Shown here: piece by piece, positions 1 to 64,000 of the stretch | How positions within the stretch are numbered: the first letter of the stretch is position 1 | Layout of the letters: every line of letters starts with the position of its first letter | DNA from: a virus | Strand: one strand, 5' to 3' | DNA: 64,000 nucleotides | Virus record (IMG/VR): IMGVR_UViG_3300028859_000017 | Location: 1-64,000 of that record | The notes under the pieces: generated by a model | Database searches by the model: none | The model's input: only the letters and a program-made list of their open reading frames with translations | What the model was told of the DNA's origin: nothing | Made by a program: the position numbers and the translations under genes

Positions 1-463
1 CGTTTATTATATTAGTTGTATCTGATAAATCTCCTGGCAATGTTCCAAGGGGATAAGATAATGTTGAATTAAATCCTACAAGTCCCTGGCCTTGAGAAAT
101 AGTCGTAGAAGCAGCTAATCCAGCAGCACTAGAAATAAGGTCAGTATAACTAACAGAGTTTGAAACTATATCTCTTAACCCTTGAGCAACTGGTCTGACT
201 TCTATTATTGCTCCATTAGCCCATGCTAAAGCTGTAGTATTATCCTGTCCTCTGACTACTGTAAAAGTTAATCCACTAGTTGCTGTTACTTGAACTACTT
301 CCCAATTAGATATATTATCAGTTATAGTCATATAAAAATAATTTCCAGCAGTAGAAATTACTGGAAAATTAGTAGTAGAAGATACTGATAAACTTGTGGC
401 ACTATTTGTTATAGCACCATTTAAAGTTGTGCTAGCATTATTTGAAAAAAGTTGTTGAGCCAT
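1..463 (-). CDS. Virion surface/fibre-type protein, 3' part outside window
   Basis: An open frame starts at ATG 461-463 and stays open to position 1, so the C-terminus lies outside the window. The start is preceded by a TAAGGA ribosome binding site and follows the stop of the gene at 484 by about 20 bases. The first 115 or so residues are clearly paralogous to the 117-residue protein at 6277-6630. They share a MAQ-LF start, a FPVIST segment, an ATSG-FTVVR-QDNT segment and an R-AQ-LRDI segment. I see no enzymatic motif. Position in the fibre/adhesin cluster and composition (Ser, Thr, Asn, Gly and beta-branched residues) suggest a virion appendage protein. The function is inferred. Confidence 0.75.
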   Translation of the reverse strand, partial: MAQQLFSNNASTTLNGAITNSATSLSVSSTTNFPVISTAGNYFYMTITDNISNWEVVQVTATSGLTFTVVRGQDNTTALAWANGAIIEVRPVAQGLRDIVSNSVSYTDLISSAAGLAASTTISQGQGLVGFNSTLSYPLGTLPGDLSDTTNIIN

Positions 464-483
464 CTAATTTAATTTCCTTAGAC

Positions 484-2721
484 TTAATTAACACCAAAGA
501 ACATAGCACGTTGTTGTGGATTCATTACTGTCTTGCCTTGTGAAGATTCTGTAAAAATTAAAGTATTTTCTGAATATCCAGATTCTCCAATTCCACAAGT
601 AGCATTAGAAGTATAATAAAGAGTTTGGGAACTTTCTGCTGATACTCCATGCCCTCCTTGAACAGCATTGGAGATTATAAGATTTTCTACTACATCTCCA
701 ATATAATCTACCACATTTACTATACTTGAGGAAGATATTAATAAAGTATTATTAGAAGTTCCTGATGCCCCTTCATTACCTATTATACTACTAGTAATAT
801 TTAATAAATTATTACTTATAATTATATAATCTATTACATGAGCCTGTGAAGTTGAAGTAAATGAAAGGCTCTGATTACTATTTCCAGTTACTCCATGTGC
901 TCCAATAGCCATAGAAGAATAGTTTAAAATATTACTTGATGTTCCTATTGTATTTATTATATTACCAATAGAATTAGAAGTATATAATAAAGCATTACTA
1001 GAAGTAGCCTTTACTATAAAAGCAGCATAAGCAACTGACGAATAATTTAGAATATTATTAGAAGTTCCTATTTCTCCTTGTGCTCCAATAGCCATAGAAG
1101 AATAAATTAAAGTATTCTGAGAGATTCCTATTATATCTATTATATTACCAATAGAATTTGAAGAATATGATAAAGTATTAGAAGATATTCCTATAAAATC
1201 TATTACATTACCAATAGAAGCAGAAGAATAACTTAATATATTACTTGAAGTTCCTACTGTATTTATTATACTACCAACAGAACTGGAAGTATACAATAAA
1301 TTATTAGTTGATGTTCCTATAAAATCTACTACCTTAACAGAGGAACTTGAAGAATATGATAAAGTATTATTAGATATTCCGATAAAGTCTATTACTGTTC
1401 CAGAACTAGCTGAATTATATGATAGATTATTAGAAGAACTACCTACTATCCCCACTATACCATAAGAATTTGAAGTATAATTTAAAATATTCTGAGAAGT
1501 AGCATAATTAGCTCCAGAAATACCACTAGAGGAAGAAGTATATAATAAGGTATTTGTAGAACTTCCAGAGACAACCAATCCACCAATAGAACTAGAGGAA
1601 TATGATAAAGTATTATTAGAAATACCTACAAAATCTACTACCTTAGCAGAAGAACTAGAAAAATAAGTTAAAATATTATTAGAAGAACCTACTATATCTA
1701 ATACTGTACCACTAGAAGTGGAAGAATAAAGTAAAGTATTCTGAGAGGTTCCTAAGAAATCTACTACATTACTGGTAGAATTAGAAGAGTAAGCTAACGT
1801 ATTATTAGAAATACTAACAAAATTTATTATATTACCAATAGAATTAGAGGAATAACTTAAAGCATTATTAGAGTTTCCTATTATATCTATTATATTTCCA
1901 GAAGCTGTAGAAGTATATAATAAAGTATTACTAGAAGTTCCTGCAGTTATAACTTGTCCAGACGATACTGAGTAGTAAGATAGTAAGTTAGCTGAATTAC
2001 CTATAAAGTCTGTGCTATTACCTACAGAATTTGAAGTATATAATAAATTATTAGTTGATGTTCCTATAAAATCTACTACATTTCCTAAACCATTAGATGT
2101 ATAAGTTAAGGTATTAGTAGAGGTCCCAATAAAATCTGATACAAGTCCGGATGAAGCGGAGGAATATAATAAAGTATTAGAAGAACTACCTACTGTTATT
2201 ACTTCTCCAAGGCTAGAAGAAGAATATAATAAAGTATTATTTGCTGTTCCCGAAGTTACAAGAACTCCATTACTAGTCGAAGTATATAATAAAGTATTAG
2301 CAGAAGTTCCTATAAAGTCTATTATACTACCAGAACTACTAGAAGTATAAAGTAGAGTGTTATTAGAGGTTCCTACAGTATCTATCACATTTACGGAACT
2401 AGAAGAAGTGTATAGCAGAGTATTACTTGAAGTCCCAGTAAAATCTATTACATTTCCAGAACTATTAGAAGTATATAATAAAGTATTATTTGAATTACTG
2501 ATAAAGTCTATTATACTACCAGAACTACTAGATGTATAAGTTAAGGTATTGGTAGAAGTTTCAGAGACAATAGAGGAAGCATTAGAAATACCTCCATTAA
2601 GAGTAAAAGAATTTAAAGGACTTGTATTAATAGCTACGGAATTTGAAGGTGCTTCTGATGTTGAAGCAGTATTGAAAGCTGAAGAATTGAACGCAGAACT
2701 ATTAAAGGAACCAGAAGCCAT
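484..2721 (-). CDS. Repetitive fibre/adhesin-like protein of about 33 tandem 20-21-residue repeats
   Basis: The 745-residue protein consists almost entirely of tandem repeats. The pattern is G-T-S-x-N-T-L-x-Y-S/T-S-x-S-x-G-x-x-x-D-F-I, with period 20 or 21. I count about 33 copies between residues 55 and 725. The first 45 residues carry a different short repeat around S-AFN, and the last 15 are unique. Alternating polar turns and short beta-prone runs suggest a beta-solenoid or beta-helix rod. I see no catalytic motif. At DNA level the repeats have period 60-63 with many silent differences, so the array is old and probably selected rather than freshly expanded. The ATG follows a strong AGGAAAGG site. 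The location next to other surface proteins suggests a tail fibre or capsid decoration; this is inference. Confidence 0.85.
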   Translation of the reverse strand: MASGSFNSSAFNSSAFNTASTSEAPSNSVAINTSPLNSFTLNGGISNASSIVSETSTNTLTYTSSSSGSIIDFISNSNNTLLYTSNSSGNVIDFTGTSSNTLLYTSSSSVNVIDTVGTSNNTLLYTSSSSGSIIDFIGTSANTLLYTSTSNGVLVTSGTANNTLLYSSSSLGEVITVGSSSNTLLYSSASSGLVSDFIGTSTNTLTYTSNGLGNVVDFIGTSTNNLLYTSNSVGNSTDFIGNSANLLSYYSVSSGQVITAGTSSNTLLYTSTASGNIIDIIGNSNNALSYSSNSIGNIINFVSISNNTLAYSSNSTSNVVDFLGTSQNTLLYSSTSSGTVLDIVGSSNNILTYFSSSSAKVVDFVGISNNTLSYSSSSIGGLVVSGSSTNTLLYTSSSSGISGANYATSQNILNYTSNSYGIVGIVGSSSNNLSYNSASSGTVIDFIGISNNTLSYSSSSSVKVVDFIGTSTNNLLYTSSSVGSIINTVGTSSNILSYSSASIGNVIDFIGISSNTLSYSSNSIGNIIDIIGISQNTLIYSSMAIGAQGEIGTSNNILNYSSVAYAAFIVKATSSNALLYTSNSIGNIINTIGTSSNILNYSSMAIGAHGVTGNSNQSLSFTSTSQAHVIDYIIISNNLLNITSSIIGNEGASGTSNNTLLISSSSIVNVVDYIGDVVENLIISNAVQGGHGVSAESSQTLYYTSNATCGIGESGYSENTLIFTESSQGKTVMNPQQRAMFFGVN

Positions 2722-2771
2722 TACAAACCTTTCCTAGTAGTCTACATTCAATTCTATACCATCCCTAAATC

Positions 2772-5651
2772 CTAATAAAATAATAATTGTCTGAAATTTT
2801 CCAAGTTAGTTTCACGATTAATCCAAAGATATCTCAAACCATCCATAGTTGAGAAAATTTCCATTCTATTTCCAAGCAAAGCAGCAGGAGCAGCATAAGG
2901 ATACATACCAGCACCATGTATTGTATTTGTATTTAAATCAATATAATACATTCTTTGAGTGGCTTCTTTTGTAAAATAGATTCTGTTCTGACCATCATAA
3001 GCATACATACTACCAGTAGATAAAGTTTCTGTTTGTGGTGTAGTGGGCATAGCATAAAAAGTATCAGTAGTAATATCTAATTTATCAAAACCAACAGCAC
3101 CACCACCTCTAGCTATAACCCAATATTTTCCTGAGTTTGGAGAAGAACCTGGATAACCAGTTGGAGTGCTTAAACCAAAAATTCCCTGTAAATCTATACC
3201 AGTGCCTCTTGCTGTCTGTTGAAAAATAATATAAGAAGAAGCAGCAGTTGTAGCAGAGGTTCCTAAGGTTCCTACAGTTAAAGCATTGGCCGTATTAGAA
3301 GTTATAGATACTTCTGAAGTAGTTCCTTGTCCTGGGCCGGCTATTATTTTTACTTTTCTACCAGCTAAACCGTTCACAACCCAAGCATAACTTATAGTAG
3401 CTGCTGAAATAACTGCTGTTGAAGCCATGGATAATTGATAAGTTCCAGTGCTTCCTAAAACTCCTCCAGTAGCTGTAGAAGTAAGTTGATTTATAATAAC
3501 TGCCCCAGCTGGAATAGAGGTTCCTGTGATAGATGTGATGCCACCAGAAGATAAATAGCCTGCTGGAGCTGTAGATACTGTTAAGGTAGTACTTCCTGAA
3601 GACATTGAACCTGTAAAAGTTCCTGACTTGTTTGTATCAGTAATTAAAACTGTTGATTGTGTTCCTGTAGCTAATCCATTATCTAACATTCCTGGAGATA
3701 GTCTAGGAGTAATTATATATCTTGATACACCTGTTATGGGAGTTGTTCCAGTAGTTACAAAGGTTAAAGTGGTAGCTGTGTTAGAGGCTATCTGAAAAGC
3801 CTGACCAGTAGCTAACCCTGTAGCGGCTGTTACGGCACTTACAGTAGAATAACAAATATACCCAGCCCATTGGTTTACTATCCAAGCTTTAGTTTCATCA
3901 CACAAAGTACTAGTAGATTGAGAACCAGCTAAAGTGTCAGCAGCAGGAGTTCCAGCCATAGTATAAGTAAATGAAGTAGTAGATGGCACAGTTAAAATAG
4001 TAGCTGTGGTGTTATAGTTGGAATCTGTCATTCCCTTAACTGTTACTGACATTCCAACTTTAAGACAATGAGGAAATGAAGTAGTTATTGTAGCTGTTGT
4101 AGTAGCATGAGTGGCTGACGCAATTCCAATTGGTCTTAAAGAACTATATAGAACCACAGCATTACAGGCTATTCCAGAATCCTGCCATCTTCCAAAGGTA
4201 GGTAAATCATCAGAGTAATTATAAATCATAGCACCAGCAGTTCCGCCAGCCATACAATAAGTTTTCTCACTATCTGGTATAATAGTATATACAGAGGTAG
4301 TGTCAGTGGCTACAGAAAAGGATTTAACTAAGGTTAAAGTGGTAGCTGTGTTAGAGGCTATCTGTGTGAATTGTCCCTTACCAGTACCAAATAAAATCTT
4401 TACCATAAAGTTAGCAAATCTATTTACTGGCCATGCTTTGGAAGAATCTATAATACTTGAAGCCGATCCAGTAGTAACTGTCCCACAATCATACCCCTCA
4501 ATTACATAATTTGTAGTTGTGTCTGGAGCAGTAGTTACAGCAGCAAAAGTTAAAGTAGTGGTAGTGTTAGAGGCTATTTTTGCTATCTGACCCTCACCAG
4601 TTCCACTAAAAAAATAAACCTGATTTCCAACAAATTGATTAATGGCCCAAGTATGAGTAGAATCTATTAAAGTAGTAGTAGTTCCCACTGCGCTACTAGT
4701 TCCTCTTGCCCATACGGTTGCTGCTGAACCAGAGTGGTCCAATGAGCCATCACTAGCTACTCCTGGTAAATTAAGCGTTACAGCAGTTTTTATATACCAA
4801 GTATCAGATACTATATTGTAATATTGAGCTGTGTAGAATGGTTGAGCTGCAGCACTGGAAGCTAAGGATATAACTCCAGATTCTACACGATATTGTGAAG
4901 TAATATCAGGAGTAGTTAACCAATTGCTATCTACAGTAACGACAGATGCTTCAATAGTGTAAATAGACTGTGAACCAGCTGTAGCTACAATAGCTGGAGA
5001 AGTTATATTTGGATTACACCATACATTTTGAGCAGAGAGTGTAGAGTCACCCAAAGTTAATACAGTAGCAGAGTTATAAAGAATTAGTCTAACTTGACCT
5101 ATACCAGTTCCATAACTAATTCTTACCTGGTATCCTGCCCATTGATTTACAGTCCAAGCTTTTGTAGAATCTGTTATAGTTAAGGAGCCTAATACGTTAT
5201 TTACTCCAGTAACTACGCCAGTATCGAAAGTCATAGGTTCTGCTACATCTGTTATGAGCTTTCTCTGTCCCATTCCAGTTCCGCCTATTATTTTAATATC
5301 ATATCCCAATAAAGCTTTTGAAGAATATGCTGGAATAGTTATTGTATTGGATGTAGCAGCTAATACTAAACCCTCTATGGCTTGAGTTTGGTCAAATTCT
5401 ATATCTGCCCAAGTAGCTGGAGCAATTGGAGGAGTTTGTAATTGCTCATATGTATCAGACCATGTATCATACCTCCAAAAGTTAGCAGCTGTTATCAAAA
5501 AATAAAGATATCTACCATGAGTTTGATTATACAAAGAGTTATTAGCACAACAAGTAGCTGAAGGAACTGCTGAGGCAATAGGTGAAAATCGCAACCATTC
5601 CCAAATAGGAATGTCCACCTGTTTACGTAGAGTATTTACTAAACTAGTCAT
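2772..5651 (-). CDS. Large virion protein with repeated beta modules and kelch-like ends
   Basis: The 959-residue protein contains five or six divergent copies of a 60-120-residue module. The recurring features are D-x-T-K-A-W-x-V-N-Q-x-A-G, a glycine-rich GTG-GQ turn and IASNTATTLTL. The N-terminal 60 residues (YLFLITAANFWRYD) and the last 110 (YDGQNRIYFTKE, MYYIDLNTNTI) look like kelch/beta-propeller blades reading out coordinate-like strands, so the repeats may be inserted in a propeller. There is no enzymatic motif. The ATG is preceded by TTAAGGAT. Neighbours are fibre-like proteins on both sides. The most likely role is a tail fibre, baseplate appendage or receptor-binding protein; the exact role is unknown. 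Confidence 0.75.
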   Translation of the reverse strand: MTSLVNTLRKQVDIPIWEWLRFSPIASAVPSATCCANNSLYNQTHGRYLYFLITAANFWRYDTWSDTYEQLQTPPIAPATWADIEFDQTQAIEGLVLAATSNTITIPAYSSKALLGYDIKIIGGTGMGQRKLITDVAEPMTFDTGVVTGVNNVLGSLTITDSTKAWTVNQWAGYQVRISYGTGIGQVRLILYNSATVLTLGDSTLSAQNVWCNPNITSPAIVATAGSQSIYTIEASVVTVDSNWLTTPDITSQYRVESGVISLASSAAAQPFYTAQYYNIVSDTWYIKTAVTLNLPGVASDGSLDHSGSAATVWARGTSSAVGTTTTLIDSTHTWAINQFVGNQVYFFSGTGEGQIAKIASNTTTTLTFAAVTTAPDTTTNYVIEGYDCGTVTTGSASSIIDSSKAWPVNRFANFMVKILFGTGKGQFTQIASNTATTLTLVKSFSVATDTTSVYTIIPDSEKTYCMAGGTAGAMIYNYSDDLPTFGRWQDSGIACNAVVLYSSLRPIGIASATHATTTATITTSFPHCLKVGMSVTVKGMTDSNYNTTATILTVPSTTSFTYTMAGTPAADTLAGSQSTSTLCDETKAWIVNQWAGYICYSTVSAVTAATGLATGQAFQIASNTATTLTFVTTGTTPITGVSRYIITPRLSPGMLDNGLATGTQSTVLITDTNKSGTFTGSMSSGSTTLTVSTAPAGYLSSGGITSITGTSIPAGAVIINQLTSTATGGVLGSTGTYQLSMASTAVISAATISYAWVVNGLAGRKVKIIAGPGQGTTSEVSITSNTANALTVGTLGTSATTAASSYIIFQQTARGTGIDLQGIFGLSTPTGYPGSSPNSGKYWVIARGGGAVGFDKLDITTDTFYAMPTTPQTETLSTGSMYAYDGQNRIYFTKEATQRMYYIDLNTNTIHGAGMYPYAAPAALLGNRMEIFSTMDGLRYLWINRETNLENFRQLLFY

Positions 5652-5660
5652 TTTTTATCC

Positions 5661-6266
5661 TTAATTTCCAAAAATTAATTGAGAACGTATTCCAGTATTA
5701 TAAGCAGTTCTTGCCATATCTATCATCTGCCACTCAGGGTTTCCTCCTCCAATAGTGGCTACGTTACCTACTGGAACAGCATTTGTAATTGTTGTAATAG
5801 TACCTCCAGTAATTGTGGATACAGTACCTACAGTAGTAATAGTTTGACCAGCAGTAATTGAATCTACTGTAACTCTCTGTCTTTGAGCATTATCTTGAGT
5901 AGATAATGGTTCTAGAAGGTCACACATTTTTTGAAGCAATAAATGTAAATCAGCATCTATGGCGCTTGCTGTATCTAAATGTGTAGTAGTTGGAACATCT
6001 ACATAAATTTGTAATGTGTCTGTAGATGATAAAGCTGAACAATTATAGGCCAATGTTAGAACGTTATTAGAAATATTTCCCTGTAAAGCTACATTAGCAA
6101 AATTATATAAAATAATTCCAGCAGTTGTATCAGTAATTAAAAGAAGTTGTTCATCTGCTAAATTAATAGACAGATTTAAAAAAGTTATTTGATTTGTACT
6201 TGGATTAAATAAATAGTTTCCAAAAGTCATTCCATTTTGAACATCATGGCCTATTAGTATTTTCAT
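5661..6266 (-). CDS. Virion structural protein, unidentified (201 aa)
   Basis: The N-terminus (MKILIGHDVQNG) leads into beta-rich sequence with LLLITDTTAGIILYNF. A helical stretch follows at about residues 115-135 (LLLQKMCDLLEPL), and then a Thr/Val/Ile-rich tail of short GTVSTITGG-type repeats. This combination is common in small phage virion proteins adjacent to fibres. The start ATG has an upstream TTAAGGAT site, and the gene lies 10 bases from both neighbours in one transcription unit. No specific family is recognised. A fibre-associated or baseplate-decorating role is inferred from context only. Confidence 0.7.
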   Translation of the reverse strand: MKILIGHDVQNGMTFGNYLFNPSTNQITFLNLSINLADEQLLLITDTTAGIILYNFANVALQGNISNNVLTLAYNCSALSSTDTLQIYVDVPTTTHLDTASAIDADLHLLLQKMCDLLEPLSTQDNAQRQRVTVDSITAGQTITTVGTVSTITGGTITTITNAVPVGNVATIGGGNPEWQMIDMARTAYNTGIRSQLIFGN

Positions 6267-6276
6267 TAATAAATCC

Positions 6277-6630
6277 TTAACTTAGTGCTATAGACATTGC
6301 TACACTGTATTGATTAGCTAATATTGTTATATCTCTTAATGCTTGTGCTGTCATACGAACTTCAAATACTGAAGTGGTAGAACCCCATGCTTGAGCAACC
6401 GTGTTATCTTGGGCTCTAACTACAGTAAAAGATGTTCCAGAAGTGGCTGTAACTTTAACTATTTCCCAAATACTTCCTGGGGAACCATTAGCCAAAGTTG
6501 CGTAAAAATAATCACCCACAGTAGATATTACCGGAAAGCTTGAACTACTTGTTATATTTATTGCAGTGTCTCCTATAGCTACGTTAGATGCCAAAGTAGT
6601 AAAAGCATTATCAGTAAAAAGTTGAGCCAC
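6277..6630 (-). CDS. Small virion protein paralogous to the protein at 1-463
   Basis: The 117-residue protein matches the first part of the incomplete protein at window positions 1-463. Shared elements are MAQ-LF at the start, SSFPVIST, ATSGTSFTVVRAQDNT and ALRDI. It therefore appears to be a short version of the same virion module without the C-terminal extension. The best start is GTG at 6628-6630, because no in-frame ATG lies before the conserved N-terminus and an AGGGAT site sits seven bases upstream. A terminator-like hairpin lies just upstream, separating this gene from the one at 6763. The function is probably structural, at a fibre or baseplate. Confidence 0.75.
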   Translation of the reverse strand: MAQLFTDNAFTTLASNVAIGDTAINITSSSSFPVISTVGDYFYATLANGSPGSIWEIVKVTATSGTSFTVVRAQDNTVAQAWGSTTSVFEVRMTAQALRDITILANQYSVAMSIALS

Positions 6631-6674
6631 ATTAAATCCCTAATATACATTTAATTCTAAATAACCAATAACAT

Positions 6675-6723
6675 AAAAATTCCCCCCATATTCAATTAAG
6701 ACATTTAATTGTGATATGGAGGG
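6675..6723 (-). terminator. Rho-independent terminator, minus strand
   Basis: On the minus strand the arm CCCTCCATAT pairs with ATATGGGGGG (one G-T pair). An inner helix CAATTAA/TTAATTG continues the stem, and AATTTTT follows directly. The hairpin lies in the 132-base gap after the gene at 6763 and before the gene at 6277, so it would end or attenuate transcripts from the upstream structural block. Confidence 0.8.
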
Positions 6724-6762
6724 AATATTCTAGTTAACAATAGCCCTTAATTAACTCTTACG

Positions 6763-7152
6763 CTACATACTGACCGTAAAGGACGAGATTAAAATTGGTC
6801 CGGAAGAAACTAGGGCTGTAGTGTTAAGTACCATATCAGTTCCTGAAGTTCCTACTGAGCCCTGGCAAATAACTACGGAACCACTAGTGAGTATTCTATA
6901 AAATTGAGCCGTTCCGGTTGCGGTAGCATTTTCTTGTGTGATGGCATTAGCTGTTAAAACTCCTCCTGAAGCAGCTGGAGCAAAAGTAGAAGAACATGGA
7001 AGGGTACCTAATACTGTATTTCCACTTAAAGAAGCATCAGCATTTGTAGGTGCTGTGCCAGAATAGATGATTACATTGGCACCAGAACCAATAGCAGTAG
7101 TAATCTGGTTAAGAAGTGTGTTTTTAGTCGCGGTGGTAATTGTAAAAGTCAT
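6763..7152 (-). CDS. Small virion protein (129 aa)
   Basis: The protein has a short helical N-terminus (TATKNTLLNQITTAIG). A beta-rich body follows with VIIYSGTAPTNAD, a repeatedly glycine/threonine-rich middle and GSVVICQGSVG. I know this pattern (an N-terminal helix, then an I-Y-x-G-x-x-P-x-x-A-D strand) from small uncharacterised structural proteins in many tailed phages. No enzyme motif is present. The ATG is preceded by AAGGAT, and an AATTAA box lies just before it, as at many junctions here. It is the last gene before the terminator at 6675-6723. The structural role is inferred. Confidence 0.75.
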   Translation of the reverse strand: MTFTITTATKNTLLNQITTAIGSGANVIIYSGTAPTNADASLSGNTVLGTLPCSSTFAPAASGGVLTANAITQENATATGTAQFYRILTSGSVVICQGSVGTSGTDMVLNTTALVSSGPILISSFTVSM

Positions 7153-7191
7153 AGTTTATAATCCTTAAAATTAATTCAGTTCTATACTTAA

Positions 7192-7587
7192 TTAATATCC
7201 TCGTGCGTAACCAATAAAATCATATGTGTTTGCTATACTGTCATAAATAAAAATAAATCTATCTAATAAACCAATAGTAGTTGATAAGGTAGGAAATGAA
7301 AAAATATCAGTTCCTAACCTAACTGAGGAATCAAATGATACATTATGAACTATACTATCTGCTTGATATAATGCTAAAGTAATTTGCTGGCCTTCTTTAT
7401 TAGCATTAGAAAAAATTATAACAGTATCTGACATTAAATTTAGTCTAATATAATCAGATATTGAACAATCTACTATAAAGGTAGTAGTAGTTACAGTAAG
7501 TATATTTGAGTCTCTTAATGTACGAATACTTACATCTGTAATTTCGGGTATATTTTCTATGGAGGGTTTAAGTAAAGTAGTTGGCAT
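7192..7587 (-). CDS. Unidentified structural protein (131 aa)
   Basis: The protein is short and beta-rich, with several Ile/Thr strands (ILTVTTTTFIVDCSISDYI) and a C-terminus ending YDFIGYARGY. The frame ends two bases before the gp15-like gene start region. It is in the same direction and spacing as its virion-gene neighbours. I do not recognise a family. Strands alternating with polar turns resemble a small jelly-roll or decoration domain, but that is only a composition argument. Confidence 0.65.
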   Translation of the reverse strand: MPTTLLKPSIENIPEITDVSIRTLRDSNILTVTTTTFIVDCSISDYIRLNLMSDTVIIFSNANKEGQQITLALYQADSIVHNVSFDSSVRLGTDIFSFPTLSTTIGLLDRFIFIYDSIANTYDFIGYARGY

Positions 7588-7589
7588 AA

Positions 7590-9011
7590 TTAGAATAGCT
7601 TCATAGGAGACATGGGATTAAAAATTAAAGAAGTAGTACCTGCCAACACTCTACCAATTATAATAGAGTACTTATCACCAGCTTCTGGACTTGGAACTGT
7701 AGTAGTTATACCGCCAGTTTGAGAGAGATATACATAAGCATCAGTGATCCAGGGGATTGTAGTAACTGTATAGGATATATTAAGATTTCTTCCAGCAGTT
7801 ACATTGGCTCCTGCTACACCCTCCTCTAAGGTTACTCCTACTATACTTGGTAAGATTGAGCTTAAAGAAGTAACTTGATAAGCTTGGTTATTAATTATAG
7901 TAAACACAGAACCTGAAGGCATAGTCTGTGCTAACTTTATAGTAAATGAATTAGTAGTAGCTATTTCCGCCAAATTAGTTAAGGCTACATCTAAAGTATC
8001 TCCAGGGGCTGCTACTCCTGCTATACTATCTGTAGTAATTTGATCAGTAGTATAATCACCAGTAACTGAAGTAACAGCACCAGTTCTACCAAATACACTT
8101 GATACTCCTGAAGTTAACGATGTGCCTAGCAAAGATAGTGCTCCTGTAATTTCTGATTCTGATTCTGTTACTAATGTATTAGAGGAAGTTAAAGATTTAA
8201 TGGTTTGAATTGCTGGTAAACTAGCTTTATTTACAGCAAGAGAAAATGTAGTGTTAAAAACATAAGGCACATTTTTAGGTGGCTGAGTTAGAAATCCCTC
8301 TACTGTTATATTTAAAGTCCCTCTAACTACACGTCTATCTGTTCCTGGTACAAAATTTGATTGGTCATTAAAACTACTCAAAGTCATTCTGGCATAAGGA
8401 ATATAGAATGTTTTTTGAGTCTCATCTTCAAAAGAATATATATCAGTAAGGTAAGAATATGGATTAAAGTCTAATTGAAAGGCAGTTAAAATCTGATAAA
8501 AAGACTCTCTAGTTTCAGTCCATACATCTACTTGAAACATATAATTAGTAGCTCTAGGAGCAGTAGTAATCCAACATTTAGATGGATCATTTTTATCTGG
8601 CTTATAAAAATAACTAACTGATGGATCGATAGACCTCTTATCATCTCTCTCCATTCCAGTCATATAATAAGAGATTACTGGAAGAATTATCCTATCTTTT
8701 ATAGAAGCTTCTTTTTCCGCTCCAGTAATTCCTTTATCAGTGGAAAATGCCAAATTAGGGGCAGCATATCTTATAGGAAAATCTATATAGGCATTTTGCT
8801 TTAAATCAAAAATTTTATTTTTTGTTTCTAAATAAGTCCCAAACTTTGACACATAATGACGAATATCGCCAGCATAAGAGCTCTCAACAGAATTCTGATA
8901 AGAATACAGCATACTCTCTCTATCAGGAGTTACCCTAGTATTCTGATTTGTAGTAGGAGGAAGTTTATTTCCTATCCTATCTTTTATTGGAACTATTTGC
9001 CTATAATACAT
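7590..9011 (-). CDS. 15: T4 gp15-like tail sheath stabiliser/terminator with C-terminal extension
   Basis: The N-terminal 240 or so residues follow the order of features in T4 gp15. A helix with YVSKFGTYLETKNKI comes first, then the strand IDFPIRYAAPN, then KDRIILPVISYYMTGMERD. After these come a platform strand ending NYMFQVDVWTETRESFYQIL, FQLDFNPY, and a final membrane-less beta segment. T4 gp15 forms the ring that ends the contracted-sheath side of the tail and joins it to the head neck. T4 gp15 is about 270 residues. This protein is 473 and adds a Ser/Thr/Val-rich beta domain from about residue 265 to the end. Position at the distal end of a tail operon fits. Homology rests on motif order read by eye. 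Confidence 0.6.
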   Translation of the reverse strand: MYYRQIVPIKDRIGNKLPPTTNQNTRVTPDRESMLYSYQNSVESSYAGDIRHYVSKFGTYLETKNKIFDLKQNAYIDFPIRYAAPNLAFSTDKGITGAEKEASIKDRIILPVISYYMTGMERDDKRSIDPSVSYFYKPDKNDPSKCWITTAPRATNYMFQVDVWTETRESFYQILTAFQLDFNPYSYLTDIYSFEDETQKTFYIPYARMTLSSFNDQSNFVPGTDRRVVRGTLNITVEGFLTQPPKNVPYVFNTTFSLAVNKASLPAIQTIKSLTSSNTLVTESESEITGALSLLGTSLTSGVSSVFGRTGAVTSVTGDYTTDQITTDSIAGVAAPGDTLDVALTNLAEIATTNSFTIKLAQTMPSGSVFTIINNQAYQVTSLSSILPSIVGVTLEEGVAGANVTAGRNLNISYTVTTIPWITDAYVYLSQTGGITTTVPSPEAGDKYSIIIGRVLAGTTSLIFNPMSPMKLF

Positions 9012-9026
9012 TAAGAATTACCTAAC

Positions 9027-9542
9027 TTAAAAGTAAAGACTCCATGCTACACTTATACTAATAGAACTTGACTTAGTGATAGTAGAAAAACGCTTAATAC
9101 TAAAAGCAGAAGGAGTAGTAGAGTTTAGCATCAAAGCCAATTCATTAATTCCATAACCATTTAAAGCACTAACTTCTGGAATTAAAATAGTATATATTAT
9201 TTTTGGACTAACAGATGCTGAAATAGCATCTATAGCTGAATGGTCTATATTAAAAGTAAAATCAGTACCTAATACTAAATTTGGAATAGCATTTATTACA
9301 GTTAATTCGGTTGGCTGTACTGCTATAACTTGACTTGAGCTTCCCGAGACTGTGCCACCTGTTCCAAACGCAATTGTATTTATAATTGGACATACTCCAC
9401 TTATTAGGCTATTAGCAATATCATTTCTACCATTTAAGACTATTAAATTATGGTCTTTTAACAACATAGTGATATTTCCTGCTCTATCTTTTGAAGTTAT
9501 TGTAAGTTCACCACGAAGGGGTTGAGCATCTGAAAAATTCAT
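9027..9542 (-). CDS. Virion structural protein (171 aa), fibre/baseplate type
   Basis: A strand-rich N-terminus (LRGELTITSKDRAGNI, LLKDHNLIVLNGRND) is followed by the conserved-looking block IINTIAFGTGGTV and a C-terminal run NGYGINELALML...FSIKRFSTITKSSS. The sequence IxELALM-x(n)-F-S-I-KRF-x-x-I-x-KS is a recurring feature of small tail proteins that sit at the tip or baseplate edge. A clear ribosome site (TAAGGAT) precedes the ATG. It is upstream of the gp15-like gene with a 15-base gap. No precise homologue is named. Confidence 0.65.
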   Translation of the reverse strand: MNFSDAQPLRGELTITSKDRAGNITMLLKDHNLIVLNGRNDIANSLISGVCPIINTIAFGTGGTVSGSSSQVIAVQPTELTVINAIPNLVLGTDFTFNIDHSAIDAISASVSPKIIYTILIPEVSALNGYGINELALMLNSTTPSAFSIKRFSTITKSSSISISVAWSLYF

Positions 9543-9576
9543 ACTATAATCCTTATTATAATTAATTCAAAATAAA

Positions 9577-9729
9577 CTATACCACTAAATTTTCTATATA
9601 AGACTCCAAATTCTTCTCTTCTGTATATAGAATAATTAGTTTTATATTGGTTTTCCTGGCTGCCAAACAAAAACCCTCCTTAGTGAGGGCAAATTGTTGT
9701 AAATCTTTCAACTCATACTTCTTAGACAT
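9577..9729 (-). pseudogene. Internally deleted remnant of the zinc-module/Vsr-like endonuclease family (50 codons)
   Basis: A 50-codon frame joins the two ends of a much larger family found elsewhere in this window. Its start, MSKKYELKDLQQFALTKEG, matches the first zinc module of the proteins at 33658, 46869 and 50721. Its end, NIKLIILYTEEKNLESYIEN, matches their extreme C-terminus. Everything between (remaining zinc modules and the nuclease core) is missing, so the product cannot be an active enzyme. It has its own AGGAGAT ribosome site and the CCGATAATA promoter-like motif 17-26 bases upstream. This looks like a decayed homing gene left between a baseplate-edge gene and an acidic hypothetical gene. 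Confidence 0.75.
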
Positions 9730-9745
9730 ACCTATCTCCTATAGG

Positions 9746-9755
9746 TATTATCGGT
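9746..9755 (-). promoter_or_regulatory. CCGATAATA promoter-like element
   Basis: On the minus strand this reads ACCGATAATA, 17-26 bases before the ATG of the endonuclease remnant. It is one of eight intergenic copies of the same element in the window. Promoter function is inferred from position and repetition. Confidence 0.5.
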
Positions 9756-10492
9756 TATTTTTTGTTACTTTTCATCAAATTTAGGGCTATAGGATTATCA
9801 ATTCCTGCCACACTATATCCCTCTATATCATCTTCAATAGATTTTATATTATTTTTACCAAAGGGAATAGGAGGTTCGGTCATAGCTTGTATTATTGGAT
9901 TGCCTATAACTCCTTGTCCGGCTTTATTTATTGCTGCTATAAGTTCTTTTGGTAAAATTTCTGATTGTGGTAAAATTACTAGAAAATCGTAATCTAATTT
10001 ACTATCTTTATCCTTTTTTTCTGGTTCTTCTACTTCTTTAACTTTATCATCTTCTATTTTAGTTTCTTTTTCCTTACTATCAAGAGGTGCTAAAACTTCA
10101 TCATCTAATACTTCTACTTCTTCTGATACCACCTTCTCTGGGATATTAGGTAGAGCATTATTTTGTGGCTGTAAATCAGTAAATGTAATTCTATAAGGTT
10201 TTGAAATACCTAATAATAGGCTACCATCATAAGTTTTTTTAAGTTCTGCTTCTGTAGTTTTAGGTGCCTCTAAAGTATTAAATTTTAAATCAGTGCTAGG
10301 AGTTGTAGATACATCACTAGGCTGTTGTTGTAATTTATTCTTATCTATTTCTTTATTCTGATAAAGAGCATTTAAGCTATCTATATTTAGATTTTCCCTA
10401 AGCAACGAAGTCTTAGATGCTAAAACTTCGTTTTTTCTTTCTGCTATAGTAGGAAAATCTAAAAAAGAAAAATTTTTTCTTTGTTTATACAT
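9755..10492 (-). CDS. Acidic hydrophilic protein, unidentified (245 aa)
   Basis: The protein begins with a basic, aromatic stretch (MYKQRKNFSFLDFPT). It then becomes strongly polar, with a Glu/Lys/Asp-rich segment at about residues 120-170 (EEVEVLDDEVLAPL, EEPEKKDKDSK) that is probably disordered or coiled. The last 75 residues are more ordered, with LPKELIAAINKAGQGVIGNPI. No enzymatic motif is seen. The ATG overlaps the stop region of the gene above it, so the two are likely translated together. It sits between virion genes; a virion-assembly or accessory role is possible but not shown. Confidence 0.6.
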   Translation of the reverse strand: MYKQRKNFSFLDFPTIAERKNEVLASKTSLLRENLNIDSLNALYQNKEIDKNKLQQQPSDVSTTPSTDLKFNTLEAPKTTEAELKKTYDGSLLLGISKPYRITFTDLQPQNNALPNIPEKVVSEEVEVLDDEVLAPLDSKEKETKIEDDKVKEVEEPEKKDKDSKLDYDFLVILPQSEILPKELIAAINKAGQGVIGNPIIQAMTEPPIPFGKNNIKSIEDDIEGYSVAGIDNPIALNLMKSNKK

Positions 10493-10494
10493 TC

Positions 10495-10959
10495 TTATGC
10501 CTTTTTAGCTGCTGCCTCTGCTGGAGTTTCTACTACAACAGTTTGTTCCGATTTAATTTCTGGTACCTCTACAGTAGCTGTTGAAGCAGTAGTAGTCTTA
10601 GATGTCTTAGTAGCTGCCTTGGTAGTTGCAGAAGTTGATGTAGTAGCTTGAGTTGAGTTATCAACATAAATTCCAGGTTTAACTATGGTAGGAGAAGTAG
10701 AAGAAGTGGAAACATTAGCCACTGGTTTTGTAGTTACTTTGGCAGCAGTAGAATTATTACGTAATACAGTAGCTGTTATATTATTTTTTCCTTCATCTAA
10801 TCTAGCTAAAATATGAGGCAAATACATATCCAAACCAGGATATGAAAGTTCAACAGTAGCACCAACTCCAACAGTAATATGAGAAACTGAATTATGCTGA
10901 TTAGATACTAAAGTAAGCAACTGACTAGTTTTAGTTATATTCTTATATATGTATACCAT
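10495..10959 (-). CDS. Unidentified protein with Thr/Ser/Ala-rich tail (154 aa)
   Basis: The N-terminal 70 residues form a small ordered domain (VYIYKNITKTSQLLTLV, VGVGATVELSYPGLDMYLP). The rest is a low-complexity Thr/Ser/Ala linker that ends in alternating Glu/Ala. I place the start at the ATG at 10957-10959, because AAGGGTGAT lies eight bases upstream and the previous gene stops one base away. A longer start at 10992 would overlap that gene by 32 bases. Linkers of this sort are common in virion proteins. No family is recognised. Confidence 0.6.
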   Translation of the reverse strand: MVYIYKNITKTSQLLTLVSNQHNSVSHITVGVGATVELSYPGLDMYLPHILARLDEGKNNITATVLRNNSTAAKVTTKPVANVSTSSTSPTIVKPGIYVDNSTQATTSTSATTKAATKTSKTTTASTATVEVPEIKSEQTVVVETPAEAAAKKA

Positions 10960-10960
10960 A

Positions 10961-11278
10961 TTATTTATCACCCTTTTTATGTAGTTTTCCACACATCTGA
11001 CAAGTTAACTCAGTAGCCTTTGAAGTGGCTTGATTAACTTCATCCCAACCATGTGTTTTAATAATATTACAACCAGGACATTCTTTTTTAGTGGTGGAAT
11101 ATTTCATGAAAGATACTTTATTTTTCTTGTCTGCTAATCTTTTTACTGGATCATCATCAACTATTTTATCGTATTTAGCAATAGAAGCAGACGTGGTGCC
11201 TGAAGGAGATGCTGTTTGAGCAGTATTTGATGTAAAGGCAGCTGCGTTATTTTCTTTTAATATATCTTGTAATTTCAT
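10961..11278 (-). CDS. Small zinc-ribbon protein (105 aa)
   Basis: The first 45 residues are Ala/Ser/Thr-rich. The C-terminal half has two Cys pairs, CPGC at about 68-71 and CQMC at about 93-96. They are spaced like a single zinc ribbon (C-x2-C-x21-C-x2-C). The protein ends in a Lys/Gly tail. The gene is packed between two structural-region genes with one-base gaps on both sides and has an AGGGTATAAT-ATG start context. The zinc ribbon is an inference from cysteine spacing. A role in binding nucleic acid or protein cannot be decided. Confidence 0.65.
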   Translation of the reverse strand: MKLQDILKENNAAAFTSNTAQTASPSGTTSASIAKYDKIVDDDPVKRLADKKNKVSFMKYSTTKKECPGCNIIKTHGWDEVNQATSKATELTCQMCGKLHKKGDK

Positions 11279-11279
11279 A

Positions 11280-11789
11280 TTATACCCTATCCCTATTTAA
11301 TGCGATTCTATCAGCAAGAGGAGCAGATGGAAGTATCATTCTATCTACCTTAACTTCTGGTCCTGTATATTTTGGAGGAACTTCTTGTACTGGAGTAATA
11401 TCGACTGAACTAGAAGAATATTGACTACTTAATTTTTTATCTTCCATAGTATTCCAAGAATATTTTGGAATAAAAGGATTTCCAGTTGATATAGCCTTCT
11501 TAAATTCTTCTAAATTATATTCTATTAAAGTAGTAAATTTATGCTGTAATTTTTGTTCAAAATAAGTATTAATCTTCTGAAGACCGTTAATTAATGGTGA
11601 AGAATTTCGGGCTCTAAAAGCATCCTTATCTGAATTAGTATAACTCTGTAGTTGAAAAGTTAGAACGCTCATTTTAGATAGAGTCTTATAGAGGGAATCT
11701 ATATAAGCATTTATTTGACTTTCAGAAGACCTCATATCAACTACTTCCATTAATACAAAATCAACTAACTCTAATTTATCTATTTTCAT
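11280..11789 (-). CDS. Unidentified helical protein of the tail block (169 aa)
   Basis: About 100 residues are helix-like and polar (IDSLYKTLSKMSVLTFQLQ, FEQKLQHKFTTLIEYNLEEF). They are followed by a Pro/Ser-rich tail containing the aspartate/basic run KVDRMILPSAPLADRIALN. No motif of known function is visible. Its ATG has an upstream GAGGAT site, and the gene immediately follows the 1351-residue wedge-like protein. It may be a small assembly factor or wedge partner, based on position only. Confidence 0.6.
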   Translation of the reverse strand: MKIDKLELVDFVLMEVVDMRSSESQINAYIDSLYKTLSKMSVLTFQLQSYTNSDKDAFRARNSSPLINGLQKINTYFEQKLQHKFTTLIEYNLEEFKKAISTGNPFIPKYSWNTMEDKKLSSQYSSSSVDITPVQEVPPKYTGPEVKVDRMILPSAPLADRIALNRDRV

Positions 11790-11821
11790 AAATCCTCACT
11801 AACTTAATTAATAAGTTATAA

Positions 11822-14800
11822 TTATGTTCCTAATATACTTGTATATTCTATGTTTATTACATCATAAGGCTGAAGAGCTTGAGTTACTAATTGATTTAAT
11901 ACTACTCTATAAGACCAATTAGAAACGGAAGGTACAGAAGTAAATTTCCAATCCTGCCCATAAACTAAGCCTATACCATTTTTGGAGACCATAACATCTG
12001 GAGTGGCTAAATCCCTATACATAGAAGACACTGGAGTTAATGCTACTTTAGCAGTTCCTAAAACAAGCTTAGTTAAATCAGTTGATGAACTTATATAGAT
12101 ATCATTGTCACTTCTATACCAAGAAATAATAGGATTATGTTCAAAAGTATATTGTAGGGGAAATGCCTTATTAGATACACCAAAAGGAACTGATATAGTA
12201 TTAATATCATTAGAATGCTGTGTATTATTAGTGGAACAAATTACCAGTTCACCAGTTAAATTAGTATATGATGGATAAGTTGGTAATTGTGTTAAATCTA
12301 ATGAATCATATACTATTTCTATAGTATCATTTATAGCCAATAAACAAGCAGGTGTTAGGTATACTGAATTAGGACTAGTAGAAAATCCCCAATAATCTCC
12401 ATATACTAACTTTATTCCATTTCTAAGTACGTCTATACTAGGAAAAGTAGAAGGAGCAGACGACCCTACTGATACTATGGCACCCGAATTTATCTGCTTC
12501 CAAGTTACAAATACGTTTTGTTTCTCTAAAATAAAAGTAGTATTTGATATATTTTCACTAGTTATAGTATAAAAGTCTTGATTTGTAATTAATCCAGAAA
12601 TATTTATATCCAAAGTATCAAATGACTCAGTAATTAGATTACCTATATATGGATTTATATCCATTCTAATAGCATTAGCATAAAAAGATGGTTTACAATT
12701 AGTAGATGAATTTAGGTAATAAGAAGCCCTATGAGAAAAATCAAAAGGAAACTCATATTGTGGAGTGTAGGGTATGAGAGACTGGGAAGATACTTTGACA
12801 TTTGGATATATAATTTTAGAGTTGCCCACTAAATTCCAACTTGGTGATGATGGAGCGACCCCAATAGATGGAGATATAGCTTGCCAATTTGTATTCAAAT
12901 AACTCACACACTGACCACTAATGTATAAAACAGTAGAATTCCAAAGTTGTGGATTTATTTGAGTTTTTAACATATTAGAGGAAGTAAATATTCCTTCTAA
13001 AATTTCAGTTTGGGGCACAACTTCCAAGGTATCTGAACTAGAACCATTTTTGTATATAGTAGTTTGGTCTATTTCATCTACATCATTATATTTATAATTA
13101 TCTACCTGATAATCAGAAGAAAAGGCTATACTATAATCACCCATAAAGTCAGTTCTAGTAAATAGAGCGGTATCTCCTCTATAACCTTGAATAGAGGCCC
13201 TGTTGTTTCCTTTATATGGGATTGGAATAGTAGAAGCAGAGCCCCTAGTCCACAAACTAGTTCTTGAACTTATATTTTCTCTAGAGGAAAAGAAATATGT
13301 TGGGTAAGTAGTAGAAATTGCCGAGACTACTGACTGCCATCTAGAAGAACTTCTATTTGCTATTTGAGCAGAGGATGAAGTATCTATACTGTTGTAGGGT
13401 AGAAAATAAGAGGTTTCTTGTACCGCAGTATTATAAAAATTACTCCATAATCCAAAACTAAACTGCTCTGAACCAACATAATTTTCTGTTGGAGTTACGA
13501 AAACTTCCCATAATCCAGTATCTAATGGTGATAGTGGATTAACTGTAACTGGAGCATTAGAAGTTCCAGTAGAGTCATTAAATAAAAGATACCCTTTAGT
13601 GAATAAAGGTGTTAAATCAGATTTATATTTTCTAGTAATTTGTAAATCTTCTAATAAAGTTCCTGTAGAAGAGTCAAAATACATTACAGGATTATAACTA
13701 GTAGTTTCAATATAAGTTTCATTAGAACTATTGTCTAAAAAAGTAATTCTATTAAATTTTTTATTTTCTTTTCTTGTAGCTATGTTAGTATTTCTAGTAA
13801 TACTATCATTATTGTACATTACTGAATTTGGTTCCAATTTTGGATATATGATATAAAAGTCTAAACCAGATACTAAATTCTGTGGATTAGAGTCTCCTAC
13901 TAATAATGAAATAGCATATTGATTAATAATAAATTTTTTATTTATTGTGTCATAATTATAATGAAGTTTCTTGAATAATCTATAAAAAATATTGTTATAG
14001 CTAACAAAGACTAATAAATCTGATACCAAAAGAGCATTAGTCCAAGAAAGTAGGTCTGATAATCTATTCCCAGAATATAATGAAGTATTATTAGAAACTC
14101 CTCCAGAAGAAGTTATTTTATTATATATAGGAAGATATCCAACAAAAGAAACTGGAGAATTATTAGGACTATTCAATACAATCTCAGAACTAGAAGATTC
14201 TATAGTTAGAGTGTCATCATAAAACCCATTTCCAGCAACATTAATAGATATACCTGTTACATCCCCACTTGAATTTTGTAAAGCAACTTCTTTAACTAAA
14301 TACCCAAGAGAGCAGCTATGTAATAAATTGGTTGGATAGGAATAAAAAGAGTATTGAGGAGTTGGTGTAATCGACGTATAAGTAATATCATTATCTACTG
14401 AAGAAACTAACCATACTGGTGTGCTGGTAACAAAAGCATCCAAACTAGTTTCAGACACAAGAGAATAAGAGGCCAACACAGTTATTGTATTTGATGTGAT
14501 ACTAGAGATTGTAAAACTATTATTATTTTCTGAGTTTATAAAGCCAGATAAGGTTATTATATTATTTACAGCATATCCTGAAGAAATAAAATTTAAAGTC
14601 CCAGAGAATGCTACAGAGATTGTATTTGTGGTAGCATTAATTGATACCATATAACCATTAGCTATATTTGTATAGGCATTAGTAAATTCTGTGTTTGTAT
14701 AAAAATTAGGAGATTTAGAAGCTAAAATAAAATCAGAGGAGGACCATATAGAAGTTCCTGAATCTGTCAATCTATTTACAGAATATCCAGATAAGGTAAA

Positions 14801-15877
14801 TCCTAAAGAAGTTAAATAGAATATATTAGACTCAACTTCTAAATTAGATAAAGTAAAGGATTCATTAGCTATTCTTAAAGAACCTTTTATATATGATGGG
14901 TCATCTTCTGATAACTCCACATCATTAATAACATCTATCTCTTGTAAATTATAAAATTTAACATGTTCATCAGTATCATCTTCTAAGGAAACGTTTATAG
15001 CCGAAGATTCTCTTGATATAATGGCATCACTTGAGGAATTACCAAAGCCTCCTGATGAATCTATATCAGAGCCTAATAGATAGTCTGTCAAATCATACAT
15101 GACTAAAAAGTCATTTATATATACATGAAAAGGCTTAAATTGAAGTAATAAATCAACTGCTTGAGACAGATTAGAGTCAGTAAAAACTCCATTAGTATTA
15201 AAATCTAAGTCTAAGTCTTTTTTAAGGACTACATTAATTCTAGAAGCCTTAGATAAGCGTGAATTAGACCCCTCACCTGTTGTAGGGTTATATTCAGGAG
15301 TAGAGGACAACTCAGTAGTATAATCAGTATTTGAAACTATTGTTCCTTCATTATATGGAGACAGTAGGTCAGAAAATGAATCATTATATAATAAATTCTT
15401 AATGTCTGGGGCAACCGTTCTAAACCAAGGCTTTACTGTAACAGTATCTGGAAAGGCATTCCATACTCTTTCTTTTGGAACTATATCTCCCTCATAGTCT
15501 CTCCAAAGTTCAGAAATAAATACTGAATAGCCTATTAATTTTTCAGCTAATGTAATAGATTTTCTAGTACCCTTAATCTTCCAGAGCATAGGAGCTGCAT
15601 GAAGCTGCTCCCTCCAAGAAGCCACATCAGTTCCAATTAAATTCCAATTTACAATAGAAGCTAAGAAAGGTAAATACTTTGGAGGACATAAGTCTACATT
15701 AAATAACTCATCCATTGCTGCTATTTTTAGATAGAAGGAATAGTATAAATTCTGTGCCAAAGTAAGAACTAGTATTTGAAGTGGATTTCCATTATTTACA
15801 TCATTATCTCTATACACCTCAGGTACTTTGGACCAGATACTATTATAAAAATCTGTAAAACTTAAGACAGGTCTCAA
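11822..15877 (-). CDS. Baseplate wedge-type protein with N-terminal tail-protein-I-like domain (1351 aa)
   Basis: Residues 1-150 resemble the P2 gpI / phage tail protein I family of baseplate proteins. The conserved order is an Asn/Asp-rich start, then CPPKYLPFLASIVNWNLI, W-REQLHAAPMLWKIKGTRKS and a downstream LAEKLIGY helix. In contractile tails this family joins the wedge to the hub. The remaining 1200 residues are Ser/Asn/Thr-rich beta sequence without enzyme motifs, far longer than P2 gpI (176 aa), so the protein is an enlarged wedge or a fusion to a fibre-like arm. The start codon is TTG at 15875-15877: AAGGAG sits eight bases upstream and no in-frame ATG precedes the conserved N-terminus. 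Confidence 0.65.
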   Translation of the reverse strand: MRPVLSFTDFYNSIWSKVPEVYRDNDVNNGNPLQILVLTLAQNLYYSFYLKIAAMDELFNVDLCPPKYLPFLASIVNWNLIGTDVASWREQLHAAPMLWKIKGTRKSITLAEKLIGYSVFISELWRDYEGDIVPKERVWNAFPDTVTVKPWFRTVAPDIKNLLYNDSFSDLLSPYNEGTIVSNTDYTTELSSTPEYNPTTGEGSNSRLSKASRINVVLKKDLDLDFNTNGVFTDSNLSQAVDLLLQFKPFHVYINDFLVMYDLTDYLLGSDIDSSGGFGNSSSDAIISRESSAINVSLEDDTDEHVKFYNLQEIDVINDVELSEDDPSYIKGSLRIANESFTLSNLEVESNIFYLTSLGFTLSGYSVNRLTDSGTSIWSSSDFILASKSPNFYTNTEFTNAYTNIANGYMVSINATTNTISVAFSGTLNFISSGYAVNNIITLSGFINSENNNSFTISSITSNTITVLASYSLVSETSLDAFVTSTPVWLVSSVDNDITYTSITPTPQYSFYSYPTNLLHSCSLGYLVKEVALQNSSGDVTGISINVAGNGFYDDTLTIESSSSEIVLNSPNNSPVSFVGYLPIYNKITSSGGVSNNTSLYSGNRLSDLLSWTNALLVSDLLVFVSYNNIFYRLFKKLHYNYDTINKKFIINQYAISLLVGDSNPQNLVSGLDFYIIYPKLEPNSVMYNNDSITRNTNIATRKENKKFNRITFLDNSSNETYIETTSYNPVMYFDSSTGTLLEDLQITRKYKSDLTPLFTKGYLLFNDSTGTSNAPVTVNPLSPLDTGLWEVFVTPTENYVGSEQFSFGLWSNFYNTAVQETSYFLPYNSIDTSSSAQIANRSSSRWQSVVSAISTTYPTYFFSSRENISSRTSLWTRGSASTIPIPYKGNNRASIQGYRGDTALFTRTDFMGDYSIAFSSDYQVDNYKYNDVDEIDQTTIYKNGSSSDTLEVVPQTEILEGIFTSSNMLKTQINPQLWNSTVLYISGQCVSYLNTNWQAISPSIGVAPSSPSWNLVGNSKIIYPNVKVSSQSLIPYTPQYEFPFDFSHRASYYLNSSTNCKPSFYANAIRMDINPYIGNLITESFDTLDINISGLITNQDFYTITSENISNTTFILEKQNVFVTWKQINSGAIVSVGSSAPSTFPSIDVLRNGIKLVYGDYWGFSTSPNSVYLTPACLLAINDTIEIVYDSLDLTQLPTYPSYTNLTGELVICSTNNTQHSNDINTISVPFGVSNKAFPLQYTFEHNPIISWYRSDNDIYISSSTDLTKLVLGTAKVALTPVSSMYRDLATPDVMVSKNGIGLVYGQDWKFTSVPSVSNWSYRVVLNQLVTQALQPYDVINIEYTSILGT

Positions 15878-15889
15878 AAGTAGTTCTCC

Positions 15890-16459
15890 TTAAAATATAT
15901 TAAAACTACCAGAAAAGAAGATAGAGTTTGGACCGGTAATTTTTCCTAATTGAATAACTGGAGTTGGAAGACCTGAAGTAGAAGTAGTTAACCAATAGTT
16001 ATTTTGTGGAGAAGTATTACTTGGATTTGTATCTAAATAAATTGTTAACCCAGAGCTAAAAGAAGAAGGAGAAACAAAGCCCGTAATTGCTGATACAACT
16101 TCAGAAGGATAAACAAAATTAGGACAGAAAGTTATAATGACATAATAACCTTCATCATCTTGAAGTGTAACTACCATTCCATAACGTGTAATCGTCTGAG
16201 TAGTAGTTCTCACATTATCAATTATCTCATTTGGAAGAACCGCCACAATATCATAAAGATTAAATTGTTGATTTCCTAATGATAATACTCTACTAACACA
16301 TCCACTATAACTGAAAGTTTTATTTATACTATCAGCATAATCGTAAGAATTTTTAGGAGCTCTGTTAATATTTTTATAATAAGGACTTTCATCTTGTAGT
16401 AGTGGATTAAATGAAGATATCTCTGCTTCTTGTGAAGTGTTATTATGTCTTACAGTCAT
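15890..16459 (-). CDS. Virion structural protein (189 aa), unidentified
   Basis: The N-terminal 55 residues are polar and probably flexible. The middle contains a compact beta domain (VSRVLSLGNQQFNLYDIVAVLPNE, GYYVIITFCPNFVYP), and the C-terminus is Ser/Thr/Asn-rich ending GSFNIF. It is placed between the wedge-type protein and a long fibre-type protein with gaps of a few bases, so it is almost certainly virion-associated. I do not recognise the family. Confidence 0.65.
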   Translation of the reverse strand: MTVRHNNTSQEAEISSFNPLLQDESPYYKNINRAPKNSYDYADSINKTFSYSGCVSRVLSLGNQQFNLYDIVAVLPNEIIDNVRTTTQTITRYGMVVTLQDDEGYYVIITFCPNFVYPSEVVSAITGFVSPSSFSSGLTIYLDTNPSNTSPQNNYWLTTSTSGLPTPVIQLGKITGPNSIFFSGSFNIF

Positions 16460-16460
16460 T

Positions 16461-19010
16461 TTATCTTATCCTTACAATAGAGGCAGTACTGTTTACACCA
16501 CTACAAGAAGTAGTTCCTACTAATAAATAAATTTTGTCTAATGGATTTAAAAATACAGTTGTGGAGAAAGAAGTTCCTAAAGTAAACCAGGACCCACTAG
16601 CTGTAGCAGACTCATATCTAGAATCTAAAACATAAATCGTGTTAGAACTATCTACCTTAAGTATAACAGATTGTAAAATAAAGGTTTTATAACTTGTTGG
16701 ATTAGATAGATTTAAATCTATGTGAAAAACAGCACCTTCAGTTCCTGAATTTAGACCATTAAAGGTATATGAACCATCATTGTTATAGGTAAAGTAAGAA
16801 GTAGTAGAAGTGATAAAGCCATTATCATAATCTGATGTAGGATTAACTGCTGAAACCCAATTAGTGGGACTTTGTGAGGCTCCAAAAGTAGTATTAGAGT
16901 AAGACTGTGACCCATTTAAGTTTACATTAGCTCTACTCCAAGAAGCACATATTGAAGGACCTAAAATATTTTCTACTAAGGTATCTAAATTATTGTCTAA
17001 ATATCCTTTATTTAGAATACAGTTGGCAGCATCTGAAGAGGTAAGAGTGATAGCAGGGTCCATGTAAAGTCTAAAAGTAGAGGTACTATTAGCATTAAAA
17101 AGTAAAGAGGCTGAATTACACACTATAGAAGCTTGACTAACAGGACTATCAGGGCTAGTTATAATTATAGGATTATCATTAGTAAAAGATACAGTATTAT
17201 TAAAGGTATTAGTTCCAGTAAAAGTTTGGTTGTTAGCTAAAATAGCTGGCCCAACTATTGTGTTAGTGCTTACATACCATTTAACCCAAGAAACGGTAGT
17301 TAAATCAGTAGTGTTACTAAAGGTAGAATCTTGAGTAGTTAATCCTCTAACTGTTTGTAAGCCACCAATTCCAGAACTTGTTAATGCCGAAAATTGAACT
17401 GGGTTAGCACTAGCAATATTAGTAACTGACATTGTATTAAATAGCATAACAGTAGAAGAATCTGAATTACTAGTGACATCAGTATATAAGCTTCCAGTTA
17501 TAGGATTACTAGATGAATTTCCTGCTAATGGAATCATATTTGCTATACTACTTGTTAGAGCATTTACAGCAGAATCCACATATGCTTTATTAGTTATTTC
17601 TAAGGCGTTTGATGCTGTATTTTTATAATAAGCTCCTATAGAGGTATTAAGAACTATCATATCAGTATCAAAAGATATTATAGCATTGTTGGCAGAATTT
17701 TTATTTGATATAGATAATGTAGAACTGCCAACTAAAGTAGATACCACATTAGAAGTAGAAGCATCTAAATAATTTAAAGTAGTATCAGTATTTGTTATAT
17801 ATCCTATAAAAGCCCCTAAACCATTACTCTTAAAAGTTCCAAAAGAAATACCATGAGAATAGGACATGGCAGTAGTAGTTAAAAAGGGAGATAAAGTAGC
17901 ACCAGTTATAGAAGTAGCTGTCTGACCATAACTTGTAGATATAGCATCAAATTGGGCAAACAGACCTATAGTAGAAGTTGCAGCAGAACTATTAAAATAA
18001 AGAGAAGTACTTATATTCTGAGAAAGCTCACTTAAATTAGTTGATAAATTCTGAGAATGAAGCATATAATTTTGAGTGAACCCATATAAGGTTCTTATAT
18101 TTACTCCAGCTGTTCCGAGCTTATCATTACTTAATAAGTCAGCAGCTAGAGCAGGAGAAGCAAAATGTAATTCATCTAATAAACTTTCAACATTAGCAAC
18201 AGCAAAAGTTCCATCTTGATTTGTAGTTAGTTGAGAGCTTGAAAAATATACTGGTACAGTTGATGAGAAAGAAGAGGCTGTAAGTGAAGCCACAGAAGAA
18301 GCATACCCAACCTGATTTACATAAGCTATAAATGGATATGCTGAATTAGTAGTATTTACTAAAACACCAAAATCAGATACTGATGTTACACTATTATCTA
18401 TATATTTAGTAAGTAATCCAGTAGTGCTATCATTTATATTTTTAGCAATAAATCTATTATCACTTAATACGCTAACCTGATTACCTCCAAAAGATATAGT
18501 ATTGGAAGTCAGTATTTTTCCTACAAATAAATTTTGATAATTATATCCAGAATAATATAAATCAAAATAAACTTCATCAACTAAAGCTCCTCCAGGTCCA
18601 ACTTTTAGAGCATTACCGGTAGAGGTAGATAAAAAACTATTATATAAATTAGAAATTGTAATAGTAGAGGAAAAGGAAAGTGCCTTATAATTAGAATTTC
18701 CCAAGGCAGCCGTTATCAAATATATAGGTACAGTAGCATAATCTATAACGGTAATAGCTTGAGAAATATCTATTGGATGAAGAAGTCCATTATACCCAAC
18801 ATAAGCACAGGTTAAAGGTAAAAAACCACCAACAGGTTCTGTCTCTGGGTCAGCTGATATTTCTTGATAAAAACCAGCAGAAGCTATGACACTATTTAAT
18901 AAATCAACATTACTGGAAATATTATACAAAGGTCTGTTGTCCGAATTATACTCGTATATATCGGAAGCATTATAATAATTTACAGTATTCAGAGTGACTT
19001 TACTTGACAT
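16461..19010 (-). CDS. Long fibre-type virion protein (849 aa)
   Basis: The N-terminus contains Y-N-A-S-D-I-Y-E-Y, then DNRPLYNISSNVDLLN. The same block (TPTDTYNYL, then DNRPLYQVQSNIEA) opens the 429-residue protein at 20972, so the two are paralogues with a shared attachment module. The body is Ser/Thr/Asn/Leu-rich with long beta-prone runs and no enzymatic motif. It ends in a compact domain around residues 740-849 with DSRYESATASGSWFTL. The ATG has an AAGGTAAT site. A tail-fibre or baseplate-fibre role is likely, with the shared N-terminus docking to the baseplate and the C-terminus distal. Confidence 0.65.
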   Translation of the reverse strand: MSSKVTLNTVNYYNASDIYEYNSDNRPLYNISSNVDLLNSVIASAGFYQEISADPETEPVGGFLPLTCAYVGYNGLLHPIDISQAITVIDYATVPIYLITAALGNSNYKALSFSSTITISNLYNSFLSTSTGNALKVGPGGALVDEVYFDLYYSGYNYQNLFVGKILTSNTISFGGNQVSVLSDNRFIAKNINDSTTGLLTKYIDNSVTSVSDFGVLVNTTNSAYPFIAYVNQVGYASSVASLTASSFSSTVPVYFSSSQLTTNQDGTFAVANVESLLDELHFASPALAADLLSNDKLGTAGVNIRTLYGFTQNYMLHSQNLSTNLSELSQNISTSLYFNSSAATSTIGLFAQFDAISTSYGQTATSITGATLSPFLTTTAMSYSHGISFGTFKSNGLGAFIGYITNTDTTLNYLDASTSNVVSTLVGSSTLSISNKNSANNAIISFDTDMIVLNTSIGAYYKNTASNALEITNKAYVDSAVNALTSSIANMIPLAGNSSSNPITGSLYTDVTSNSDSSTVMLFNTMSVTNIASANPVQFSALTSSGIGGLQTVRGLTTQDSTFSNTTDLTTVSWVKWYVSTNTIVGPAILANNQTFTGTNTFNNTVSFTNDNPIIITSPDSPVSQASIVCNSASLLFNANSTSTFRLYMDPAITLTSSDAANCILNKGYLDNNLDTLVENILGPSICASWSRANVNLNGSQSYSNTTFGASQSPTNWVSAVNPTSDYDNGFITSTTSYFTYNNDGSYTFNGLNSGTEGAVFHIDLNLSNPTSYKTFILQSVILKVDSSNTIYVLDSRYESATASGSWFTLGTSFSTTVFLNPLDKIYLLVGTTSCSGVNSTASIVRIR

Positions 19011-19027
19011 TATATATTACCTTATAA

Positions 19028-19849
19028 TTAATTGACTTTTTCTATTGTAAAACCATTAGTCTTATAACCCAACTTAGCTGCTCTTGAAATATTAGTTATA
19101 TTATACTGTTTAGAAATCTCATTTAATCCAATAACATATTCTACAATTCCATCTGGGTGTATGATTTTCCACTGTTTCTTATTTAATTCTCCAACTAAAT
19201 GTCTTGATTTTATTATGTTTTCCTTCTTTTGTTTTATTAAATATTCTCTGTTTTCAATAGCTTTTTGATTTAATTTAGTATCTTCAAATTTACAAGTCCA
19301 TCCCCAATAAGTTTCAGAAGGACTTTTTCCTGCAGCTAGTGAGTAAAGGGCATGTCTTATTACAACCTCATTTACTCTATTACTATTATTATCATATATC
19401 TCAAAATATCTTAAAACTTTTGTTCTAGTTACTACACCTTCTGGAGATGTCACTATATACCAATATTTAGAGTATGCTTCTGCTTTCTTTTTTTTATATT
19501 CTTCACTTCTTTTAATACCTGTATTATTATATGCTGTTGGACTGATATTATATCCAATACTACTATCATAAGTTTTATAATAATCTAAATAATATTGTTC
19601 TCTAACTTCTAAATTAGAAGTTAATTCTAATATACCAAAAGTAAAAGAAGATTCTCCATCTATATTATAAGCACTTTGTAAATGTCTTGAATGATGCTTA
19701 TTAGCTCTCAATAATCTTCTATGTTTTCCAAAACGAAGTTTAAAATTATTAGCACTTCCAATATATTTTTTATTGTTTTTTATATTAGTTATTACATAAA
19801 TACCAGAGTAAGTATTAACTTTCTTAGAACTCTCTGTTAAACTAATCAT
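19028..19849 (-). CDS. GIY-YIG homing endonuclease (Seg-like)
   Basis: Residues 15-100 form a GIY-YIG nuclease. The signature reads SGIYVITN then KKYIGSA, followed by R-F-x-KHRR-LR, and EQYYLDYYK with the conserved glutamate of the fold. This is followed by a nuclease-associated helix (NISPTAYNNTG, RSEEYKKKKAEAYS) and a C-terminal half with a NUMOD-like pattern (ISKQYNITNISRAAKLGYK). GIY-YIG enzymes in phages cut DNA near homologous sites and spread themselves and nearby markers. The gene has its own terminator upstream (19866-19894), an AGGAATT site and a cassette-like position between the gp26-like/chaperone pair and a fibre gene. It is intact. Confidence 0.85.
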   Translation of the reverse strand: MISLTESSKKVNTYSGIYVITNIKNNKKYIGSANNFKLRFGKHRRLLRANKHHSRHLQSAYNIDGESSFTFGILELTSNLEVREQYYLDYYKTYDSSIGYNISPTAYNNTGIKRSEEYKKKKAEAYSKYWYIVTSPEGVVTRTKVLRYFEIYDNNSNRVNEVVIRHALYSLAAGKSPSETYWGWTCKFEDTKLNQKAIENREYLIKQKKENIIKSRHLVGELNKKQWKIIHPDGIVEYVIGLNEISKQYNITNISRAAKLGYKTNGFTIEKVN

Positions 19850-19865
19850 ATAGTTAATTCCTATA

Positions 19866-19894
19866 AAAATAGCCTACTAAATATAGGCTATTTT
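19866..19894 (-). terminator. Rho-independent terminator
   Basis: AAAATAGCCTA pairs perfectly with TAGGCTATTTT around a seven-base loop, and U residues follow on the minus strand. The stem overlaps the stop codon of the 97-residue ORF at 19888, and the structure separates it from the GIY-YIG gene. Because A runs flank the other side, it could also work on the plus strand. Confidence 0.75.
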
Positions 19895-20181
19895 TTTGAA
19901 ACATCATCAAATTGTTTTTTTCTATCTACTTCCAGCTGTTCTGCTCTTTGTTGTAAATAAACTAAATCAATAGGCAATATATATTCTGTATACAGATACT
20001 CCATTTTAAGAGAAAAACGCAAAAGAACTTGTATATCGTATAAATAATGATGACTATAAAAGTTAGTAAAAAAGTAATACTGTATAGCCTCAAAATTATC
20101 CACGGATTCCAAGGTTACTGGGTAGTCAGCTCCTATGTAATTATAGAAAAAAGATATCAGTAAATGGTATATCGTAATCAT
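19888..20181 (-). CDS. Short protein overlapping the gp26-like gene (97 aa), possible frameshift extension
   Basis: The product is rich in Tyr/Phe and helical (NFEAIQYYFFTNFYSHHYLYD, LLRFSLKMEYLYTEYILP). It ends in a charged coiled-coil-like tail (LQQRAEQLEVDRKKQFDD). It overlaps the end of the gene at 20141 by 41 bases in another frame. There is no convincing ribosome site before its ATG, and the overlap contains a run of six T residues. It may be translated by coupling, or as a frameshifted C-terminal extension like tail assembly chaperones of lambda G/GT type. The role is unproven; location beside tape measure and hub genes suggests tail assembly. Confidence 0.55.
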   Translation of the reverse strand: MITIYHLLISFFYNYIGADYPVTLESVDNFEAIQYYFFTNFYSHHYLYDIQVLLRFSLKMEYLYTEYILPIDLVYLQQRAEQLEVDRKKQFDDVSKK

Positions 20182-20953
20182 TTACTTCATGGCAAAAAGG
20201 ACACTCAGGATGTGCAGTTCCCACAACTCCAAAATTACTAGTGCCCTCAAAAGCATTAGTAATTCGCTCAGCATCATTAGCAGAAAATATCTCTAGTAAT
20301 TGGTCTTTAGGAACTTCTACTGGAAATCCAGTTACTGAAACTATATATGTCTTTAAGTATTCTAATAAAGGATATACTTTTCTACCAAAGCCTTCTTTAG
20401 CTGCTAACTCTGTTTGGATTCGCAGAGTACGCTCTATCTCCACTATATCCTTTCTAGTTAATCTCTTAACTTCAACTAAAATATGTAAATTATGCTCTTC
20501 TAAAAATCTAGGTAATTCAACAGTTTTAGTTTTCTCTATCATATCTGAGGCATAAGTTATAGAGGCCACTTCTGAAATATCATAATCAAATTTAAACTGT
20601 TTACGACATTTATTATTATCACACGATTTAAGAGAACTTACCTTAGAACCATTACTGTATAATCTAATCATATAAATTATATAGTTATAATCCTCCATAG
20701 ATAAAAGCTGTAAATTTATAGGTTCTTGGATACAAGAAGTTAAAGTAGAATCAAATACCTTATTATCTAATCTTCCTGTAGCAGTTAAATTTTTTAATTC
20801 TTTAACTGTTAATCCTCTTACATGTATGTTCTCAGGCACTGCTGGGTCAAAAAAACCAGAGGATGGTAGCCTTATTTCATGGTAAGGAGGTAGAAAAGCA
20901 GCTAATGAAAAAGAAGGTAGAATAGCTTGTTGATGTTGTGTCATATTACTCAA
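20141..20953 (-). CDS. 26: T4 gp26-like baseplate hub/tail assembly protein
   Basis: The 270-residue protein has an N-terminal PSFSLAAFLPPYHEIRLPSSG and the block IHVRGLTVKELKNLTATGRL, then YNYIIYMIRLYSNG. Two Cys pairs follow in CDNNKC and CPFCH near the C-terminus. This general order (LPSxG, then a Leu-rich helical core, with cysteine pairs) is what I know of the T4 baseplate gp26 family, a hub assembly factor. The ATG is preceded by an AGTAAT context. It is located close to the tape measure and hub proteins, which fits. The assignment is moderate because it rests on pattern, not on an alignment. Confidence 0.5.
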   Translation of the reverse strand: MSNMTQHQQAILPSFSLAAFLPPYHEIRLPSSGFFDPAVPENIHVRGLTVKELKNLTATGRLDNKVFDSTLTSCIQEPINLQLLSMEDYNYIIYMIRLYSNGSKVSSLKSCDNNKCRKQFKFDYDISEVASITYASDMIEKTKTVELPRFLEEHNLHILVEVKRLTRKDIVEIERTLRIQTELAAKEGFGRKVYPLLEYLKTYIVSVTGFPVEVPKDQLLEIFSANDAERITNAFEGTSNFGVVGTAHPECPFCHEVNDYDIPFTDIFFL

Positions 20954-20971
20954 CTATAAAATTACGGCATA

Positions 20972-22261
20972 TTAATAAATAGAAGGAGTTGTTATATTAG
21001 CTCTAAATATACTTGTATTTGCATATAGATTATCGGCAGCTGTTCCAGATAAAATAGCTCTATATTGAGTTATTTGTCTTCCTAAACTATCGTAGACAAA
21101 AAAATCACAAACTATATTTCTAATAGACTCACCACCTAGATTAGAATTTCCATTATATTTAGCATCATATACTGTAACGGTAGCAGTTACTTTACCATAT
21201 AACGGATTAGTTAATGAAGTTACTCTGGCATATTGATAGAACTTATTAATTTGAAAGCCTTTAAAAGTAGCTAAATTAGTAGAAAGAGTAAAGTCTAAAC
21301 CACCATTAACTGCTTGCATTTCATAATTCTCTAATCCAGAATTTGTTCCCAAAGTAAAAGTAGTTGGATATGATAAAGCTGACCATGAACTGGTAGTAAG
21401 TGAGGTCCCATTAGCATAAATTACTGAATCTGTTCCATCATTATTTAAAAACTGTGAATAACTTTCTATAATTACCCAGTTAGGAGATAGGGTAGTATCA
21501 TAAACTATACCACTTCCTATGGCATCATTAGTACTATCAACTAAAACTTGAGAAGTGGCTGGATTATAAGCTATTTTTAAAGGATTCATTTGAGAAGAAA
21601 TACTACTTTGATATACTGTATTCTTTGTAAACTGTACTGGTGTAGCTCCAGCAGCCTGTAATAAAGCAAAGTTACGCTTCCTTGTTACTGCATAGTTATT
21701 AAGTGCATTTACTTCTGGTGTGGGGTCAACTGAGATGGCTTGATTTGTATTTTGTCCACCAACAGTAATATAATTATTTCTTACAACAGTGCCTAATACT
21801 AAACTAGAAGAGGAGTAGGTAGTAGATAAAACAATATTATTAGCAGAAGAAGATGGAGATATTAGTAAATACTGCCCTGGAGTAGTTCCATTAGGTAATA
21901 TACCAGATAAGCCTAATACATCTAAATCAAGTAATCCAGCATTCCAAATAACTTTACTTAAACCAGCACCTGTGGAACCTATTACTAAACCTAAAATAGC
22001 TGGAGAATCTGAAGAGATTCCAGTAGAAGAGTCTGGATACTTAATTAAACCACTTGAGAGCAGTTCTACTCCACTACCTGGAGATAAGGCACTACCAGAC
22101 ACTGAAGCATGTTCACCATAGCCTATACCAGCTAACGAGCCAGCTACTGCCTCAATATTAGATTGTACTTGATATAAAGGTCTATTATCAGTAAGGTAAT
22201 TATAGGTATCTGTAGGTGTGTAATATAAAATATCTGATAATACTGGAGTAGGGGAATACAT
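20972..22261 (-). CDS. Fibre/baseplate-type protein paralogous to the one at 16461 (429 aa)
   Basis: The N-terminus repeats the YTPTDTYNYL...DNRPLYQVQSN module of the 849-residue protein at 16461. After this come Gly/Ser-rich stretches (GIGYGEHASVSGSALSPG) and beta-rich repeats such as LSGILPNGTTPGQYLLISPS. The C-terminus (GGESIRNIVCDFFVYDS) is compact and could be a distal domain. No enzyme motif is present. It lies between the gp26-like gene and a 164-residue virion protein, upstream of the wedge genes. A baseplate-associated short fibre is the best guess. Confidence 0.65.
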   Translation of the reverse strand: MYSPTPVLSDILYYTPTDTYNYLTDNRPLYQVQSNIEAVAGSLAGIGYGEHASVSGSALSPGSGVELLSSGLIKYPDSSTGISSDSPAILGLVIGSTGAGLSKVIWNAGLLDLDVLGLSGILPNGTTPGQYLLISPSSSANNIVLSTTYSSSSLVLGTVVRNNYITVGGQNTNQAISVDPTPEVNALNNYAVTRKRNFALLQAAGATPVQFTKNTVYQSSISSQMNPLKIAYNPATSQVLVDSTNDAIGSGIVYDTTLSPNWVIIESYSQFLNNDGTDSVIYANGTSLTTSSWSALSYPTTFTLGTNSGLENYEMQAVNGGLDFTLSTNLATFKGFQINKFYQYARVTSLTNPLYGKVTATVTVYDAKYNGNSNLGGESIRNIVCDFFVYDSLGRQITQYRAILSGTAADNLYANTSIFRANITTPSIY

Positions 22262-22287
22262 CTATTATCCTTAAAATAATTCTAAAC

Positions 22288-22782
22288 TTAATTGCCTATT
22301 ATTGTTAAGGAACCAGTACCGGAAACATAAAAGCTTCTACTAGAATCCATTACCATATTTAAAGTAAATGCCTGTCCATCATTTGTTGTATCTGGAATTA
22401 TAGGAATTTGATAAATTGTAGGAGGAGTTGTATTTGGTGAAATCCATCCAGAGAAAGATACTAAACAATTAGTTGATGTAGTCACAAATTGAAAATTAGT
22501 ACAGAATTTGCCCAGAGTTATCAATGACCATGTACCGACTCCTGGAAGAGCTGTAGTTATGGCAACAGGAGCATTTGTATCAATAGTGGGACCAATAACC
22601 GTATAAGCACCCACTGGAACTAGACCGCCAGTATTAGAAAATCCAGAAGCATTTATCTGTGCCAAAGCTGCTTCAGAGACTGGCTGAATATCTCCTGGCT
22701 TTAATATTAAATTATTCCATTGAGAACTAGACTCTAACATTAGAGTTAACGTTGTTGAAGTATTTTGAATTAGATATTGCAT
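22288..22782 (-). CDS. Small virion protein (164 aa)
   Basis: The first 55 residues (MQYLIQNTSTTLTLMLES, LKPGDIQPVSEAALAQINAS) are followed by a Pro/Thr-rich beta domain ending TGSLTIIGN. The frame sits between the tape measure and the 429-residue fibre protein with short gaps. The ATG is preceded by AAAGGACAC. I see no known fold or motif. A tail-tip or fibre-attachment component is likely from context. Confidence 0.65.
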   Translation of the reverse strand: MQYLIQNTSTTLTLMLESSSQWNNLILKPGDIQPVSEAALAQINASGFSNTGGLVPVGAYTVIGPTIDTNAPVAITTALPGVGTWSLITLGKFCTNFQFVTTSTNCLVSFSGWISPNTTPPTIYQIPIIPDTTNDGQAFTLNMVMDSSRSFYVSGTGSLTIIGN

Positions 22783-22819
22783 ATATTGTGTCCTTTATTT
22801 AATTAGCATAAGAGATTAG

Positions 22820-25105
22820 TTAATTTCCTTTACCTACTTGAAAAAAGCTTGCTGTAGCTATGGGAGTCATTGCTGGTACAGCTTTCCTCATAGTATTCTC
22901 ATTTCCTGAAATACTTGCGAATTGCTTTCCTTGAAGGGTTTGTATTACTACATCTAATTTATCATTAGTTGTGCTAGTATTATCCGCAGTTTGCTGTTGA
23001 ACATCTAAGGCCTGTTGAGCTGTATCTAACTTATTACGCTCCATCCCAGCTAAGCTAAATTGTCCTTCTTTGTTTATTATCAAATCAGTATCTTTAAATC
23101 CTGATAAATCTTCTTTTTCTTTCGCTATAGCTGCCAATTTATTTGACATAGCAATCACTTTAGTATTTTGATTAACAGCTAGTGTATTATTTCTATTAGC
23201 TATATCTAATGGACCAAAAGCAGCTGTAACATCCATTTTTAAAATGTTTCCAAGACCTCCAGTATTAGTAGCATAAGATTTATCTCCACCAAGTAAGGAA
23301 GGAGCAGTTGTTTTCCAGGCATAGGTAATGGCATCTGCAATTATTTGGCCGCCAAGCATTAAAACTTTAAGTAATGGATGAATTAAAGCATCCCAAAAAA
23401 TAACCTTTAAAACACCAAGAAATCCATTTGCGTTGCTAAGCTTATTGAAAATATCTCCTACCCAACCCATGAACTTATTTATCCAAGGAATCAAATTAGT
23501 AAAGAAACTATCAGCACCACTAAATACCTTCTCGATAAAATTACCCAAGCCAGTTACCATTTTACTTATTGGAGAACCTGGATTAGATAATTGTATTAAA
23601 TATCTCTGTAAAGTCTCTCCCATGTGGTCTAATAACTTCTGAATACCTGAATTTCCTGACACTGCTCTTTGGAACATATTAAATAAGGTATTTCTAAATC
23701 TATCAAATACTGAGGTAAAAGTTGCAGTAACATTTTTCCATGAATCTTCTAATCCACCAGACTTCATATATTCTGCATCTTGCTTAGCTTGTTCTAATGC
23801 CTTTTTCTGAGCTCCGGTCATAGTGGCTAGTTTAATAGCCATATCCTTAGACATTCCAAAAGACTGTTCAGCAACCTGTCCCAATATATTTAAATTTCCT
23901 CCAAATTGCTTACTTAAAGTCTCTAATTTAGTTGAGATTTTTAACATGGCATCAGTTCTATTAAACTGATTATTTAGCATATCACTTATGTTAGCTCCAC
24001 CAGATATAGCCAATATAGCTCTAAAACCAGATTCCTGAGAAGTTATTAAATTTCCAGCTTGTTCAAAACTTGAGTTAATAGTGCTAACTGATATATTTAG
24101 AGCCTGTGCTAATCCTGCTAATCCTGCTAAATCTGCTGTTAAATGCTCTGTAAATTTCTCACCTTTGTTTGAGGCTATCAAAAGAGCTGTTCCTACAGAG
24201 TTTATAGCTTCTTTAAAAGCATCAAAAGATATAGTCCCTATCTTACCTGACATTTCAGCAGACTTATTAAACTTAGTAAAAGAATTTCCAATATTCTGAA
24301 AAGAATTTACTGTGAGTCCTGAACCTCTCATTATTCCTGAGAAGAATGAGGCCATAGAATCAGCAGACTCTCCAGTAACTGTACTGAGCTGTAGAGTAGC
24401 CTTAGTTAGACTAACATTAGTAGCAATAGCTGGATTTAATCCGTTCTTAATATATCCTCCAATAGAGGCTAAAGTATCACCCAAAGCAAATCCATACCCA
24501 CTTAAAGATTTTAAATTATTATTTATTTCATTATTAAACATTCTAATCCTACTACTAGCAATACCTCCCATCATCTTACTAAACTCATTTAATTCATCCT
24601 GCCACTCTATAGCTGCTCCAATAACATTTTTAAGACCTTGTAAAACTAGTATCAATCCTTGAAATAGCAAGCCAAAACCAAACGTAACTAAAGCATTTAC
24701 AGCTCCTGCCAAAACTCCTATAGAATCTGACATAAGATAAATTTTACCTACAGTACTTGCTAATCCTTTTCCTATAAAACCTAATGAATTATAAAATTCT
24801 TGGTTACTATCTCCCCCAGCCTTTGATACTGCACCCATCATTGACATTTGTTTAACAAATCTAACATTACTTGGAGTTAGATTATCCAACATTTTTCCTA
24901 TGCCTGGAAGCTTACCAAAAAAAGTATTTTTCATGTCTGTGGTTTTACTAAAATCAGACATATATTTAGCTATAGGAGTTAAAGCCTTCTTAATTTGCTG
25001 TTCATTTGCTGGATCTATTTGTATACCAACTCTAGCAAAGGCCTTCAAAAAAGAAGCTTCTTTTCCAGCCGAGCCTTCTGAATTTGGTGTTGGAGTATCT
25101 GCCAT
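22820..25105 (-). CDS. 29: Tail tape measure protein
   Basis: The 761-residue protein is long, helical and alanine/glycine/leucine rich. The N-terminal 120 residues are polar with NLTPSNVRFVKQMSMMG. At about residues 130-170 there is a hydrophobic segment (ALVTFGFGLLFQGLILVLQG), typical of the membrane-active part of tape measures. A long middle region is full of heptad-like helices with G-ADSMASFFSG and TFTSVFDRFRNTLFNMFQ, and a second hydrophobic patch lies near 570-600 (FLGVLKVIFWDALIHP). Tape measures set tail length and are injected with DNA. Location between the hub (25140) and baseplate genes fits. Start ATG follows an AGGTAG site. Confidence 0.75.
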   Translation of the reverse strand: MADTPTPNSEGSAGKEASFLKAFARVGIQIDPANEQQIKKALTPIAKYMSDFSKTTDMKNTFFGKLPGIGKMLDNLTPSNVRFVKQMSMMGAVSKAGGDSNQEFYNSLGFIGKGLASTVGKIYLMSDSIGVLAGAVNALVTFGFGLLFQGLILVLQGLKNVIGAAIEWQDELNEFSKMMGGIASSRIRMFNNEINNNLKSLSGYGFALGDTLASIGGYIKNGLNPAIATNVSLTKATLQLSTVTGESADSMASFFSGIMRGSGLTVNSFQNIGNSFTKFNKSAEMSGKIGTISFDAFKEAINSVGTALLIASNKGEKFTEHLTADLAGLAGLAQALNISVSTINSSFEQAGNLITSQESGFRAILAISGGANISDMLNNQFNRTDAMLKISTKLETLSKQFGGNLNILGQVAEQSFGMSKDMAIKLATMTGAQKKALEQAKQDAEYMKSGGLEDSWKNVTATFTSVFDRFRNTLFNMFQRAVSGNSGIQKLLDHMGETLQRYLIQLSNPGSPISKMVTGLGNFIEKVFSGADSFFTNLIPWINKFMGWVGDIFNKLSNANGFLGVLKVIFWDALIHPLLKVLMLGGQIIADAITYAWKTTAPSLLGGDKSYATNTGGLGNILKMDVTAAFGPLDIANRNNTLAVNQNTKVIAMSNKLAAIAKEKEDLSGFKDTDLIINKEGQFSLAGMERNKLDTAQQALDVQQQTADNTSTTNDKLDVVIQTLQGKQFASISGNENTMRKAVPAMTPIATASFFQVGKGN

Positions 25106-25139
25106 TAATCTACCTAATTTCTAAAACTTAATTCAAATA

Positions 25140-27725
25140 TTAGCTACTAGTTCCAGTATTTATAGTAGTGCCATTGCTTGTAGTAGTTGTAGTTGTTACC
25201 GAGGCCCCTGCTGTTGTAGTTGTTGTAGTAGTGCCATTAGTGCTTGTTGTAGTAGTATTAGAAGATGTTGTTGGATTTTGAACAGCTGAATTTAAAGAGG
25301 CAAACTCAGCAAAAGCAGCATCCATCTGAGTTTTCAAAGACCCTGTCAGTAAAGTGCTAGTTAAAACCTGAGCTTGAGATTGAGTTGTAGATGAATAACT
25401 ACTAGTATTAGTAGCAGGTACTGTAAGTTTAGAATTTCCCTGAGAAGACAGGCTCTCTAAGTTTACAGTCATTATATCATCTATAAGAGATGTATAATTA
25501 TCAGAAGTAGTGGTTGAACTAGAGGAAGTTAATATGCTACTATAACTTTGAGTAGCTGTATTAGATACGTCATTAGGAACTTTAACTGCTCGTATTTCAG
25601 TTGTATAATCTCCTAAAGAAATTCTATGTATAACAGTTTGAGGAAAATAAACACCACTAACCATTGGATTAAACTTAAAAGAAACTCCATCAGAAGTTGG
25701 ATAATAGTTTATTATTTCAAAAACCCCAATACCCTGTCTCAATAAATACGGGTCACCTAATACAGTCATACCAATAGTTAGTGGATACTGTAAAAAAGTA
25801 CCTAATCGTTCAGATAATTTATCATAAGAAAATTTATAAATGTTATTAGCATTAAAATAAGACTTATTAGCCCCTACTCCAGCAGTTAGAATAGCATCAC
25901 TATCTCCAGCATATAGTTTTCTATCTGCTAATCCTTTTTTAAATCTTCCTTTAATTACTTTGAATTTTTTCATTAAAGAAGTTCTCCAAATCTCTAAAGC
26001 TTGTTCAGGAGTTACATTAGCTGTATTTATTCCCAGTCCTTGTAATTTCTTTATAATAGTAGCTGTTGTGAGAGCTGATTGAGAAGAACTTGACACTTTA
26101 TTTAAAGATAGTTTTACAGTACCATTAGTGGCATTTATAGGAACGCCATCTTGTCTGGCGAATACTTCTTCATCATAATTATTTTTCATTACGGCTATAT
26201 AATCATTAAAATTTAGTGTTAAATCTAATACTTCACCTACAGTATTAGAGATTCCAGAAGCACCATATGAGTTATTTATTTGGGCTAATCGTTGAAATAC
26301 ATTTTCTCCGCCACCATAAAAATACGGTATAGACGACCCTCCTGGACCATATATTACAGGTAAATTAGCTGCCATTATTGAAATATCTTCTGTATATTTA
26401 GGCAACATAACAAAAGCACCCGTATTTGTTAAATCACTAGATTGTAAATATACATTATTAGATGAAGTATATATATTTGCTGGAAAATAAGGCACCCAAA
26501 TTAAAATACAACAATTAGCTAATTTTACAGCATTACTATTTAACTGAGTTATATCAGATATTTTTTGAATACTGCTATCATTTTTGAATTGCTGTCGTAA
26601 AGCTGTTATATTAGCTGTGGCACTGGAAGCATCTGATATAGCTGTATTTAAATTAGCGTTATTTACTGGATACCATCTACAATAAATATACTCTAATAAT
26701 TCATTTATAGTATTTTCTAAATTATTAGAATTTATTCTTAATGGGGCAGACTGAGGATTAACGAAAAAAGTTTCATTATAATATTGAGAAGAGGTAGATG
26801 AAGAAGTAGAAATTCCACTAGAGGTATTACTTGAGTTAGAGCCTAACTGTAATAAATCATCTAATGTAAATAATCGTAATCCTATAACTTTTTCTATAAG
26901 TAGTCTCAATTGTTGCTGAGGATAATCTGATAATATTCCCAATGTAGCACTTGAATTTTGTAAACAGGCAGACCCAGCATCCTGTAATGTTAGAGTAAAT
27001 TCAGAACCCATAGTTTTTCCAGGGTCTGTCATTTGTATATTAGTTACTAAAAAAGACATCATTGGAGAACGTATCTGTGTACCTGTAGTAGTACCGTCAG
27101 CAATATTCCAGCCAACTTTAATTTCACAGACCGGTAATCCTGGAGTGGTATCTGATATATCTGAAGATTGGTCATTTAATCCGTCTGTTATAAAAGCTAA
27201 TAATTCAATTGGGGTTCTACTAAAAAGTTTTAAGGTGCCTGTAATGGTATTATTAACACCTCCCATAGGCATAGATAATTCTAAATCTTCAAATAATACT
27301 TCTATTTGTAAAGAATTAAAATAATTATCTGGAGAGATATCAACCCCAGATACATTTGCTTGTGGTATTAATGGAACAGCCTTTGCTCCATTTAAATATA
27401 TTTCGGTGTATGGTACCCTAGTATTATAGGTAGGTAATACTGGGTTTACTGTAGAAGAGGTAGTTAGAGCAGACTGAGTTGCTGCTTGTGCTGCTTCTGA
27501 ACCCATTAGAGAAGTTAATAATGTATTTATAGCATTAATGTTATTAGTTCTAACTGTCTGTAATGTAGAGGTTAAATTTGTAGATGAAGTATTAGTAGAA
27601 GTAACATCAGTTCCGATTACTTGTTGATTATTGCTTACAAAATTTTTATAAAATGTCTGTAAAGCAGCTAAAGCAGTTGCTGAAGTAACTTGAGAGGAAG
27701 AATCACTAGAAGAAGTTGTTGCCAT
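25140..27725 (-). CDS. 27: Baseplate hub protein (T4 gp27 / VgrG-like)
   Basis: The 861-residue protein has the features of gp27/gpD-type hub proteins. After a 75-residue Ser/Thr-rich leader, residues 115-290 carry strands LQIEVLFEDLELSMPMGGVNN-type followed by TLKLFSRTPIELLAF. A second beta half contains LQYPLTIGMTVLGDPYLLRQGIGVFEIINYYP, a signature (TIxxxGDPxLLxxGxxFxxxxxYP) of the hub barrel domains. The last 150 residues are Thr/Ser/Asn low complexity. Such hubs form the ring at the tail-tube tip that carries the membrane-piercing spike. It lies directly between the tape measure and another baseplate protein. No lysozyme domain is fused. Confidence 0.7.
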   Translation of the reverse strand: MATTSSSDSSSQVTSATALAALQTFYKNFVSNNQQVIGTDVTSTNTSSTNLTSTLQTVRTNNINAINTLLTSLMGSEAAQAATQSALTTSSTVNPVLPTYNTRVPYTEIYLNGAKAVPLIPQANVSGVDISPDNYFNSLQIEVLFEDLELSMPMGGVNNTITGTLKLFSRTPIELLAFITDGLNDQSSDISDTTPGLPVCEIKVGWNIADGTTTGTQIRSPMMSFLVTNIQMTDPGKTMGSEFTLTLQDAGSACLQNSSATLGILSDYPQQQLRLLIEKVIGLRLFTLDDLLQLGSNSSNTSSGISTSSSTSSQYYNETFFVNPQSAPLRINSNNLENTINELLEYIYCRWYPVNNANLNTAISDASSATANITALRQQFKNDSSIQKISDITQLNSNAVKLANCCILIWVPYFPANIYTSSNNVYLQSSDLTNTGAFVMLPKYTEDISIMAANLPVIYGPGGSSIPYFYGGGENVFQRLAQINNSYGASGISNTVGEVLDLTLNFNDYIAVMKNNYDEEVFARQDGVPINATNGTVKLSLNKVSSSSQSALTTATIIKKLQGLGINTANVTPEQALEIWRTSLMKKFKVIKGRFKKGLADRKLYAGDSDAILTAGVGANKSYFNANNIYKFSYDKLSERLGTFLQYPLTIGMTVLGDPYLLRQGIGVFEIINYYPTSDGVSFKFNPMVSGVYFPQTVIHRISLGDYTTEIRAVKVPNDVSNTATQSYSSILTSSSSTTTSDNYTSLIDDIMTVNLESLSSQGNSKLTVPATNTSSYSSTTQSQAQVLTSTLLTGSLKTQMDAAFAEFASLNSAVQNPTTSSNTTTTSTNGTTTTTTTAGASVTTTTTTSNGTTINTGTSS

Positions 27726-27730
27726 AAATA

Positions 27731-29050
27731 TTAACTTCCTAACGCTTTAGATATACGTGAGCCATAATTTTTATTAATAGTAGTTTGTACAACTGCTGTT
27801 AATCCTGAAGTTATGCTGCCCAAAGCAGCTATAGATTGTGAGTTATTAGCTGTAGTTGGTAACCCTAAATTCTGTAAATACTGTGCTGTATTAAACTGTC
27901 CTGACTGAGTAATTACTGTTCCAACACCTCCAGCAGTTCCTACCACAGAATATGTTATTTCTCCAGTAGAATCATCATAGGTAGCTGTAGAATTTCCAGC
28001 AAAAAAATCAGGAGAAGTTAATACTGGATTAAAGGAAGTATTATACTCACCTAATGTAGAGGAGTTAGTTTGCTCTATTCCTCCATTAAATCCATAATCA
28101 ACAATATCCTCAGCATATTGAACTGAATTTTGTTGGCTAGTTACTGTAAAATTAAATGTGACATAATAAATATAGGGAGAATGTGATAATAAAGAAGAAG
28201 AGCCAGACGAGGTTGAGGAGGTTACTGGAACATACCAAGGACCTTGAAAATCTATTGACATACTAGTGGTTATACAACGTAAAGCTTTCCAATTACCTAT
28301 TTTAACTTTTACAGGTGAAGGCATAAAATGATTTTTTGAAGGAGTTACCAAGGCAAATAATTGTTTTTCTAAATTTATATTTTCTGATAGTTGACCAGCA
28401 CTGTCTGCAAAAAAAGTACCTGCTAAGGAAAAAGTTACTGGACTAGAAGAAGCAAAGATTTGAACTGGCTCTGGTCTGCCATAAAAATCTTTTTGATTCC
28501 AGTTAGCTGATTTTGAAAAAGAAATACTATCAGGTGTAGACTGAAATAAAATATACAAAGGAGAAGGTGAAGTAGTTGTGGAAGTATTACTAGTTCCTGC
28601 TAAGTTAAATTCAGTTTGTATAACTATTGGAATAAAAGTAGAAGATATTTTAAAATTTTGATTATTTATAGAATCAGATGTAGTGGTGGAATTACCCGAT
28701 TTTATAAAATTGATAACCCCATTTATTATTGAACCAGTACTTCCGCTAACTGTTCCATTTCTACTTAAATAGGTTCCTAATTGAAAATCGGCAATTTCTG
28801 ATACACTAGTCTTAAATCCAATAGGTAAGGCAGCTAAGGCACCTGAAGCCACACCAGCACTAACTCCAGTTCCTAGTGTTGGAGAACTTGATGTTAGGTT
28901 ACTATAATATCCAGAACTCTGCTGGGTAATACTTGATGGAGAGTTACTTGGTGTAGCTGTGGCTTGTAAGTCTGTTGCTGCTGTAGTAGAAGAGATGGCA
29001 GCAGAGGAAGTAGTTGACGAAGCTGCTACAGAAATATAACTATCAGACAT
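27731..29050 (-). CDS. Baseplate protein, tail-tube initiator/connector type
   Basis: Residues 1-80 are Ser/Thr-rich low complexity. The ordered core spans about 135-330 with STFIPIVIQTEFNLA, the block PDSISFSKSANWNQKDFYGRPEPVQIF and SLAGTFFAD, then ITTSMSIDFQGPWYVPV. A strand like SISFSxxxxW followed by GRxxPVQ and SLxGxFF recalls proteins that seat the tail tube on the baseplate (gp48/gp54 or gp53 types). I cannot decide which. It sits directly downstream of the tail sheath gene and before the hub, in the right neighbourhood. No LysM motif is visible. The start ATG follows AAGGATATT. Confidence 0.5.
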   Translation of the reverse strand: MSDSYISVAASSTTSSAAISSTTAATDLQATATPSNSPSSITQQSSGYYSNLTSSSPTLGTGVSAGVASGALAALPIGFKTSVSEIADFQLGTYLSRNGTVSGSTGSIINGVINFIKSGNSTTTSDSINNQNFKISSTFIPIVIQTEFNLAGTSNTSTTTSPSPLYILFQSTPDSISFSKSANWNQKDFYGRPEPVQIFASSSPVTFSLAGTFFADSAGQLSENINLEKQLFALVTPSKNHFMPSPVKVKIGNWKALRCITTSMSIDFQGPWYVPVTSSTSSGSSSLLSHSPYIYYVTFNFTVTSQQNSVQYAEDIVDYGFNGGIEQTNSSTLGEYNTSFNPVLTSPDFFAGNSTATYDDSTGEITYSVVGTAGGVGTVITQSGQFNTAQYLQNLGLPTTANNSQSIAALGSITSGLTAVVQTTINKNYGSRISKALGS

Positions 29051-29074
29051 ACAATATCCTTATAAAGTTAATTC

Positions 29075-29109
29075 AAAAAAAATAAAGGACCTAAAATATA
29101 AGGTCCTTT
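29075..29109 (-). terminator. Strong rho-independent terminator after tail sheath
   Basis: AAAGGACCT pairs with AGGTCCTTT (9 base pairs) around a loop of eight bases, and eight U residues follow on the minus strand. It lies between the end of the tail sheath gene (29131) and the start of the next gene (29050). It should reduce read-through from the highly expressed sheath gene. Confidence 0.85.
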
Positions 29110-29130
29110 ACATTTAACTATAATAAGCTA

Positions 29131-31833
29131 TTAAGAAGTTGAAGAAACAGTAGTAGTAGATGAGGTAAGACCAGTTTGTGGCATAACTTGGAAGGTCTCC
29201 ACAATTATTTCTGCTGCTAAAGTTGGAACAATACTAATTACCATTGCTAACTGGTTATTTGATAATACTAGGGCAGTATTAACATCTGGACCTACATCAA
29301 TAGTGTAAGACTGTATAGCTCCTGCTTTAAGTTTAGCACTTAGTAAGGTATCAGCAACTTGCTTTAGCTGATAGGCTGTAGTAGAATTACCTGGCTGGAA
29401 TTCAAAAGTAACTGAAGCAGTAGCAATGACTTTACGAAGATTAAGTAGCATTCGTCTAACATTTACTCTATCTAAAGCAGTACTTGCAGTTTGTAAGGTT
29501 GCTTGACCCTTAATATAAATGCCATAAGAAGGTTCATTAACAATAGGGTTAATACCAGCCAAAGCTAAGGCATCTCTATCCCCCTGAGAGAACTTTCTTT
29601 CTGTTGATAGGGCATCAGTTAACATACCACGATTAATACCTGCTGGAGCATAATATACATCAGCAACATTATCATTATATGCATACTGTCCTGCTACCAT
29701 TCCAGAAGGTGGAACATACACATTCTTACTATTAACAGAATCTGCTATCTTAATCCATGGATAATACATAGCAGCATAAGAGCTATTTATATTTGCTATA
29801 TTATTACGATAAGAAATTACTTCCTGTACAGTTAGTCCAAAAGGAGTATCTATAATAGCTATAGAGTCACCACGAGCAGCACAGATAGTTACCATAGCAG
29901 CAGAAACACCTGGATCAGCAGACCAACCTGGAGCAACTAATATATTTATATCAATTGTACCAGCATTATTAAAAGAGTATAATCCAGTGGAAACACCATC
30001 ACCTATAATATCATAAGAGGTTATGGCAGAACCCACAGAACCACCCAGTAAAAATCCAGTTAATGATTTATTATAACCACTAGTAGTTGATATATAATTT
30101 GTTCCACTTGTAATTCCAGAACTAGTTTCAGAAAGCAGGAAACCAGGAGTCCAAGTTAAATTATCGCCATTATTTGTTAATGTACCAGTAGTAATATTTA
30201 GAATATCAACTGTAGTATAATCTATTTTTAGAAGGGCTATTCTAGATGAAGAGGCCATCTGAGATTGAATATTCTCTATAGTACCATAGTAAGATTCCTT
30301 TAAAGTAAAATCAGAGAGTCTTACTGATGAAGTGGATATAGAGGAAGAAGCAGTTCTAGAATATATATTGACAGTGTAGTTTTGTTCACTAGTGCTGGTA
30401 ATATCCCCAGCAACCATACTTAAAGTAATTGAAGTATCTGAATCATCAGTTTCTCCTAGACTTGTAAACTTAATAACAGTTGGTACATAAGAACTACCTG
30501 AAGTCACCATACTCCAACTTGGTCTATAATAACCAACAGCAAAAGTTCCAGTAAGAATCTGGTCTGTAGAAACTATATGAGAACTAACTGCTAAGGTTTG
30601 TGTTGAGTATTTAAATACTCCAGAAAATCCTGCTACTAATGAAGCCAGTCTAAGTTGCAGAATGTTTCCATTAGCATCTAAGTTAGTAGTTACAGCACTA
30701 AATCCCTCAGAGTTACCTCCTGAAGTTATTGAGCCAATACCATATACTGTAGAGGAAGGTAGCAAAGTTCTGCAGTTATTATAGAATAATAAACTGTTAG
30801 GAGAACCAGAAGTGGGAGCTGTAGTAGAGTTAACTAAAGCCAGTAAAGCAGTTAATGTAGCATTAAGTATTGCGAGAGTATTTGCATTATTTCCAGAAAC
30901 TGTGGGATCAAAAATAGGAACTTCTATATTATAAGAAGTAACTGTGCCTGTTGAAGGAGTAACTGATAGTAGACTTTCTAAATCAGAATTACTAAAAGTG
31001 CCTGCCTGAACATGCTCTAGTAAAGTAGTTCCGCTAGCTGAAGTATATACTAAATTTATAGGAACACTAGTAGAGGTTAAACCTACAGTAATGAGACCAG
31101 TTCCTGTAGAAGGTGCTGTCCAAGTAGTAGGAACAGCTAAGGCAATAGTTCCACTAGGAAGAGCAGTAGCAGGAGAATTAGAAGATGCAAAGGCACTTAA
31201 TGAAAGTGATACCTGTGGGATAGAGCCAGATACTCCTACTCCAGTTATAGTTGGAGTAGTATTTTTTCCTGCACCTGTTAAAATAGTAAATGGAACACCT
31301 AGAACAGGAGAGTTAGCCCCCAAAGTAGCTAGGGTAGAAAAATCTGAACCTAACTTTCCATTAGCATGTGCTGTATTAGTAGTATCAGTTGGGTCGAAAT
31401 AAGGTATTGAAGTATCAGCAGGTAAGACTATAGTGCATCCAGGACCAGAAACTGTTGGTAAGTCAGCTAGATTAAAGGTAAGAGTAGAGCTAGTTTGTCC
31501 AGCTAATGTCCAAGTTCCAGTATATTGAGTATATCCTTGTGGTAAAAACATAGCTTCAGAAGCATAGGAAGCTGTGCTAGAGGCTACCCGAGTAACCCAT
31601 AACATAGTGCCCTGTTCTAAATAAGCCATGGCAGCATAACCCATATAATCCGATGGATCAACTTTACCAAAAGTGCTTACAAATTCAGCCTGAGTAGTTA
31701 TTAAGGTTGGGGAATTTGTTGGACCAGAGCTAGCAGTTCCAACCATACCCACAATAGTAGTTGATAAGTCTGATACATAGGCTGATAAATCTAATTCGAC
31801 AGTATATACACCAGGTGATACGTAAGTGCTCAT
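29131..31833 (-). CDS. 18: Tail sheath protein
   Basis: The 900-residue protein starts STYVSPGVYTVELDLS, the classic SPGVY opening of contractile sheath subunits. It then gives VGMVGTASSGPTNSPTLITT and FGKVDPSDYMGYAAMAYLEQG. The C-terminal domain carries NVRRMLLNLRKVIATASVTFEFQPGN, then QLKQVADTLLSAKLKAGAI and AEIIVETFQV. This is the conserved core that interlocks neighbouring subunits via linker strands. The middle (residues about 180-640) is a large inserted beta region, so it exceeds T4 gp18 (659 aa) by about 240 residues. It lies right after the tube gene and is followed by a strong terminator. Confidence 0.92.
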   Translation of the reverse strand: MSTYVSPGVYTVELDLSAYVSDLSTTIVGMVGTASSGPTNSPTLITTQAEFVSTFGKVDPSDYMGYAAMAYLEQGTMLWVTRVASSTASYASEAMFLPQGYTQYTGTWTLAGQTSSTLTFNLADLPTVSGPGCTIVLPADTSIPYFDPTDTTNTAHANGKLGSDFSTLATLGANSPVLGVPFTILTGAGKNTTPTITGVGVSGSIPQVSLSLSAFASSNSPATALPSGTIALAVPTTWTAPSTGTGLITVGLTSTSVPINLVYTSASGTTLLEHVQAGTFSNSDLESLLSVTPSTGTVTSYNIEVPIFDPTVSGNNANTLAILNATLTALLALVNSTTAPTSGSPNSLLFYNNCRTLLPSSTVYGIGSITSGGNSEGFSAVTTNLDANGNILQLRLASLVAGFSGVFKYSTQTLAVSSHIVSTDQILTGTFAVGYYRPSWSMVTSGSSYVPTVIKFTSLGETDDSDTSITLSMVAGDITSTSEQNYTVNIYSRTASSSISTSSVRLSDFTLKESYYGTIENIQSQMASSSRIALLKIDYTTVDILNITTGTLTNNGDNLTWTPGFLLSETSSGITSGTNYISTTSGYNKSLTGFLLGGSVGSAITSYDIIGDGVSTGLYSFNNAGTIDINILVAPGWSADPGVSAAMVTICAARGDSIAIIDTPFGLTVQEVISYRNNIANINSSYAAMYYPWIKIADSVNSKNVYVPPSGMVAGQYAYNDNVADVYYAPAGINRGMLTDALSTERKFSQGDRDALALAGINPIVNEPSYGIYIKGQATLQTASTALDRVNVRRMLLNLRKVIATASVTFEFQPGNSTTAYQLKQVADTLLSAKLKAGAIQSYTIDVGPDVNTALVLSNNQLAMVISIVPTLAAEIIVETFQVMPQTGLTSSTTTVSSTS

Positions 31834-31963
31834 AGTTCTAACCTTTACAAAATATTACTAAATAAACCTCTGATAAACCACTAACTATAAATTAATTACA
31901 TATTATATTTCACAAGACTTTTTAAACTTTTTTATTGTATTGTGTTATTTTTTATTGACATAT

Positions 31964-32001
31964 AAAAATATTGCTACAAACATATTATCATTTGTAGCAA
32001 T
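31964..32001 (-). terminator. Rho-independent terminator between tube and sheath genes
   Basis: ATTGCTACAAA pairs perfectly with TTTGTAGCAAT (11 base pairs, ten-base loop), and ATTTTTATA follows on the minus strand. It lies in the 252-base gap between the tube gene (32086) and the sheath gene (31833). It could let tube and sheath mRNA levels differ. A TATAAT-like -10 about 60 bases further along could start the sheath transcript. Confidence 0.8.
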
Positions 32002-32085
32002 AGCTGTATTATTTATGTGGCATTTTTCTAAAGCTGTTAAAAACTCAAACTGTTTATCAGCCAAATTCACTATATAATTCTTTCA

Positions 32086-32577
32086 TTAAGAAGTAGTTAT
32101 AGTCACTTCATCTACAGCTAATACTAAAGTGATTTCCTGGTGACCATCTTTATCTTCCCAGCTTAAATCTTTCCTAGCAAAACTCTTAGGCCAAGCACCA
32201 ACCAATACCCAAGACTCAACTACTGAGTGGTCAGGACCATACATTAGTAAGGTTATATTTTTCTTATAAGCAGAAGGAAAGCCCATTAAAGAAGTAGAGA
32301 CATCAAAAATAGAAGTATGCCAAGTTTCAATAGAAGTAAGTGCTGAGCTATCTGTGAAGTCGTAGAACACGCAAGTCACATCACTATAGCTAATTTTGGA
32401 ACCAGCTACTTTATAGTAAGTATGCATTCTATGTATATCAGTCTCTTCTACTGATATTTGTGGTATTGTTACACTCTTACAGGTCAGTCTTAAATTATCG
32501 TCTAGTAATAACTCGTACCGGTTTAAGCGTTTAGGTTCTTGAGTGTTCGCCGTCCAGCCCATTAAACTTGAAGACAT
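32086..32577 (-). CDS. 19: Tail tube protein
   Basis: The 163-residue protein fits the T4 gp19 family in length and order. It has an N-terminal RYELLLDDNLRLTCKSVTIPQISV, then TYYKVAGSKISYSDVTCVFYDF. A loop with IETWHTSIFD and then ITLLMYGPDHSVVESWVLVGAWPKSFARKDLSWED follow. It ends with the strand QEITLVLAVDEV. These form the two-sheet barrel that stacks into the tail tube. The start ATG has a strong TTAAGGAG site. Gene order tube then sheath is as in T4 but in reverse. It is the first gene of the tail block on the minus strand. Confidence 0.9.
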   Translation of the reverse strand: MSSSLMGWTANTQEPKRLNRYELLLDDNLRLTCKSVTIPQISVEETDIHRMHTYYKVAGSKISYSDVTCVFYDFTDSSALTSIETWHTSIFDVSTSLMGFPSAYKKNITLLMYGPDHSVVESWVLVGAWPKSFARKDLSWEDKDGHQEITLVLAVDEVTITTS

Positions 32578-32677
32578 TGTAGTTAACTCCTTAATAATAC
32601 GTATATCACTTTACTTATTAGTCTAACACATATAAATTAATTACTTCTTTTATCCTTATATTCTTTAATAAAATTTT

Positions 32678-32764
32678 CTAGCCAACTTTTTCAATTACTG
32701 TAAGCCTTCCAAAAATAAAGCCAATACTAACACAAGTATTTGTTGTAGCTAATCTATCTCCCAT
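32678..32764 (-). pseudogene. Short AP2-like fragment, probable endonuclease remnant (28 codons)
   Basis: The frame begins with ATG after AAAGGAATACAAA and encodes GFIFGRLTVIEKVG before a TAG stop. FGRLTVIEKVG is the typical first strand of the zinc/AP2-like module that opens phage HNH-type endonucleases. The same motif reads YGKLTVVKLS and FGKLTAISSL in the genes at 34906 and 36074. Reading through the stop gives only a short basic tail. I infer a truncated remnant. An alternative is a short functional peptide, since the ribosome site is intact. The rest of the 300-base gap holds the small ORF at 32749 plus AT-rich sequence where I see nothing further. Confidence 0.4.
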
Positions 32765-32886
32765 TTTGTATTCCTTTTATTCTCCTCTAGTTTCTTTTTA
32801 TTTGGTATAATTCTTGTGTAGTGTTCTGGACTAAGTCTACCCTTTATATAGGTAAACAAGGGCTTATGTTTCTTTTTATACTTCAT
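32749..32886 (-). CDS. Small basic ORF coupled to the membrane protein gene (45 aa)
   Basis: A 45-codon frame starts with ATG inside the last codons of the gene at 32876 (overlapping GATGAAGTATAA), so translational coupling is likely. The product is very basic with many lysines (MKYKKKHKPLFTYIKGRLS, then IIPNKKKLEENKRNTK). No known domain is visible. It is too short for most ORF callers. The fact that the frame is open over 45 codons just below a coupled start is the main evidence. An alternative is a chance frame that hosts the ribosome site of the AP2-like fragment. Confidence 0.4.
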   Translation of the reverse strand: MKYKKKHKPLFTYIKGRLSPEHYTRIIPNKKKLEENKRNTKWEID

Positions 32887-33145
32887 CAGGCTTTACTCCA
32901 ACTTTAGCAAATATTACATGAGCAATTTCCTTGATACTAGATACTGAATAGCCACCAATTGTAAGATAGAATAAATAATCAGTAAACTTACCAACATATG
33001 TAAAATTAGTAAATATTTTCCATGGATTTATTAATATCACAATATGTAGCAGAATCATAATAGCAAAAGCAGCTGTTGATATAAGTCTTCCAAAACTAGC
33101 AGACACATCATCTGAATAAACCTTACTTAGCCAATTTAAAAACAT
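32876..33145 (-). CDS. Small membrane protein, holin-like candidate (89 aa)
   Basis: Two hydrophobic segments are visible, at about residues 22-45 (LISTAAFAIMILLHIVILI) and 60-75 (YLFYLTIGGYSVSSI). A short charged loop separates them, with a polar N-terminus and a charged C-terminus (KVGVKPDEV). The length and two-segment layout are typical of phage holins and other small lysis-associated membrane proteins. The context is odd: it lies between a dNMP kinase and the tail tube gene, with no endolysin beside it. The start ATG has an AGGGAG site. Confidence 0.5.
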   Translation of the reverse strand: MFLNWLSKVYSDDVSASFGRLISTAAFAIMILLHIVILINPWKIFTNFTYVGKFTDYLFYLTIGGYSVSSIKEIAHVIFAKVGVKPDEV

Positions 33146-33154
33146 ATTTACTCC

Positions 33155-33661
33155 CTACATATATTTAATTATAATGCTATCTAATTGGCTATATAGATTC
33201 TCAAATGATGAATTATTATCTACTATATAATCATAATCAGTAAAGAAATCTAACTCTAATTCTGAAGAGTGGTTCATATTGGTTGCTCCCCTACTAATTC
33301 TTACATCCTCATTAGCTACTATTCTAATAACAATAAAACCTTCCTCTTTTAATTTAATAAGTTCATTGAGATATCTAGAGTCTGTGATAAATATAGAATT
33401 TGTATTACATTTCATTTTATCTATTAATTTAGATACCCAAATATCAGATTGCTGTTGTCTAGCCCAATCACCTAAAAATTGTAAAAACACTCTATTTTTT
33501 TCTTGTTTAAATCCTAAATTATCTTGAACCATATGTAAAATATCGTATATGGGCTCAGCAAATGAGAACAATTCGGCATTTTTAATATAATTATGTTTAA
33601 TATAAGTAGCAGAAACATCCTTACCGCTCCTCATATTTCCAGCAAAGGCTATTTTTATCAT
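33155..33661 (-). CDS. 1: Deoxynucleoside monophosphate kinase
   Basis: The P-loop GNMRSGKD lies at residues 8-15. SFAEPIYDIL, DWARQQQSDIW and a conserved DSRYLNELIKLKEEGF follow, then RISRGATN. This order belongs to the T4 gp1-type dNMP kinase family, which phosphorylates dTMP, dGMP and 5-hydroxymethyl-dCMP for phage DNA synthesis. At 168 residues it is shorter than T4 gp1 (241). The ATG at 33661 has GAGGAG nine bases upstream. It overlaps the upstream endonuclease gene's stop by four bases (ATGA). Confidence 0.75.
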   Translation of the reverse strand: MIKIAFAGNMRSGKDVSATYIKHNYIKNAELFSFAEPIYDILHMVQDNLGFKQEKNRVFLQFLGDWARQQQSDIWVSKLIDKMKCNTNSIFITDSRYLNELIKLKEEGFIVIRIVANEDVRISRGATNMNHSSELELDFFTDYDYIVDNNSSFENLYSQLDSIIIKYM

Positions 33662-34890
33662 ACTGTAATCTCCTCGATATATTGTTCTAAGTTCTTTTCT
33701 TCTGTGTATGGAATAATTATTAGTTTTATATTATTTTCCTTAGCATATTGAACTTTCTCTATATCACGTTGCCTAGCTTTTAAATATTGTTCTTCTGTTT
33801 TATGAAAGTAATTTGGATAGATATAATGCTGATAACCATGATATTCAAAGGCTATTTTATGGTCTTCATTATAGCCATCCCATTCATATCTTTTACTATC
33901 GTACAAAAACCTTGTTTTAGTCAGAGTAAAACCAAACTTAGATTCTAATAATTCCTTACATCTAAGTTCTGTCTTAAAGGAAGCACATTCAGGACACCAA
34001 GTATTACTATTTTTAATATGGCCCCAATTAGCTTCCCATTGATGTGTTTCTTTACATTCCCATAATAATTTATTACTATTATCTATATAAGTTGTGGATA
34101 ACAATTTTCCTTTTTTACTCTTAGCAAAATTTTGTAGCTCTATAATATCAGGTTTAGCCTTCCTAGCACAAATAGCACACCAGCTATTACTATTTTTAAT
34201 ACTGCCCCAATTGGCTTTCCACTCATGTCCTTTTTCACATTTCCATAACATCTTAGTAATATTATTTATATACTCAGTAGAGACTAACTTGCCACCTTTA
34301 TTTATGGCATATTCTTGTAATTCAGTTATATTAGGTTTAAGTGAGGAGCACCCAGGACACCAACTTTTTTTATTTTTAATATCTGTCCATTTAGCTTCCC
34401 ATTGATGCCCTTCCTCACATTCCCATAACATCTTAGTAATATTATTTATATACTCAGTAGAGACTAACTTGCCACCTTTATTTATGGCATATTCTTGTAA
34501 TTCAGTTATATTAGGTTTAACACTACCTGAACAGTAGGGACACCAACTTTTTTTATTTTTAATATCTGTCCATTTAGCTTCCCATTGATGCCCTTCCTCA
34601 CATTCCCATAACATTTTAGTCTTACTATTTATATATTTAATAGATACTAACTTGCCACTTCTGCTTCTAGCAAATTTTTGTAATTCAGTTATATTACATT
34701 TTTTAACCTTCCAAGCACAGTAAGGACACCAACTTCCTTGACGAACACTATTCCAGTTAGCTTCCCATTGATGCTTTTCTTTACATTCCCATGACATTTT
34801 TGTGAGAGCATTTATATACTCAGTAGATATTAACTTACCATCTTTATTAAGGGCAAATTCTTGACATACTTCTAAGTTACACTTTTTCAT
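33658..34890 (-). CDS. Five zinc modules fused to a Vsr/EDxHD-like nuclease (410 aa)
   Basis: Residues 1-300 hold five tandem modules of about 60 residues. Each has the pattern ITELQ-x2-A-x6-GKL-ST-YIN-x-TK-x-WEC-x3-HQWEA-W-x8-WCP-x-C, resembling the treble-clef zinc finger called DUF4379 in other organisms. Residues 305-410 form a nuclease: YEWDGYNEDHKIAFEYHGYQHY, then RQRDIEKVQYAKENNIKLIIIPYTEEKNLEQY. These acidic residues, the GYQHY histidine and the RD-x2-K block match the Vsr-like EDxHD fold seen in phage homing enzyme I-Bth0305I. DNA cutting is inferred. Adjacent modules are near-identical in DNA, implying recent duplication. It overlaps the dNMP kinase start by four bases. Confidence 0.8.
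   Translation of the reverse strand: MKKCNLEVCQEFALNKDGKLISTEYINALTKMSWECKEKHQWEANWNSVRQGSWCPYCAWKVKKCNITELQKFARSRSGKLVSIKYINSKTKMLWECEEGHQWEAKWTDIKNKKSWCPYCSGSVKPNITELQEYAINKGGKLVSTEYINNITKMLWECEEGHQWEAKWTDIKNKKSWCPGCSSLKPNITELQEYAINKGGKLVSTEYINNITKMLWKCEKGHEWKANWGSIKNSNSWCAICARKAKPDIIELQNFAKSKKGKLLSTTYIDNSNKLLWECKETHQWEANWGHIKNSNTWCPECASFKTELRCKELLESKFGFTLTKTRFLYDSKRYEWDGYNEDHKIAFEYHGYQHYIYPNYFHKTEEQYLKARQRDIEKVQYAKENNIKLIIIPYTEEKNLEQYIEEITV
34242..34614 (-). repeat. Near-identical 180-183-base tandem module repeats inside the endonuclease gene
   Basis: Bases 34242-34340 recur almost exactly at 34422-34520 (offset 180). Bases 34355-34431 recur at 34538-34614 (offset 183). The unit corresponds to one 60-61-residue zinc module. 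Such sequence identity, including third positions, points to a recent unequal-crossover gain of modules. Confidence 0.85.
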
Positions 34891-34905
34891 ATCACAATAT
34901 TCCTA

Positions 34906-36069
34906 TTAGATATACTTAACATAAACCAGCTTTCCGCAGTCAAAGACGCGGAATTGAAAAAGCACATCTCTTGTATAATCGAGCTCAGTTTGTGTTGGAA
35001 GAATACCATGAAGATTACATTTTTTATTTGATTGCTTTCCTCTAACAATACATTTGCCTTCCTTAGCCGATTCCACAGAACACCAATAAGAATAATCGGA
35101 TTGTAAAGTAGCATATAATTCAAAGTTTAAAACATTATAAAGATTACCTTGACTTATTCTTCTATCTGCCCAAGAGACAACGGTGTTATATCCTTTAGAC
35201 TTTAAATCTTTTTCAGCAAAGGCCAAAACCTTACTTGAGCCACCTGGAATATTATAATTTGATTTTATAGCCAATCTATCTAATACAGTTGTGGTAGGCG
35301 AATTCCAGATACTTTGCGCACGGTGATGTCTTCCAAATGATACAACTTCAATTAAGACATTATTTACATCATATAGCCCATAAAAAAGATAAGATAAATT
35401 AGCAGGCCCTTGAATATGCTCTTCTTTTAAAAACTCATTTGCTTCTTGTTTAGTTATTGCTTTTACTGTACATTTTCTGGCAAATACTGTAATTTTATTT
35501 TGTTTAAGTGCTGAAGATAAGAAGTTAATCATCTTACTTCTTTTGGACTCCCATTCGTTTTCAAACACTGTAAGAACACGATTTCCGTCATTAACAAGTT
35601 CCTCCATATTTGAAATAATTACTTTCTTAGCCTCAGCATAAGTTTTACACTTTCCTGATGATACTAGAATTTCTTGATGAAACTTACTTAGCTCAACAAA
35701 GGTAATAGCAAGCTTACTATTTTCTTCAAGTAAGGCTGATAATCCAAACTTCATATTTTTGAGAGTAAATGTTAGATTTGGATATAGTTTAATAATATCA
35801 CTATAAAAAGTATCAGTAGCTGTTACTGGTATTACTGGAGCCACTTGAACTATTGCTGATTTGTTAAAGGTTTTTCTAATAACATCCCTATAGCAGCCAC
35901 ATGAAGTAGTATTTCCAGAAACTAATGAGCCTGTAGCAACTTCTGTAGTTTTTCCACACTCACAAAGACATTCCCATATAGCTTTACGTTGATATCTCTT
36001 ATCAGAAAGCTTAACAACAGTTAGCTTTCCATAAACATTACCAAGAAGAGATTTTGGTTTTCCAGACAT
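34906..36069 (-). CDS. AP2-like zinc domain plus Hef-like/GNAT-like mobile endonuclease, nuclease centre probably decayed
   Basis: Residues 10-60 are an AP2-like zinc module (VYGKLTVVKLSDKRYQ, CLCECGKTTEV, TTSCGC). The C-terminal 200 residues match a phage family often labelled Hef-like homing endonuclease: HIQGPANLSYLFYGLYD, SFGRHHRAQSIWNSPTT, LDRLAIKSNYNIPGGSSKVLAFAEK and SWADRRISQGNLYNVL. In that family the linker normally carries a K-AIEFNGLYWHSE-type nuclease centre. Here the same place reads KLAITFVELSKFHQE, so the glutamate and other key residues look lost. The product may still bind DNA. It sits four bases from the HNH-type gene above. Confidence 0.65.
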   Translation of the reverse strand: MSGKPKSLLGNVYGKLTVVKLSDKRYQRKAIWECLCECGKTTEVATGSLVSGNTTSCGCYRDVIRKTFNKSAIVQVAPVIPVTATDTFYSDIIKLYPNLTFTLKNMKFGLSALLEENSKLAITFVELSKFHQEILVSSGKCKTYAEAKKVIISNMEELVNDGNRVLTVFENEWESKRSKMINFLSSALKQNKITVFARKCTVKAITKQEANEFLKEEHIQGPANLSYLFYGLYDVNNVLIEVVSFGRHHRAQSIWNSPTTTVLDRLAIKSNYNIPGGSSKVLAFAEKDLKSKGYNTVVSWADRRISQGNLYNVLNFELYATLQSDYSYWCSVESAKEGKCIVRGKQSNKKCNLHGILPTQTELDYTRDVLFQFRVFDCGKLVYVKYI

Positions 36070-36073
36070 TAGA

Positions 36074-37144
36074 TTAGTTCTCCATAAGTTCTGTTAAATA
36101 ATTTTGAATATTTGTATTAATCTCATCTATAACTAACAAGTCTATTGGATTAGTAGACTCTCTAAGTGAGGCTACCTTAGATAAATACTCAGCAAACTCC
36201 ATATCTACATCACCATTAAAGTTATTACAGTGGGCCTGTCCATGGTGTAGTTTACATAAAGTAATTAGATTAGTAGGTTCTGCTGCCAATGAAATATCCT
36301 CTGCTCTTTTAGTAATATGATGAACATACAAGTCTCCTCCTTGTTTATTACAGATAGCACATTTATAACCATCCGATTTCATAACTAATCTAGTAACAGG
36401 CCTTATAATACTTGAAATATGTTCTCTAATAGTTGACATTAAAATATCAGCAGGTTGTCCTTTTGATAGTCTATATTCCATAAAACGTTTCTGTGTTGCT
36501 TCCTTATTTAGACATCCACAAGATTTAACAGCACCACTTAATAAATTACAAATATTAACTTCAGTGATTATTCCACAGTCACATACACATTTCCAAAAGT
36601 ATCCTCCACCAGTTCTTCTATCCAAAGAACTAATAGCTGTTAATTTACCAAACTTTTGATTTGTAATATCTTTCTTATTTGAAATACCCTGAGCCTTAGC
36701 TTGATCCATATGAGCACAGCCACATGATTTGGTATTACCTCTCTTAACATCTGAAAGTGGCTTTTCTACTATATTACCACAGTCACATCTAAATTTCCAA
36801 ATAGTCACACCATTTTTCTTATTTTCTGTTGGCTCCAATGCCAAAAGTCTATTAAACTTTTGTCCAGTTATATCCTTAGTATTAACTATTTTTCGTTGTT
36901 CTGCTCCAAAGCAACCACAACTTACAGTTACTCCACTAGTCAAAGCACTTCCTATAACTGTAGAATAATTTCCGCAAGAACATTTACATAGCCAAAATAT
37001 AGTTCCAGTATTAGATTTTCCTGTATTTTCTATAGGATACAAAGCAACTAACTTTCCATAAACATTATTTGTTAGGTCTTTAGCTTTTTTTGTTAATGAA
37101 ATCCTGTTTAACAATGTGACATCATAATCTGATGGGTATACCAT
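36074..37144 (-). CDS. HNH endonuclease with three AP2-like zinc modules (356 aa)
   Basis: Three modules of about 50 residues come first, each with a strand VYGKLVALYP / FNRLLALEP / FGKLTAISSL, CKCSCG/CRCDCG/CVCDCG and SCGC. The C-terminal 130 residues hold an HNH nuclease: YKCAICNKQGGDLYVHHITKR and then LITLCKLHHGQAH, with the metal-binding histidines and the two Cys pairs. These modules are known DNA-binding parts of HNH homing enzymes. The start ATG has a GGAGG site and the CCGATAATA element about 20 bases upstream. This is the furthest-upstream gene of the mobile cluster that separates the head block from the tail block. Confidence 0.85.
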   Translation of the reverse strand: MVYPSDYDVTLLNRISLTKKAKDLTNNVYGKLVALYPIENTGKSNTGTIFWLCKCSCGNYSTVIGSALTSGVTVSCGCFGAEQRKIVNTKDITGQKFNRLLALEPTENKKNGVTIWKFRCDCGNIVEKPLSDVKRGNTKSCGCAHMDQAKAQGISNKKDITNQKFGKLTAISSLDRRTGGGYFWKCVCDCGIITEVNICNLLSGAVKSCGCLNKEATQKRFMEYRLSKGQPADILMSTIREHISSIIRPVTRLVMKSDGYKCAICNKQGGDLYVHHITKRAEDISLAAEPTNLITLCKLHHGQAHCNNFNGDVDMEFAEYLSKVASLRESTNPIDLLVIDEINTNIQNYLTELMEN

Positions 37145-37161
37145 GTAGCACCTCCAACATA

Positions 37162-37171
37162 TATTATCGGC
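37162..37171 (-). promoter_or_regulatory. CCGATAATA promoter-like element upstream of the HNH gene
   Basis: On the minus strand this reads GCCGATAATA, 18-27 bases before the ATG at 37144, followed by a GGAGG ribosome site. It shares its core with seven other intergenic sites in the window. Being separated from the capsid gene by a terminator strengthens a promoter role. Confidence 0.55.
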
Positions 37172-37237
37172 AATGGTGATATAAAGTGTAGGGAAAATAA
37201 AAAATTATTTGCTATGTCACATAAGGCCTAGCCACAC

Positions 37238-37264
37238 AAAAAGAAGGCCCAATAAAGGGCCCTC
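37238..37264 (-). terminator. Rho-independent terminator after the major capsid gene
   Basis: GAGGGCCC pairs with GGGCCTTC (eight pairs, one G-U) around a six-base loop, with TTTTT following on the minus strand. It lies 30 bases past the stop of the capsid gene at 37295 and ahead of the endonuclease cluster, so it isolates capsid expression. Confidence 0.8.
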
Positions 37265-37294
37265 ATTTTGCTTATAGTTACTATAGGATTAAGG

Positions 37295-38899
37295 TTAAAC
37301 AACACCATAATCAGAGGCAGGAGTGGAACCAGATGTATAGAGGTTCTGAACCTGGAGAACACCTAAACCGTACGCGCCGTCGAGTAGAAGCTGATGGTCG
37401 TAACGTTGCTGTAAGCCGACAACAGTTGAGAAAATATCACCTGAGAGGACATCAATTGAAGGTGGGGTAAGATATGTCACGAAGGGAAAGTACGCATATG
37501 GAGCCTTGCCTAAATCTTTAGAAGTGAAGCCCATGAGAATCTTGTCTGACTGGGGAAACTGAGGAGCCTTAGCAACAGTGAAGTTGTTGATGCTACCAAA
37601 CTTCTCAGCATCAATACTGAAATCACCCTGAGCCTTATGACCAGTATCAGTAGCCATCTTAAATTCGGCAGTATTCTGAAGCAGTGTAAATACATGGGGA
37701 TGGGTAACAGCAAACATACCCTCACCACGAAGGAAGTCAATACTCATATCATTAGCAAGATAGTTCATCTTATGAACTAGTTCCTGGTTCTTCTGGAACA
37801 TAGTGCCCCGGAAAGAGTTTGCAGGATAAGAAGCATCATAAGTAGAAATCTTACCAGCATTGGCCATCATGTCAAGCATCATTTCTAGGTCAATTTCAAG
37901 TGCCATTGACTCAGTCATGCCACCAACTAGTTCCTTTAGAGCATCCATACGACCTTCAGTATAAGCTTCAAGGTCCTGAATAGCTTCTGCGGAAATCTGA
38001 GCAAAGTTCTTACGTGAACGAGTGCTAACCTGGATTAGACTCTGAACGAAACTAACTTCACCAAGAGCCTTATTACGTTCCTGATTATACTGATAGGTTA
38101 CTGAGAAAGTAGCTGTTCCAGTAATAGTAAGACCAACAGCAGTAGCGGCAGCAGCAGCAGTCTGATTGAAGGTAATAGAAGGAACACCAGAACCATTAGT
38201 AGTTACAGTGCCATTAACATTGTCAGGGGAAACTGCAGCCATAACACCAGCACTATTATCAATAGCCACTACTACGGAATTACGAGGAATAGCACTATCA
38301 TAAACTGCAATTGAAGCAGTGCCACTAATGTACGGAGTATAGGTGGGAGTATAACCAGATAAAGTAGAAGTTCCACCTACCTCAGTTACCTGCTGACCTG
38401 AGTAGTTGGCATCAATACCTGAAGTGGTATCTTCATACTGTGTTGCGCCTGAACCATAACGCTTGTAGGAAGCTGGGTTCATGTATTCCTGACCGGCAGT
38501 TGTAGCACCCTTAGTGGTATTACGAGAAAGTCGGAAGGTCTGAATTACCTGAGTAGGAACATCAAGCTGGCGAGTAGCAATAAACTTAGTAACAACAATC
38601 TGTGGGAATACACGAGTTATAATTGTTGGAAGCATTGCTTTGTTATAAGTTGCAACAGAGGCTGAGGTAGTTGCTTCAGTCAGTGGCTGATTCTTGGTGG
38701 CATACTGGAGTGATTTTACAGCATGAAGAAAAACAGTATTACGATATTCAGCATCTGGAATAGCAGTCTGTAGATTTTCATTAAAAGTCTTCCAGAAAGA
38801 AGACTTGCCAGCCTTCTTAGCTGCTTGTTCATCACGCTCAAGAATTGCTCGTACTCGTTGCTCACTTAGCATTTCTAAATTAACAGGGTTTGTAAACAT
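37295..38899 (-). CDS. 23: Major capsid protein (T4 gp23-like)
   Basis: The 534-residue protein matches gp23 in layout. A polar helical N-terminal part ends in a typical prohead-protease site LTE-A at residues 73-76. Then come MLPTIITRVFPQIVVTKFIATRQLD, an axial domain with EYMNPASYKRYGSG and GATQYEDTTS, and ISAEAIQDLEAYTEGRMDALKELVGG. A beta-rich tail ends FPFVTYLTPPSIDVLSGD. Codon use is richer in G and C than in neighbours, as expected for the most abundant phage protein. It has its own TATAAT-like sequence with AGGAGAT ribosome site upstream and a terminator downstream. The protein forms the procapsid shell. Confidence 0.93.
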   Translation of the reverse strand: MFTNPVNLEMLSEQRVRAILERDEQAAKKAGKSSFWKTFNENLQTAIPDAEYRNTVFLHAVKSLQYATKNQPLTEATTSASVATYNKAMLPTIITRVFPQIVVTKFIATRQLDVPTQVIQTFRLSRNTTKGATTAGQEYMNPASYKRYGSGATQYEDTTSGIDANYSGQQVTEVGGTSTLSGYTPTYTPYISGTASIAVYDSAIPRNSVVVAIDNSAGVMAAVSPDNVNGTVTTNGSGVPSITFNQTAAAAATAVGLTITGTATFSVTYQYNQERNKALGEVSFVQSLIQVSTRSRKNFAQISAEAIQDLEAYTEGRMDALKELVGGMTESMALEIDLEMMLDMMANAGKISTYDASYPANSFRGTMFQKNQELVHKMNYLANDMSIDFLRGEGMFAVTHPHVFTLLQNTAEFKMATDTGHKAQGDFSIDAEKFGSINNFTVAKAPQFPQSDKILMGFTSKDLGKAPYAYFPFVTYLTPPSIDVLSGDIFSTVVGLQQRYDHQLLLDGAYGLGVLQVQNLYTSGSTPASDYGVV

Positions 38900-38953
38900 T
38901 CAATTATCTCCTGGATAAAATTAATTATAGTTTTGTTACACTTTAAGTAGGTA

Positions 38954-39802
38954 TTAACCTAAATAAATCTCATAATCTAAAGCACTTGACTCTTTTGATT
39001 CAGTTACAACTTCTTTTTCTTGCTTTTTAGTTGCCAGATTTTCGGCAATTACTTTAAGTTTATTACGCTGTGGTGTGACTTCTACAGGCTTATCTACTAC
39101 ACTCTCAGTTACAACTACTTCTGGTTTCTGAGTAGCTTCTACTTCACGTTCCTTTAAAGCCTGTTTAGCAGCTTCAAGACATTTCTTTCCTTCTTCTAAA
39201 TTCTTTGGTTCCATCTTAGTAACTGTTTCATAAAGTAAAGCAATTTTTTCAGTTGGGTAGCCAGAGCATTCTGAGACAACTAGTGAATGTAAATCACCAA
39301 TTAATGCTTTTGCTTCTAATACCTTAATCTTTTTAAGGGACTCGTTAAGCTTATTCTTCATACTATCAAGGTCTGCTTGATTCTTTCCTTCTAGCTCATT
39401 TATGTTTATAAAGGGAGCCATTTCACTAACTGCCTTTGAGAAAGCTTCTTGAATTTTAGTAGATGTATTGGTAGCCTTAACATCTTCTTCTATAGCTTTA
39501 GTAATCTTTTTAACAGATTCATTCATGAATTCGTAAACTTCTTTACCAAGCTTCTTCTTGGCTTCATTAAACTTAGCTTCATAAAAATCCTTTAGCTTAG
39601 TCTCATAAAGATTAGATTTAGCTAAGATAGTCTTCTTAAAAATAAAGGCTTCCTTTTCAAAGGACTTCTTCTGTTCTACTAATTTAGTTTTTTCAGTGTC
39701 TAATTCTGCCTTTGATTCTGCTATAGCTGCCTGAATCTGCTCTTCAATAATCTGATGAACATCAGCATTTGCTAATAGTTCTTTAATCTGCTTCATATTC
39801 AT
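38954..39802 (-). CDS. 22: Prohead core scaffolding protein (T4 gp22-like)
   Basis: The 282-residue product is highly helical and Lys/Glu-rich, with coiled-coil runs (QIIEEQIQAAIAESKAELDTEK, KKLGKEVYEFMNESVKK). A likely prohead-protease site IQE-A sits near residue 122. It lies directly between the prohead protease and the capsid protein, the conserved order 21-22-23. Scaffold proteins fill the prohead and are digested to peptides by gp21. The acidic C-terminal stretch (KPEVVVTESVVDKPVEVTP) fits. The ATG is preceded by TAGGTG. Confidence 0.8.
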   Translation of the reverse strand: MNMKQIKELLANADVHQIIEEQIQAAIAESKAELDTEKTKLVEQKKSFEKEAFIFKKTILAKSNLYETKLKDFYEAKFNEAKKKLGKEVYEFMNESVKKITKAIEEDVKATNTSTKIQEAFSKAVSEMAPFININELEGKNQADLDSMKNKLNESLKKIKVLEAKALIGDLHSLVVSECSGYPTEKIALLYETVTKMEPKNLEEGKKCLEAAKQALKEREVEATQKPEVVVTESVVDKPVEVTPQRNKLKVIAENLATKKQEKEVVTESKESSALDYEIYLG

Positions 39803-39825
39803 ATTTATTCACCTATATAAAATAA

Positions 39826-40452
39826 TTACTTACTTCTGAACATATCCCGTAAATCATCGATAAACTTTTTGCGCTCTAACTCATATTCTAACTTACGTTT
39901 AAAATCTAAACCTTCATTTACTGGTTGTATAAATGCTTTTTGTGTAGATGGGTCATGTACTGCATCAAAAGTGACAAGCTTATACTCATCTACAACGGTA
40001 CTGTCATAACCCTCAGTAACTGAACCAAAACCTCTACTAGAAATACCGACAGTACAGTTATTTCTAATTAAAGCTCCTAACATTCTTCCTGAAGGGGTTC
40101 CTGCTGGGCCTGGGTCATCGAAAACTACTGCCTCACCTATTAAATCATTACCAGAAAATTTTAAATTTGTAATTACATGACTTACATTTTTTAAAGACAC
40201 AGTAGGAGATTGGTTTTCTGGGTGGTCCATCTCGCCCAACATATTGCGTGACATTAAGCTTTCACTAGCTTCTTGAATTGCTTTATCTAAAACTTTGTAT
40301 GGATAAACACGTCCATTTTGATTTTTAGAGTCTGCTCTTTGAAATACACCTCTAAATTTAAGGCATTTCCAAGATGAATTTGAGTTTAGCTTTTCTTCTA
40401 AGAGCTCAAAGCCTTTTGTTGAAGAGGTTACTTCGATTAATGGATTATACAT
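39826..40452 (-). CDS. 21: Prohead maturation protease (T4 gp21-like)
   Basis: The 208-residue protein shows the gp21/herpes-type serine protease pattern: KCLKFRGVFQRADSKNQNGRVYP, then MLGEMDHPENQSPTVSLKNVSHVI with the catalytic histidine in MDHP. SGRMLGALIRNNCTVGISSRGFG carries the GISSRG serine block. It cleaves scaffold and capsid N-termini at L-x-E/A sites. It is in the conserved position between portal-side genes and scaffold. A TATAAATA sequence identical to the T4 late-promoter core lies 40 bases upstream. Confidence 0.9.
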   Translation of the reverse strand: MYNPLIEVTSSTKGFELLEEKLNSNSSWKCLKFRGVFQRADSKNQNGRVYPYKVLDKAIQEASESLMSRNMLGEMDHPENQSPTVSLKNVSHVITNLKFSGNDLIGEAVVFDDPGPAGTPSGRMLGALIRNNCTVGISSRGFGSVTEGYDSTVVDEYKLVTFDAVHDPSTQKAFIQPVNEGLDFKRKLEYELERKKFIDDLRDMFRSK

Positions 40453-40490
40453 TTACTGTCTCTTTCCCACAACTCATATTTCGTGCCTAT

Positions 40491-40498
40491 TATTTATA
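40491..40498 (-). promoter_or_regulatory. TATAAATA late-promoter-like element before the prohead protease
   Basis: The minus strand reads TATAAATA exactly, the known core of T4 late promoters. It is 38-46 bases before the ATG of the protease gene, in the short gap after the acidic 421-residue gene. This window does encode a gp55-like sigma factor. In such AT-rich DNA one match could be chance. Confidence 0.35.
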
Positions 40499-41764
40499 TT
40501 ATATCCCAGGACCTTGCTTTTCTTGTGTCTCTTCATACCCTGGGAGTGTTTGTGGCTCTACACCTGGAACACCTTGGTCTTCAGGAGTATTTTCGGGCTC
40601 TTCAACAGATTCAGGATTTTCGCCACCATCATCTGCCTTTAGTTCGACTTCTTCAGCACCTAAATCTTGTTCTGGAGTATATAAATCAGAATCTAAGAAG
40701 GTTGAAATTATAGGATTCCATCGAGCCTCTATATCAGATAGTTCATCATCTGCTAGGTCAGGCTTATTTAATATATCTAAATCTGTTTTTAGTCTATCAT
40801 CTAAATCTGCTGATATATTAAGATTTTCACTATTATTTGCTTCACGACTAACAAAGGAGGACATACCATCTAATATGGAAGTTAATATATCTTTATGGAG
40901 CTGTTTAACTTCTTCATCACTTAGATTTTCAGGAGAAAACTCTTCAAAATCCTTTTTACCTTCGTCATCTGGAAAATCTGTTTCTATGTCTTCTGGAGAA
41001 TTATAATCTTCATCAGAAACACTATCAGAATCTTCAGAAGGAAATTTTCCATCATCAAGGCTATAATCATTATCCATAGCCTGTTTAATATCTTCATTTA
41101 CTTCATTTAATGTTTTAGCAGTCTCAAAAAGCTTTTCTGTAATACTTTCTGAACGTTCCTTATTACCAAGCAAAGCATCCTCAATTATAGAAACTACCTT
41201 GTCTTTACCTAAAAATAATACTGGGCCACAGGACTCTATAATAGAAGTATAATCTGATAAATCTAAGTCTTCAGCCTCACTTAAGGTAACTAAAGAAAAA
41301 ATGTCGGATTTAAATTCATTAATTAAAGAATTTCCAGATTTACGTAGTTTAAAACCAGGAGCCTTCTTAATGAGATTTTCTGTGAAGGTTTCTGGAAATC
41401 GTCTCTTGAGTAGCTGATATTGATAAAACTCTTCGCAAAACTTATTTAGGTCATCTTCAGCAGATACATAGTCTTCTTCTACTAAATTATCAATAAGCTT
41501 TATTACCTGCTCTTTAAGTTCTTTATCAGTTTGCTTAGCTGATACATAGATAACTTCATTATCTAATATATCTTCAGCAGTCATCTTAGATTCTGATAAA
41601 TTGTGCTTAAACTTAGCCAATACTAGATAATTATTTTTTTGAAATAGCACGGAATCATCAGTATACTCAAGAATAGAGCAATCCTCAGTTAAAAGGTTAT
41701 GAAGCTTTTCCTCTAGAGCTCTATTTCCACTCTTTAATATAGATGTTAAAGTTTTTAAACTCAT
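40499..41764 (-). CDS. Acidic protein between portal and prohead protease, candidate prohead core component (421 aa)
   Basis: Residues 1-240 are an ordered polar domain (LTSILKSGNRALEEKLHNLL, LVEEDYVSAEDDLNKFCEEF, KRRFPETFTENLIKKAP). The rest is strongly acidic and Ser/Glu/Asp-rich, with low-complexity runs such as EDSDSVSDEDYNSPEDIET, and ends in Pro/Glu-rich sequence. T4 places gp67/gp68, small core proteins, at this site. The size here is very different, so homology is not claimed. The position between portal and protease suggests a role in the prohead core or at the portal vertex. Confidence 0.6.
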   Translation of the reverse strand: MSLKTLTSILKSGNRALEEKLHNLLTEDCSILEYTDDSVLFQKNNYLVLAKFKHNLSESKMTAEDILDNEVIYVSAKQTDKELKEQVIKLIDNLVEEDYVSAEDDLNKFCEEFYQYQLLKRRFPETFTENLIKKAPGFKLRKSGNSLINEFKSDIFSLVTLSEAEDLDLSDYTSIIESCGPVLFLGKDKVVSIIEDALLGNKERSESITEKLFETAKTLNEVNEDIKQAMDNDYSLDDGKFPSEDSDSVSDEDYNSPEDIETDFPDDEGKKDFEEFSPENLSDEEVKQLHKDILTSILDGMSSFVSREANNSENLNISADLDDRLKTDLDILNKPDLADDELSDIEARWNPIISTFLDSDLYTPEQDLGAEEVELKADDGGENPESVEEPENTPEDQGVPGVEPQTLPGYEETQEKQGPGI

Positions 41765-41814
41765 ATAAATATGCCTTTTTAAGTATCTGCTTACAAATTA
41801 ATTATATAATTTTA

Positions 41815-43737
41815 TTATTTAAAAATCTCTTCTGGTTCTGTTAATTTAGCTATCTTTTTTTCAGTTAGTGATACGGTACATCTAGAAGAGTCAGTCAATC
41901 CTACTAGACCTTCTTTTCTAATACTTTCCTGTAATGATAAAAGCTCTCTTGAATACCGTTTAACTTCACAAATAATATTCTCAGTTTCTATAAGTAAATC
42001 TCCTAAATGCCTTCTATTTTGTAATAGGGGCACTCCACCTACTTGTTCCATACCTTGCTGACCTCCCTGTACTTCTGGAGCCATTTCTTGACCTTGCTGA
42101 GGCATTTCTGGAGGAGCTTCCATTCCACCACCCATTGCTGAACCTAAATCACCACCCATTGGCATTCCTCCACCCATAGCACCTTCACCACCTTGTTGAG
42201 GAGCTGTTGGGTCTATCTCAAACATTTTTTCTATCTCTGAATCTGTTTTATGTAGTATATGTTTAGCAACCCAACGACGATTAACTCCAAAACCAGTATA
42301 ACTACTAGCTAAGTTTAATAACTCACTCTCAACTTCTATTCTGGCCTTTTCTTCAACATAAGAGGGTCTGGACATTACTAAACTGAAGGACTTTAAATCA
42401 GCCTTCTCTTGTATGCCCTTAATAGCTAAATGAATTATACATAAATCTTTAATAGCCTCTAAATAATCTTCTTGTATATTCTGAATAGCCTTACTAAATG
42501 TCACATTCTGCTGAGATAACATGCCCTTAGAAGACACATCACCCTCATAACCAAGGAAAGATTTAGGAACTTTAAGAGCAGCAAATAACCTATTATTAAG
42601 AAAAGACACATCTTCTATTTCACCAACATTTGCTACACCCTGTAATTGTTCTACTTTAGTTGCTCCATTCTTCTGTATTGGAATGTAAAGATTAGCATTC
42701 ATATCAAGTAGCTGATAACGCTCATTAAGTTTACCAGTTGGGTCAAAATATTCTTTTTTAGCTAAGGCATTTATCTGCTTCTTAACTATGTTTTCAGCAT
42801 CAGCACCTTGGGCATTACCTACATCAACATAAAATACCAGCCTAGTTGGAGCTCTATTAAGTCTATAAATAATAAGAGAATCAAAAAGTAAATCTAATTT
42901 CTTCCAAGTATCAACTGCAGTATCGAGAGGTGAACATCCATAGGGCGCGAAAAGACCACTTCCACGAAGTTTAAAATGAAGCATCTCATATTTAAGAAAT
43001 GTAATCAGAGAAGATTCGTTTTCCTTATTGGCACTATCACCAGTCATATAGGGCAATGACAAGGTATTAAGATTTATATATGGATTTGTGGTGGTTGAAC
43101 TAACATTAGCATTTTGTACTGCTGATTTAAGAACATCTAAATCCTGAACATATCCTATTAAAATTCCTTTTTCCTCTAAACGATACACAGAAATAGCATC
43201 AAGTTCCTTAATTCCTGTCACACCAGCTACAGAATCTAATTTAAGAGCAGTAAAGTGGTCACCATACTTAACCATATTACGTATAATAGACCAACTTAAA
43301 TAGTTATTTATACCAGTAGTCTCTAATAATTCTGATAATTCATCCTCTATATATTTTGAAGATGAATGAACACCTATAACTTTACCATCCTGATTCTTCT
43401 GGGTAGCTTCATTAGCATATACATCCAAAGCAGAAGCTATTAAATCAGAATCCATCCGATCGTAGGTCGCATATCTTGCATGTCGTAAAGTCTCTCTTTC
43501 CAGATACTTGTGGTAATTTTTTCCAAGCGAGTCCTCGGCGAAAATTGAACCTCTTCCAAGTCCCTTTTTTGAGATTACTGTGGGCTCAACCATAGGCTTA
43601 GCTGCTAATTCTCTATTAGTAGTAGATAGAGCTTTTTCTATAGAGCTTCTAGCATTAAACTCATTAGGTTTTGAATTACTAAAAATCCTACCTAGAGCAG
43701 TAAATATATTCTTTAGCTTAGATTCATCATTTGCCAT
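41815..43737 (-). CDS. 20: Portal protein (T4 gp20-like)
   Basis: The 640-residue protein has the gp20 pattern: HARYATYDRMDSDLIASALDVYANEAT, GVHSSSKYIEDELSELLE, then the long helical MVKYGDHFTALKL. FLKYEMLHFKLRGSGLFAPYGCSPLD and WKKLDLLFDSLIIYRLNRAP carry the conserved stem/crown helix region. VFYVDVGNAQ follows. Residues 510-590 are Gly/Met/Gln-rich low complexity (PMGGDLGSAMGGG), likely a disordered loop not present in T4 gp20 (524 aa). The twelve-subunit portal is the DNA channel and starts head assembly. It is preceded by an HNH gene and the terminase. Confidence 0.9.
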   Translation of the reverse strand: MANDESKLKNIFTALGRIFSNSKPNEFNARSSIEKALSTTNRELAAKPMVEPTVISKKGLGRGSIFAEDSLGKNYHKYLERETLRHARYATYDRMDSDLIASALDVYANEATQKNQDGKVIGVHSSSKYIEDELSELLETTGINNYLSWSIIRNMVKYGDHFTALKLDSVAGVTGIKELDAISVYRLEEKGILIGYVQDLDVLKSAVQNANVSSTTTNPYINLNTLSLPYMTGDSANKENESSLITFLKYEMLHFKLRGSGLFAPYGCSPLDTAVDTWKKLDLLFDSLIIYRLNRAPTRLVFYVDVGNAQGADAENIVKKQINALAKKEYFDPTGKLNERYQLLDMNANLYIPIQKNGATKVEQLQGVANVGEIEDVSFLNNRLFAALKVPKSFLGYEGDVSSKGMLSQQNVTFSKAIQNIQEDYLEAIKDLCIIHLAIKGIQEKADLKSFSLVMSRPSYVEEKARIEVESELLNLASSYTGFGVNRRWVAKHILHKTDSEIEKMFEIDPTAPQQGGEGAMGGGMPMGGDLGSAMGGGMEAPPEMPQQGQEMAPEVQGGQQGMEQVGGVPLLQNRRHLGDLLIETENIICEVKRYSRELLSLQESIRKEGLVGLTDSSRCTVSLTEKKIAKLTEPEEIFK

Positions 43738-43741
43738 AAAA

Positions 43742-44839
43742 TTAATTCCTTGATTTTACTTGCTCTAATAACTTTTCTGCCAATTCTTCATCATAGAGTT
43801 TTGATACTCCTTTATGAGTTTTATATAAGTGACATGTTCTACACACTATTATTAGATTGTCCAAGTCCTTTATTTTTTCTGGAGCCACACTTTTGGGAAT
43901 TATATGGTGACATTCTAACCTATTAGCTGTTGTATCCTGACAACCACATAATTGACATTTATAATTATCTCTCTCAAGTACTTGTGGCTTTAAAACTCTT
44001 GACACATACCAGGCTATGCTTATATTATTTTTATAATTAATATCTATCTTACATCTACTTGTAGTATATTCAGTGGCTTTTTGTATAATTTCCTTTTTAT
44101 GCTCTTTATAATACTTAGAATACCATACTTTATGTTGCTTTATTATGGCTTCTTTATGTTCTTCGTTATAAGTTTTTTGATACTCTTTTATTCTTTCTAA
44201 ATTATTTAATTTATATATTTTATTGGCTAAGCTTACTTTTTCTTTATTTATTTCTACATAAACTTTCTTTTTTAACTGTAATTCCTTTATATGAGTTTTA
44301 TAATATACTCTAGTATACTCTTTTATTTGTTCTGAATGAGCTAACCTATATATTTTTTTCTTCTGTAAAATAATAGACCTATTATCATTACGATATTTCC
44401 TATTATAAACTTGTCTACATTCATTACAATAGTGATATAATCCATTCTTTACTGCTTTATCTTCAGCAAAATAGGTTTTATTTTTTTCTACTCCACAGAT
44501 AGAGCATTTTTGAACCTCAGTAACTACAGCATCTACTCTTAGTTTGTTTTGTTTTTGATACAAAGATACCTTAGTTTTATTACATTCCTTACAAATTACA
44601 CTATATCCATCTTTTTTATATTTATCCTTGGCAAATTCTTTTACATTTTTTTCTATATTACATTTAGTACATTGCTTAACTGTAATTTCCTTATTTACAA
44701 TACTACAGCCATAAGTTTTAGAGTATTCTTTTACACACACCTTACACCAAATCTGTAAGCTATCTTTTGTTTTGGAATGCCTACCAAAAAAACTAGTATC
44801 CTTCTCAATACCACATTTTGAACATGTTTTTACTGGCAT
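43742..44839 (-). CDS. HNH endonuclease with three CxxC zinc modules (365 aa)
   Basis: The N-terminus holds three CxxC zinc modules (KTCSKCGIEKDTSFF, KQCTKCNIEKNVKEF, QKCSICGVEKNKTYF), each ending CxxC 18-20 residues later. A long basic helical linker (SLANKIYKLNNLERIKEYQKT) leads to a C-terminal HNH domain, YKCQLCGCQDTTANRLECHHIIPKS and then LIIVCRTCHLYKTH. I choose the ATG at 44837-44839: an AGAGG site sits upstream and the longer ATG at 44860 falls inside the promoter-like element. It lies between the terminase large subunit and the portal gene, a classic homing location. Confidence 0.85.
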   Translation of the reverse strand: MPVKTCSKCGIEKDTSFFGRHSKTKDSLQIWCKVCVKEYSKTYGCSIVNKEITVKQCTKCNIEKNVKEFAKDKYKKDGYSVICKECNKTKVSLYQKQNKLRVDAVVTEVQKCSICGVEKNKTYFAEDKAVKNGLYHYCNECRQVYNRKYRNDNRSIILQKKKIYRLAHSEQIKEYTRVYYKTHIKELQLKKKVYVEINKEKVSLANKIYKLNNLERIKEYQKTYNEEHKEAIIKQHKVWYSKYYKEHKKEIIQKATEYTTSRCKIDINYKNNISIAWYVSRVLKPQVLERDNYKCQLCGCQDTTANRLECHHIIPKSVAPEKIKDLDNLIIVCRTCHLYKTHKGVSKLYDEELAEKLLEQVKSRN

Positions 44840-44857
44840 ATCACATACCTCTACATA

Positions 44858-44867
44858 CAATATCGGT
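44858..44867 (-). promoter_or_regulatory. ACCGATATTG promoter-like element
   Basis: On the minus strand this is ACCGATATTG, about 20-28 bases before the ATG at 44839. It belongs to the shared CCGATAWT set. Its placement argues that translation starts downstream at 44839 rather than at the upstream in-frame ATG at 44860. Confidence 0.5.
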
Positions 44868-44887
44868 AAATCCTATTCATACTGTAG

Positions 44888-46867
44888 CTATCTATTACGA
44901 TTACTGAAGAAATTATTATGCATTTCTGTGAGGGCTCTAAATTCCTCACTAAATATGTCATCTACTGAAAACTTTCTAGCTGTTGGAATAAGTGATATAC
45001 TCTCTGCTAAACTATAACTATTATCAAGTATTAAGCCTCCCATATTACCTATGAGGTCCTCTGCTGCTCTTTCACGTTCCCATTGCTCTACAGGATGTTG
45101 AAGGTCTAAATCCTCTACTCCAGTACCATCATATTCACCAGATTTTATTTTGTGATATAATATAAGTCTACTCTCCAACATATCCTTAGATATACCCATC
45201 TTATTAGAATGATACTCTAAATACTCATCACTATATCTGCCATTCATAAGAGAAGAACTAGCATCATATATTACATTAGAGTCTTCTTGAGGTCTATGAA
45301 TATGTTCTTTTGGTGTTAGAGAAACAACAGCTAATGATAGAGCCAATACAGCATCATCATTACCGTGCTTAGCTTCCATTTTTCTAGAGCCATCAGAATA
45401 TATGGCACCAGCTGTAAAATTCTGCATTTGTAATTGTAATCTAGAACTATGTAAATTAGAGGCATTGGCTGTATTATTATAAAATAATAATAACTTTTCT
45501 ATAAGTAAAGACCTAGTTGCTCTATTAGTCTGAAATCCTGGAGTTCCTTTAATTGGATCATACCATATATTATTATATCTTTTTTGTTCTAATAAATAAA
45601 ATACCATTTCTGAATAAGAGTTAGCTTCTATAACTAATATAGCATTATTGTAGTGTCTACCAGCACGTATTAGAATATCTACAAATACTTCAGTTGGTAA
45701 TTTTCCAATATATTCAGCACATTGTTCATAAGTATCTTGGTCGATAACTTGGAAACTAGTATAATCCTTTGCTGTAGGTTTATTAGAGGCACAATCTACC
45801 CCTATTATATATTTTCTATTTTGTTCTGCTTTTTTCCATACAAGAAAAGTATCCTCATAAGTAGCTCCACCATATATTTGATTTAATATAGGCACATTAT
45901 AATTTATAGCTGCTAATGCTTTTACATCAAATAATGAAAATAAATTTACCTGGAAAGCACAAAGATACTCTTGTTTAAACTTCTCTTCATTACCATTATC
46001 AAGTCTAATCTGGTCCTGTCTAAAGTTAGGATTCTTTGTAAATATAGATGAAACTGTCCAAGGTAATTCAAATAACTTCCAATTAGTCTCTCCAGGTTTA
46101 TTTAAAGTTTTATTTGCTTGAGCAGTTGATACAGTTCTATAAAACCAATTTTCTGGTGAATTACCATTAGGAGTACTAATAGCAATAAGTTTACCATCAG
46201 AAGCAGCCACAGTAGGACCAATAGCTTTCACAACTTCATCACAATCCTTGACGAAAGCTGCTTCATCAAGTAATACAAGAGTGGCAGAGAACGAACGAGC
46301 AGCATTGGCATTTGAAGTAATGGCTTTTATTCTGGATTTAGTATCAAATTCTACTTCACTTTTACTATATAAAGTACAAGAAGGCTTTAGCCACTCAGGG
46401 AGAAACTCGTAAGCTGTTTTAAGCTTTACAATAAACTCTTCTGCTGATTCTCTTCTATGGGCAACAATTAAACATCTTTTACCAGTTGAAAATATAGAAA
46501 ACCAAAGAGCATAAAACATTAGAGATGTAGAAACACCTAACTGTCTTGCCTTTACAGTAATGACATATTTTTCATCAACAAAGGCTCTTAATAAAGTTCT
46601 CTGATATGGCTCCAAAACCATAGGGATTATGCCAGCCCCACCCGGACCGGTTATAAATCCATAAGTATTAGCAAAATATTCAATACTTTCAATACATTTC
46701 TTACGTTCTGTCTCAATATATTCTATTAAACAAGCCTTAATCTCATCTTCATTCTTGCCTTCAACTCTCCAATGCTTTATAAGTCTCTGTGGCTCATAGG
46801 AAATATGATGCTTGTCTTCAACTTCATGCTGATATTTCTTTGCTAAAACTTTTTTACCTGATGCCAT
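44888..46867 (-). CDS. 17: Terminase large subunit
   Basis: The 659-residue protein has the T4 gp17 ATPase/nuclease layout. Walker A reads KARQLGVSTS at residues 106-115. A Walker B LVLLDEAAF and the coupling motif IAISTPNG follow. The C-terminal nuclease shows IGVDCAS with the first acidic residue, a middle ILVIEANSYSEMVFYLLEQ and then HGNDDAVLALSLAVV. It packages DNA by ATP-driven translocation and headful cutting. The flanks are mobile enzymes on both sides (HNH at 43742, zinc-module nuclease at 46869), showing that this conserved gene is a homing target. Confidence 0.93.
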   Translation of the reverse strand: MASGKKVLAKKYQHEVEDKHHISYEPQRLIKHWRVEGKNEDEIKACLIEYIETERKKCIESIEYFANTYGFITGPGGAGIIPMVLEPYQRTLLRAFVDEKYVITVKARQLGVSTSLMFYALWFSIFSTGKRCLIVAHRRESAEEFIVKLKTAYEFLPEWLKPSCTLYSKSEVEFDTKSRIKAITSNANAARSFSATLVLLDEAAFVKDCDEVVKAIGPTVAASDGKLIAISTPNGNSPENWFYRTVSTAQANKTLNKPGETNWKLFELPWTVSSIFTKNPNFRQDQIRLDNGNEEKFKQEYLCAFQVNLFSLFDVKALAAINYNVPILNQIYGGATYEDTFLVWKKAEQNRKYIIGVDCASNKPTAKDYTSFQVIDQDTYEQCAEYIGKLPTEVFVDILIRAGRHYNNAILVIEANSYSEMVFYLLEQKRYNNIWYDPIKGTPGFQTNRATRSLLIEKLLLFYNNTANASNLHSSRLQLQMQNFTAGAIYSDGSRKMEAKHGNDDAVLALSLAVVSLTPKEHIHRPQEDSNVIYDASSSLMNGRYSDEYLEYHSNKMGISKDMLESRLILYHKIKSGEYDGTGVEDLDLQHPVEQWERERAAEDLIGNMGGLILDNSYSLAESISLIPTARKFSVDDIFSEEFRALTEMHNNFFSNRNR

Positions 46868-46868
46868 A

Positions 46869-47762
46869 TTATCTACCTATTATATCACTTATATCACTTA
46901 TATAACTCTCTAAATTTTTCTCTTCTGTATAGGGTATTATGATTAGTTTTATATTATTCTCTTTGGCATATATCACTTTATCCATATCACGTTGTTTAGC
47001 TTTTAAATGCTGTTCTTCTGTTTTTTGAAAAAAATTTGGAAATATATAGTGCTGATAACCATGATACTCAAATGCTATTTTATGTTCTTCATTATAACCA
47101 TCCCATTGATATCTATGTTTATTATATTTAAAATTAGTCTTTATAAATTTAATATTTAGTTTTTGTTCTAATAACTCTTTACATTTATACTCTGTCTTAA
47201 AAGAGGCACATTCAGGACACCATTGCCTTTGATCCTTTATAGCATGCCATATAGCATGCCATATAGCATGCCATTGATGACCCTCTTTACATTCCCATAG
47301 CATTTTAGTATTATTGTTTATATAAACAGAGTCTAAACATTTTCCATTTCTTGATTTAGCATAATTACAGCACTCAGAAATATCGGATTTAACATTCCCG
47401 CAGCAATATGGGCACCAAGTATTATCTGAGTTAACTACATGCCAACAAGAAAACCATGAGTGACCACTACTACATTCCCACTCCATCTTAGCTTTATTAT
47501 TGGTGTAGTTAGTTGACTTCAGTTTTCCTCCTCTAGCTATAGCATAGGCTTGTAAAATCTCTATTGAAGTCCTAACACAACTATTACAAGTAGGACACCA
47601 AGTATTATGAAAGCTTACCTCACTCCAGTTAGCCTTCCACTGATGACCCTTCTCACATTCCCATAACATCTTTGTTCTATTATTTATATAAACAATATCC
47701 AAGCATTTACCATTCTTAGATTTAGCATGCTCTTGACATACCTCTATAGTTCCTCTTCTCAC
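46869..47762 (-). CDS. Three zinc modules fused to a Vsr/EDxHD-like nuclease (297 aa)
   Basis: Three tandem zinc modules occupy residues 1-195 (CQEHAKSKNGKCLD, WECEKGHQWKANW, then WCPTC; and two further copies). The C-terminal domain has YQWDGYNEEHKIAFEYHGYQHYI, KAKQRDMDKVIYAKENNIKL and IIPYTEEKNLESY, as in the copies at 33658 and 50721. The start is GTG at 47760-47762, with GAGGAG upstream and the stop of the previous gene touching. The third module carries a 12-base tandem triplication (HAIWHAIWHAI). It sits immediately upstream of the terminase, two bases from its start region. Confidence 0.8.
   Translation of the reverse strand: MRRGTIEVCQEHAKSKNGKCLDIVYINNRTKMLWECEKGHQWKANWSEVSFHNTWCPTCNSCVRTSIEILQAYAIARGGKLKSTNYTNNKAKMEWECSSGHSWFSCWHVVNSDNTWCPYCCGNVKSDISECCNYAKSRNGKCLDSVYINNNTKMLWECKEGHQWHAIWHAIWHAIKDQRQWCPECASFKTEYKCKELLEQKLNIKFIKTNFKYNKHRYQWDGYNEEHKIAFEYHGYQHYIFPNFFQKTEEQHLKAKQRDMDKVIYAKENNIKLIIIPYTEEKNLESYISDISDIIGR
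47239..47274 (-). repeat. Three tandem 12-base copies inside the endonuclease gene
   Basis: The unit ATAGCATGCCAT occurs three times in a row on the plus strand, exact. It encodes HAIW three times in the third zinc module. This keeps the frame and lengthens the module by eight residues. Slippage during replication is the simplest explanation. Confidence 0.9.
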
Positions 47763-47764
47763 TA

Positions 47765-48295
47765 CTACTCCTCTGATAGCAAATCAGTTATTGACGATTC
47801 CTTTAATGTATTTTTAGTATTTAAATGCTCTGTTTCAAAATCTAAAGAATCTTCAGCATCTATATCAATAGTTGTAAAAGGTAAAGTCTGTTGATGTGAT
47901 TTTTTTTCATTTATAGATTTTTGTGTAGACACTGTAGCCCCTAAAGCCGCTCCCAAACCAATACCAGAGAGTATAGAATCAATATCGGTACCCTGAGACT
48001 TTTTCTTAGTACTAACATCAATACTTTTATCACTAACCAGAGTCTTAAGAATGTCATTACGTTTCTTAAAGGTATCCATTCTAATTTCATAGAATCTAGC
48101 TAAAGCTATTGCTAAAACAGCATCAGTAGATTGTACCACCCTATCTTGGAGAATTTCGACAATAGCATCTAAGTCTGATGAAACTATTTCTAACTCACTA
48201 AGTTGTTTAGCTACTTCATCATCTACTATGTTATTAGTTTTATCTATTCTTGACTCAGTTTTATTCTTCTTTATTTGTGGAGTAGTATCTGACAT
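47765..48295 (-). CDS. 16: Candidate terminase small subunit (176 aa)
   Basis: The helical core (VAKQLSELEIVSSDLDAIVEILQ, VLAIALARFYEIRMDTFKKRNDILKTL) is typical of the coiled oligomerisation region of T4 gp16-type small terminases. The C-terminus is polar and acidic. The length, and position upstream of the large subunit with only the inserted nuclease gene between, fit gene 16. No clear DNA-binding helix-turn-helix is visible. The short ribosome site AGAAAG overlaps the end of the methyltransferase gene. The assignment is positional. Confidence 0.55.
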   Translation of the reverse strand: MSDTTPQIKKNKTESRIDKTNNIVDDEVAKQLSELEIVSSDLDAIVEILQDRVVQSTDAVLAIALARFYEIRMDTFKKRNDILKTLVSDKSIDVSTKKKSQGTDIDSILSGIGLGAALGATVSTQKSINEKKSHQQTLPFTTIDIDAEDSLDFETEHLNTKNTLKESSITDLLSEE

Positions 48296-48296
48296 C

Positions 48297-49613
48297 TTAT
48301 AACTTTCTAAAAATTGTAATCATTCTAAATCTATGATTAGTAGACTTACACATTCCTATTACAGCCTCTAAACTAAATTCATCCTTTCTATACATTGGAA
48401 GAACTTGGTCTAACCATACAACATAAGTTCCAGATACTAGCCCTCTTCCTAAGGCCTTCATTACTTTATTTCGTTTAATCATAGTAGTTTGATAGTGGTC
48501 ACAATCCTCAACTGAATATGGAGGGTCTGCTAATACTAAATCAAAAGTAGCTAATGGAACATTAAGTAGTGATTGAGCATCGTCTACATAATCAGGATTA
48601 TTAGCTGGATTTATATCTACAGTCTTACCAGGAAATATAACTGTATCAACTTTACCAGAAAACAAATGAAGAACATTCAATTTATCAGGAAAAAGTGCCT
48701 TAATACGTTTTAAATAGCCAGCTGGGTATGAATTATGAGAAGCCAAACCATAGGCTACAAAAGTTTTTGACTCTGTATTCATACCAATAAATTCATGGTC
48801 GGAATTAGTTGGAGTTATACATTTAATTTTAATAACTCCATTTTTTATTGGTAATTTCGAATTTATCCAGCCATTTAACATTCTAATTGGCCTAGTAATT
48901 CCAAGAAGCATTAATGAATCTGAAAAATTGTTAGTTCTTGTTTCACATTGAACTTTGCCAGTTTTTCTGTGCCTCTCTTTAGAAACAAATGGAACTTTAA
49001 GCAATGTCAAAATATCTATTATTTTACTTTGTACTAATCCTGGATTCTGTGTTATATTAATACGAAGCCCCGCGCCGGAATCTAAATTGCCTTCTCCATC
49101 AATAATTCCACCTAACCAACCAGCATCATTACTGTTGTCTACATTATCCCATTGATTACATACCGCTCTAATTAAATCTCCATTTTTAAGCTCATCTGCC
49201 CTTCTCCATGTAGTTCTATTTTTTGGTTTACTATTCCCATTAACTAGCCAAAGATGACTATTACTACAGATAAAATTCCTCCCGTCTTCTAATTCAATTT
49301 TTATTCCCGGTAAAGTTACTGGTCCCACATCAATTACCTTTGTTGGGTATACTGCTCTTTTATTTAAATTAATAATAGTTTCGTCAAATCCAACAAGCAT
49401 ATCACCCGCTTTGACTTTGGACATAGGAATCCATCGTAAATCAGCAGTAAGCACTGGAGCATCTGGTGCCAAACAGCCATAATAATCTTTTCTTGCTTGA
49501 TAGTTATTGCCCATAATCCAAGTCCCTACAACCCTATCATCCTCTCCTATAAATAAAGACTTAGGAAATCCTGTCTCTTTTACATAATTTTCTATTCTTT
49601 CTTCCCAGTTCAT
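48297..49613 (-). CDS. DNA methyltransferase (DPPY type) interrupted by an intein
   Basis: The 438-residue product is a spliced-protein precursor. The exteins are residues 1-46 and 295-438. Joined, they read ...IMGNNYQARKDYYG then SYPAGYLKRIKALF, a continuous sequence. LHLFSGKVDT is the SAM-binding strand, and DLVLADPPYS is the catalytic DPPY motif (363-366) of an N6-adenine or N4-cytosine methyltransferase. The mature host protein is only 190 residues, which is small but has the essential motifs. The phage may mark its own DNA against host nucleases or regulate genes. The intein is described separately. The gene lies between the sigma and terminase genes. Start ATG has an AAGGAATG site. Confidence 0.8.
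   Translation of the reverse strand: MNWEERIENYVKETGFPKSLFIGEDDRVVGTWIMGNNYQARKDYYGCLAPDAPVLTADLRWIPMSKVKAGDMLVGFDETIINLNKRAVYPTKVIDVGPVTLPGIKIELEDGRNFICSNSHLWLVNGNSKPKNRTTWRRADELKNGDLIRAVCNQWDNVDNSNDAGWLGGIIDGEGNLDSGAGLRINITQNPGLVQSKIIDILTLLKVPFVSKERHRKTGKVQCETRTNNFSDSLMLLGITRPIRMLNGWINSKLPIKNGVIKIKCITPTNSDHEFIGMNTESKTFVAYGLASHNSYPAGYLKRIKALFPDKLNVLHLFSGKVDTVIFPGKTVDINPANNPDYVDDAQSLLNVPLATFDLVLADPPYSVEDCDHYQTTMIKRNKVMKALGRGLVSGTYVVWLDQVLPMYRKDEFSLEAVIGMCKSTNHRFRMITIFRKL
48732..49475 (-). mobile_element. Intein with a LAGLIDADG-like motif inside the methyltransferase
   Basis: The intein spans residues 47-294 (248 aa). It starts with Cys: CLAPDAPVLTADLRWIPMSK, then VKAGDMLVGF (block A). Block B reads GRNFICSNSHLWLV with its histidine. 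Residues 166-176 (WLGGIIDGEGNL) are a LAGLIDADG-type endonuclease motif with the acidic residue. Block F/G is KTFVAYGLASHN with the terminal His-Asn, followed by Ser as the +1 extein residue. Only one such motif is visible and the length is short, so it may be a minimal or partly decayed endonuclease. Splicing is inferred from conserved ends. Confidence 0.85.
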
Positions 49614-49614
49614 A

Positions 49615-50595
49615 TCATTCCTTATCTTCTATACTATCTGAAACATTTTGCTTTTGAGAGAATATTATTAGAGGTCCAAATGTCTCTTTTAATAACTCAA
49701 GAGCATCCTGAACCTCTTTTATCTTAACACCACATTCATTTTTTAAAGTAAATACTAAATTATTTGCTAATCGTGGCCCTGCTTCTGGTATATGAATAAG
49801 TTCCAATAATTTTGTTATTATTTTTTTATTTAAAGGAGTTATTAAATCATCTTCTATGTTTGATAAATACTCTAAAACTAATAAAAATTCCTGGAAAATT
49901 ATAGGGGCATCAGTAGAAAGATAGGCTTCATTACCAAATAATCGTGAAATATTATCATAACTAACATTAGTGATTCGTTCAGCACCATAGTTCATAGTAA
50001 TTGTAGTTATACCATAGTTTAAAATCATTACAAAATATGTGAATACTCTGGCATAAATTGGATTACCCCTATCATCAGTTCCTACAACTCTATTAGGGTC
50101 AAACTTATCCATGGCCTGAATAATTTTTAATATGGCACTTTGAAAAATTTCCTCATATGCTAACCCATGCTTATGACGGGCATATTTGAAGATTACCCCA
50201 TCGATAAGCTGATAACAATAAGTTAAAAAATCATTCCTATCATTATAGTCTTTACTATCATGCCATTTAGTCCATAAATATTTTCCTACATCCTCTATAA
50301 AATAGTTATTAGACTTCTTTCCTCTTTTCTTTTTATCGGCAAGTTCTGGATATCTTTCAGGATATAAGCTATATGCCTTTAATAGAAAAGAAGAACTATA
50401 CTTATTATTAGGAAATTTATCAAGCATTTCACCAATAATTCGTTTTTCCATAAAGTCCACATCAATTTTAGAATATAGAATTACTCTATATCCGTGCTTA
50501 ACATCTTTTCCAATATCATCTCGGTCTATGCCAAGATTATCATATATATTTTCATAAGTTGGTAAATTTACTTCAAAATTATTATCTATTTCCAA
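49615..50595 (-). CDS. 55: gp55-like late sigma factor
   Basis: The 326-residue protein contains a sigma region 2 core, EEIFQSAILKIIQAMDKFDPNR, then YARVFTYFVMILNYGI. The preceding stretch is Asp/Asn-rich and helical, and a C-terminal helical region follows. T4 gp55 (185 aa) directs host RNA polymerase to TATAAATA late promoters together with gp33 and the clamp. Here it is longer at both ends. The start is TTG at 50593-50595 with AGAAGG seven bases upstream, because the nearest ATG is out of frame. The CCGATATT element is about 35-43 bases upstream, hinting that the sigma gene is not itself late-controlled. Confidence 0.8.
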   Translation of the reverse strand: MEIDNNFEVNLPTYENIYDNLGIDRDDIGKDVKHGYRVILYSKIDVDFMEKRIIGEMLDKFPNNKYSSSFLLKAYSLYPERYPELADKKKRGKKSNNYFIEDVGKYLWTKWHDSKDYNDRNDFLTYCYQLIDGVIFKYARHKHGLAYEEIFQSAILKIIQAMDKFDPNRVVGTDDRGNPIYARVFTYFVMILNYGITTITMNYGAERITNVSYDNISRLFGNEAYLSTDAPIIFQEFLLVLEYLSNIEDDLITPLNKKIITKLLELIHIPEAGPRLANNLVFTLKNECGVKIKEVQDALELLKETFGPLIIFSQKQNVSDSIEDKE

Positions 50596-50628
50596 AGCAT
50601 ACCTTCTTTAATTACTTAATTATAACTA

Positions 50629-50638
50629 CAATATCGGA
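50629..50638 (-). promoter_or_regulatory. TCCGATATTG promoter-like element upstream of the sigma gene
   Basis: Minus-strand TCCGATATTG about 34-43 bases before the TTG start, just after the terminator that follows the endonuclease gene at 50721. It shares the CCGATAWT core with the other sites. Confidence 0.5.
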
Positions 50639-50661
50639 TAAACTAAATTAATTCTTAATAT

Positions 50662-50694
50662 AAAAATACCCTAATTTAGTAAGAATTAGGGTAT
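50662..50694 (-). terminator. Rho-independent terminator after the zinc-module nuclease
   Basis: ATACCCTAATT pairs with AATTAGGGTAT (11 pairs) around a seven-base loop, with TTTTTATATT following on the minus strand. It lies 30 bases beyond the stop of the gene at 50721, and isolates it from the sigma gene. Confidence 0.85.
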
Positions 50695-50720
50695 TCAATA
50701 TAGTAAGTAAGAAATAAAAA

Positions 50721-51782
50721 TTATATAGTTATATTCTCTATTTGCTTATTAATATATTCCTCTAAATTATTATTTTCAGTATATGGAATAATTATTAATT
50801 TTATATTATTTTCATTAGCATATATCACTTTATCCATATCTCTTTGAACTGCTTTTTCATGTATCTCTAAAGTTCTATGCCAATGATTAGGATAAATATA
50901 ATGCTGAATTCCTTGATACTCAAAGGCTGCTTTATGTTCCTCATTATAGCCATCAAATTCATATCTATTACCCTTGTAAATAAAACGTGTCTTCTTAAAT
51001 TTATAACCTAATTTTTGCTCTAAAAGTTCTTTACATTTATATTCTGTTTTAAAAGAAGAACATTCAGGGCACCAACTATGGTTATTTTTAATATTATCCC
51101 AAATAGCTTCCCACTGATGACCTTTTTCACACCCCCATACCATTTTTGTATTACTATTTATATATTTAGTGGATATTAATTTACCTTGTTTGCTAGAGGC
51201 AAATTGCTGTAACTCAATAATGCTACATTTTCGTAATTCAGCACAGCACTCTGGACACCAACTTTTGGAATTTTTAATGTGATCCCAACGAGCTTCCCAT
51301 TGATGACCCTCTGAACACTCCCATAATAATTTAGTATTATTATTTATATATTTAATAGATAATAGTCTTCCATTTTTATTTTCAGCATGTTTTTGTAACT
51401 CCTTTATATCACAAAGGGTGCTAGAACATGCTGGACACCACTGACCAGCATTTTTAATATTATTCCAACAAGCTTCCCATTGATGCCCCTCTGAACACTC
51501 CCATAATAATTTAGTATTATTATTTATATATTTAGTGGATATTAATTTACCTTGTTTGCTAGAGGCATATTCCTGTAATTCAATTATATTAGGTTTAGCT
51601 TTTCCAGCACAATAAGGACACCAACTACCACTATTAATACTATTCCAATGAGCTTCCCATTGATGCCCATCTTTACATTGCCACAATAATTTATGCTTAC
51701 TATCAACATATTCTGTAGATAATAATAAGCCACCTTTAGCAGCAGCAAAGGCCTGTAAGGTAGCTACATCATATTTTTTCAT
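50721..51782 (-). CDS. Four zinc modules fused to a Vsr/EDxHD-like nuclease (353 aa)
   Basis: Four tandem zinc modules cover residues 1-240, each with a LQ-FA/YA-x4-G-LST-YV/YI, then W-C-GHQWEA-W and WCPYC / WCPAC / WCPEC. The nuclease region runs from residue 250 (YKCKELLEQKLGYKFKKT), with YEFDGYNEEHKAAFEYQGIQHYI, and RDMDKVIYANENNIKLIIIPYTENNNLEEY. Compared with its relatives, the second conserved residue pair reads EYQG rather than EYHG, which may alter the centre. It abuts the recA stop and is followed by a terminator, so it is an intact cassette beside recA. Confidence 0.8.
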   Translation of the reverse strand: MKKYDVATLQAFAAAKGGLLLSTEYVDSKHKLLWQCKDGHQWEAHWNSINSGSWCPYCAGKAKPNIIELQEYASSKQGKLISTKYINNNTKLLWECSEGHQWEACWNNIKNAGQWCPACSSTLCDIKELQKHAENKNGRLLSIKYINNNTKLLWECSEGHQWEARWDHIKNSKSWCPECCAELRKCSIIELQQFASSKQGKLISTKYINSNTKMVWGCEKGHQWEAIWDNIKNNHSWCPECSSFKTEYKCKELLEQKLGYKFKKTRFIYKGNRYEFDGYNEEHKAAFEYQGIQHYIYPNHWHRTLEIHEKAVQRDMDKVIYANENNIKLIIIPYTENNNLEEYINKQIENITI

Positions 51783-52946
51783 TTAATCATCTATTCCAGA
51801 TAAGTCAGCTATATCTCTAATATCAGAAGCATCAGGAAGAATAGCCTCTTCAGAACCAGCTGAAAAATTAAGTTTCTCACTATAGCAATTACGCATCATT
51901 TTTAGAAAATGCTGCTTATTTTCCTCAGACTCGTTAAATAATTTAGTGAATGTATCAATAGAATTAAACTTTTTCTCGGAACCATCTGGCATGATAATAG
52001 TCTTCCAAGCAGCTTTACCCATATAATCAGCATCATTTAATAAATCATAGACAATATGTGGATTGTAATAACCACGGTCATCATAATACAAACGTAGCGG
52101 AATGGTCCTCCCTAAAGCAGCCGAGGACTTACATTTTATTATTTTTGTTCTCACGAAATGACCAGAAGGAAGCTTGGGGTCAGAGCCTATAAATTTACCT
52201 CTATCCATAAATAATCTAGAAATACAGGCATAACGAACAGCATCTCCTCCAACAGTAGTATATACAGGTCCTTGCCAAGAACTAGTCATGCCACCAATTT
52301 GCTGTCTTACTTGATTTATAATTAATACAGCTAGGTTAGTCTCACGGCACAGCATTTTAGTTCGTTTTAGACCTTTTGAAATCATTTTAGCAGTCATGGC
52401 CACAGTGCTTGTCTCATAATCACTTTCTAATTCGGCCCTGGTGCTTAATCCTGCCAGGGAATCTAAAACTACTAAACTAGGAACAGATATATTTTTACGC
52501 TGAATATAATTAGCGATTTTTTCAATTTGAGCAAAAGCACGTTCTGCCAAATCCTCTACTGTAATAATACACTTTTTAGTGTCAACACCGAAATTTTCCA
52601 TTCTAAACCGATCGCCTGACCCGCCCTCAGTGTCAATAAGGCAAGCAAGGCCACCAAGCTTCTGAACTTGAGCCAACATATGAATACCGAAGGAGCTCTT
52701 CCCCGACCCCTCTTTTCCCGAAATTTCTGCCATAGCTCCCTGTATAAGGCCTCCTCCAAGTAAGAAATCTAACGAATCTATTCCAGTTGGTATAAAAGAC
52801 CTTACAAAGTCTTCATCATCTAGTGCTGTATTGCCACCAAATTCCTTTCTCAATTGGCTCTTAAATTCGTCAAGGTCATTAAAATTATCGGTAGCATTAA
52901 TGATACTTATATCTCTATCTAATTTATTTGATTTTTTGGCTGGCAT
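51783..52946 (-). CDS. uvsX: RecA/UvsX-like recombinase
   Basis: The 387-residue protein has the RecA core. Walker A GKEGSGKSS is near residue 75, then the strand ACLIDTEGG, Walker B VPSLVVLDSLAGL, and NLAVLIINQVRQQIGG, the L2-like loop region in the right place. The C-terminus is acidic. It promotes strand invasion, which drives T4-like replication and DNA repair, and is also required for homing. I choose the ATG at 52944-52946 (MPAKKSN): a GGAG site sits upstream, and the longer ATG at 53009 would start inside the promoter-like element. The flanks are an endonuclease gene and an endonuclease remnant. Confidence 0.9.
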   Translation of the reverse strand: MPAKKSNKLDRDISIINATDNFNDLDEFKSQLRKEFGGNTALDDEDFVRSFIPTGIDSLDFLLGGGLIQGAMAEISGKEGSGKSSFGIHMLAQVQKLGGLACLIDTEGGSGDRFRMENFGVDTKKCIITVEDLAERAFAQIEKIANYIQRKNISVPSLVVLDSLAGLSTRAELESDYETSTVAMTAKMISKGLKRTKMLCRETNLAVLIINQVRQQIGGMTSSWQGPVYTTVGGDAVRYACISRLFMDRGKFIGSDPKLPSGHFVRTKIIKCKSSAALGRTIPLRLYYDDRGYYNPHIVYDLLNDADYMGKAAWKTIIMPDGSEKKFNSIDTFTKLFNESEENKQHFLKMMRNCYSEKLNFSAGSEEAILPDASDIRDIADLSGIDD

Positions 52947-52964
52947 TATGTCATCTCCATAGTA

Positions 52965-52974
52965 TATTATCGAC
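52965..52974 (-). promoter_or_regulatory. GTCGATAATA promoter-like element upstream of recA
   Basis: Minus-strand GTCGATAATA, about 19-28 bases before the chosen recA ATG, with a GGAG ribosome site between. It is one of the repeated CGATAWT set and also supports the downstream start of recA. Confidence 0.55.
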
Positions 52975-53012
52975 AAATACAAGAAAAGCCTGAGAGATAT
53001 CCCAGGCACCTT

Positions 53013-53165
53013 CTATAGGTTAGTGATATAATCTTCTAAATTCTTTTCTTCTGTATAGGGTATTATTAATAATTTTATATTATTTTCTCTAGCATATTCT
53101 ATCTTATCTAAATCACGTTGTTTTGCTGCTAAATGTCTAAGGTCTGTAATAGTATAAGTAATCAT
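53013..53165 (-). pseudogene. C-terminal remnant of the zinc-module/Vsr-like endonuclease family (50 codons)
   Basis: The frame encodes a short product whose last 40 residues match the end of the full-length family: HLAAKQRDLDKIEYARENN and then IKLLIIPYTEEKNLEDYITN. Compare RQRDIEKVQYAKENN and IIPYTEEKNLEQY at 33658. All zinc modules and the GYQHY part are absent. The first 10 residues look unrelated. It sits between recA and the gp32-like gene, bounded by the terminator at 53182-53212. A decayed homing gene is the best reading. Confidence 0.8.
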
Positions 53166-53181
53166 AGGATATACCAGAAAT

Positions 53182-53212
53182 AAAAATGCCTACAAATTAT
53201 CTTGTAGGCATT
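53182..53212 (-). terminator. Rho-independent terminator after the gp32-like gene
   Basis: AATGCCTACAA pairs with TTGTAGGCATT (11 pairs) around a six-base loop, with TTTTTATTT following on the minus strand. It lies 18 bases after the ssDNA-binding gene stop. Confidence 0.88.
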
Positions 53213-53229
53213 CCATTATCTAGTCTTTA

Positions 53230-54096
53230 TTAGTCCTCATCCAAAAGTTTTCGCATTTCATCAAGGTCTATTTCACTACCTACTTCTGGTTCCTTTGACT
53301 GAGCCTTTCGTGGTTCTGGCTTATACTTATCGAGCATTGCGTGTTCTATTTCAGCTTCATCAAGCTCTTCATCAGCCTCTACTGGAGTTGAACTAAATTC
53401 CTTAAACTTAGCAGCAAGTTCAGTATCATTGAGAGGAGAAACAACACTAGTGAGGTCTGGAGAAGCATCAACAAGAGAGTCCCAAATTTTCTTAGCATTT
53501 TTGCCATCAAAGGCAGCAGATGAATCGCCGAAATCCCAGCTGATCGTTGTAACCGTATTCTTTCCTGTGGCTTTGGTTTTTAGAAGCTCCACATCACGAC
53601 CGGTCTGAAAATCAACAAAATCAATTTCCTTTTCTAGCTTGCTTTCAATAAGGCTCATTACCGACTGAGAAGAAGCTCTAACAATCTTAATATCATCAGA
53701 GGAAATGTTAGCTGGATCAATTTCATTTGGCTGAAAACCAACTAGCAAATAATGCTTTTTAGCAAATAACTTCTTAGCTGCTTCGAGATATTCCTTGTCA
53801 TTAGTCTTTGTAAACTTACGATAAGTCTTTGAGGCTAAATCACAGAAGGGGCAGAAACGATCCTCTGTTTGACGGGGGCAGGCAATACTCTCAAAATGAC
53901 CATCAGGGAATGTGACAGCATGATGATTAAAAATACTAATAGGAAGCTCTAGATTTTCTGACTTTAGTGGTAGAAATCTCAGAGTGTACTTATGACCAGC
54001 ATCATACTTCATCCAATTGAGACCAGAAGAAGCTTTCTTGGCCTTTGACTGTTCCATCTTCTGCTTAAACTTTTCGAAATTAGTAGTAGTAGCCAA
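53230..54096 (-). CDS. 32: gp32-like single-stranded DNA-binding protein
   Basis: The body matches gp32: a KFKQKMEQSKAKK basic N-terminus, then LNWMKYDAGHKYTLRFLPLK, and a zinc-type cluster in IACPRQTEDRFCPFCDLASK. Polar OB-fold strands follow, and a strongly acidic end EIDLDEMRKLLDED, the protein-interaction tail of gp32. I prefer the TTG at 54094-54096, which has AAAGGA six bases upstream and gives the T4-like spacing to the first conserved Trp. A GTG at 54138 with no ribosome site would add 14 residues. It binds ssDNA at forks and recruits UvsX, primase and others. It is moderately rich in G and C. Confidence 0.8.
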   Translation of the reverse strand: MATTTNFEKFKQKMEQSKAKKASSGLNWMKYDAGHKYTLRFLPLKSENLELPISIFNHHAVTFPDGHFESIACPRQTEDRFCPFCDLASKTYRKFTKTNDKEYLEAAKKLFAKKHYLLVGFQPNEIDPANISSDDIKIVRASSQSVMSLIESKLEKEIDFVDFQTGRDVELLKTKATGKNTVTTISWDFGDSSAAFDGKNAKKIWDSLVDASPDLTSVVSPLNDTELAAKFKEFSSTPVEADEELDEAEIEHAMLDKYKPEPRKAQSKEPEVGSEIDLDEMRKLLDED

Positions 54097-54222
54097 TTTA
54101 TTTCCTTTTGCGAACTTAATCGCTGAAAAGATACCCACTTAGGCATCAAAATTATTAATCATATAATTAATTCAGTAGTTTCTTGGTAGCTGTTTCTCTG
54201 TCTGCTACCCTTGCTACATAAC

Positions 54223-54232
54223 TAATATCGGT
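54223..54232 (-). promoter_or_regulatory. ACCGATATTA promoter-like element upstream of gp32-like gene
   Basis: Minus-strand ACCGATATTA lies in the 170-base gap between the papain-like gene and the gp32-like gene, some 85-130 bases ahead of the possible starts. The untranslated leader that this predicts is long, as for T4 gene 32, whose translation is autoregulated at a leader structure. The rest of the gap is AT-rich and holds no gene I can support. Confidence 0.5.
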
Positions 54233-54269
54233 AAGCACTCAGAAAACATGAGAAAAAATTTTTGAAAAT

Positions 54270-54806
54270 TTACCACATAACCTGACCCATAGGAACGAAA
54301 TCACTAGGGTGAAGGGCATAATCATCAGGTTCAACTACATCATTATACTTACACCAAGAGGTATTAGCACTAACTTCAAGCATATTAGCCACTAATACTG
54401 AGCAGTCCATTGCCCTATAACGAAATAGCTGCTGAAAAATAGGCTTAAATGTCCAACAACCAAAGGTAAGCCTATGTAAGAAATGGTTTAAGGCAGAATC
54501 AGCTAAACATAAATATCCATAAGGCTCATGTCTCCAAAAACTTTTTTCATTAATTTCTGGAAGATTAAAAGTTGGTCTAAAACAAAAAACTTCCTCAGCA
54601 TCTTCTAAATAATAAAAAGGAGCATAGGATAAAGTTCTCAAAGTAAGTGCTTCAAGAATGTATAGCTTTCCATCCACCTCTCTGACAGCAGCTGAATGGA
54701 CAAAAGAACTTCCTTCAATCAATCTAATTAGTTTCTGAAGGAAAGTTGCTTTTTCTTTATGTGTAAAAAGTAAAATATCGCCATGACGCAATTCGGTATA
54801 CAGCAT
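54270..54806 (-). CDS. Permuted papain-like (YiiX/NlpC-type) hydrolase (178 aa)
   Basis: The N-terminus has GDILLFTHKEKATFLQKLIR, then SSFVHSAAVREVDGKLYILEAL. The catalytic Cys comes later, in RAMDCSVLVANMLE. His-before-Cys order is the circular permutation seen in YiiX/YaeF-like members of the NlpC/P60 superfamily, which cleave amide bonds in peptidoglycan or lipid-linked substrates. No signal peptide or membrane segment is visible, so it may act inside cells or in virions. The start ATG has AGGAGG. It is the first gene on the minus-strand side of the divergent region, so it is probably expressed early or constitutively. Confidence 0.55.
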   Translation of the reverse strand: MLYTELRHGDILLFTHKEKATFLQKLIRLIEGSSFVHSAAVREVDGKLYILEALTLRTLSYAPFYYLEDAEEVFCFRPTFNLPEINEKSFWRHEPYGYLCLADSALNHFLHRLTFGCWTFKPIFQQLFRYRAMDCSVLVANMLEVSANTSWCKYNDVVEPDDYALHPSDFVPMGQVMW

Positions 54807-55107
54807 TAAACCTCCTAAAATTAATTATTTAGGATACCAAATATTTATTTTCAAAAACCCTAAAGTTTCTCCAATATTATACGATAATAAAGCAGCAACT
54901 TGTCGCTTAAATATTAACCTTCAAGCAAAGCAAAGAAAGCCTAAACAAACAAGTAAAACCTAAAAGATAGAAGTTCAAAACAAAAATAAATCGTTCGAAG
55001 CGAAGCTGAGAACTGGGTTGAGAGAACGAAGTTCGAGCAACCCATAAGGAACTGGAACTAGAACTAAGAAGATAAATAAGTAGTATGAAAGCTGACAATG
55101 AATAACT
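54807..55107. promoter_or_regulatory. Divergent intergenic region between the two transcription directions
   Basis: This 300-base gap separates the minus-strand block from the plus-strand replication block. It contains AATTAATT near the papain-like gene start and several short G-AAG-based repeats (GTTCGAAG, GAACGAAGTTC). The plus-strand side carries a hairpin leader (55014-55044). I see no protein frame that has a ribosome site, and no CCGATA element. The gap must hold the promoters for both directions, but I cannot place them exactly. Confidence 0.5.
55014..55044 (+). other. Hairpin in the leader of the plus-strand block
   Basis: TGGGTTG pairs with CAACCCA, and an inner GAAC pairs with GTTC across a GAA loop, separated by three-base internal loops. 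It is about 65 bases before the ATG at 55108, and no U tract follows. It may be a translation-control or protein-binding leader structure. Confidence 0.55.
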
Positions 55108-56250
55108 ATGGCTTCTATTAAATTTAGACAAAAATTATCTGGAAGACTTAGAACTGGAAAAAGGTCTAAAAAACTTAATACCAGAACTAAGATATCTGAG
55201 AATAATAACAATCCTCTTCTAATTGTTGATATAACTTATCTTGAGGAATTATTGTTATTCAGACAGCAGTGTAAAACTTCTGCTCTCTATAATAAATCCA
55301 TAGAAGAATTAGTTAAAAGAGTATATACATGGCTATATTCTGCTTTTACTATAATAAACCCTTCTGGAATTCTGTTTATTTCAGAACAAAATACAACTTT
55401 AACACAGGCTTTAAATCAGTCTGTAATATATGGAAATGTTAAAAATATCATATTCTCTTTACTTAATCAACAGATAAATAATAAATCTATCTGTATTCTT
55501 TCTAATAATTTAGATTTATGGTCTCTAGTCTCCTTTTCTGCTAAAATATCTTTTCTGGCTATAAATTCAGATAATAGACTTTATTACTATAATAATAAAA
55601 CTGGTTTAGATATTCTTTCTAAACTTATAGGAACTTATAAAATAGTAAATAAACTTGGATTAGATAGTTTAAAGTATATGAGTCTTCAATATCTTTATAT
55701 GTTGCTTTTTTATATTCAATTTACTAACAAGAAGAAAAATGAAGATTTTTATTTTGATAAAGATTATTTTAAAAACAACTATAAAAAATTTTCTAAATCA
55801 AATGGATTAGGTCTGGAACTCATAGCTAAAGCCCATAAGTTTTTAAGTTATGCTTTTTTAACTAAACCAGAATTTTTAGATTATTTCTTTCTGGGCAACT
55901 CTTCCCACTTCTCCTTAAATCTTCAGCGTTTAATGAAGCTTTTATATTTTGATAGAGTTTTATTAGAGGGTATGAAAGCATCCTATGATAAAGTTCAAAA
56001 ACCTTCTGTAATACCTAATATAGACTTCTCTAATACCCAGCCAGAGCTCCCAAGTCAGTTTAAATGTTATACTATGCTGTGGAATAATGATACCTCCTGT
56101 GATAGCCTACAAGAGCAGAAAATATTTGATAGAATAAGTAATAGGTATAATAAAAAACTTGAGGAACCTATTGAACAAGCTGAAATTACCGATAATAATA
56201 GTATTAATACTGTTGAGAATTATGTAAAAAACCTTTTATCGGAGATATAG
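55108..56250 (+). CDS. Divergent, probably catalytically dead relative of the adjacent 5'-nuclease (380 aa)
   Basis: The N-terminal 35 residues are basic. Then NPLLIVDITYLEELLLF lines up with NVLLIDGHNLLIRVMF of the next gene. SICILSNNLDLWSLVSF lines up with QVIILSNDSDFLQLVRT. In FEN-type nucleases these strands carry metal-binding aspartates; here the second one is lost (SNNLD) and others are replaced. It lacks a recognisable helix-hairpin-helix. Helical, Tyr/Leu-rich sequence fills residues 170-330. The frame overlaps the start of the exonuclease gene by one base, so the two probably work together. No ribosome site is visible for the ATG. Confidence 0.55.
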   Translation: MASIKFRQKLSGRLRTGKRSKKLNTRTKISENNNNPLLIVDITYLEELLLFRQQCKTSALYNKSIEELVKRVYTWLYSAFTIINPSGILFISEQNTTLTQALNQSVIYGNVKNIIFSLLNQQINNKSICILSNNLDLWSLVSFSAKISFLAINSDNRLYYYNNKTGLDILSKLIGTYKIVNKLGLDSLKYMSLQYLYMLLFYIQFTNKKKNEDFYFDKDYFKNNYKKFSKSNGLGLELIAKAHKFLSYAFLTKPEFLDYFFLGNSSHFSLNLQRLMKLLYFDRVLLEGMKASYDKVQKPSVIPNIDFSNTQPELPSQFKCYTMLWNNDTSCDSLQEQKIFDRISNRYNKKLEEPIEQAEITDNNSINTVENYVKNLLSEI

Positions 56251-57305
56251 TGGTAAGTCCTAAATTCATGGATTCACAAAATGTTCTCTTAATTGATGGA
56301 CACAATCTCTTAATAAGGGTAATGTTTTCTAAGAATAAGGGTTCAGTAGTGATATCCGAACCTGAGTTAATACAGGAATGTGCTGAAATTTTTATTAATC
56401 AAATCAGTCTTTGTATCAGGAAATATTCTTGTAAGCGACTTTATGTAGCATTTGATAATGGTGGCTCTATAAGAAAGAAAGCTATCTTTGAAGCATATAA
56501 AGCAAATAGACCTGCCTCAGGAACTAACTATGGACAAGTTTCCGCTTTTAATGATACTAGTAGTGATTTATTTAGTAAGTTAAAAGAAAAAGTATTAGAG
56601 CTTTGTAATATACTTAATCTAACTGTTTTCTGTGAGTATGGAATAGAAGCAGATGATTACATAGGAATTGCTACTAAAGAGCTTACTAATATAGGTAAGC
56701 AAGTTATTATTCTGAGTAATGATAGCGACTTTCTTCAGCTTGTTAGAACCCCTTCTGTAATTTGTTCTATTCCCTATAATAAATCAGAGGTATCTTTAGA
56801 TAATTTTACTCGTTACTTTTCTGAATTGCCAAAAACAAAAGGAGTAACTATTAGTAGTTATGAATATTTGTTTTATAAGGTTATAGTTGGAGATACTTCA
56901 GATAATATTAATGGAATTAAAGGAATTGGTTATAAGACTTTATTTAAATTAATGAAAGAACAATTACCATTAGAAAATAAATCTACTTTAGATATTTATG
57001 TTAAAAATAATTTAGATTATATTAAACTTCTTTCTTCACGGAATTCAACTAAATTAGAGAAACTTATTCACGAGAATATAGAATTACTTGAACGTAATTA
57101 TAAGTTAATAGATTTAACTTCTTCTGTAATTTCTTCAAATACAGTATCCTTAACCTTAAAAAAGTTATTAGAGGTCGGTGAGCTTCCTGGAAAAAAAGAA
57201 ACCATTCATAAATTTCATGAGTTATTTCCATTAGCTACTAATTATATAGACTTTGTTATCAGCACTTTATTTGCCTTTAAACCGGTCTATAAAGAACCTG
57301 AGTAA
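56250..57305 (+). CDS. rnh: 5'-3' exonuclease / RNase H of the FEN family (T4 rnh-like)
   Basis: Metal-binding motifs are all present: LLIDGHNLLIRVMF, YVAFDNGGSIRKKAIFEAYKANR, EYGIEADDYIGIATKEL, ILSNDSDFLQL. The helix-hairpin-helix block GDTSDNINGIKGIGYKTL follows. The enzyme removes RNA primers from Okazaki fragments and trims 5' ends. Length 351 is close to T4 RNase H (305). The start is GTG at 56250-56252, with GGAG six bases upstream. The gene overlaps the previous one by one base. A CCGATAATA copy lies about 55 bases upstream inside the previous gene. Confidence 0.88.
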   Translation: MVSPKFMDSQNVLLIDGHNLLIRVMFSKNKGSVVISEPELIQECAEIFINQISLCIRKYSCKRLYVAFDNGGSIRKKAIFEAYKANRPASGTNYGQVSAFNDTSSDLFSKLKEKVLELCNILNLTVFCEYGIEADDYIGIATKELTNIGKQVIILSNDSDFLQLVRTPSVICSIPYNKSEVSLDNFTRYFSELPKTKGVTISSYEYLFYKVIVGDTSDNINGIKGIGYKTLFKLMKEQLPLENKSTLDIYVKNNLDYIKLLSSRNSTKLEKLIHENIELLERNYKLIDLTSSVISSNTVSLTLKKLLEVGELPGKKETIHKFHELFPLATNYIDFVISTLFAFKPVYKEPE

Positions 57306-57308
57306 TTT

Positions 57309-57318
57309 GTCGATACTT
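57309..57318 (+). promoter_or_regulatory. GTCGATACTT promoter-like element upstream of the primase gene
   Basis: GTCGATACTT lies 17-26 bases before the ATG at 57335, with GGGAGG between. It is the plus-strand version of the repeated CGATAWT element, which here shows C in one position. Confidence 0.45.
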
Positions 57319-57334
57319 ACTGTGGGAGGTTGCA

Positions 57335-58237
57335 ATGTCTGACTCTGAGTATGTGATAAACTGTCCAAGATGTGATTCTTGTAAGTCTCCTAAGCTTTAT
57401 GTAAATCCAACGAAGGCAATGTTTAATTGCTTCAGATGTGGATGGCATGGTAGGCTTTCTGAATTGTATAAATATCCTGAGATAATATCTTCTTTACAAG
57501 ATAAGATTAGCTTATCTGAATTTACTAAGTTGAAATCTTTTAAACCTTTAACAGTTAAGAATGTAGATGCCTTAGAGGATTTAAATCCAGTTCGTGAAAT
57601 TTCCTTTGAAGATGCTCAATATTCTTACTTAGTTTCAAGAGGATGGTCAGAGGAGCTTATTTTTATTTACAGACCTTTAGTTTCTTTAAATCCTGCTTAT
57701 TTAGATAGGGTTATTTTGCCTGTGATTAGAGAAGATAAGATAGTTTATTGGACCGCAAGAAGTATTAAATCAGATGGCTCAATGAAATATAAAAATCCTT
57801 CTATCCCAAGAAAGGATATTATATTTGAGTCTAAGTTATCTGAAAATAAGTTTTTTCCAGATAGTTTAGTAATATGTGAGGGTATTTTTGATGCTTGCTC
57901 TATTCCAAATGCTGTGGCTTTATTTGGAAAAACTATAACCAAGGAAAATGAGACTAACTTACTTCAAAAATTAATGGGAAAATCTAAGGTATATGTAGCA
58001 TTGGATTTTGGAGCAGAATCTTGGATACAAACTATCTGTAGTAAGCTTCATAATTGGATGCCTAATAAGGAGGTATACTACATAGATACTTCTAAATATA
58101 AAGACAATGATTTAGGAAAATTAGCTGAGACTTTAAGTTCCTTTGATTTAATGGCTTGGATACAAACAAATAGTATTAGATATATGCCACAATCAACAAT
58201 GGAAACTTTAAAGAGTAGACTGAAGCTGTATAATTAA
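57335..58237 (+). CDS. Short DnaG-like primase with zinc finger and TOPRIM
   Basis: A CHC2-like zinc finger lies at the N-terminus (INCPRCDSCKSPKLYVNPTK, MFNCFRCGWHGRL). Then a catalytic region shows YWTARSIKSDGSMKYKNPS. The TOPRIM strand is SLVICEGIFDACSI with its glutamate, and VYVALDFGAES. Canonical primases have D-x-D in the second strand; here it is D-F-G, so the second aspartate is missing. The protein makes primers for T4-like replication with gp41-type helicase. At 300 residues it is near T4 gp61 (342). The start has GGGAGG upstream. Whether it is fully active is uncertain because of the TOPRIM change. Confidence 0.75.
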   Translation: MSDSEYVINCPRCDSCKSPKLYVNPTKAMFNCFRCGWHGRLSELYKYPEIISSLQDKISLSEFTKLKSFKPLTVKNVDALEDLNPVREISFEDAQYSYLVSRGWSEELIFIYRPLVSLNPAYLDRVILPVIREDKIVYWTARSIKSDGSMKYKNPSIPRKDIIFESKLSENKFFPDSLVICEGIFDACSIPNAVALFGKTITKENETNLLQKLMGKSKVYVALDFGAESWIQTICSKLHNWMPNKEVYYIDTSKYKDNDLGKLAETLSSFDLMAWIQTNSIRYMPQSTMETLKSRLKLYN

Positions 58238-58241
58238 GTTT

Positions 58242-59378
58242 ATGGATATTCCAAAATTTATTATCTCAGAAAATTTTTCATGGCTTCTAAAAGAATTAGA
58301 GGCATATGACGATCCAAAGGTTACTTATAAATGGCAGGGCCGCAAAGATTTAAGAGGTGGCCTTAGGATGATGTATAGAGAGTATGTTGATTTTGCTAAA
58401 AATGTAATTATAACTAAATCTCCCTCTCCTACTAATGTTAGTTTTGGTGCTACCACAGTAGAGTGTGATGAGTGGCATGTCCTACACAATGACTATCAAA
58501 ATAAAGAGTTAAAGGAAAGATATCCTAAAAATGGTTATACTTGTTTAGTTACGAGTAGAAATTCATTACTAAATGGAACAGCTACTCGTTATTATTGTTC
58601 TTGTGATTGTATGGCATTTCAGACTTTATTTAAGTCAGAAATGCTAAAATATGGATATACAAATGGAACTACTTTACCTTCTACAGGCGTGAAAAAACAA
58701 CAGGCTGCTGTATGTAAGCATTTATTTTCTATATTGACCAAGAAATATGCTGATTTTATCTCCAAAGAATCTGGCCCTGAAGAAAGTGCCTTTATTGTAT
58801 CTAAGGAAATTAAGGCACAAGAACAACCCTTGCCAGCTGAACCTATTCAAGCAGTTTCGCCAAGTGAAGTAAAGAAAAGGGGAAGAATTGCTAAGACTAC
58901 AGATGAGCGTAAAGCAGATTATGAGAAAGTAATTAGACGCTCTTTAAAGTTCTTTAGTAATGTTATGCCAAATACTGTTGAAGTGTATAAAAATTCCAGA
59001 GCTAAAAATGCTTCTGGAGAATTATATAAGAAATACAAATTTATGGTTAAGAAGTATTTTCAAGGTTGGGTTATTGTGTTTACTAATCCAGCACTCAATC
59101 CATTACGAGATAAAATAAAAGATAAAGACTTAGTTCCAATAATGACTAGATTAGCTAATAAGACAGTTCCCTCTGGAGATACTATAGTAGTATACACTAA
59201 GTATTTTTCAAAAGATGAACTTATGAATATGATTAAATCAGAAACTAGAGAAATACAGCAAAATCAAATAGATAAACTTAACAAATCTGGAATAGCCTAT
59301 ACTTTAACAGAAGGAATAGAGATTTTAGATAGTGACGATAATACTTCAATACTTCACGTATTACTAGGGGTTTCTTAA
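58242..59378 (+). CDS. SWIM-type zinc-finger protein of the replication block (378 aa)
   Basis: Residues 118-170 match a SWIM zinc finger, YYCSCDCMAFQTLFKS, with a spaced CKHLFSIL containing the last Cys and His (CxC-xn-CxH). The N-terminal 100 residues contain WQGRKDLRGGLRMMYREYV. The C-terminal half is basic then helical (KRGRIAKTTDERKADYEKVIR). SWIM domains bind DNA or proteins and occur in recombination and mobile-element proteins. Four bases separate it from primase, so a DNA-replication role is likely, but no enzymatic motif is visible. The ribosome site is weak. Confidence 0.65.
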   Translation: MDIPKFIISENFSWLLKELEAYDDPKVTYKWQGRKDLRGGLRMMYREYVDFAKNVIITKSPSPTNVSFGATTVECDEWHVLHNDYQNKELKERYPKNGYTCLVTSRNSLLNGTATRYYCSCDCMAFQTLFKSEMLKYGYTNGTTLPSTGVKKQQAAVCKHLFSILTKKYADFISKESGPEESAFIVSKEIKAQEQPLPAEPIQAVSPSEVKKRGRIAKTTDERKADYEKVIRRSLKFFSNVMPNTVEVYKNSRAKNASGELYKKYKFMVKKYFQGWVIVFTNPALNPLRDKIKDKDLVPIMTRLANKTVPSGDTIVVYTKYFSKDELMNMIKSETREIQQNQIDKLNKSGIAYTLTEGIEILDSDDNTSILHVLLGVS

Positions 59379-59779
59379 TGACTATAACTCTTATATTTGA
59401 AAAAACTGTAGCTGTAAAATATGATACAGTTAATTATCCTGCTGATACTACTGCTGCTTTAGTTAGGCCTTACACAGATTTGCTAGTTGTTTCTAGCAAT
59501 ACTGATACTCCTCCGCAAGTTACGGATTTCGATGCCACTCAAATATCTGTGTTTTATAATGGCCAGGAACTAGGGACTACTACCACTTCAAAATATTTTT
59601 ATTCAGTTACCGCAACCCCAGCAAGCCCTTCTACAGCTACCTTAACTGGTTTTACTATTACAATACATGCCAATCAATCTTATACTAGTCCAGGATATGT
59701 TGGTCAGACTGCTTATGCCCTTTTAATAGGTCCTAACGATTTATTCTTCTTAAATTATACTTATACAATATATAGTTAG
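59378..59779 (+). CDS. Unidentified small protein (133 aa)
   Basis: The product is strand-rich with Thr/Ser runs (LIFEKTVAVKYDTVNY, YFYSVTATPASPSTATLTGF). Its stop lies eight bases from the next start, and its first base overlaps the stop of the SWIM gene. Composition resembles virion proteins more than replication enzymes. No family is recognised. The overlap with the gene above suggests coupled translation. Confidence 0.6.
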   Translation: MTITLIFEKTVAVKYDTVNYPADTTAALVRPYTDLLVVSSNTDTPPQVTDFDATQISVFYNGQELGTTTTSKYFYSVTATPASPSTATLTGFTITIHANQSYTSPGYVGQTAYALLIGPNDLFFLNYTYTIYS

Positions 59780-59786
59780 GAATATA

Positions 59787-60272
59787 ATGCTAAAAACGCA
59801 AGAGAAACTTTTACAAGATGCTAAAATACAAATAGCACAATATTTGTATAGGTCATTACAAGAACCTACTAATGTCTTAACTATGCTGCTACAGGATATT
59901 TCTGGTAATGGAAATCTAAATTGGCAGATGGATTCAAATAAAAATAAATTATCTAAAGTATTTTATGAGATAGCTAAAAAAATAAATGCCTACACTTTAG
60001 ATAATGGTGATTTTAGAACTTATGTTTTATTACAATTAGTTGAAATTGTATATAATGAATATAAAGAAGAATTATTTACCCAGTTTTTACAGCAAGGGTA
60101 TAATGCCCTACCTGAAAGTATAGTAGCTTCTTTGTCTGATGACTATTCTAAACAGCCTCCACAAAATACAAATTTTCCAGGAACTGAAAATACGTCAGAT
60201 AAATTTATACCTATTTCAGTAAAAGACAGATTAATACCTGAAGCCTTATACTCAGTAAAAGACATTGATTAA
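59787..60272 (+). CDS. Unidentified helical protein (161 aa)
   Basis: A mostly helical, polar sequence (QEKLLQDAKIQIAQYLYRSLQEP, LLQDISGNGNLNWQMDSN, KVFYEIAKKINAYTLDN). The C-terminal 40 residues are Pro/Asn-rich and probably flexible. The ATG follows TAGGAATATA. No catalytic or DNA-binding motif is visible. The next gene overlaps its stop by eight bases. Role unknown. Confidence 0.6.
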   Translation: MLKTQEKLLQDAKIQIAQYLYRSLQEPTNVLTMLLQDISGNGNLNWQMDSNKNKLSKVFYEIAKKINAYTLDNGDFRTYVLLQLVEIVYNEYKEELFTQFLQQGYNALPESIVASLSDDYSKQPPQNTNFPGTENTSDKFIPISVKDRLIPEALYSVKDID

Positions 60273-60636
60273 AAAACTAAAGTTGACTGATTTTTTATCC
60301 CATACCTCTATTATCGACAGTCCTTTAACTTTTCAACCAAAGGAATTCGACAATATGAGTTATCCTATGTCGGATTTTTATAAGGCCATATCAGAACATA
60401 CTGGATTATTTATAGTTAATGGTATAAGTTATACCTCTCTTATACCATCTATAAATAATCTATATTTTTTTATTAAGGAGTCAGTCAATGTTGAATACTT
60501 GTTATCTTTCAATGCTATTATTGACATTAAACAGAAAAAGCTTAATGAATTTATAGTGTTTTATTATCCAGATAGTAAGGTAACTATATTATTACAGGAT
60601 TTTAATAATGTCAAAGAAAACAAAACAACAACTTAA
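60265..60636 (+). CDS. Unidentified small protein (123 aa), start uncertain
   Basis: The frame is open from a TTG at 60265 that overlaps the stop of the gene before it. An ATG at 60355 (MSYPMSDFYKAISEHTG) with AAAGGA upstream is an alternative start and would give a 93-residue protein. The body is Tyr/Ile-rich (LFIVNGISYTSLIPSINNLYF). No motif is recognised. It overlaps the next gene by 29 bases, which argues for tight coupling in this operon. Confidence 0.5.
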   Translation: MIKKLKLTDFLSHTSIIDSPLTFQPKEFDNMSYPMSDFYKAISEHTGLFIVNGISYTSLIPSINNLYFFIKESVNVEYLLSFNAIIDIKQKKLNEFIVFYYPDSKVTILLQDFNNVKENKTTT

Positions 60637-61021
60637 GGCCAATCTATATGAGAATGATTATGATTATTTTGAAGAAGAGTTAGAAGCTCCAGTAACTAAA
60701 TTTAAACATATAACTAATACAGTAGTTAAAAAAATAAAACCAATAGTTATACAGACAACAGGAGTTACTGAAGCTGAAAAAAAGTTAGAATTACAAAATA
60801 AAGTCTTTGGTGGAAAAATATCAGATAAAACTGTCTCTTGTAATTGTAATAAATGTGGTCATCATATTAATGGAGTATTAGTAAGTACTATTTATTCTCC
60901 CATTTCTGATTTGGTAACTCCCTTTATTTCTTATGAGTGTTCTTATTGTAAACACATAGGCTATAGAAGTGTTAAAGAAAAATCATTAATAGCAAAAGAA
61001 TTTGATGCAATTTATTTCTAA
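60608..61021 (+). CDS. Small zinc-ribbon protein (137 aa)
   Basis: The N-terminal 60 residues are charged. The C-terminal half has the cysteine pattern CNCNKCGHHINGVLVST and then YECSYCKHIGYRS, i.e. two CxxC pairs about 30 residues apart. It resembles the protein at 61054, which has the same pairs in CVNCKHKG and CVCEKCGKS, so the two are likely related. Zinc ribbons of this kind often bind RNA polymerase or DNA, but no specific function is claimed. It overlaps the previous gene. Confidence 0.65.
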   Translation: MSKKTKQQLKANLYENDYDYFEEELEAPVTKFKHITNTVVKKIKPIVIQTTGVTEAEKKLELQNKVFGGKISDKTVSCNCNKCGHHINGVLVSTIYSPISDLVTPFISYECSYCKHIGYRSVKEKSLIAKEFDAIYF

Positions 61022-61024
61022 TTT

Positions 61025-61034
61025 ACCGATATTT
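61025..61034 (+). promoter_or_regulatory. ACCGATATTT promoter-like element before the second zinc-ribbon gene
   Basis: ACCGATATTT lies 20-29 bases before the ATG at 61054, with AAAGGA between. It follows the stop of the preceding gene at once, so it is intergenic. It is a member of the repeated set. Confidence 0.5.
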
Positions 61035-61053
61035 TAATAAAGGACTTTAACTT

Positions 61054-61395
61054 ATGGATTTAATAAAGAAAGCATATGTTTGTGTTAATTGTAAACACAA
61101 GGGAGTAATTCTTAATGCTATTAAAAAGAACGAAGTAATTAGTACTGATTTTTTAAGTGATTATGTTAGACCTTTGGGAATAATTACTGATTCAAAAATT
61201 TATAAATACAATATCATTAGAGATGACTGTGACATTGTTGTAAGTAAGAAACCTTTTGAGTGTGTGTGTGAGAAGTGTGGAAAATCCTCAATAGAATATA
61301 TACCAACTCAGAAGTTTGATAATGTTCTTAACTTCTATAGTGCTGCTGAACCTGAGAAATGGCTTAGGGGCTTTAATGGCTTGGGAAAACGGTAG
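61054..61395 (+). CDS. Small zinc-ribbon protein (113 aa), relative of 60608
   Basis: Two CxxC pairs are seen: CVNCKHKG near the N-terminus and CVCEKCGKSS at about residues 70-80. Between them are polar strand-rich residues (VISTDFLSDYVRPLGIITDS). The relation to the 137-residue protein is suggested by cysteine spacing and a shared IxK motif context. The ATG follows AAAGGACTTTAACTT. No enzymatic function is visible. Confidence 0.65.
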   Translation: MDLIKKAYVCVNCKHKGVILNAIKKNEVISTDFLSDYVRPLGIITDSKIYKYNIIRDDCDIVVSKKPFECVCEKCGKSSIEYIPTQKFDNVLNFYSAAEPEKWLRGFNGLGKR

Positions 61396-61439
61396 AATAG
61401 TAATTAAATGTAGTAAGTTTTTACATCTGAAGGATTGTG

Positions 61440-64000
61440 ATGGTTGACCGTTTATTTAAAAACCTTTTTCAAGAAGCTAAAAGTCCACGAAGAATAAAAG
61501 ACCCCTTAGCTTTTACTTCACTAGCTAAGAAGGAAGAAGAGTCAAAGGGTAAGAAACCAGATAAGAAAACCGTAGCTGTTAATGAGCCTTCTGTGGATAC
61601 TACTCCACTCTCTTTCAATACCCTAGATAGTGAAAAACGAGTTGAGGAATTAGCTAAATCTAAGTATGTCAATAAGGCTACTTCAGAAAGTGACCCCAAT
61701 AAAAATTCAGAGGATACTAATTTAGAAGCTAGATGGGCAGAAGAAAAGGCCCAATATGGCTCTTCTTATATTAAAAATAGAAAATCAGTAAATGAGTTCT
61801 TTGAGGATGCCAAAGAATTACCCGTACTTATAAGTAGTGGAAGATGTAGATATCTAGTAGATAGTATTAAGAATATAATAACCACTAACGAAAATGTATT
61901 AGCTGCTTCAGAAACTGACCCTTCATTTAAAGAGTTAATGTTATTGCTATCAAACCAATCAAATTTCGGTTTAAATTCAAGAAAGCTTAGTGATGTAAAT
62001 GCTAATATGCCAGGATATGTATTTTTTCTATCCTTGGTTTTTCCACTATTAGAACAGAATATAGTGGTTGATTTTTTTAAAAATGCCAATACAGTAAATT
62101 TCTTTTCTTCCCTACAAAAAATGTATTCTGGAACTATTTTTAACTCAATAGAATTTTCACCAGAAACTAATTTCAATTCCTTAGAACACATAAAAGACAG
62201 TAAGTTAAAATCATTTATTCATATATTACAAGAGAGTGTTGTATCTGATTCTGAAGAAGATGCTGAAATTAAACGATTACTTTCTATAGGGTTAAACTAT
62301 GTAGCATTAGGAATGAAAGAAAGTACAATAAAAGCTATTGGCAATAATAAGCATAGAAATGAAATTTCAAAAACTATTTATTATTCTATTTTAAGTTCAT
62401 ATACTCCATTTAATATGGACTTATTTCAATTAGACAATAAAAAAGTAACTGATAATATGGCAAGTAATCGCACTTCTGATGACTTTTTGACTTCTAGTGC
62501 TGATACACTAGTAGCAGCTAAAAGAACTTTAATACTAGAAGACCCTATTCTAACTAAGGGCACTTTAGGTAGAAACATAAGAGATGAATTAGCTTTTACT
62601 TATGCAAAAAATAGTGATAAGCTTAAAAAGCAAAGAAAGAATACCAGAATAGCAAAAGTAAGAGAAGTTGAAAAGATAAATAATGACACTATTAAATTTT
62701 TTCATGTGGTAGTAGAGAATTTCCCAGAATTAAAAGACTCCTTTACTGAATTAGATAATATTTTAGAGGACTTTTTTACAGAGACTTCCTTACCTACTAA
62801 GGAAGAAGATAAAAATCAAAACGATAAGTTAACTAGTCTGTGTCATGAGGCTTTTGAGAGGCTACATACTTTTGCAATAAATGGTCTAGATAAGTTAGAT
62901 GTAGTTTTAACTAATCCGGATTATCTAACCAATATTTTTAATTCAGCAATAAAAAATAATCCAAAAATATTAGAGGAATTATCAACAGAGCAGGATAGAC
63001 TGTCTTATGTGAATAGCACATATGTGGCTCCATTTAAGGCTACTCTAGAAAGAAAATATAGAGAGTTTTCAGAAGTTACTGAGGGTGATATTTATGTATT
63101 ACTTAAGACAGTAGTTTCTATAACACTGGCTAAAACTGGCTTGTTATCTATAAAAGAATTAAAGAAGAATTTAGAAGAAACATATAAAAAGCATTTAAGT
63201 GATGCTTCCCTTACTTCAAATGGATATAGATTTGATGGCTTTATCTTTTTTAGAAGTGTATTAAAATTAGATGAACTTTTATTGGAAGCTGATAAGATAG
63301 TAAGAAAATCTCCCAAACAATTAGAGGCTTCTTTAAATACTAAAAAAGCAGAGAGAGATACTCATGCGGATTATTTTAATCAGCTACAGACTGCTAGAAA
63401 GAGAATTTTAGATACAGAGTATTTATTACATCATATGAATGCTGCGGTATCCCTTTTATTTAAAAAGATTTCTGCTAAAATAGCTAATGCTGATTTAGCT
63501 ACTCTGAGAGAATTAGTATTTGGTATAGAAGATACTGATAAAGAAACTAATAATGGACTATCATCGTTCTTTAATGATTTAATAAAGGATATATCAGCTA
63601 ATTTCTTTTCTGAGCAATCTCCATATAAATTATACCTGCTATCAGAGGAAGATATACTACAAAATTCAGAAAAGGCCAATATTTTAATTGTTAATGATTT
63701 AATACAAAAAGCCAAGAATAAAGTGTTAGCCACTGAAGGTGTTTTCAGTACTAATATGGATTATTATGAAGGTTTAACTAATGACTATATAGACTTTATC
63801 AATTTAGCTGCCTCAATACAAAAGAATTTTTCTGGTCTAAGTATGACTTCTGAGGGTATTCCAGAATTAAACTTCAATCTTGACCCAGCAAGTGATTCTA
63901 ATAGTTTCTTCGGTAATTTTTTTAGTGGATTACCTACTACTGTATCTATTAATCCAATAGCAACTTTATGTTTTCATAAGTTTATTCTTTCTAAATTAAC
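61440..64000 (+). CDS. Large unidentified protein, C-terminus outside window (at least 853 aa)
   Basis: An open frame begins with ATG at 61440, preceded by GAAGGATTGTG (AAGGA seven bases upstream), and shows no stop to the window end (2561 bases). The N-terminus is basic and polar (VDRLFKNLFQEAKSPRRIK), then Lys/Glu-rich. A later region is helical, with VRELVFGIEDTDKE-type and EDILQNSEKANILIVN segments, interspersed with Asn/Ser stretches. I see no Walker, nuclease or polymerase motif. It may be a head-internal or injected virion protein, or an uncharacterised replication factor. It is a real gene on frame length alone; antisense frames here are shadows. Confidence 0.8.
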   Translation, partial: MVDRLFKNLFQEAKSPRRIKDPLAFTSLAKKEEESKGKKPDKKTVAVNEPSVDTTPLSFNTLDSEKRVEELAKSKYVNKATSESDPNKNSEDTNLEARWAEEKAQYGSSYIKNRKSVNEFFEDAKELPVLISSGRCRYLVDSIKNIITTNENVLAASETDPSFKELMLLLSNQSNFGLNSRKLSDVNANMPGYVFFLSLVFPLLEQNIVVDFFKNANTVNFFSSLQKMYSGTIFNSIEFSPETNFNSLEHIKDSKLKSFIHILQESVVSDSEEDAEIKRLLSIGLNYVALGMKESTIKAIGNNKHRNEISKTIYYSILSSYTPFNMDLFQLDNKKVTDNMASNRTSDDFLTSSADTLVAAKRTLILEDPILTKGTLGRNIRDELAFTYAKNSDKLKKQRKNTRIAKVREVEKINNDTIKFFHVVVENFPELKDSFTELDNILEDFFTETSLPTKEEDKNQNDKLTSLCHEAFERLHTFAINGLDKLDVVLTNPDYLTNIFNSAIKNNPKILEELSTEQDRLSYVNSTYVAPFKATLERKYREFSEVTEGDIYVLLKTVVSITLAKTGLLSIKELKKNLEETYKKHLSDASLTSNGYRFDGFIFFRSVLKLDELLLEADKIVRKSPKQLEASLNTKKAERDTHADYFNQLQTARKRILDTEYLLHHMNAAVSLLFKKISAKIANADLATLRELVFGIEDTDKETNNGLSSFFNDLIKDISANFFSEQSPYKLYLLSEEDILQNSEKANILIVNDLIQKAKNKVLATEGVFSTNMDYYEGLTNDYIDFINLAASIQKNFSGLSMTSEGIPELNFNLDPASDSNSFFGNFFSGLPTTVSINPIATLCFHKFILSKL

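Follow-up and report, generated by a model that had tools for sequence, protein, structure and literature searches.

To our knowledge, the exit of selfish endonuclease genes from genomes is seldom caught in the act. The window analysed here, a stretch of 64,000 nucleotides from a virus record of 80,322 bases (IMGVR_UViG_3300028859_000017) with T4-like gene content, holds between two phage genes a frame of 50 codons that resembles the beginning and the end of an endonuclease joined together. This raises the questions of whether the frame is what is left of such a gene and, if so, why it is still there. Regarding the setting, Pfam matches identify a gp15-like tail sheath stabiliser and a gp32-like protein; further T4-like genes are a gp23-type capsid, a gp18-type sheath, a gp20-type portal and a RecA-like protein called uvsX, and the large terminase of the record is related to the terminases of T4-like phages. 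Other T4-style gene names used here are our own labels.

The two halves of the remnant and their intact relatives

The remnant and the three full-length members of its family in the window are the following.

9577..9729, minus strand: remnant open reading frame (ATG, 50 aa and TAG), a head-and-tail fusion of a zinc-module/Vsr-fold endonuclease
9661..9729, minus strand: head, codons 1-23, with homology to the start of the first module in the 33658-34890 endonuclease
9580..9660, minus strand: tail, codons 24-50, with homology to the nuclease domain's last strand and helix
33658..34890, minus strand: full-length family member, 410 aa, five zinc modules and, by homology, a Vsr-like domain
46869..47762, minus strand: full-length family member, 297 aa, three modules, structure predicted
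50721..51782, minus strand: full-length family member, 353 aa, four modules

The peptide encoded at 9577-9729 on the minus strand is MSKKYELKDLQQFALTKEGFCLAARKTNIKLIILYTEEKNLESYIENLVV. When compared by blastp with the 1,395 stop-to-stop frames of the window, it matched the C-termini of three long proteins and also a second short frame of the same family (53016-53189, stop to stop). We scored its two halves separately, the first 24 residues against a profile of 14 family heads and the rest against a profile of 13 family tails; several sequences in these profiles are near-duplicates, and both remnants of the window were excluded. Results showed that the head reached 25.3 bits and the tail 33.9 bits, while none of 20,000 shuffles was as good for either half (best shuffle 13.2 bits for the head, with 16,148 shuffles scored, and 14.8 bits for the tail, with 19,931 scored). 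At the DNA level, the head has 40 identities out of 69 at the start of the 410-aa gene (position 34890); among 127,862 placements on the two strands of the window, itself excluded, this is the best (runner-up, 36). Since the profile scores beat all shuffles and the head DNA is placed at the start of a paralogue, we conclude that the head-and-tail fusion is real. This confirms what an earlier note on this DNA had proposed, by the very comparison with shuffled sequence that it had set in advance. The note was also right that the start of the first module is joined to the tail of the family, but the tail amounts to about 27 residues and not to 20.

Thus the frame carries both the N-terminal module start and the C-terminal strand and helix of the zinc-module/Vsr-fold family (phrog_559), the tail corresponding to the final strand and helix predicted by the model of a full-length paralogue. 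The head covers some 22-23 residues of module 1 and contains none of the zinc ligands (CxxxH.W / CPxC); the complete frame has one cysteine and no histidine, and searches of the remnant gave no DUF4379 or CapR match in Pfam at E 1 and no PHROG match at E 0.01. The catalytic core (the DGYN...FEYHGYQHY region) is missing from the 50 aa, the tail is one isoleucine codon short relative to the family, and a proline shared by all 13 aligned relatives is changed. Because it has neither a zinc module nor a catalytic core, the remnant is expected to have lost both DNA cleavage and the kind of DNA recognition of its relatives.

The intact paralogues, whose modules were counted by motif, all match DUF4379 in Pfam, and the CapR match is strong in two of them and at E 0.16 in the other. 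They also match phrog_559, phrog_681 and phrog_9084, which are annotated as HNH endonuclease, endonuclease and homing endonuclease; the HNH label does not fit the fold that we found. The three endonucleases gave no NCBIfam match at the cut-offs of that collection, and solved structures searched by sequence with the family alignment gave none either. In the structure predicted for the 297-aa protein (mean pLDDT 82, pTM 0.51), residues 183-297, the C-terminal domain, superimpose on Vsr (1cw0) with Z 9.7 over 109 residues and on I-Bth0305I (3r3p) with Z 8.6 over 94 residues, at about 16% identity; Foldseek gave the two probabilities of 0.82 and 0.90, but with weak E values of 0.5 and 0.2. The model assigns a Vsr-like nuclease fold, named EDxHD for Vsr-like enzymes in PMC6083498, to the C-terminal domain of this paralogue; of this fold, the remnant retains the last strand and helix only. 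By itself the fold cannot identify a homing endonuclease, as two mitoribosomal proteins reach comparable values (Z 9.3). Serial zinc modules are also known from homing endonucleases of the CapR/DUF723 type in ICP1 and other phages, described as bead strings of zinc modules with a T5orf172 domain and as subject to in-frame deletion by recombination between repeats (PMC10448857). The catalytic domain is T5orf172 there and Vsr-like here, and the deletion in the remnant took every complete module as well as the core. Among phage records, tblastn with the 410-aa protein found 293, the best place in each being below 60% identity, and tblastn with its last 61 residues found one weak match.

The number of modules varies between related phages. 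The endonuclease behind uvsX has 353 aa and four modules in the window (50721-51782), 475 aa and six modules in contig L037 (7004-8431) and 355 aa and four modules in contig L036 (489-1556), while uvsX is nearly identical across these phages, which points to fast gain, loss and shuffling of modules. Compared with its 293-aa counterpart at L037:3908-4789, the 297-aa protein of the window (46869-47762) has an additional four-residue HAIW repeat in the third module. Another family member, at L068:2501-3182 (also in L069 and L070), has its tail in a different frame from its modules and is probably frame-shifted.

The site of the remnant and its counterpart in a diverged relative

The remnant lies between two genes, the second of which has a promoter-like motif of its own.

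9755..10492, minus strand: upstream flanking gene, 245 aa (homologue in contig L035 at 4752-5399)
9027..9542, minus strand: downstream flanking gene, 171 aa, phrog_5417 (homologue in L035 at 5479-5985)
9560..9567, minus strand: late-promoter-like motif AATTAATT of the 171-aa gene, kept in L035

After the remnant come the 171-aa gene and then the gp15-like tail sheath stabiliser. We scanned IMG/VR with the 171-aa, gp15-like and 245-aa genes as queries, singly or as two-row alignments, and each scan returned three or four contigs, always from one set of four. Three of these match the window almost exactly, at 98.6-100% over 10.6-12.5 kb, and all carry the remnant. The fourth, L035, is a diverged relative with the same gene order, whose flanking genes are 34% and 47% identical to those of the window and are separated by a gap of 79 nt. 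This gap contains a terminator-like hairpin (GGGCCCTAATTTTTGTTAGGGCCC then TATTTTTAT; 10-pair stem, -18.8 kcal/mol) and the GAATTAATT motif, and nothing else. No family match was obtained in the 33-kb record of L035, an empty search answer that by itself is weak evidence. The endonuclease sequence is thus present in the window and the three close contigs and absent from L035, as is characteristic of homing endonucleases. The full-length gene that the earlier note had proposed to look for at this locus in relatives did not appear: the four contigs comprise three copies of the same remnant, one empty site and no intact allele. For this reason, the ancestor at the site is inferred from paralogues, and the order of events is a proposed one.

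All 153 nt of the remnant are unchanged in the three other close contigs. The surrounding 1701 nt are nearly identical as well, with 0, 0 and 2 differences, so this identity is uninformative on selection. Rfam gave no match over 9300-10000.

The motif AATTAATT occurs 24 times in 61.5 kb, and for 12 of the copies a gene start follows within 60 nt (0.66 expected); capsid, sheath, tube and portal are among the genes so preceded. By inference from this distribution, AATTAATT is a late promoter. The locus does lie in the structural region, among tail and virion genes and beside the 171-aa and gp15-like genes, and the earlier view of a former insertion site agrees with the empty site of the colinear L035. 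That view placed the insertion inside a structural operon, but with a terminator followed by the late-type motif AATTAATT, it is more fitting to speak of an operon boundary.

Local hairpins and the start element

The 5′ part of the remnant contains the following sequence features.

9665..9690, minus strand: intrinsic-terminator-like hairpin inside the open reading frame, GCCCTC-ACTAAG-GAGGGT and then TTTTGTTT, a sequence feature
9728..9748, minus strand: perfect 8-bp hairpin around the ribosome site, ATACCTAT-AGGAG-ATAGGTAT, from folding of the ribosome-binding site (RBS)
9746..9753, minus strand: promoter-like start element CGATAATA, 6 nt before GGAG, from the composite-element scan

A consensus scan of 20 kb ranked GCCCTCACTAAGGAGGGT-TTTTGTTT first of 12 terminator-like sites (7.3 expected), and its hairpin, at -9.1 kcal/mol, is the only one of the 12 with four G-C pairs. 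Under strict rules, we found 10 terminators on the two strands of the window, compared with 2, 1, 3 and 0 in four window shuffles. The 216-nt junction between the flanking genes contains one strict terminator, inside the frame, a result equalled by 2 of 3000 junction shuffles. Strict sites on the minus strand number seven (among them 9673, 29082, 37243, 52988 and 53185); two are within other genes, and four of the other five are in or border a mobile endonuclease gene or remnant. Junctions with a terminator may be preferred or tolerated as insertion sites.

In an alignment with the 410-aa gene, the bases of the hairpin fall on its FALNKDG codons, and 22 of 27 are identical over CAA..GGT. None of 20 endonuclease-type genes has a strict terminator between -60 and +150 nt of its start and one has a weaker one; some of the 20 (16 locus ORFs, the three of the window and the site-2 copy of L036) are near-duplicates and about five are remote or uncertain members, so that fewer independent cases are represented. 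Judged from these sequences, the terminator seems to have been gained on the lineage of the remnant; the corresponding junction of the relative L035 has a terminator too. A chance gain of the hairpin is possible, because the head of the paralogue already shares these 22 of 27 bases and few changes would be needed. By analogy with mobE of T4, the allele at this site may also have carried a terminator from the outset. Translation of the frame could weaken a terminator inside it. Folding of larger RNAs gave z -1.90 for the 218-nt junction (12 of 200 shuffles as good) and z -1.28 for the 76 nt from the ribosome site to the T run (22 of 200 as good). Since these wider folds are only moderately better than shuffles, we restrict our claim to the two local hairpins.

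The start codon and the ribosome site that the earlier note had reported are both kept, as ATG with AGGAG 6 nt ahead of it. As for the promoter-like element, sigma-70-like sites show no excess in the 20 kb (102 found, 101.0 expected), but a phage-specific composite, CGATANNN-N6-SD with GGAG, AGGA or GAGG as SD, occurs seven times in the window, whereas 200 shuffles had a mean of 0.24 and a maximum of 2. Six of the seven copies immediately precede a start codon (positions 57310, 61026, 52973, 44866, 37170 and 9754). The genes bearing the element are uvsX, a primase-like gene with a DnaG-type zinc ribbon (a match under the cut-off of Pfam), the gene 61054-61395, two HNH-type genes and the remnant. 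The element is also found ahead of the gene before uvsX in the relative G001 (sampled as L015 and L038), and another match, in L035, is located within a gene. From its placement, CGATANNN-N6-SD is a candidate for a class of phage promoters before replication-type genes and mobile endonucleases.

In the RBS hairpin, AGGAG occupies the loop and the first two bases of the ATG are in the stem; CGATAATA overlaps the 5′ arm. A hairpin of the I-TevI/segB/mobE type would sequester the RBS, and its promoter would lie such that its own transcript lacks the 5′ arm. We compared the stability of the RBS region across all 56 gene starts in four foldings, as the energies vary with the stretch folded. The remnant ranked 1st, 1st, 9th and 1st. 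The RBS regions of eight endonuclease genes or remnants were more stable than those of the other 48 genes (P = 0.0003, 0.0001, 0.025 and 0.0001), and the P values of the group without the remnant were 0.0009, 0.0004, 0.052 and 0.0003. RBS hairpins of I-TevI, segB and Aeh1 mobE are expression controls in T4-type phages, according to a review of T4 endonucleases (PMC2988022).

Readings of the remnant and a second decayed site

On balance, we think it probable that the remnant is an internally deleted free-standing homing endonuclease gene whose regulatory shell survives and serves as an operon terminator. On this account, a free-standing zinc-module endonuclease gene would have inserted downstream of the 245-aa gene and ahead of the late-type promoter that belongs to the 171-aa gene, and insertion at this terminator/promoter boundary would have displaced the terminator. 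An internal deletion would then have removed roughly 250-360 codons, an estimate based on the three paralogues, so that 23 codons of the head and 27 of the tail were left joined in one frame. The 5′ shell would persist in the form of the phage start element, the RBS hairpin and an intrinsic terminator made from former FALNKDG-type head codons. This terminator would end transcription arriving from the 245-aa gene as well as any begun at the element of the remnant itself, which may be active; a transcript initiated near 9740 would be about 75 nt long, and the virion-region genes that follow would be driven by their own AATTAATT promoter. Against this explanation count, above all, that the scanned contigs contained no intact allele of the site, and also the fact that the empty site is shown by one diverged relative only and the modest size of the terminator, which has six pairs including one G-U compared with the 10-pair stem of L035.

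The same deletion could be plain decay, a neutral relic nearing loss in which the hairpin and its T run are accidental and have no role. Deletion or breakage of the frame is indeed recurrent in the family, as seen in the tail remnant at 53013-53165, the out-of-frame tail of L036 and L074 and the copy in L068, and the changed invariant proline fits decay as well. However, so few junction shuffles contain such a terminator, the same junction of L035 also has one, and the start element and the RBS hairpin are intact, that we regard decay without any role as rather unlikely, if still deserving serious attention. That the head might be chance sequence with an ancestral terminator, read into a frame of which the tail alone derives from an endonuclease, would suit the terminator found at the same place in L035 and the head of the second remnant, which is not significant. 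This alternative is strongly disfavoured, to the point of being scarcely credible, by the score of the head against shuffles, by the placement of its DNA at the start codon of a paralogue and by the alignment of the terminator bases with paralogue codons.

The remaining readings give a function to the frame itself. The 50-aa peptide could be a retained functional product that, for instance, modifies the intact endonucleases or competes with them; the frame is open, has a start codon and a ribosome site and is identical in the three other close contigs, and the second remnant likewise leaves an open frame of 50 aa. Yet the peptide has no complete zinc module and no catalytic core, the invariant proline is changed, a terminator-like hairpin lies within the frame and the identity of the contigs says nothing on selection, given how little the surrounding sequence differs. 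We found no positive evidence for the retained short peptide that the earlier note had considered, and hold it to be very improbable. A less remote, though still improbable, option is that the operon boundary uses the captured dead endonuclease as a translation-gated attenuator, so that reading of the frame would be the function and the peptide irrelevant. In that case, the RBS hairpin would decide whether ribosomes enter the 50-codon frame; ribosomes covering the terminator would let the polymerase run into the tail genes, and without ribosomes the hairpin would stop it.

Returning to the operon-terminator reading that we favour, its elements have known parallels. The free-standing endonuclease genes mobE and segF of T4 have intrinsic terminators in their 5′ coding regions, regarded as expression controls in a role that is partly speculation in the review itself (PMC2988022). 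Like the remnant, both are endonuclease-derived genes between phage genes with a terminator in the first codons, and at mobE the downstream gene also has its own promoter, as it does here (PMC2988022). As a sequence feature, the remnant has an internal terminator of this type. In contrast, mobE and segF are working endonucleases of other nuclease classes, whereas the remnant consists of shell and tail, the enzyme being gone. T4 I-TevIII was likewise a homing endonuclease, inactivated by a large deletion and functional in the relative RB3 (PMC2988022); it is, however, intron-encoded and has that intact form, and none is known at the site of the remnant. A homing endonuclease remnant as such is therefore ordinary, and both 5′-end terminators and inactivation by large deletion have been published (PMC2988022). 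A limited search of the open-access literature returned no report of a dead endonuclease as an operon terminator. Here the death stage is visible alongside an empty allele of the site, intact paralogues in the same phage and decayed copies elsewhere. The suggested reason for persistence is that insertion displaces a stop signal and that the remnant would be kept once its own sequence supplies one. The T4 review makes the case that an endonuclease gene is more readily retained when it has promoters embedded in it (PMC2988022). If true, our proposal would be the terminator counterpart of this effect, outliving the enzyme.

The second decayed site of the window lies between the gp32-like and uvsX-like genes.

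53013..53165, minus strand: second remnant, 50 aa; the tail is certain and the head is not

Its tail scores 83.9 bits, with none of 20,000 shuffles as good. We rejected a head-and-tail fusion in this case: the head scores 1.0 bits, 2767 of 20,000 shuffles were as good and, because it fails this test, we claim the tail alone. A 50-aa frame of this kind is found at this site in contig G003 (L037:9662-9814). G004 (L036:2780-3252) and L074 (2498-2924) carry a different allele, in which the two modules are fused to a tail that lies in another frame. No family match was obtained in the diverged relatives G001 and G002 (L015 and L016), and in L015 a 109-aa gene is found at the site instead. Terminators flank this site also, and a similar terminator is on one side of the endonuclease sequence in G004/L074 and on the other side in the window; the alignment of the site is poor outside the tail and the terminator. 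Elsewhere in the window, the gene 48297-49613, between gp16-like and sigma-like genes, encodes 438 aa compared with 190 aa in G003 (L037:5324-5896), and the extra part, which weakly matches intein models, looks like an intein.
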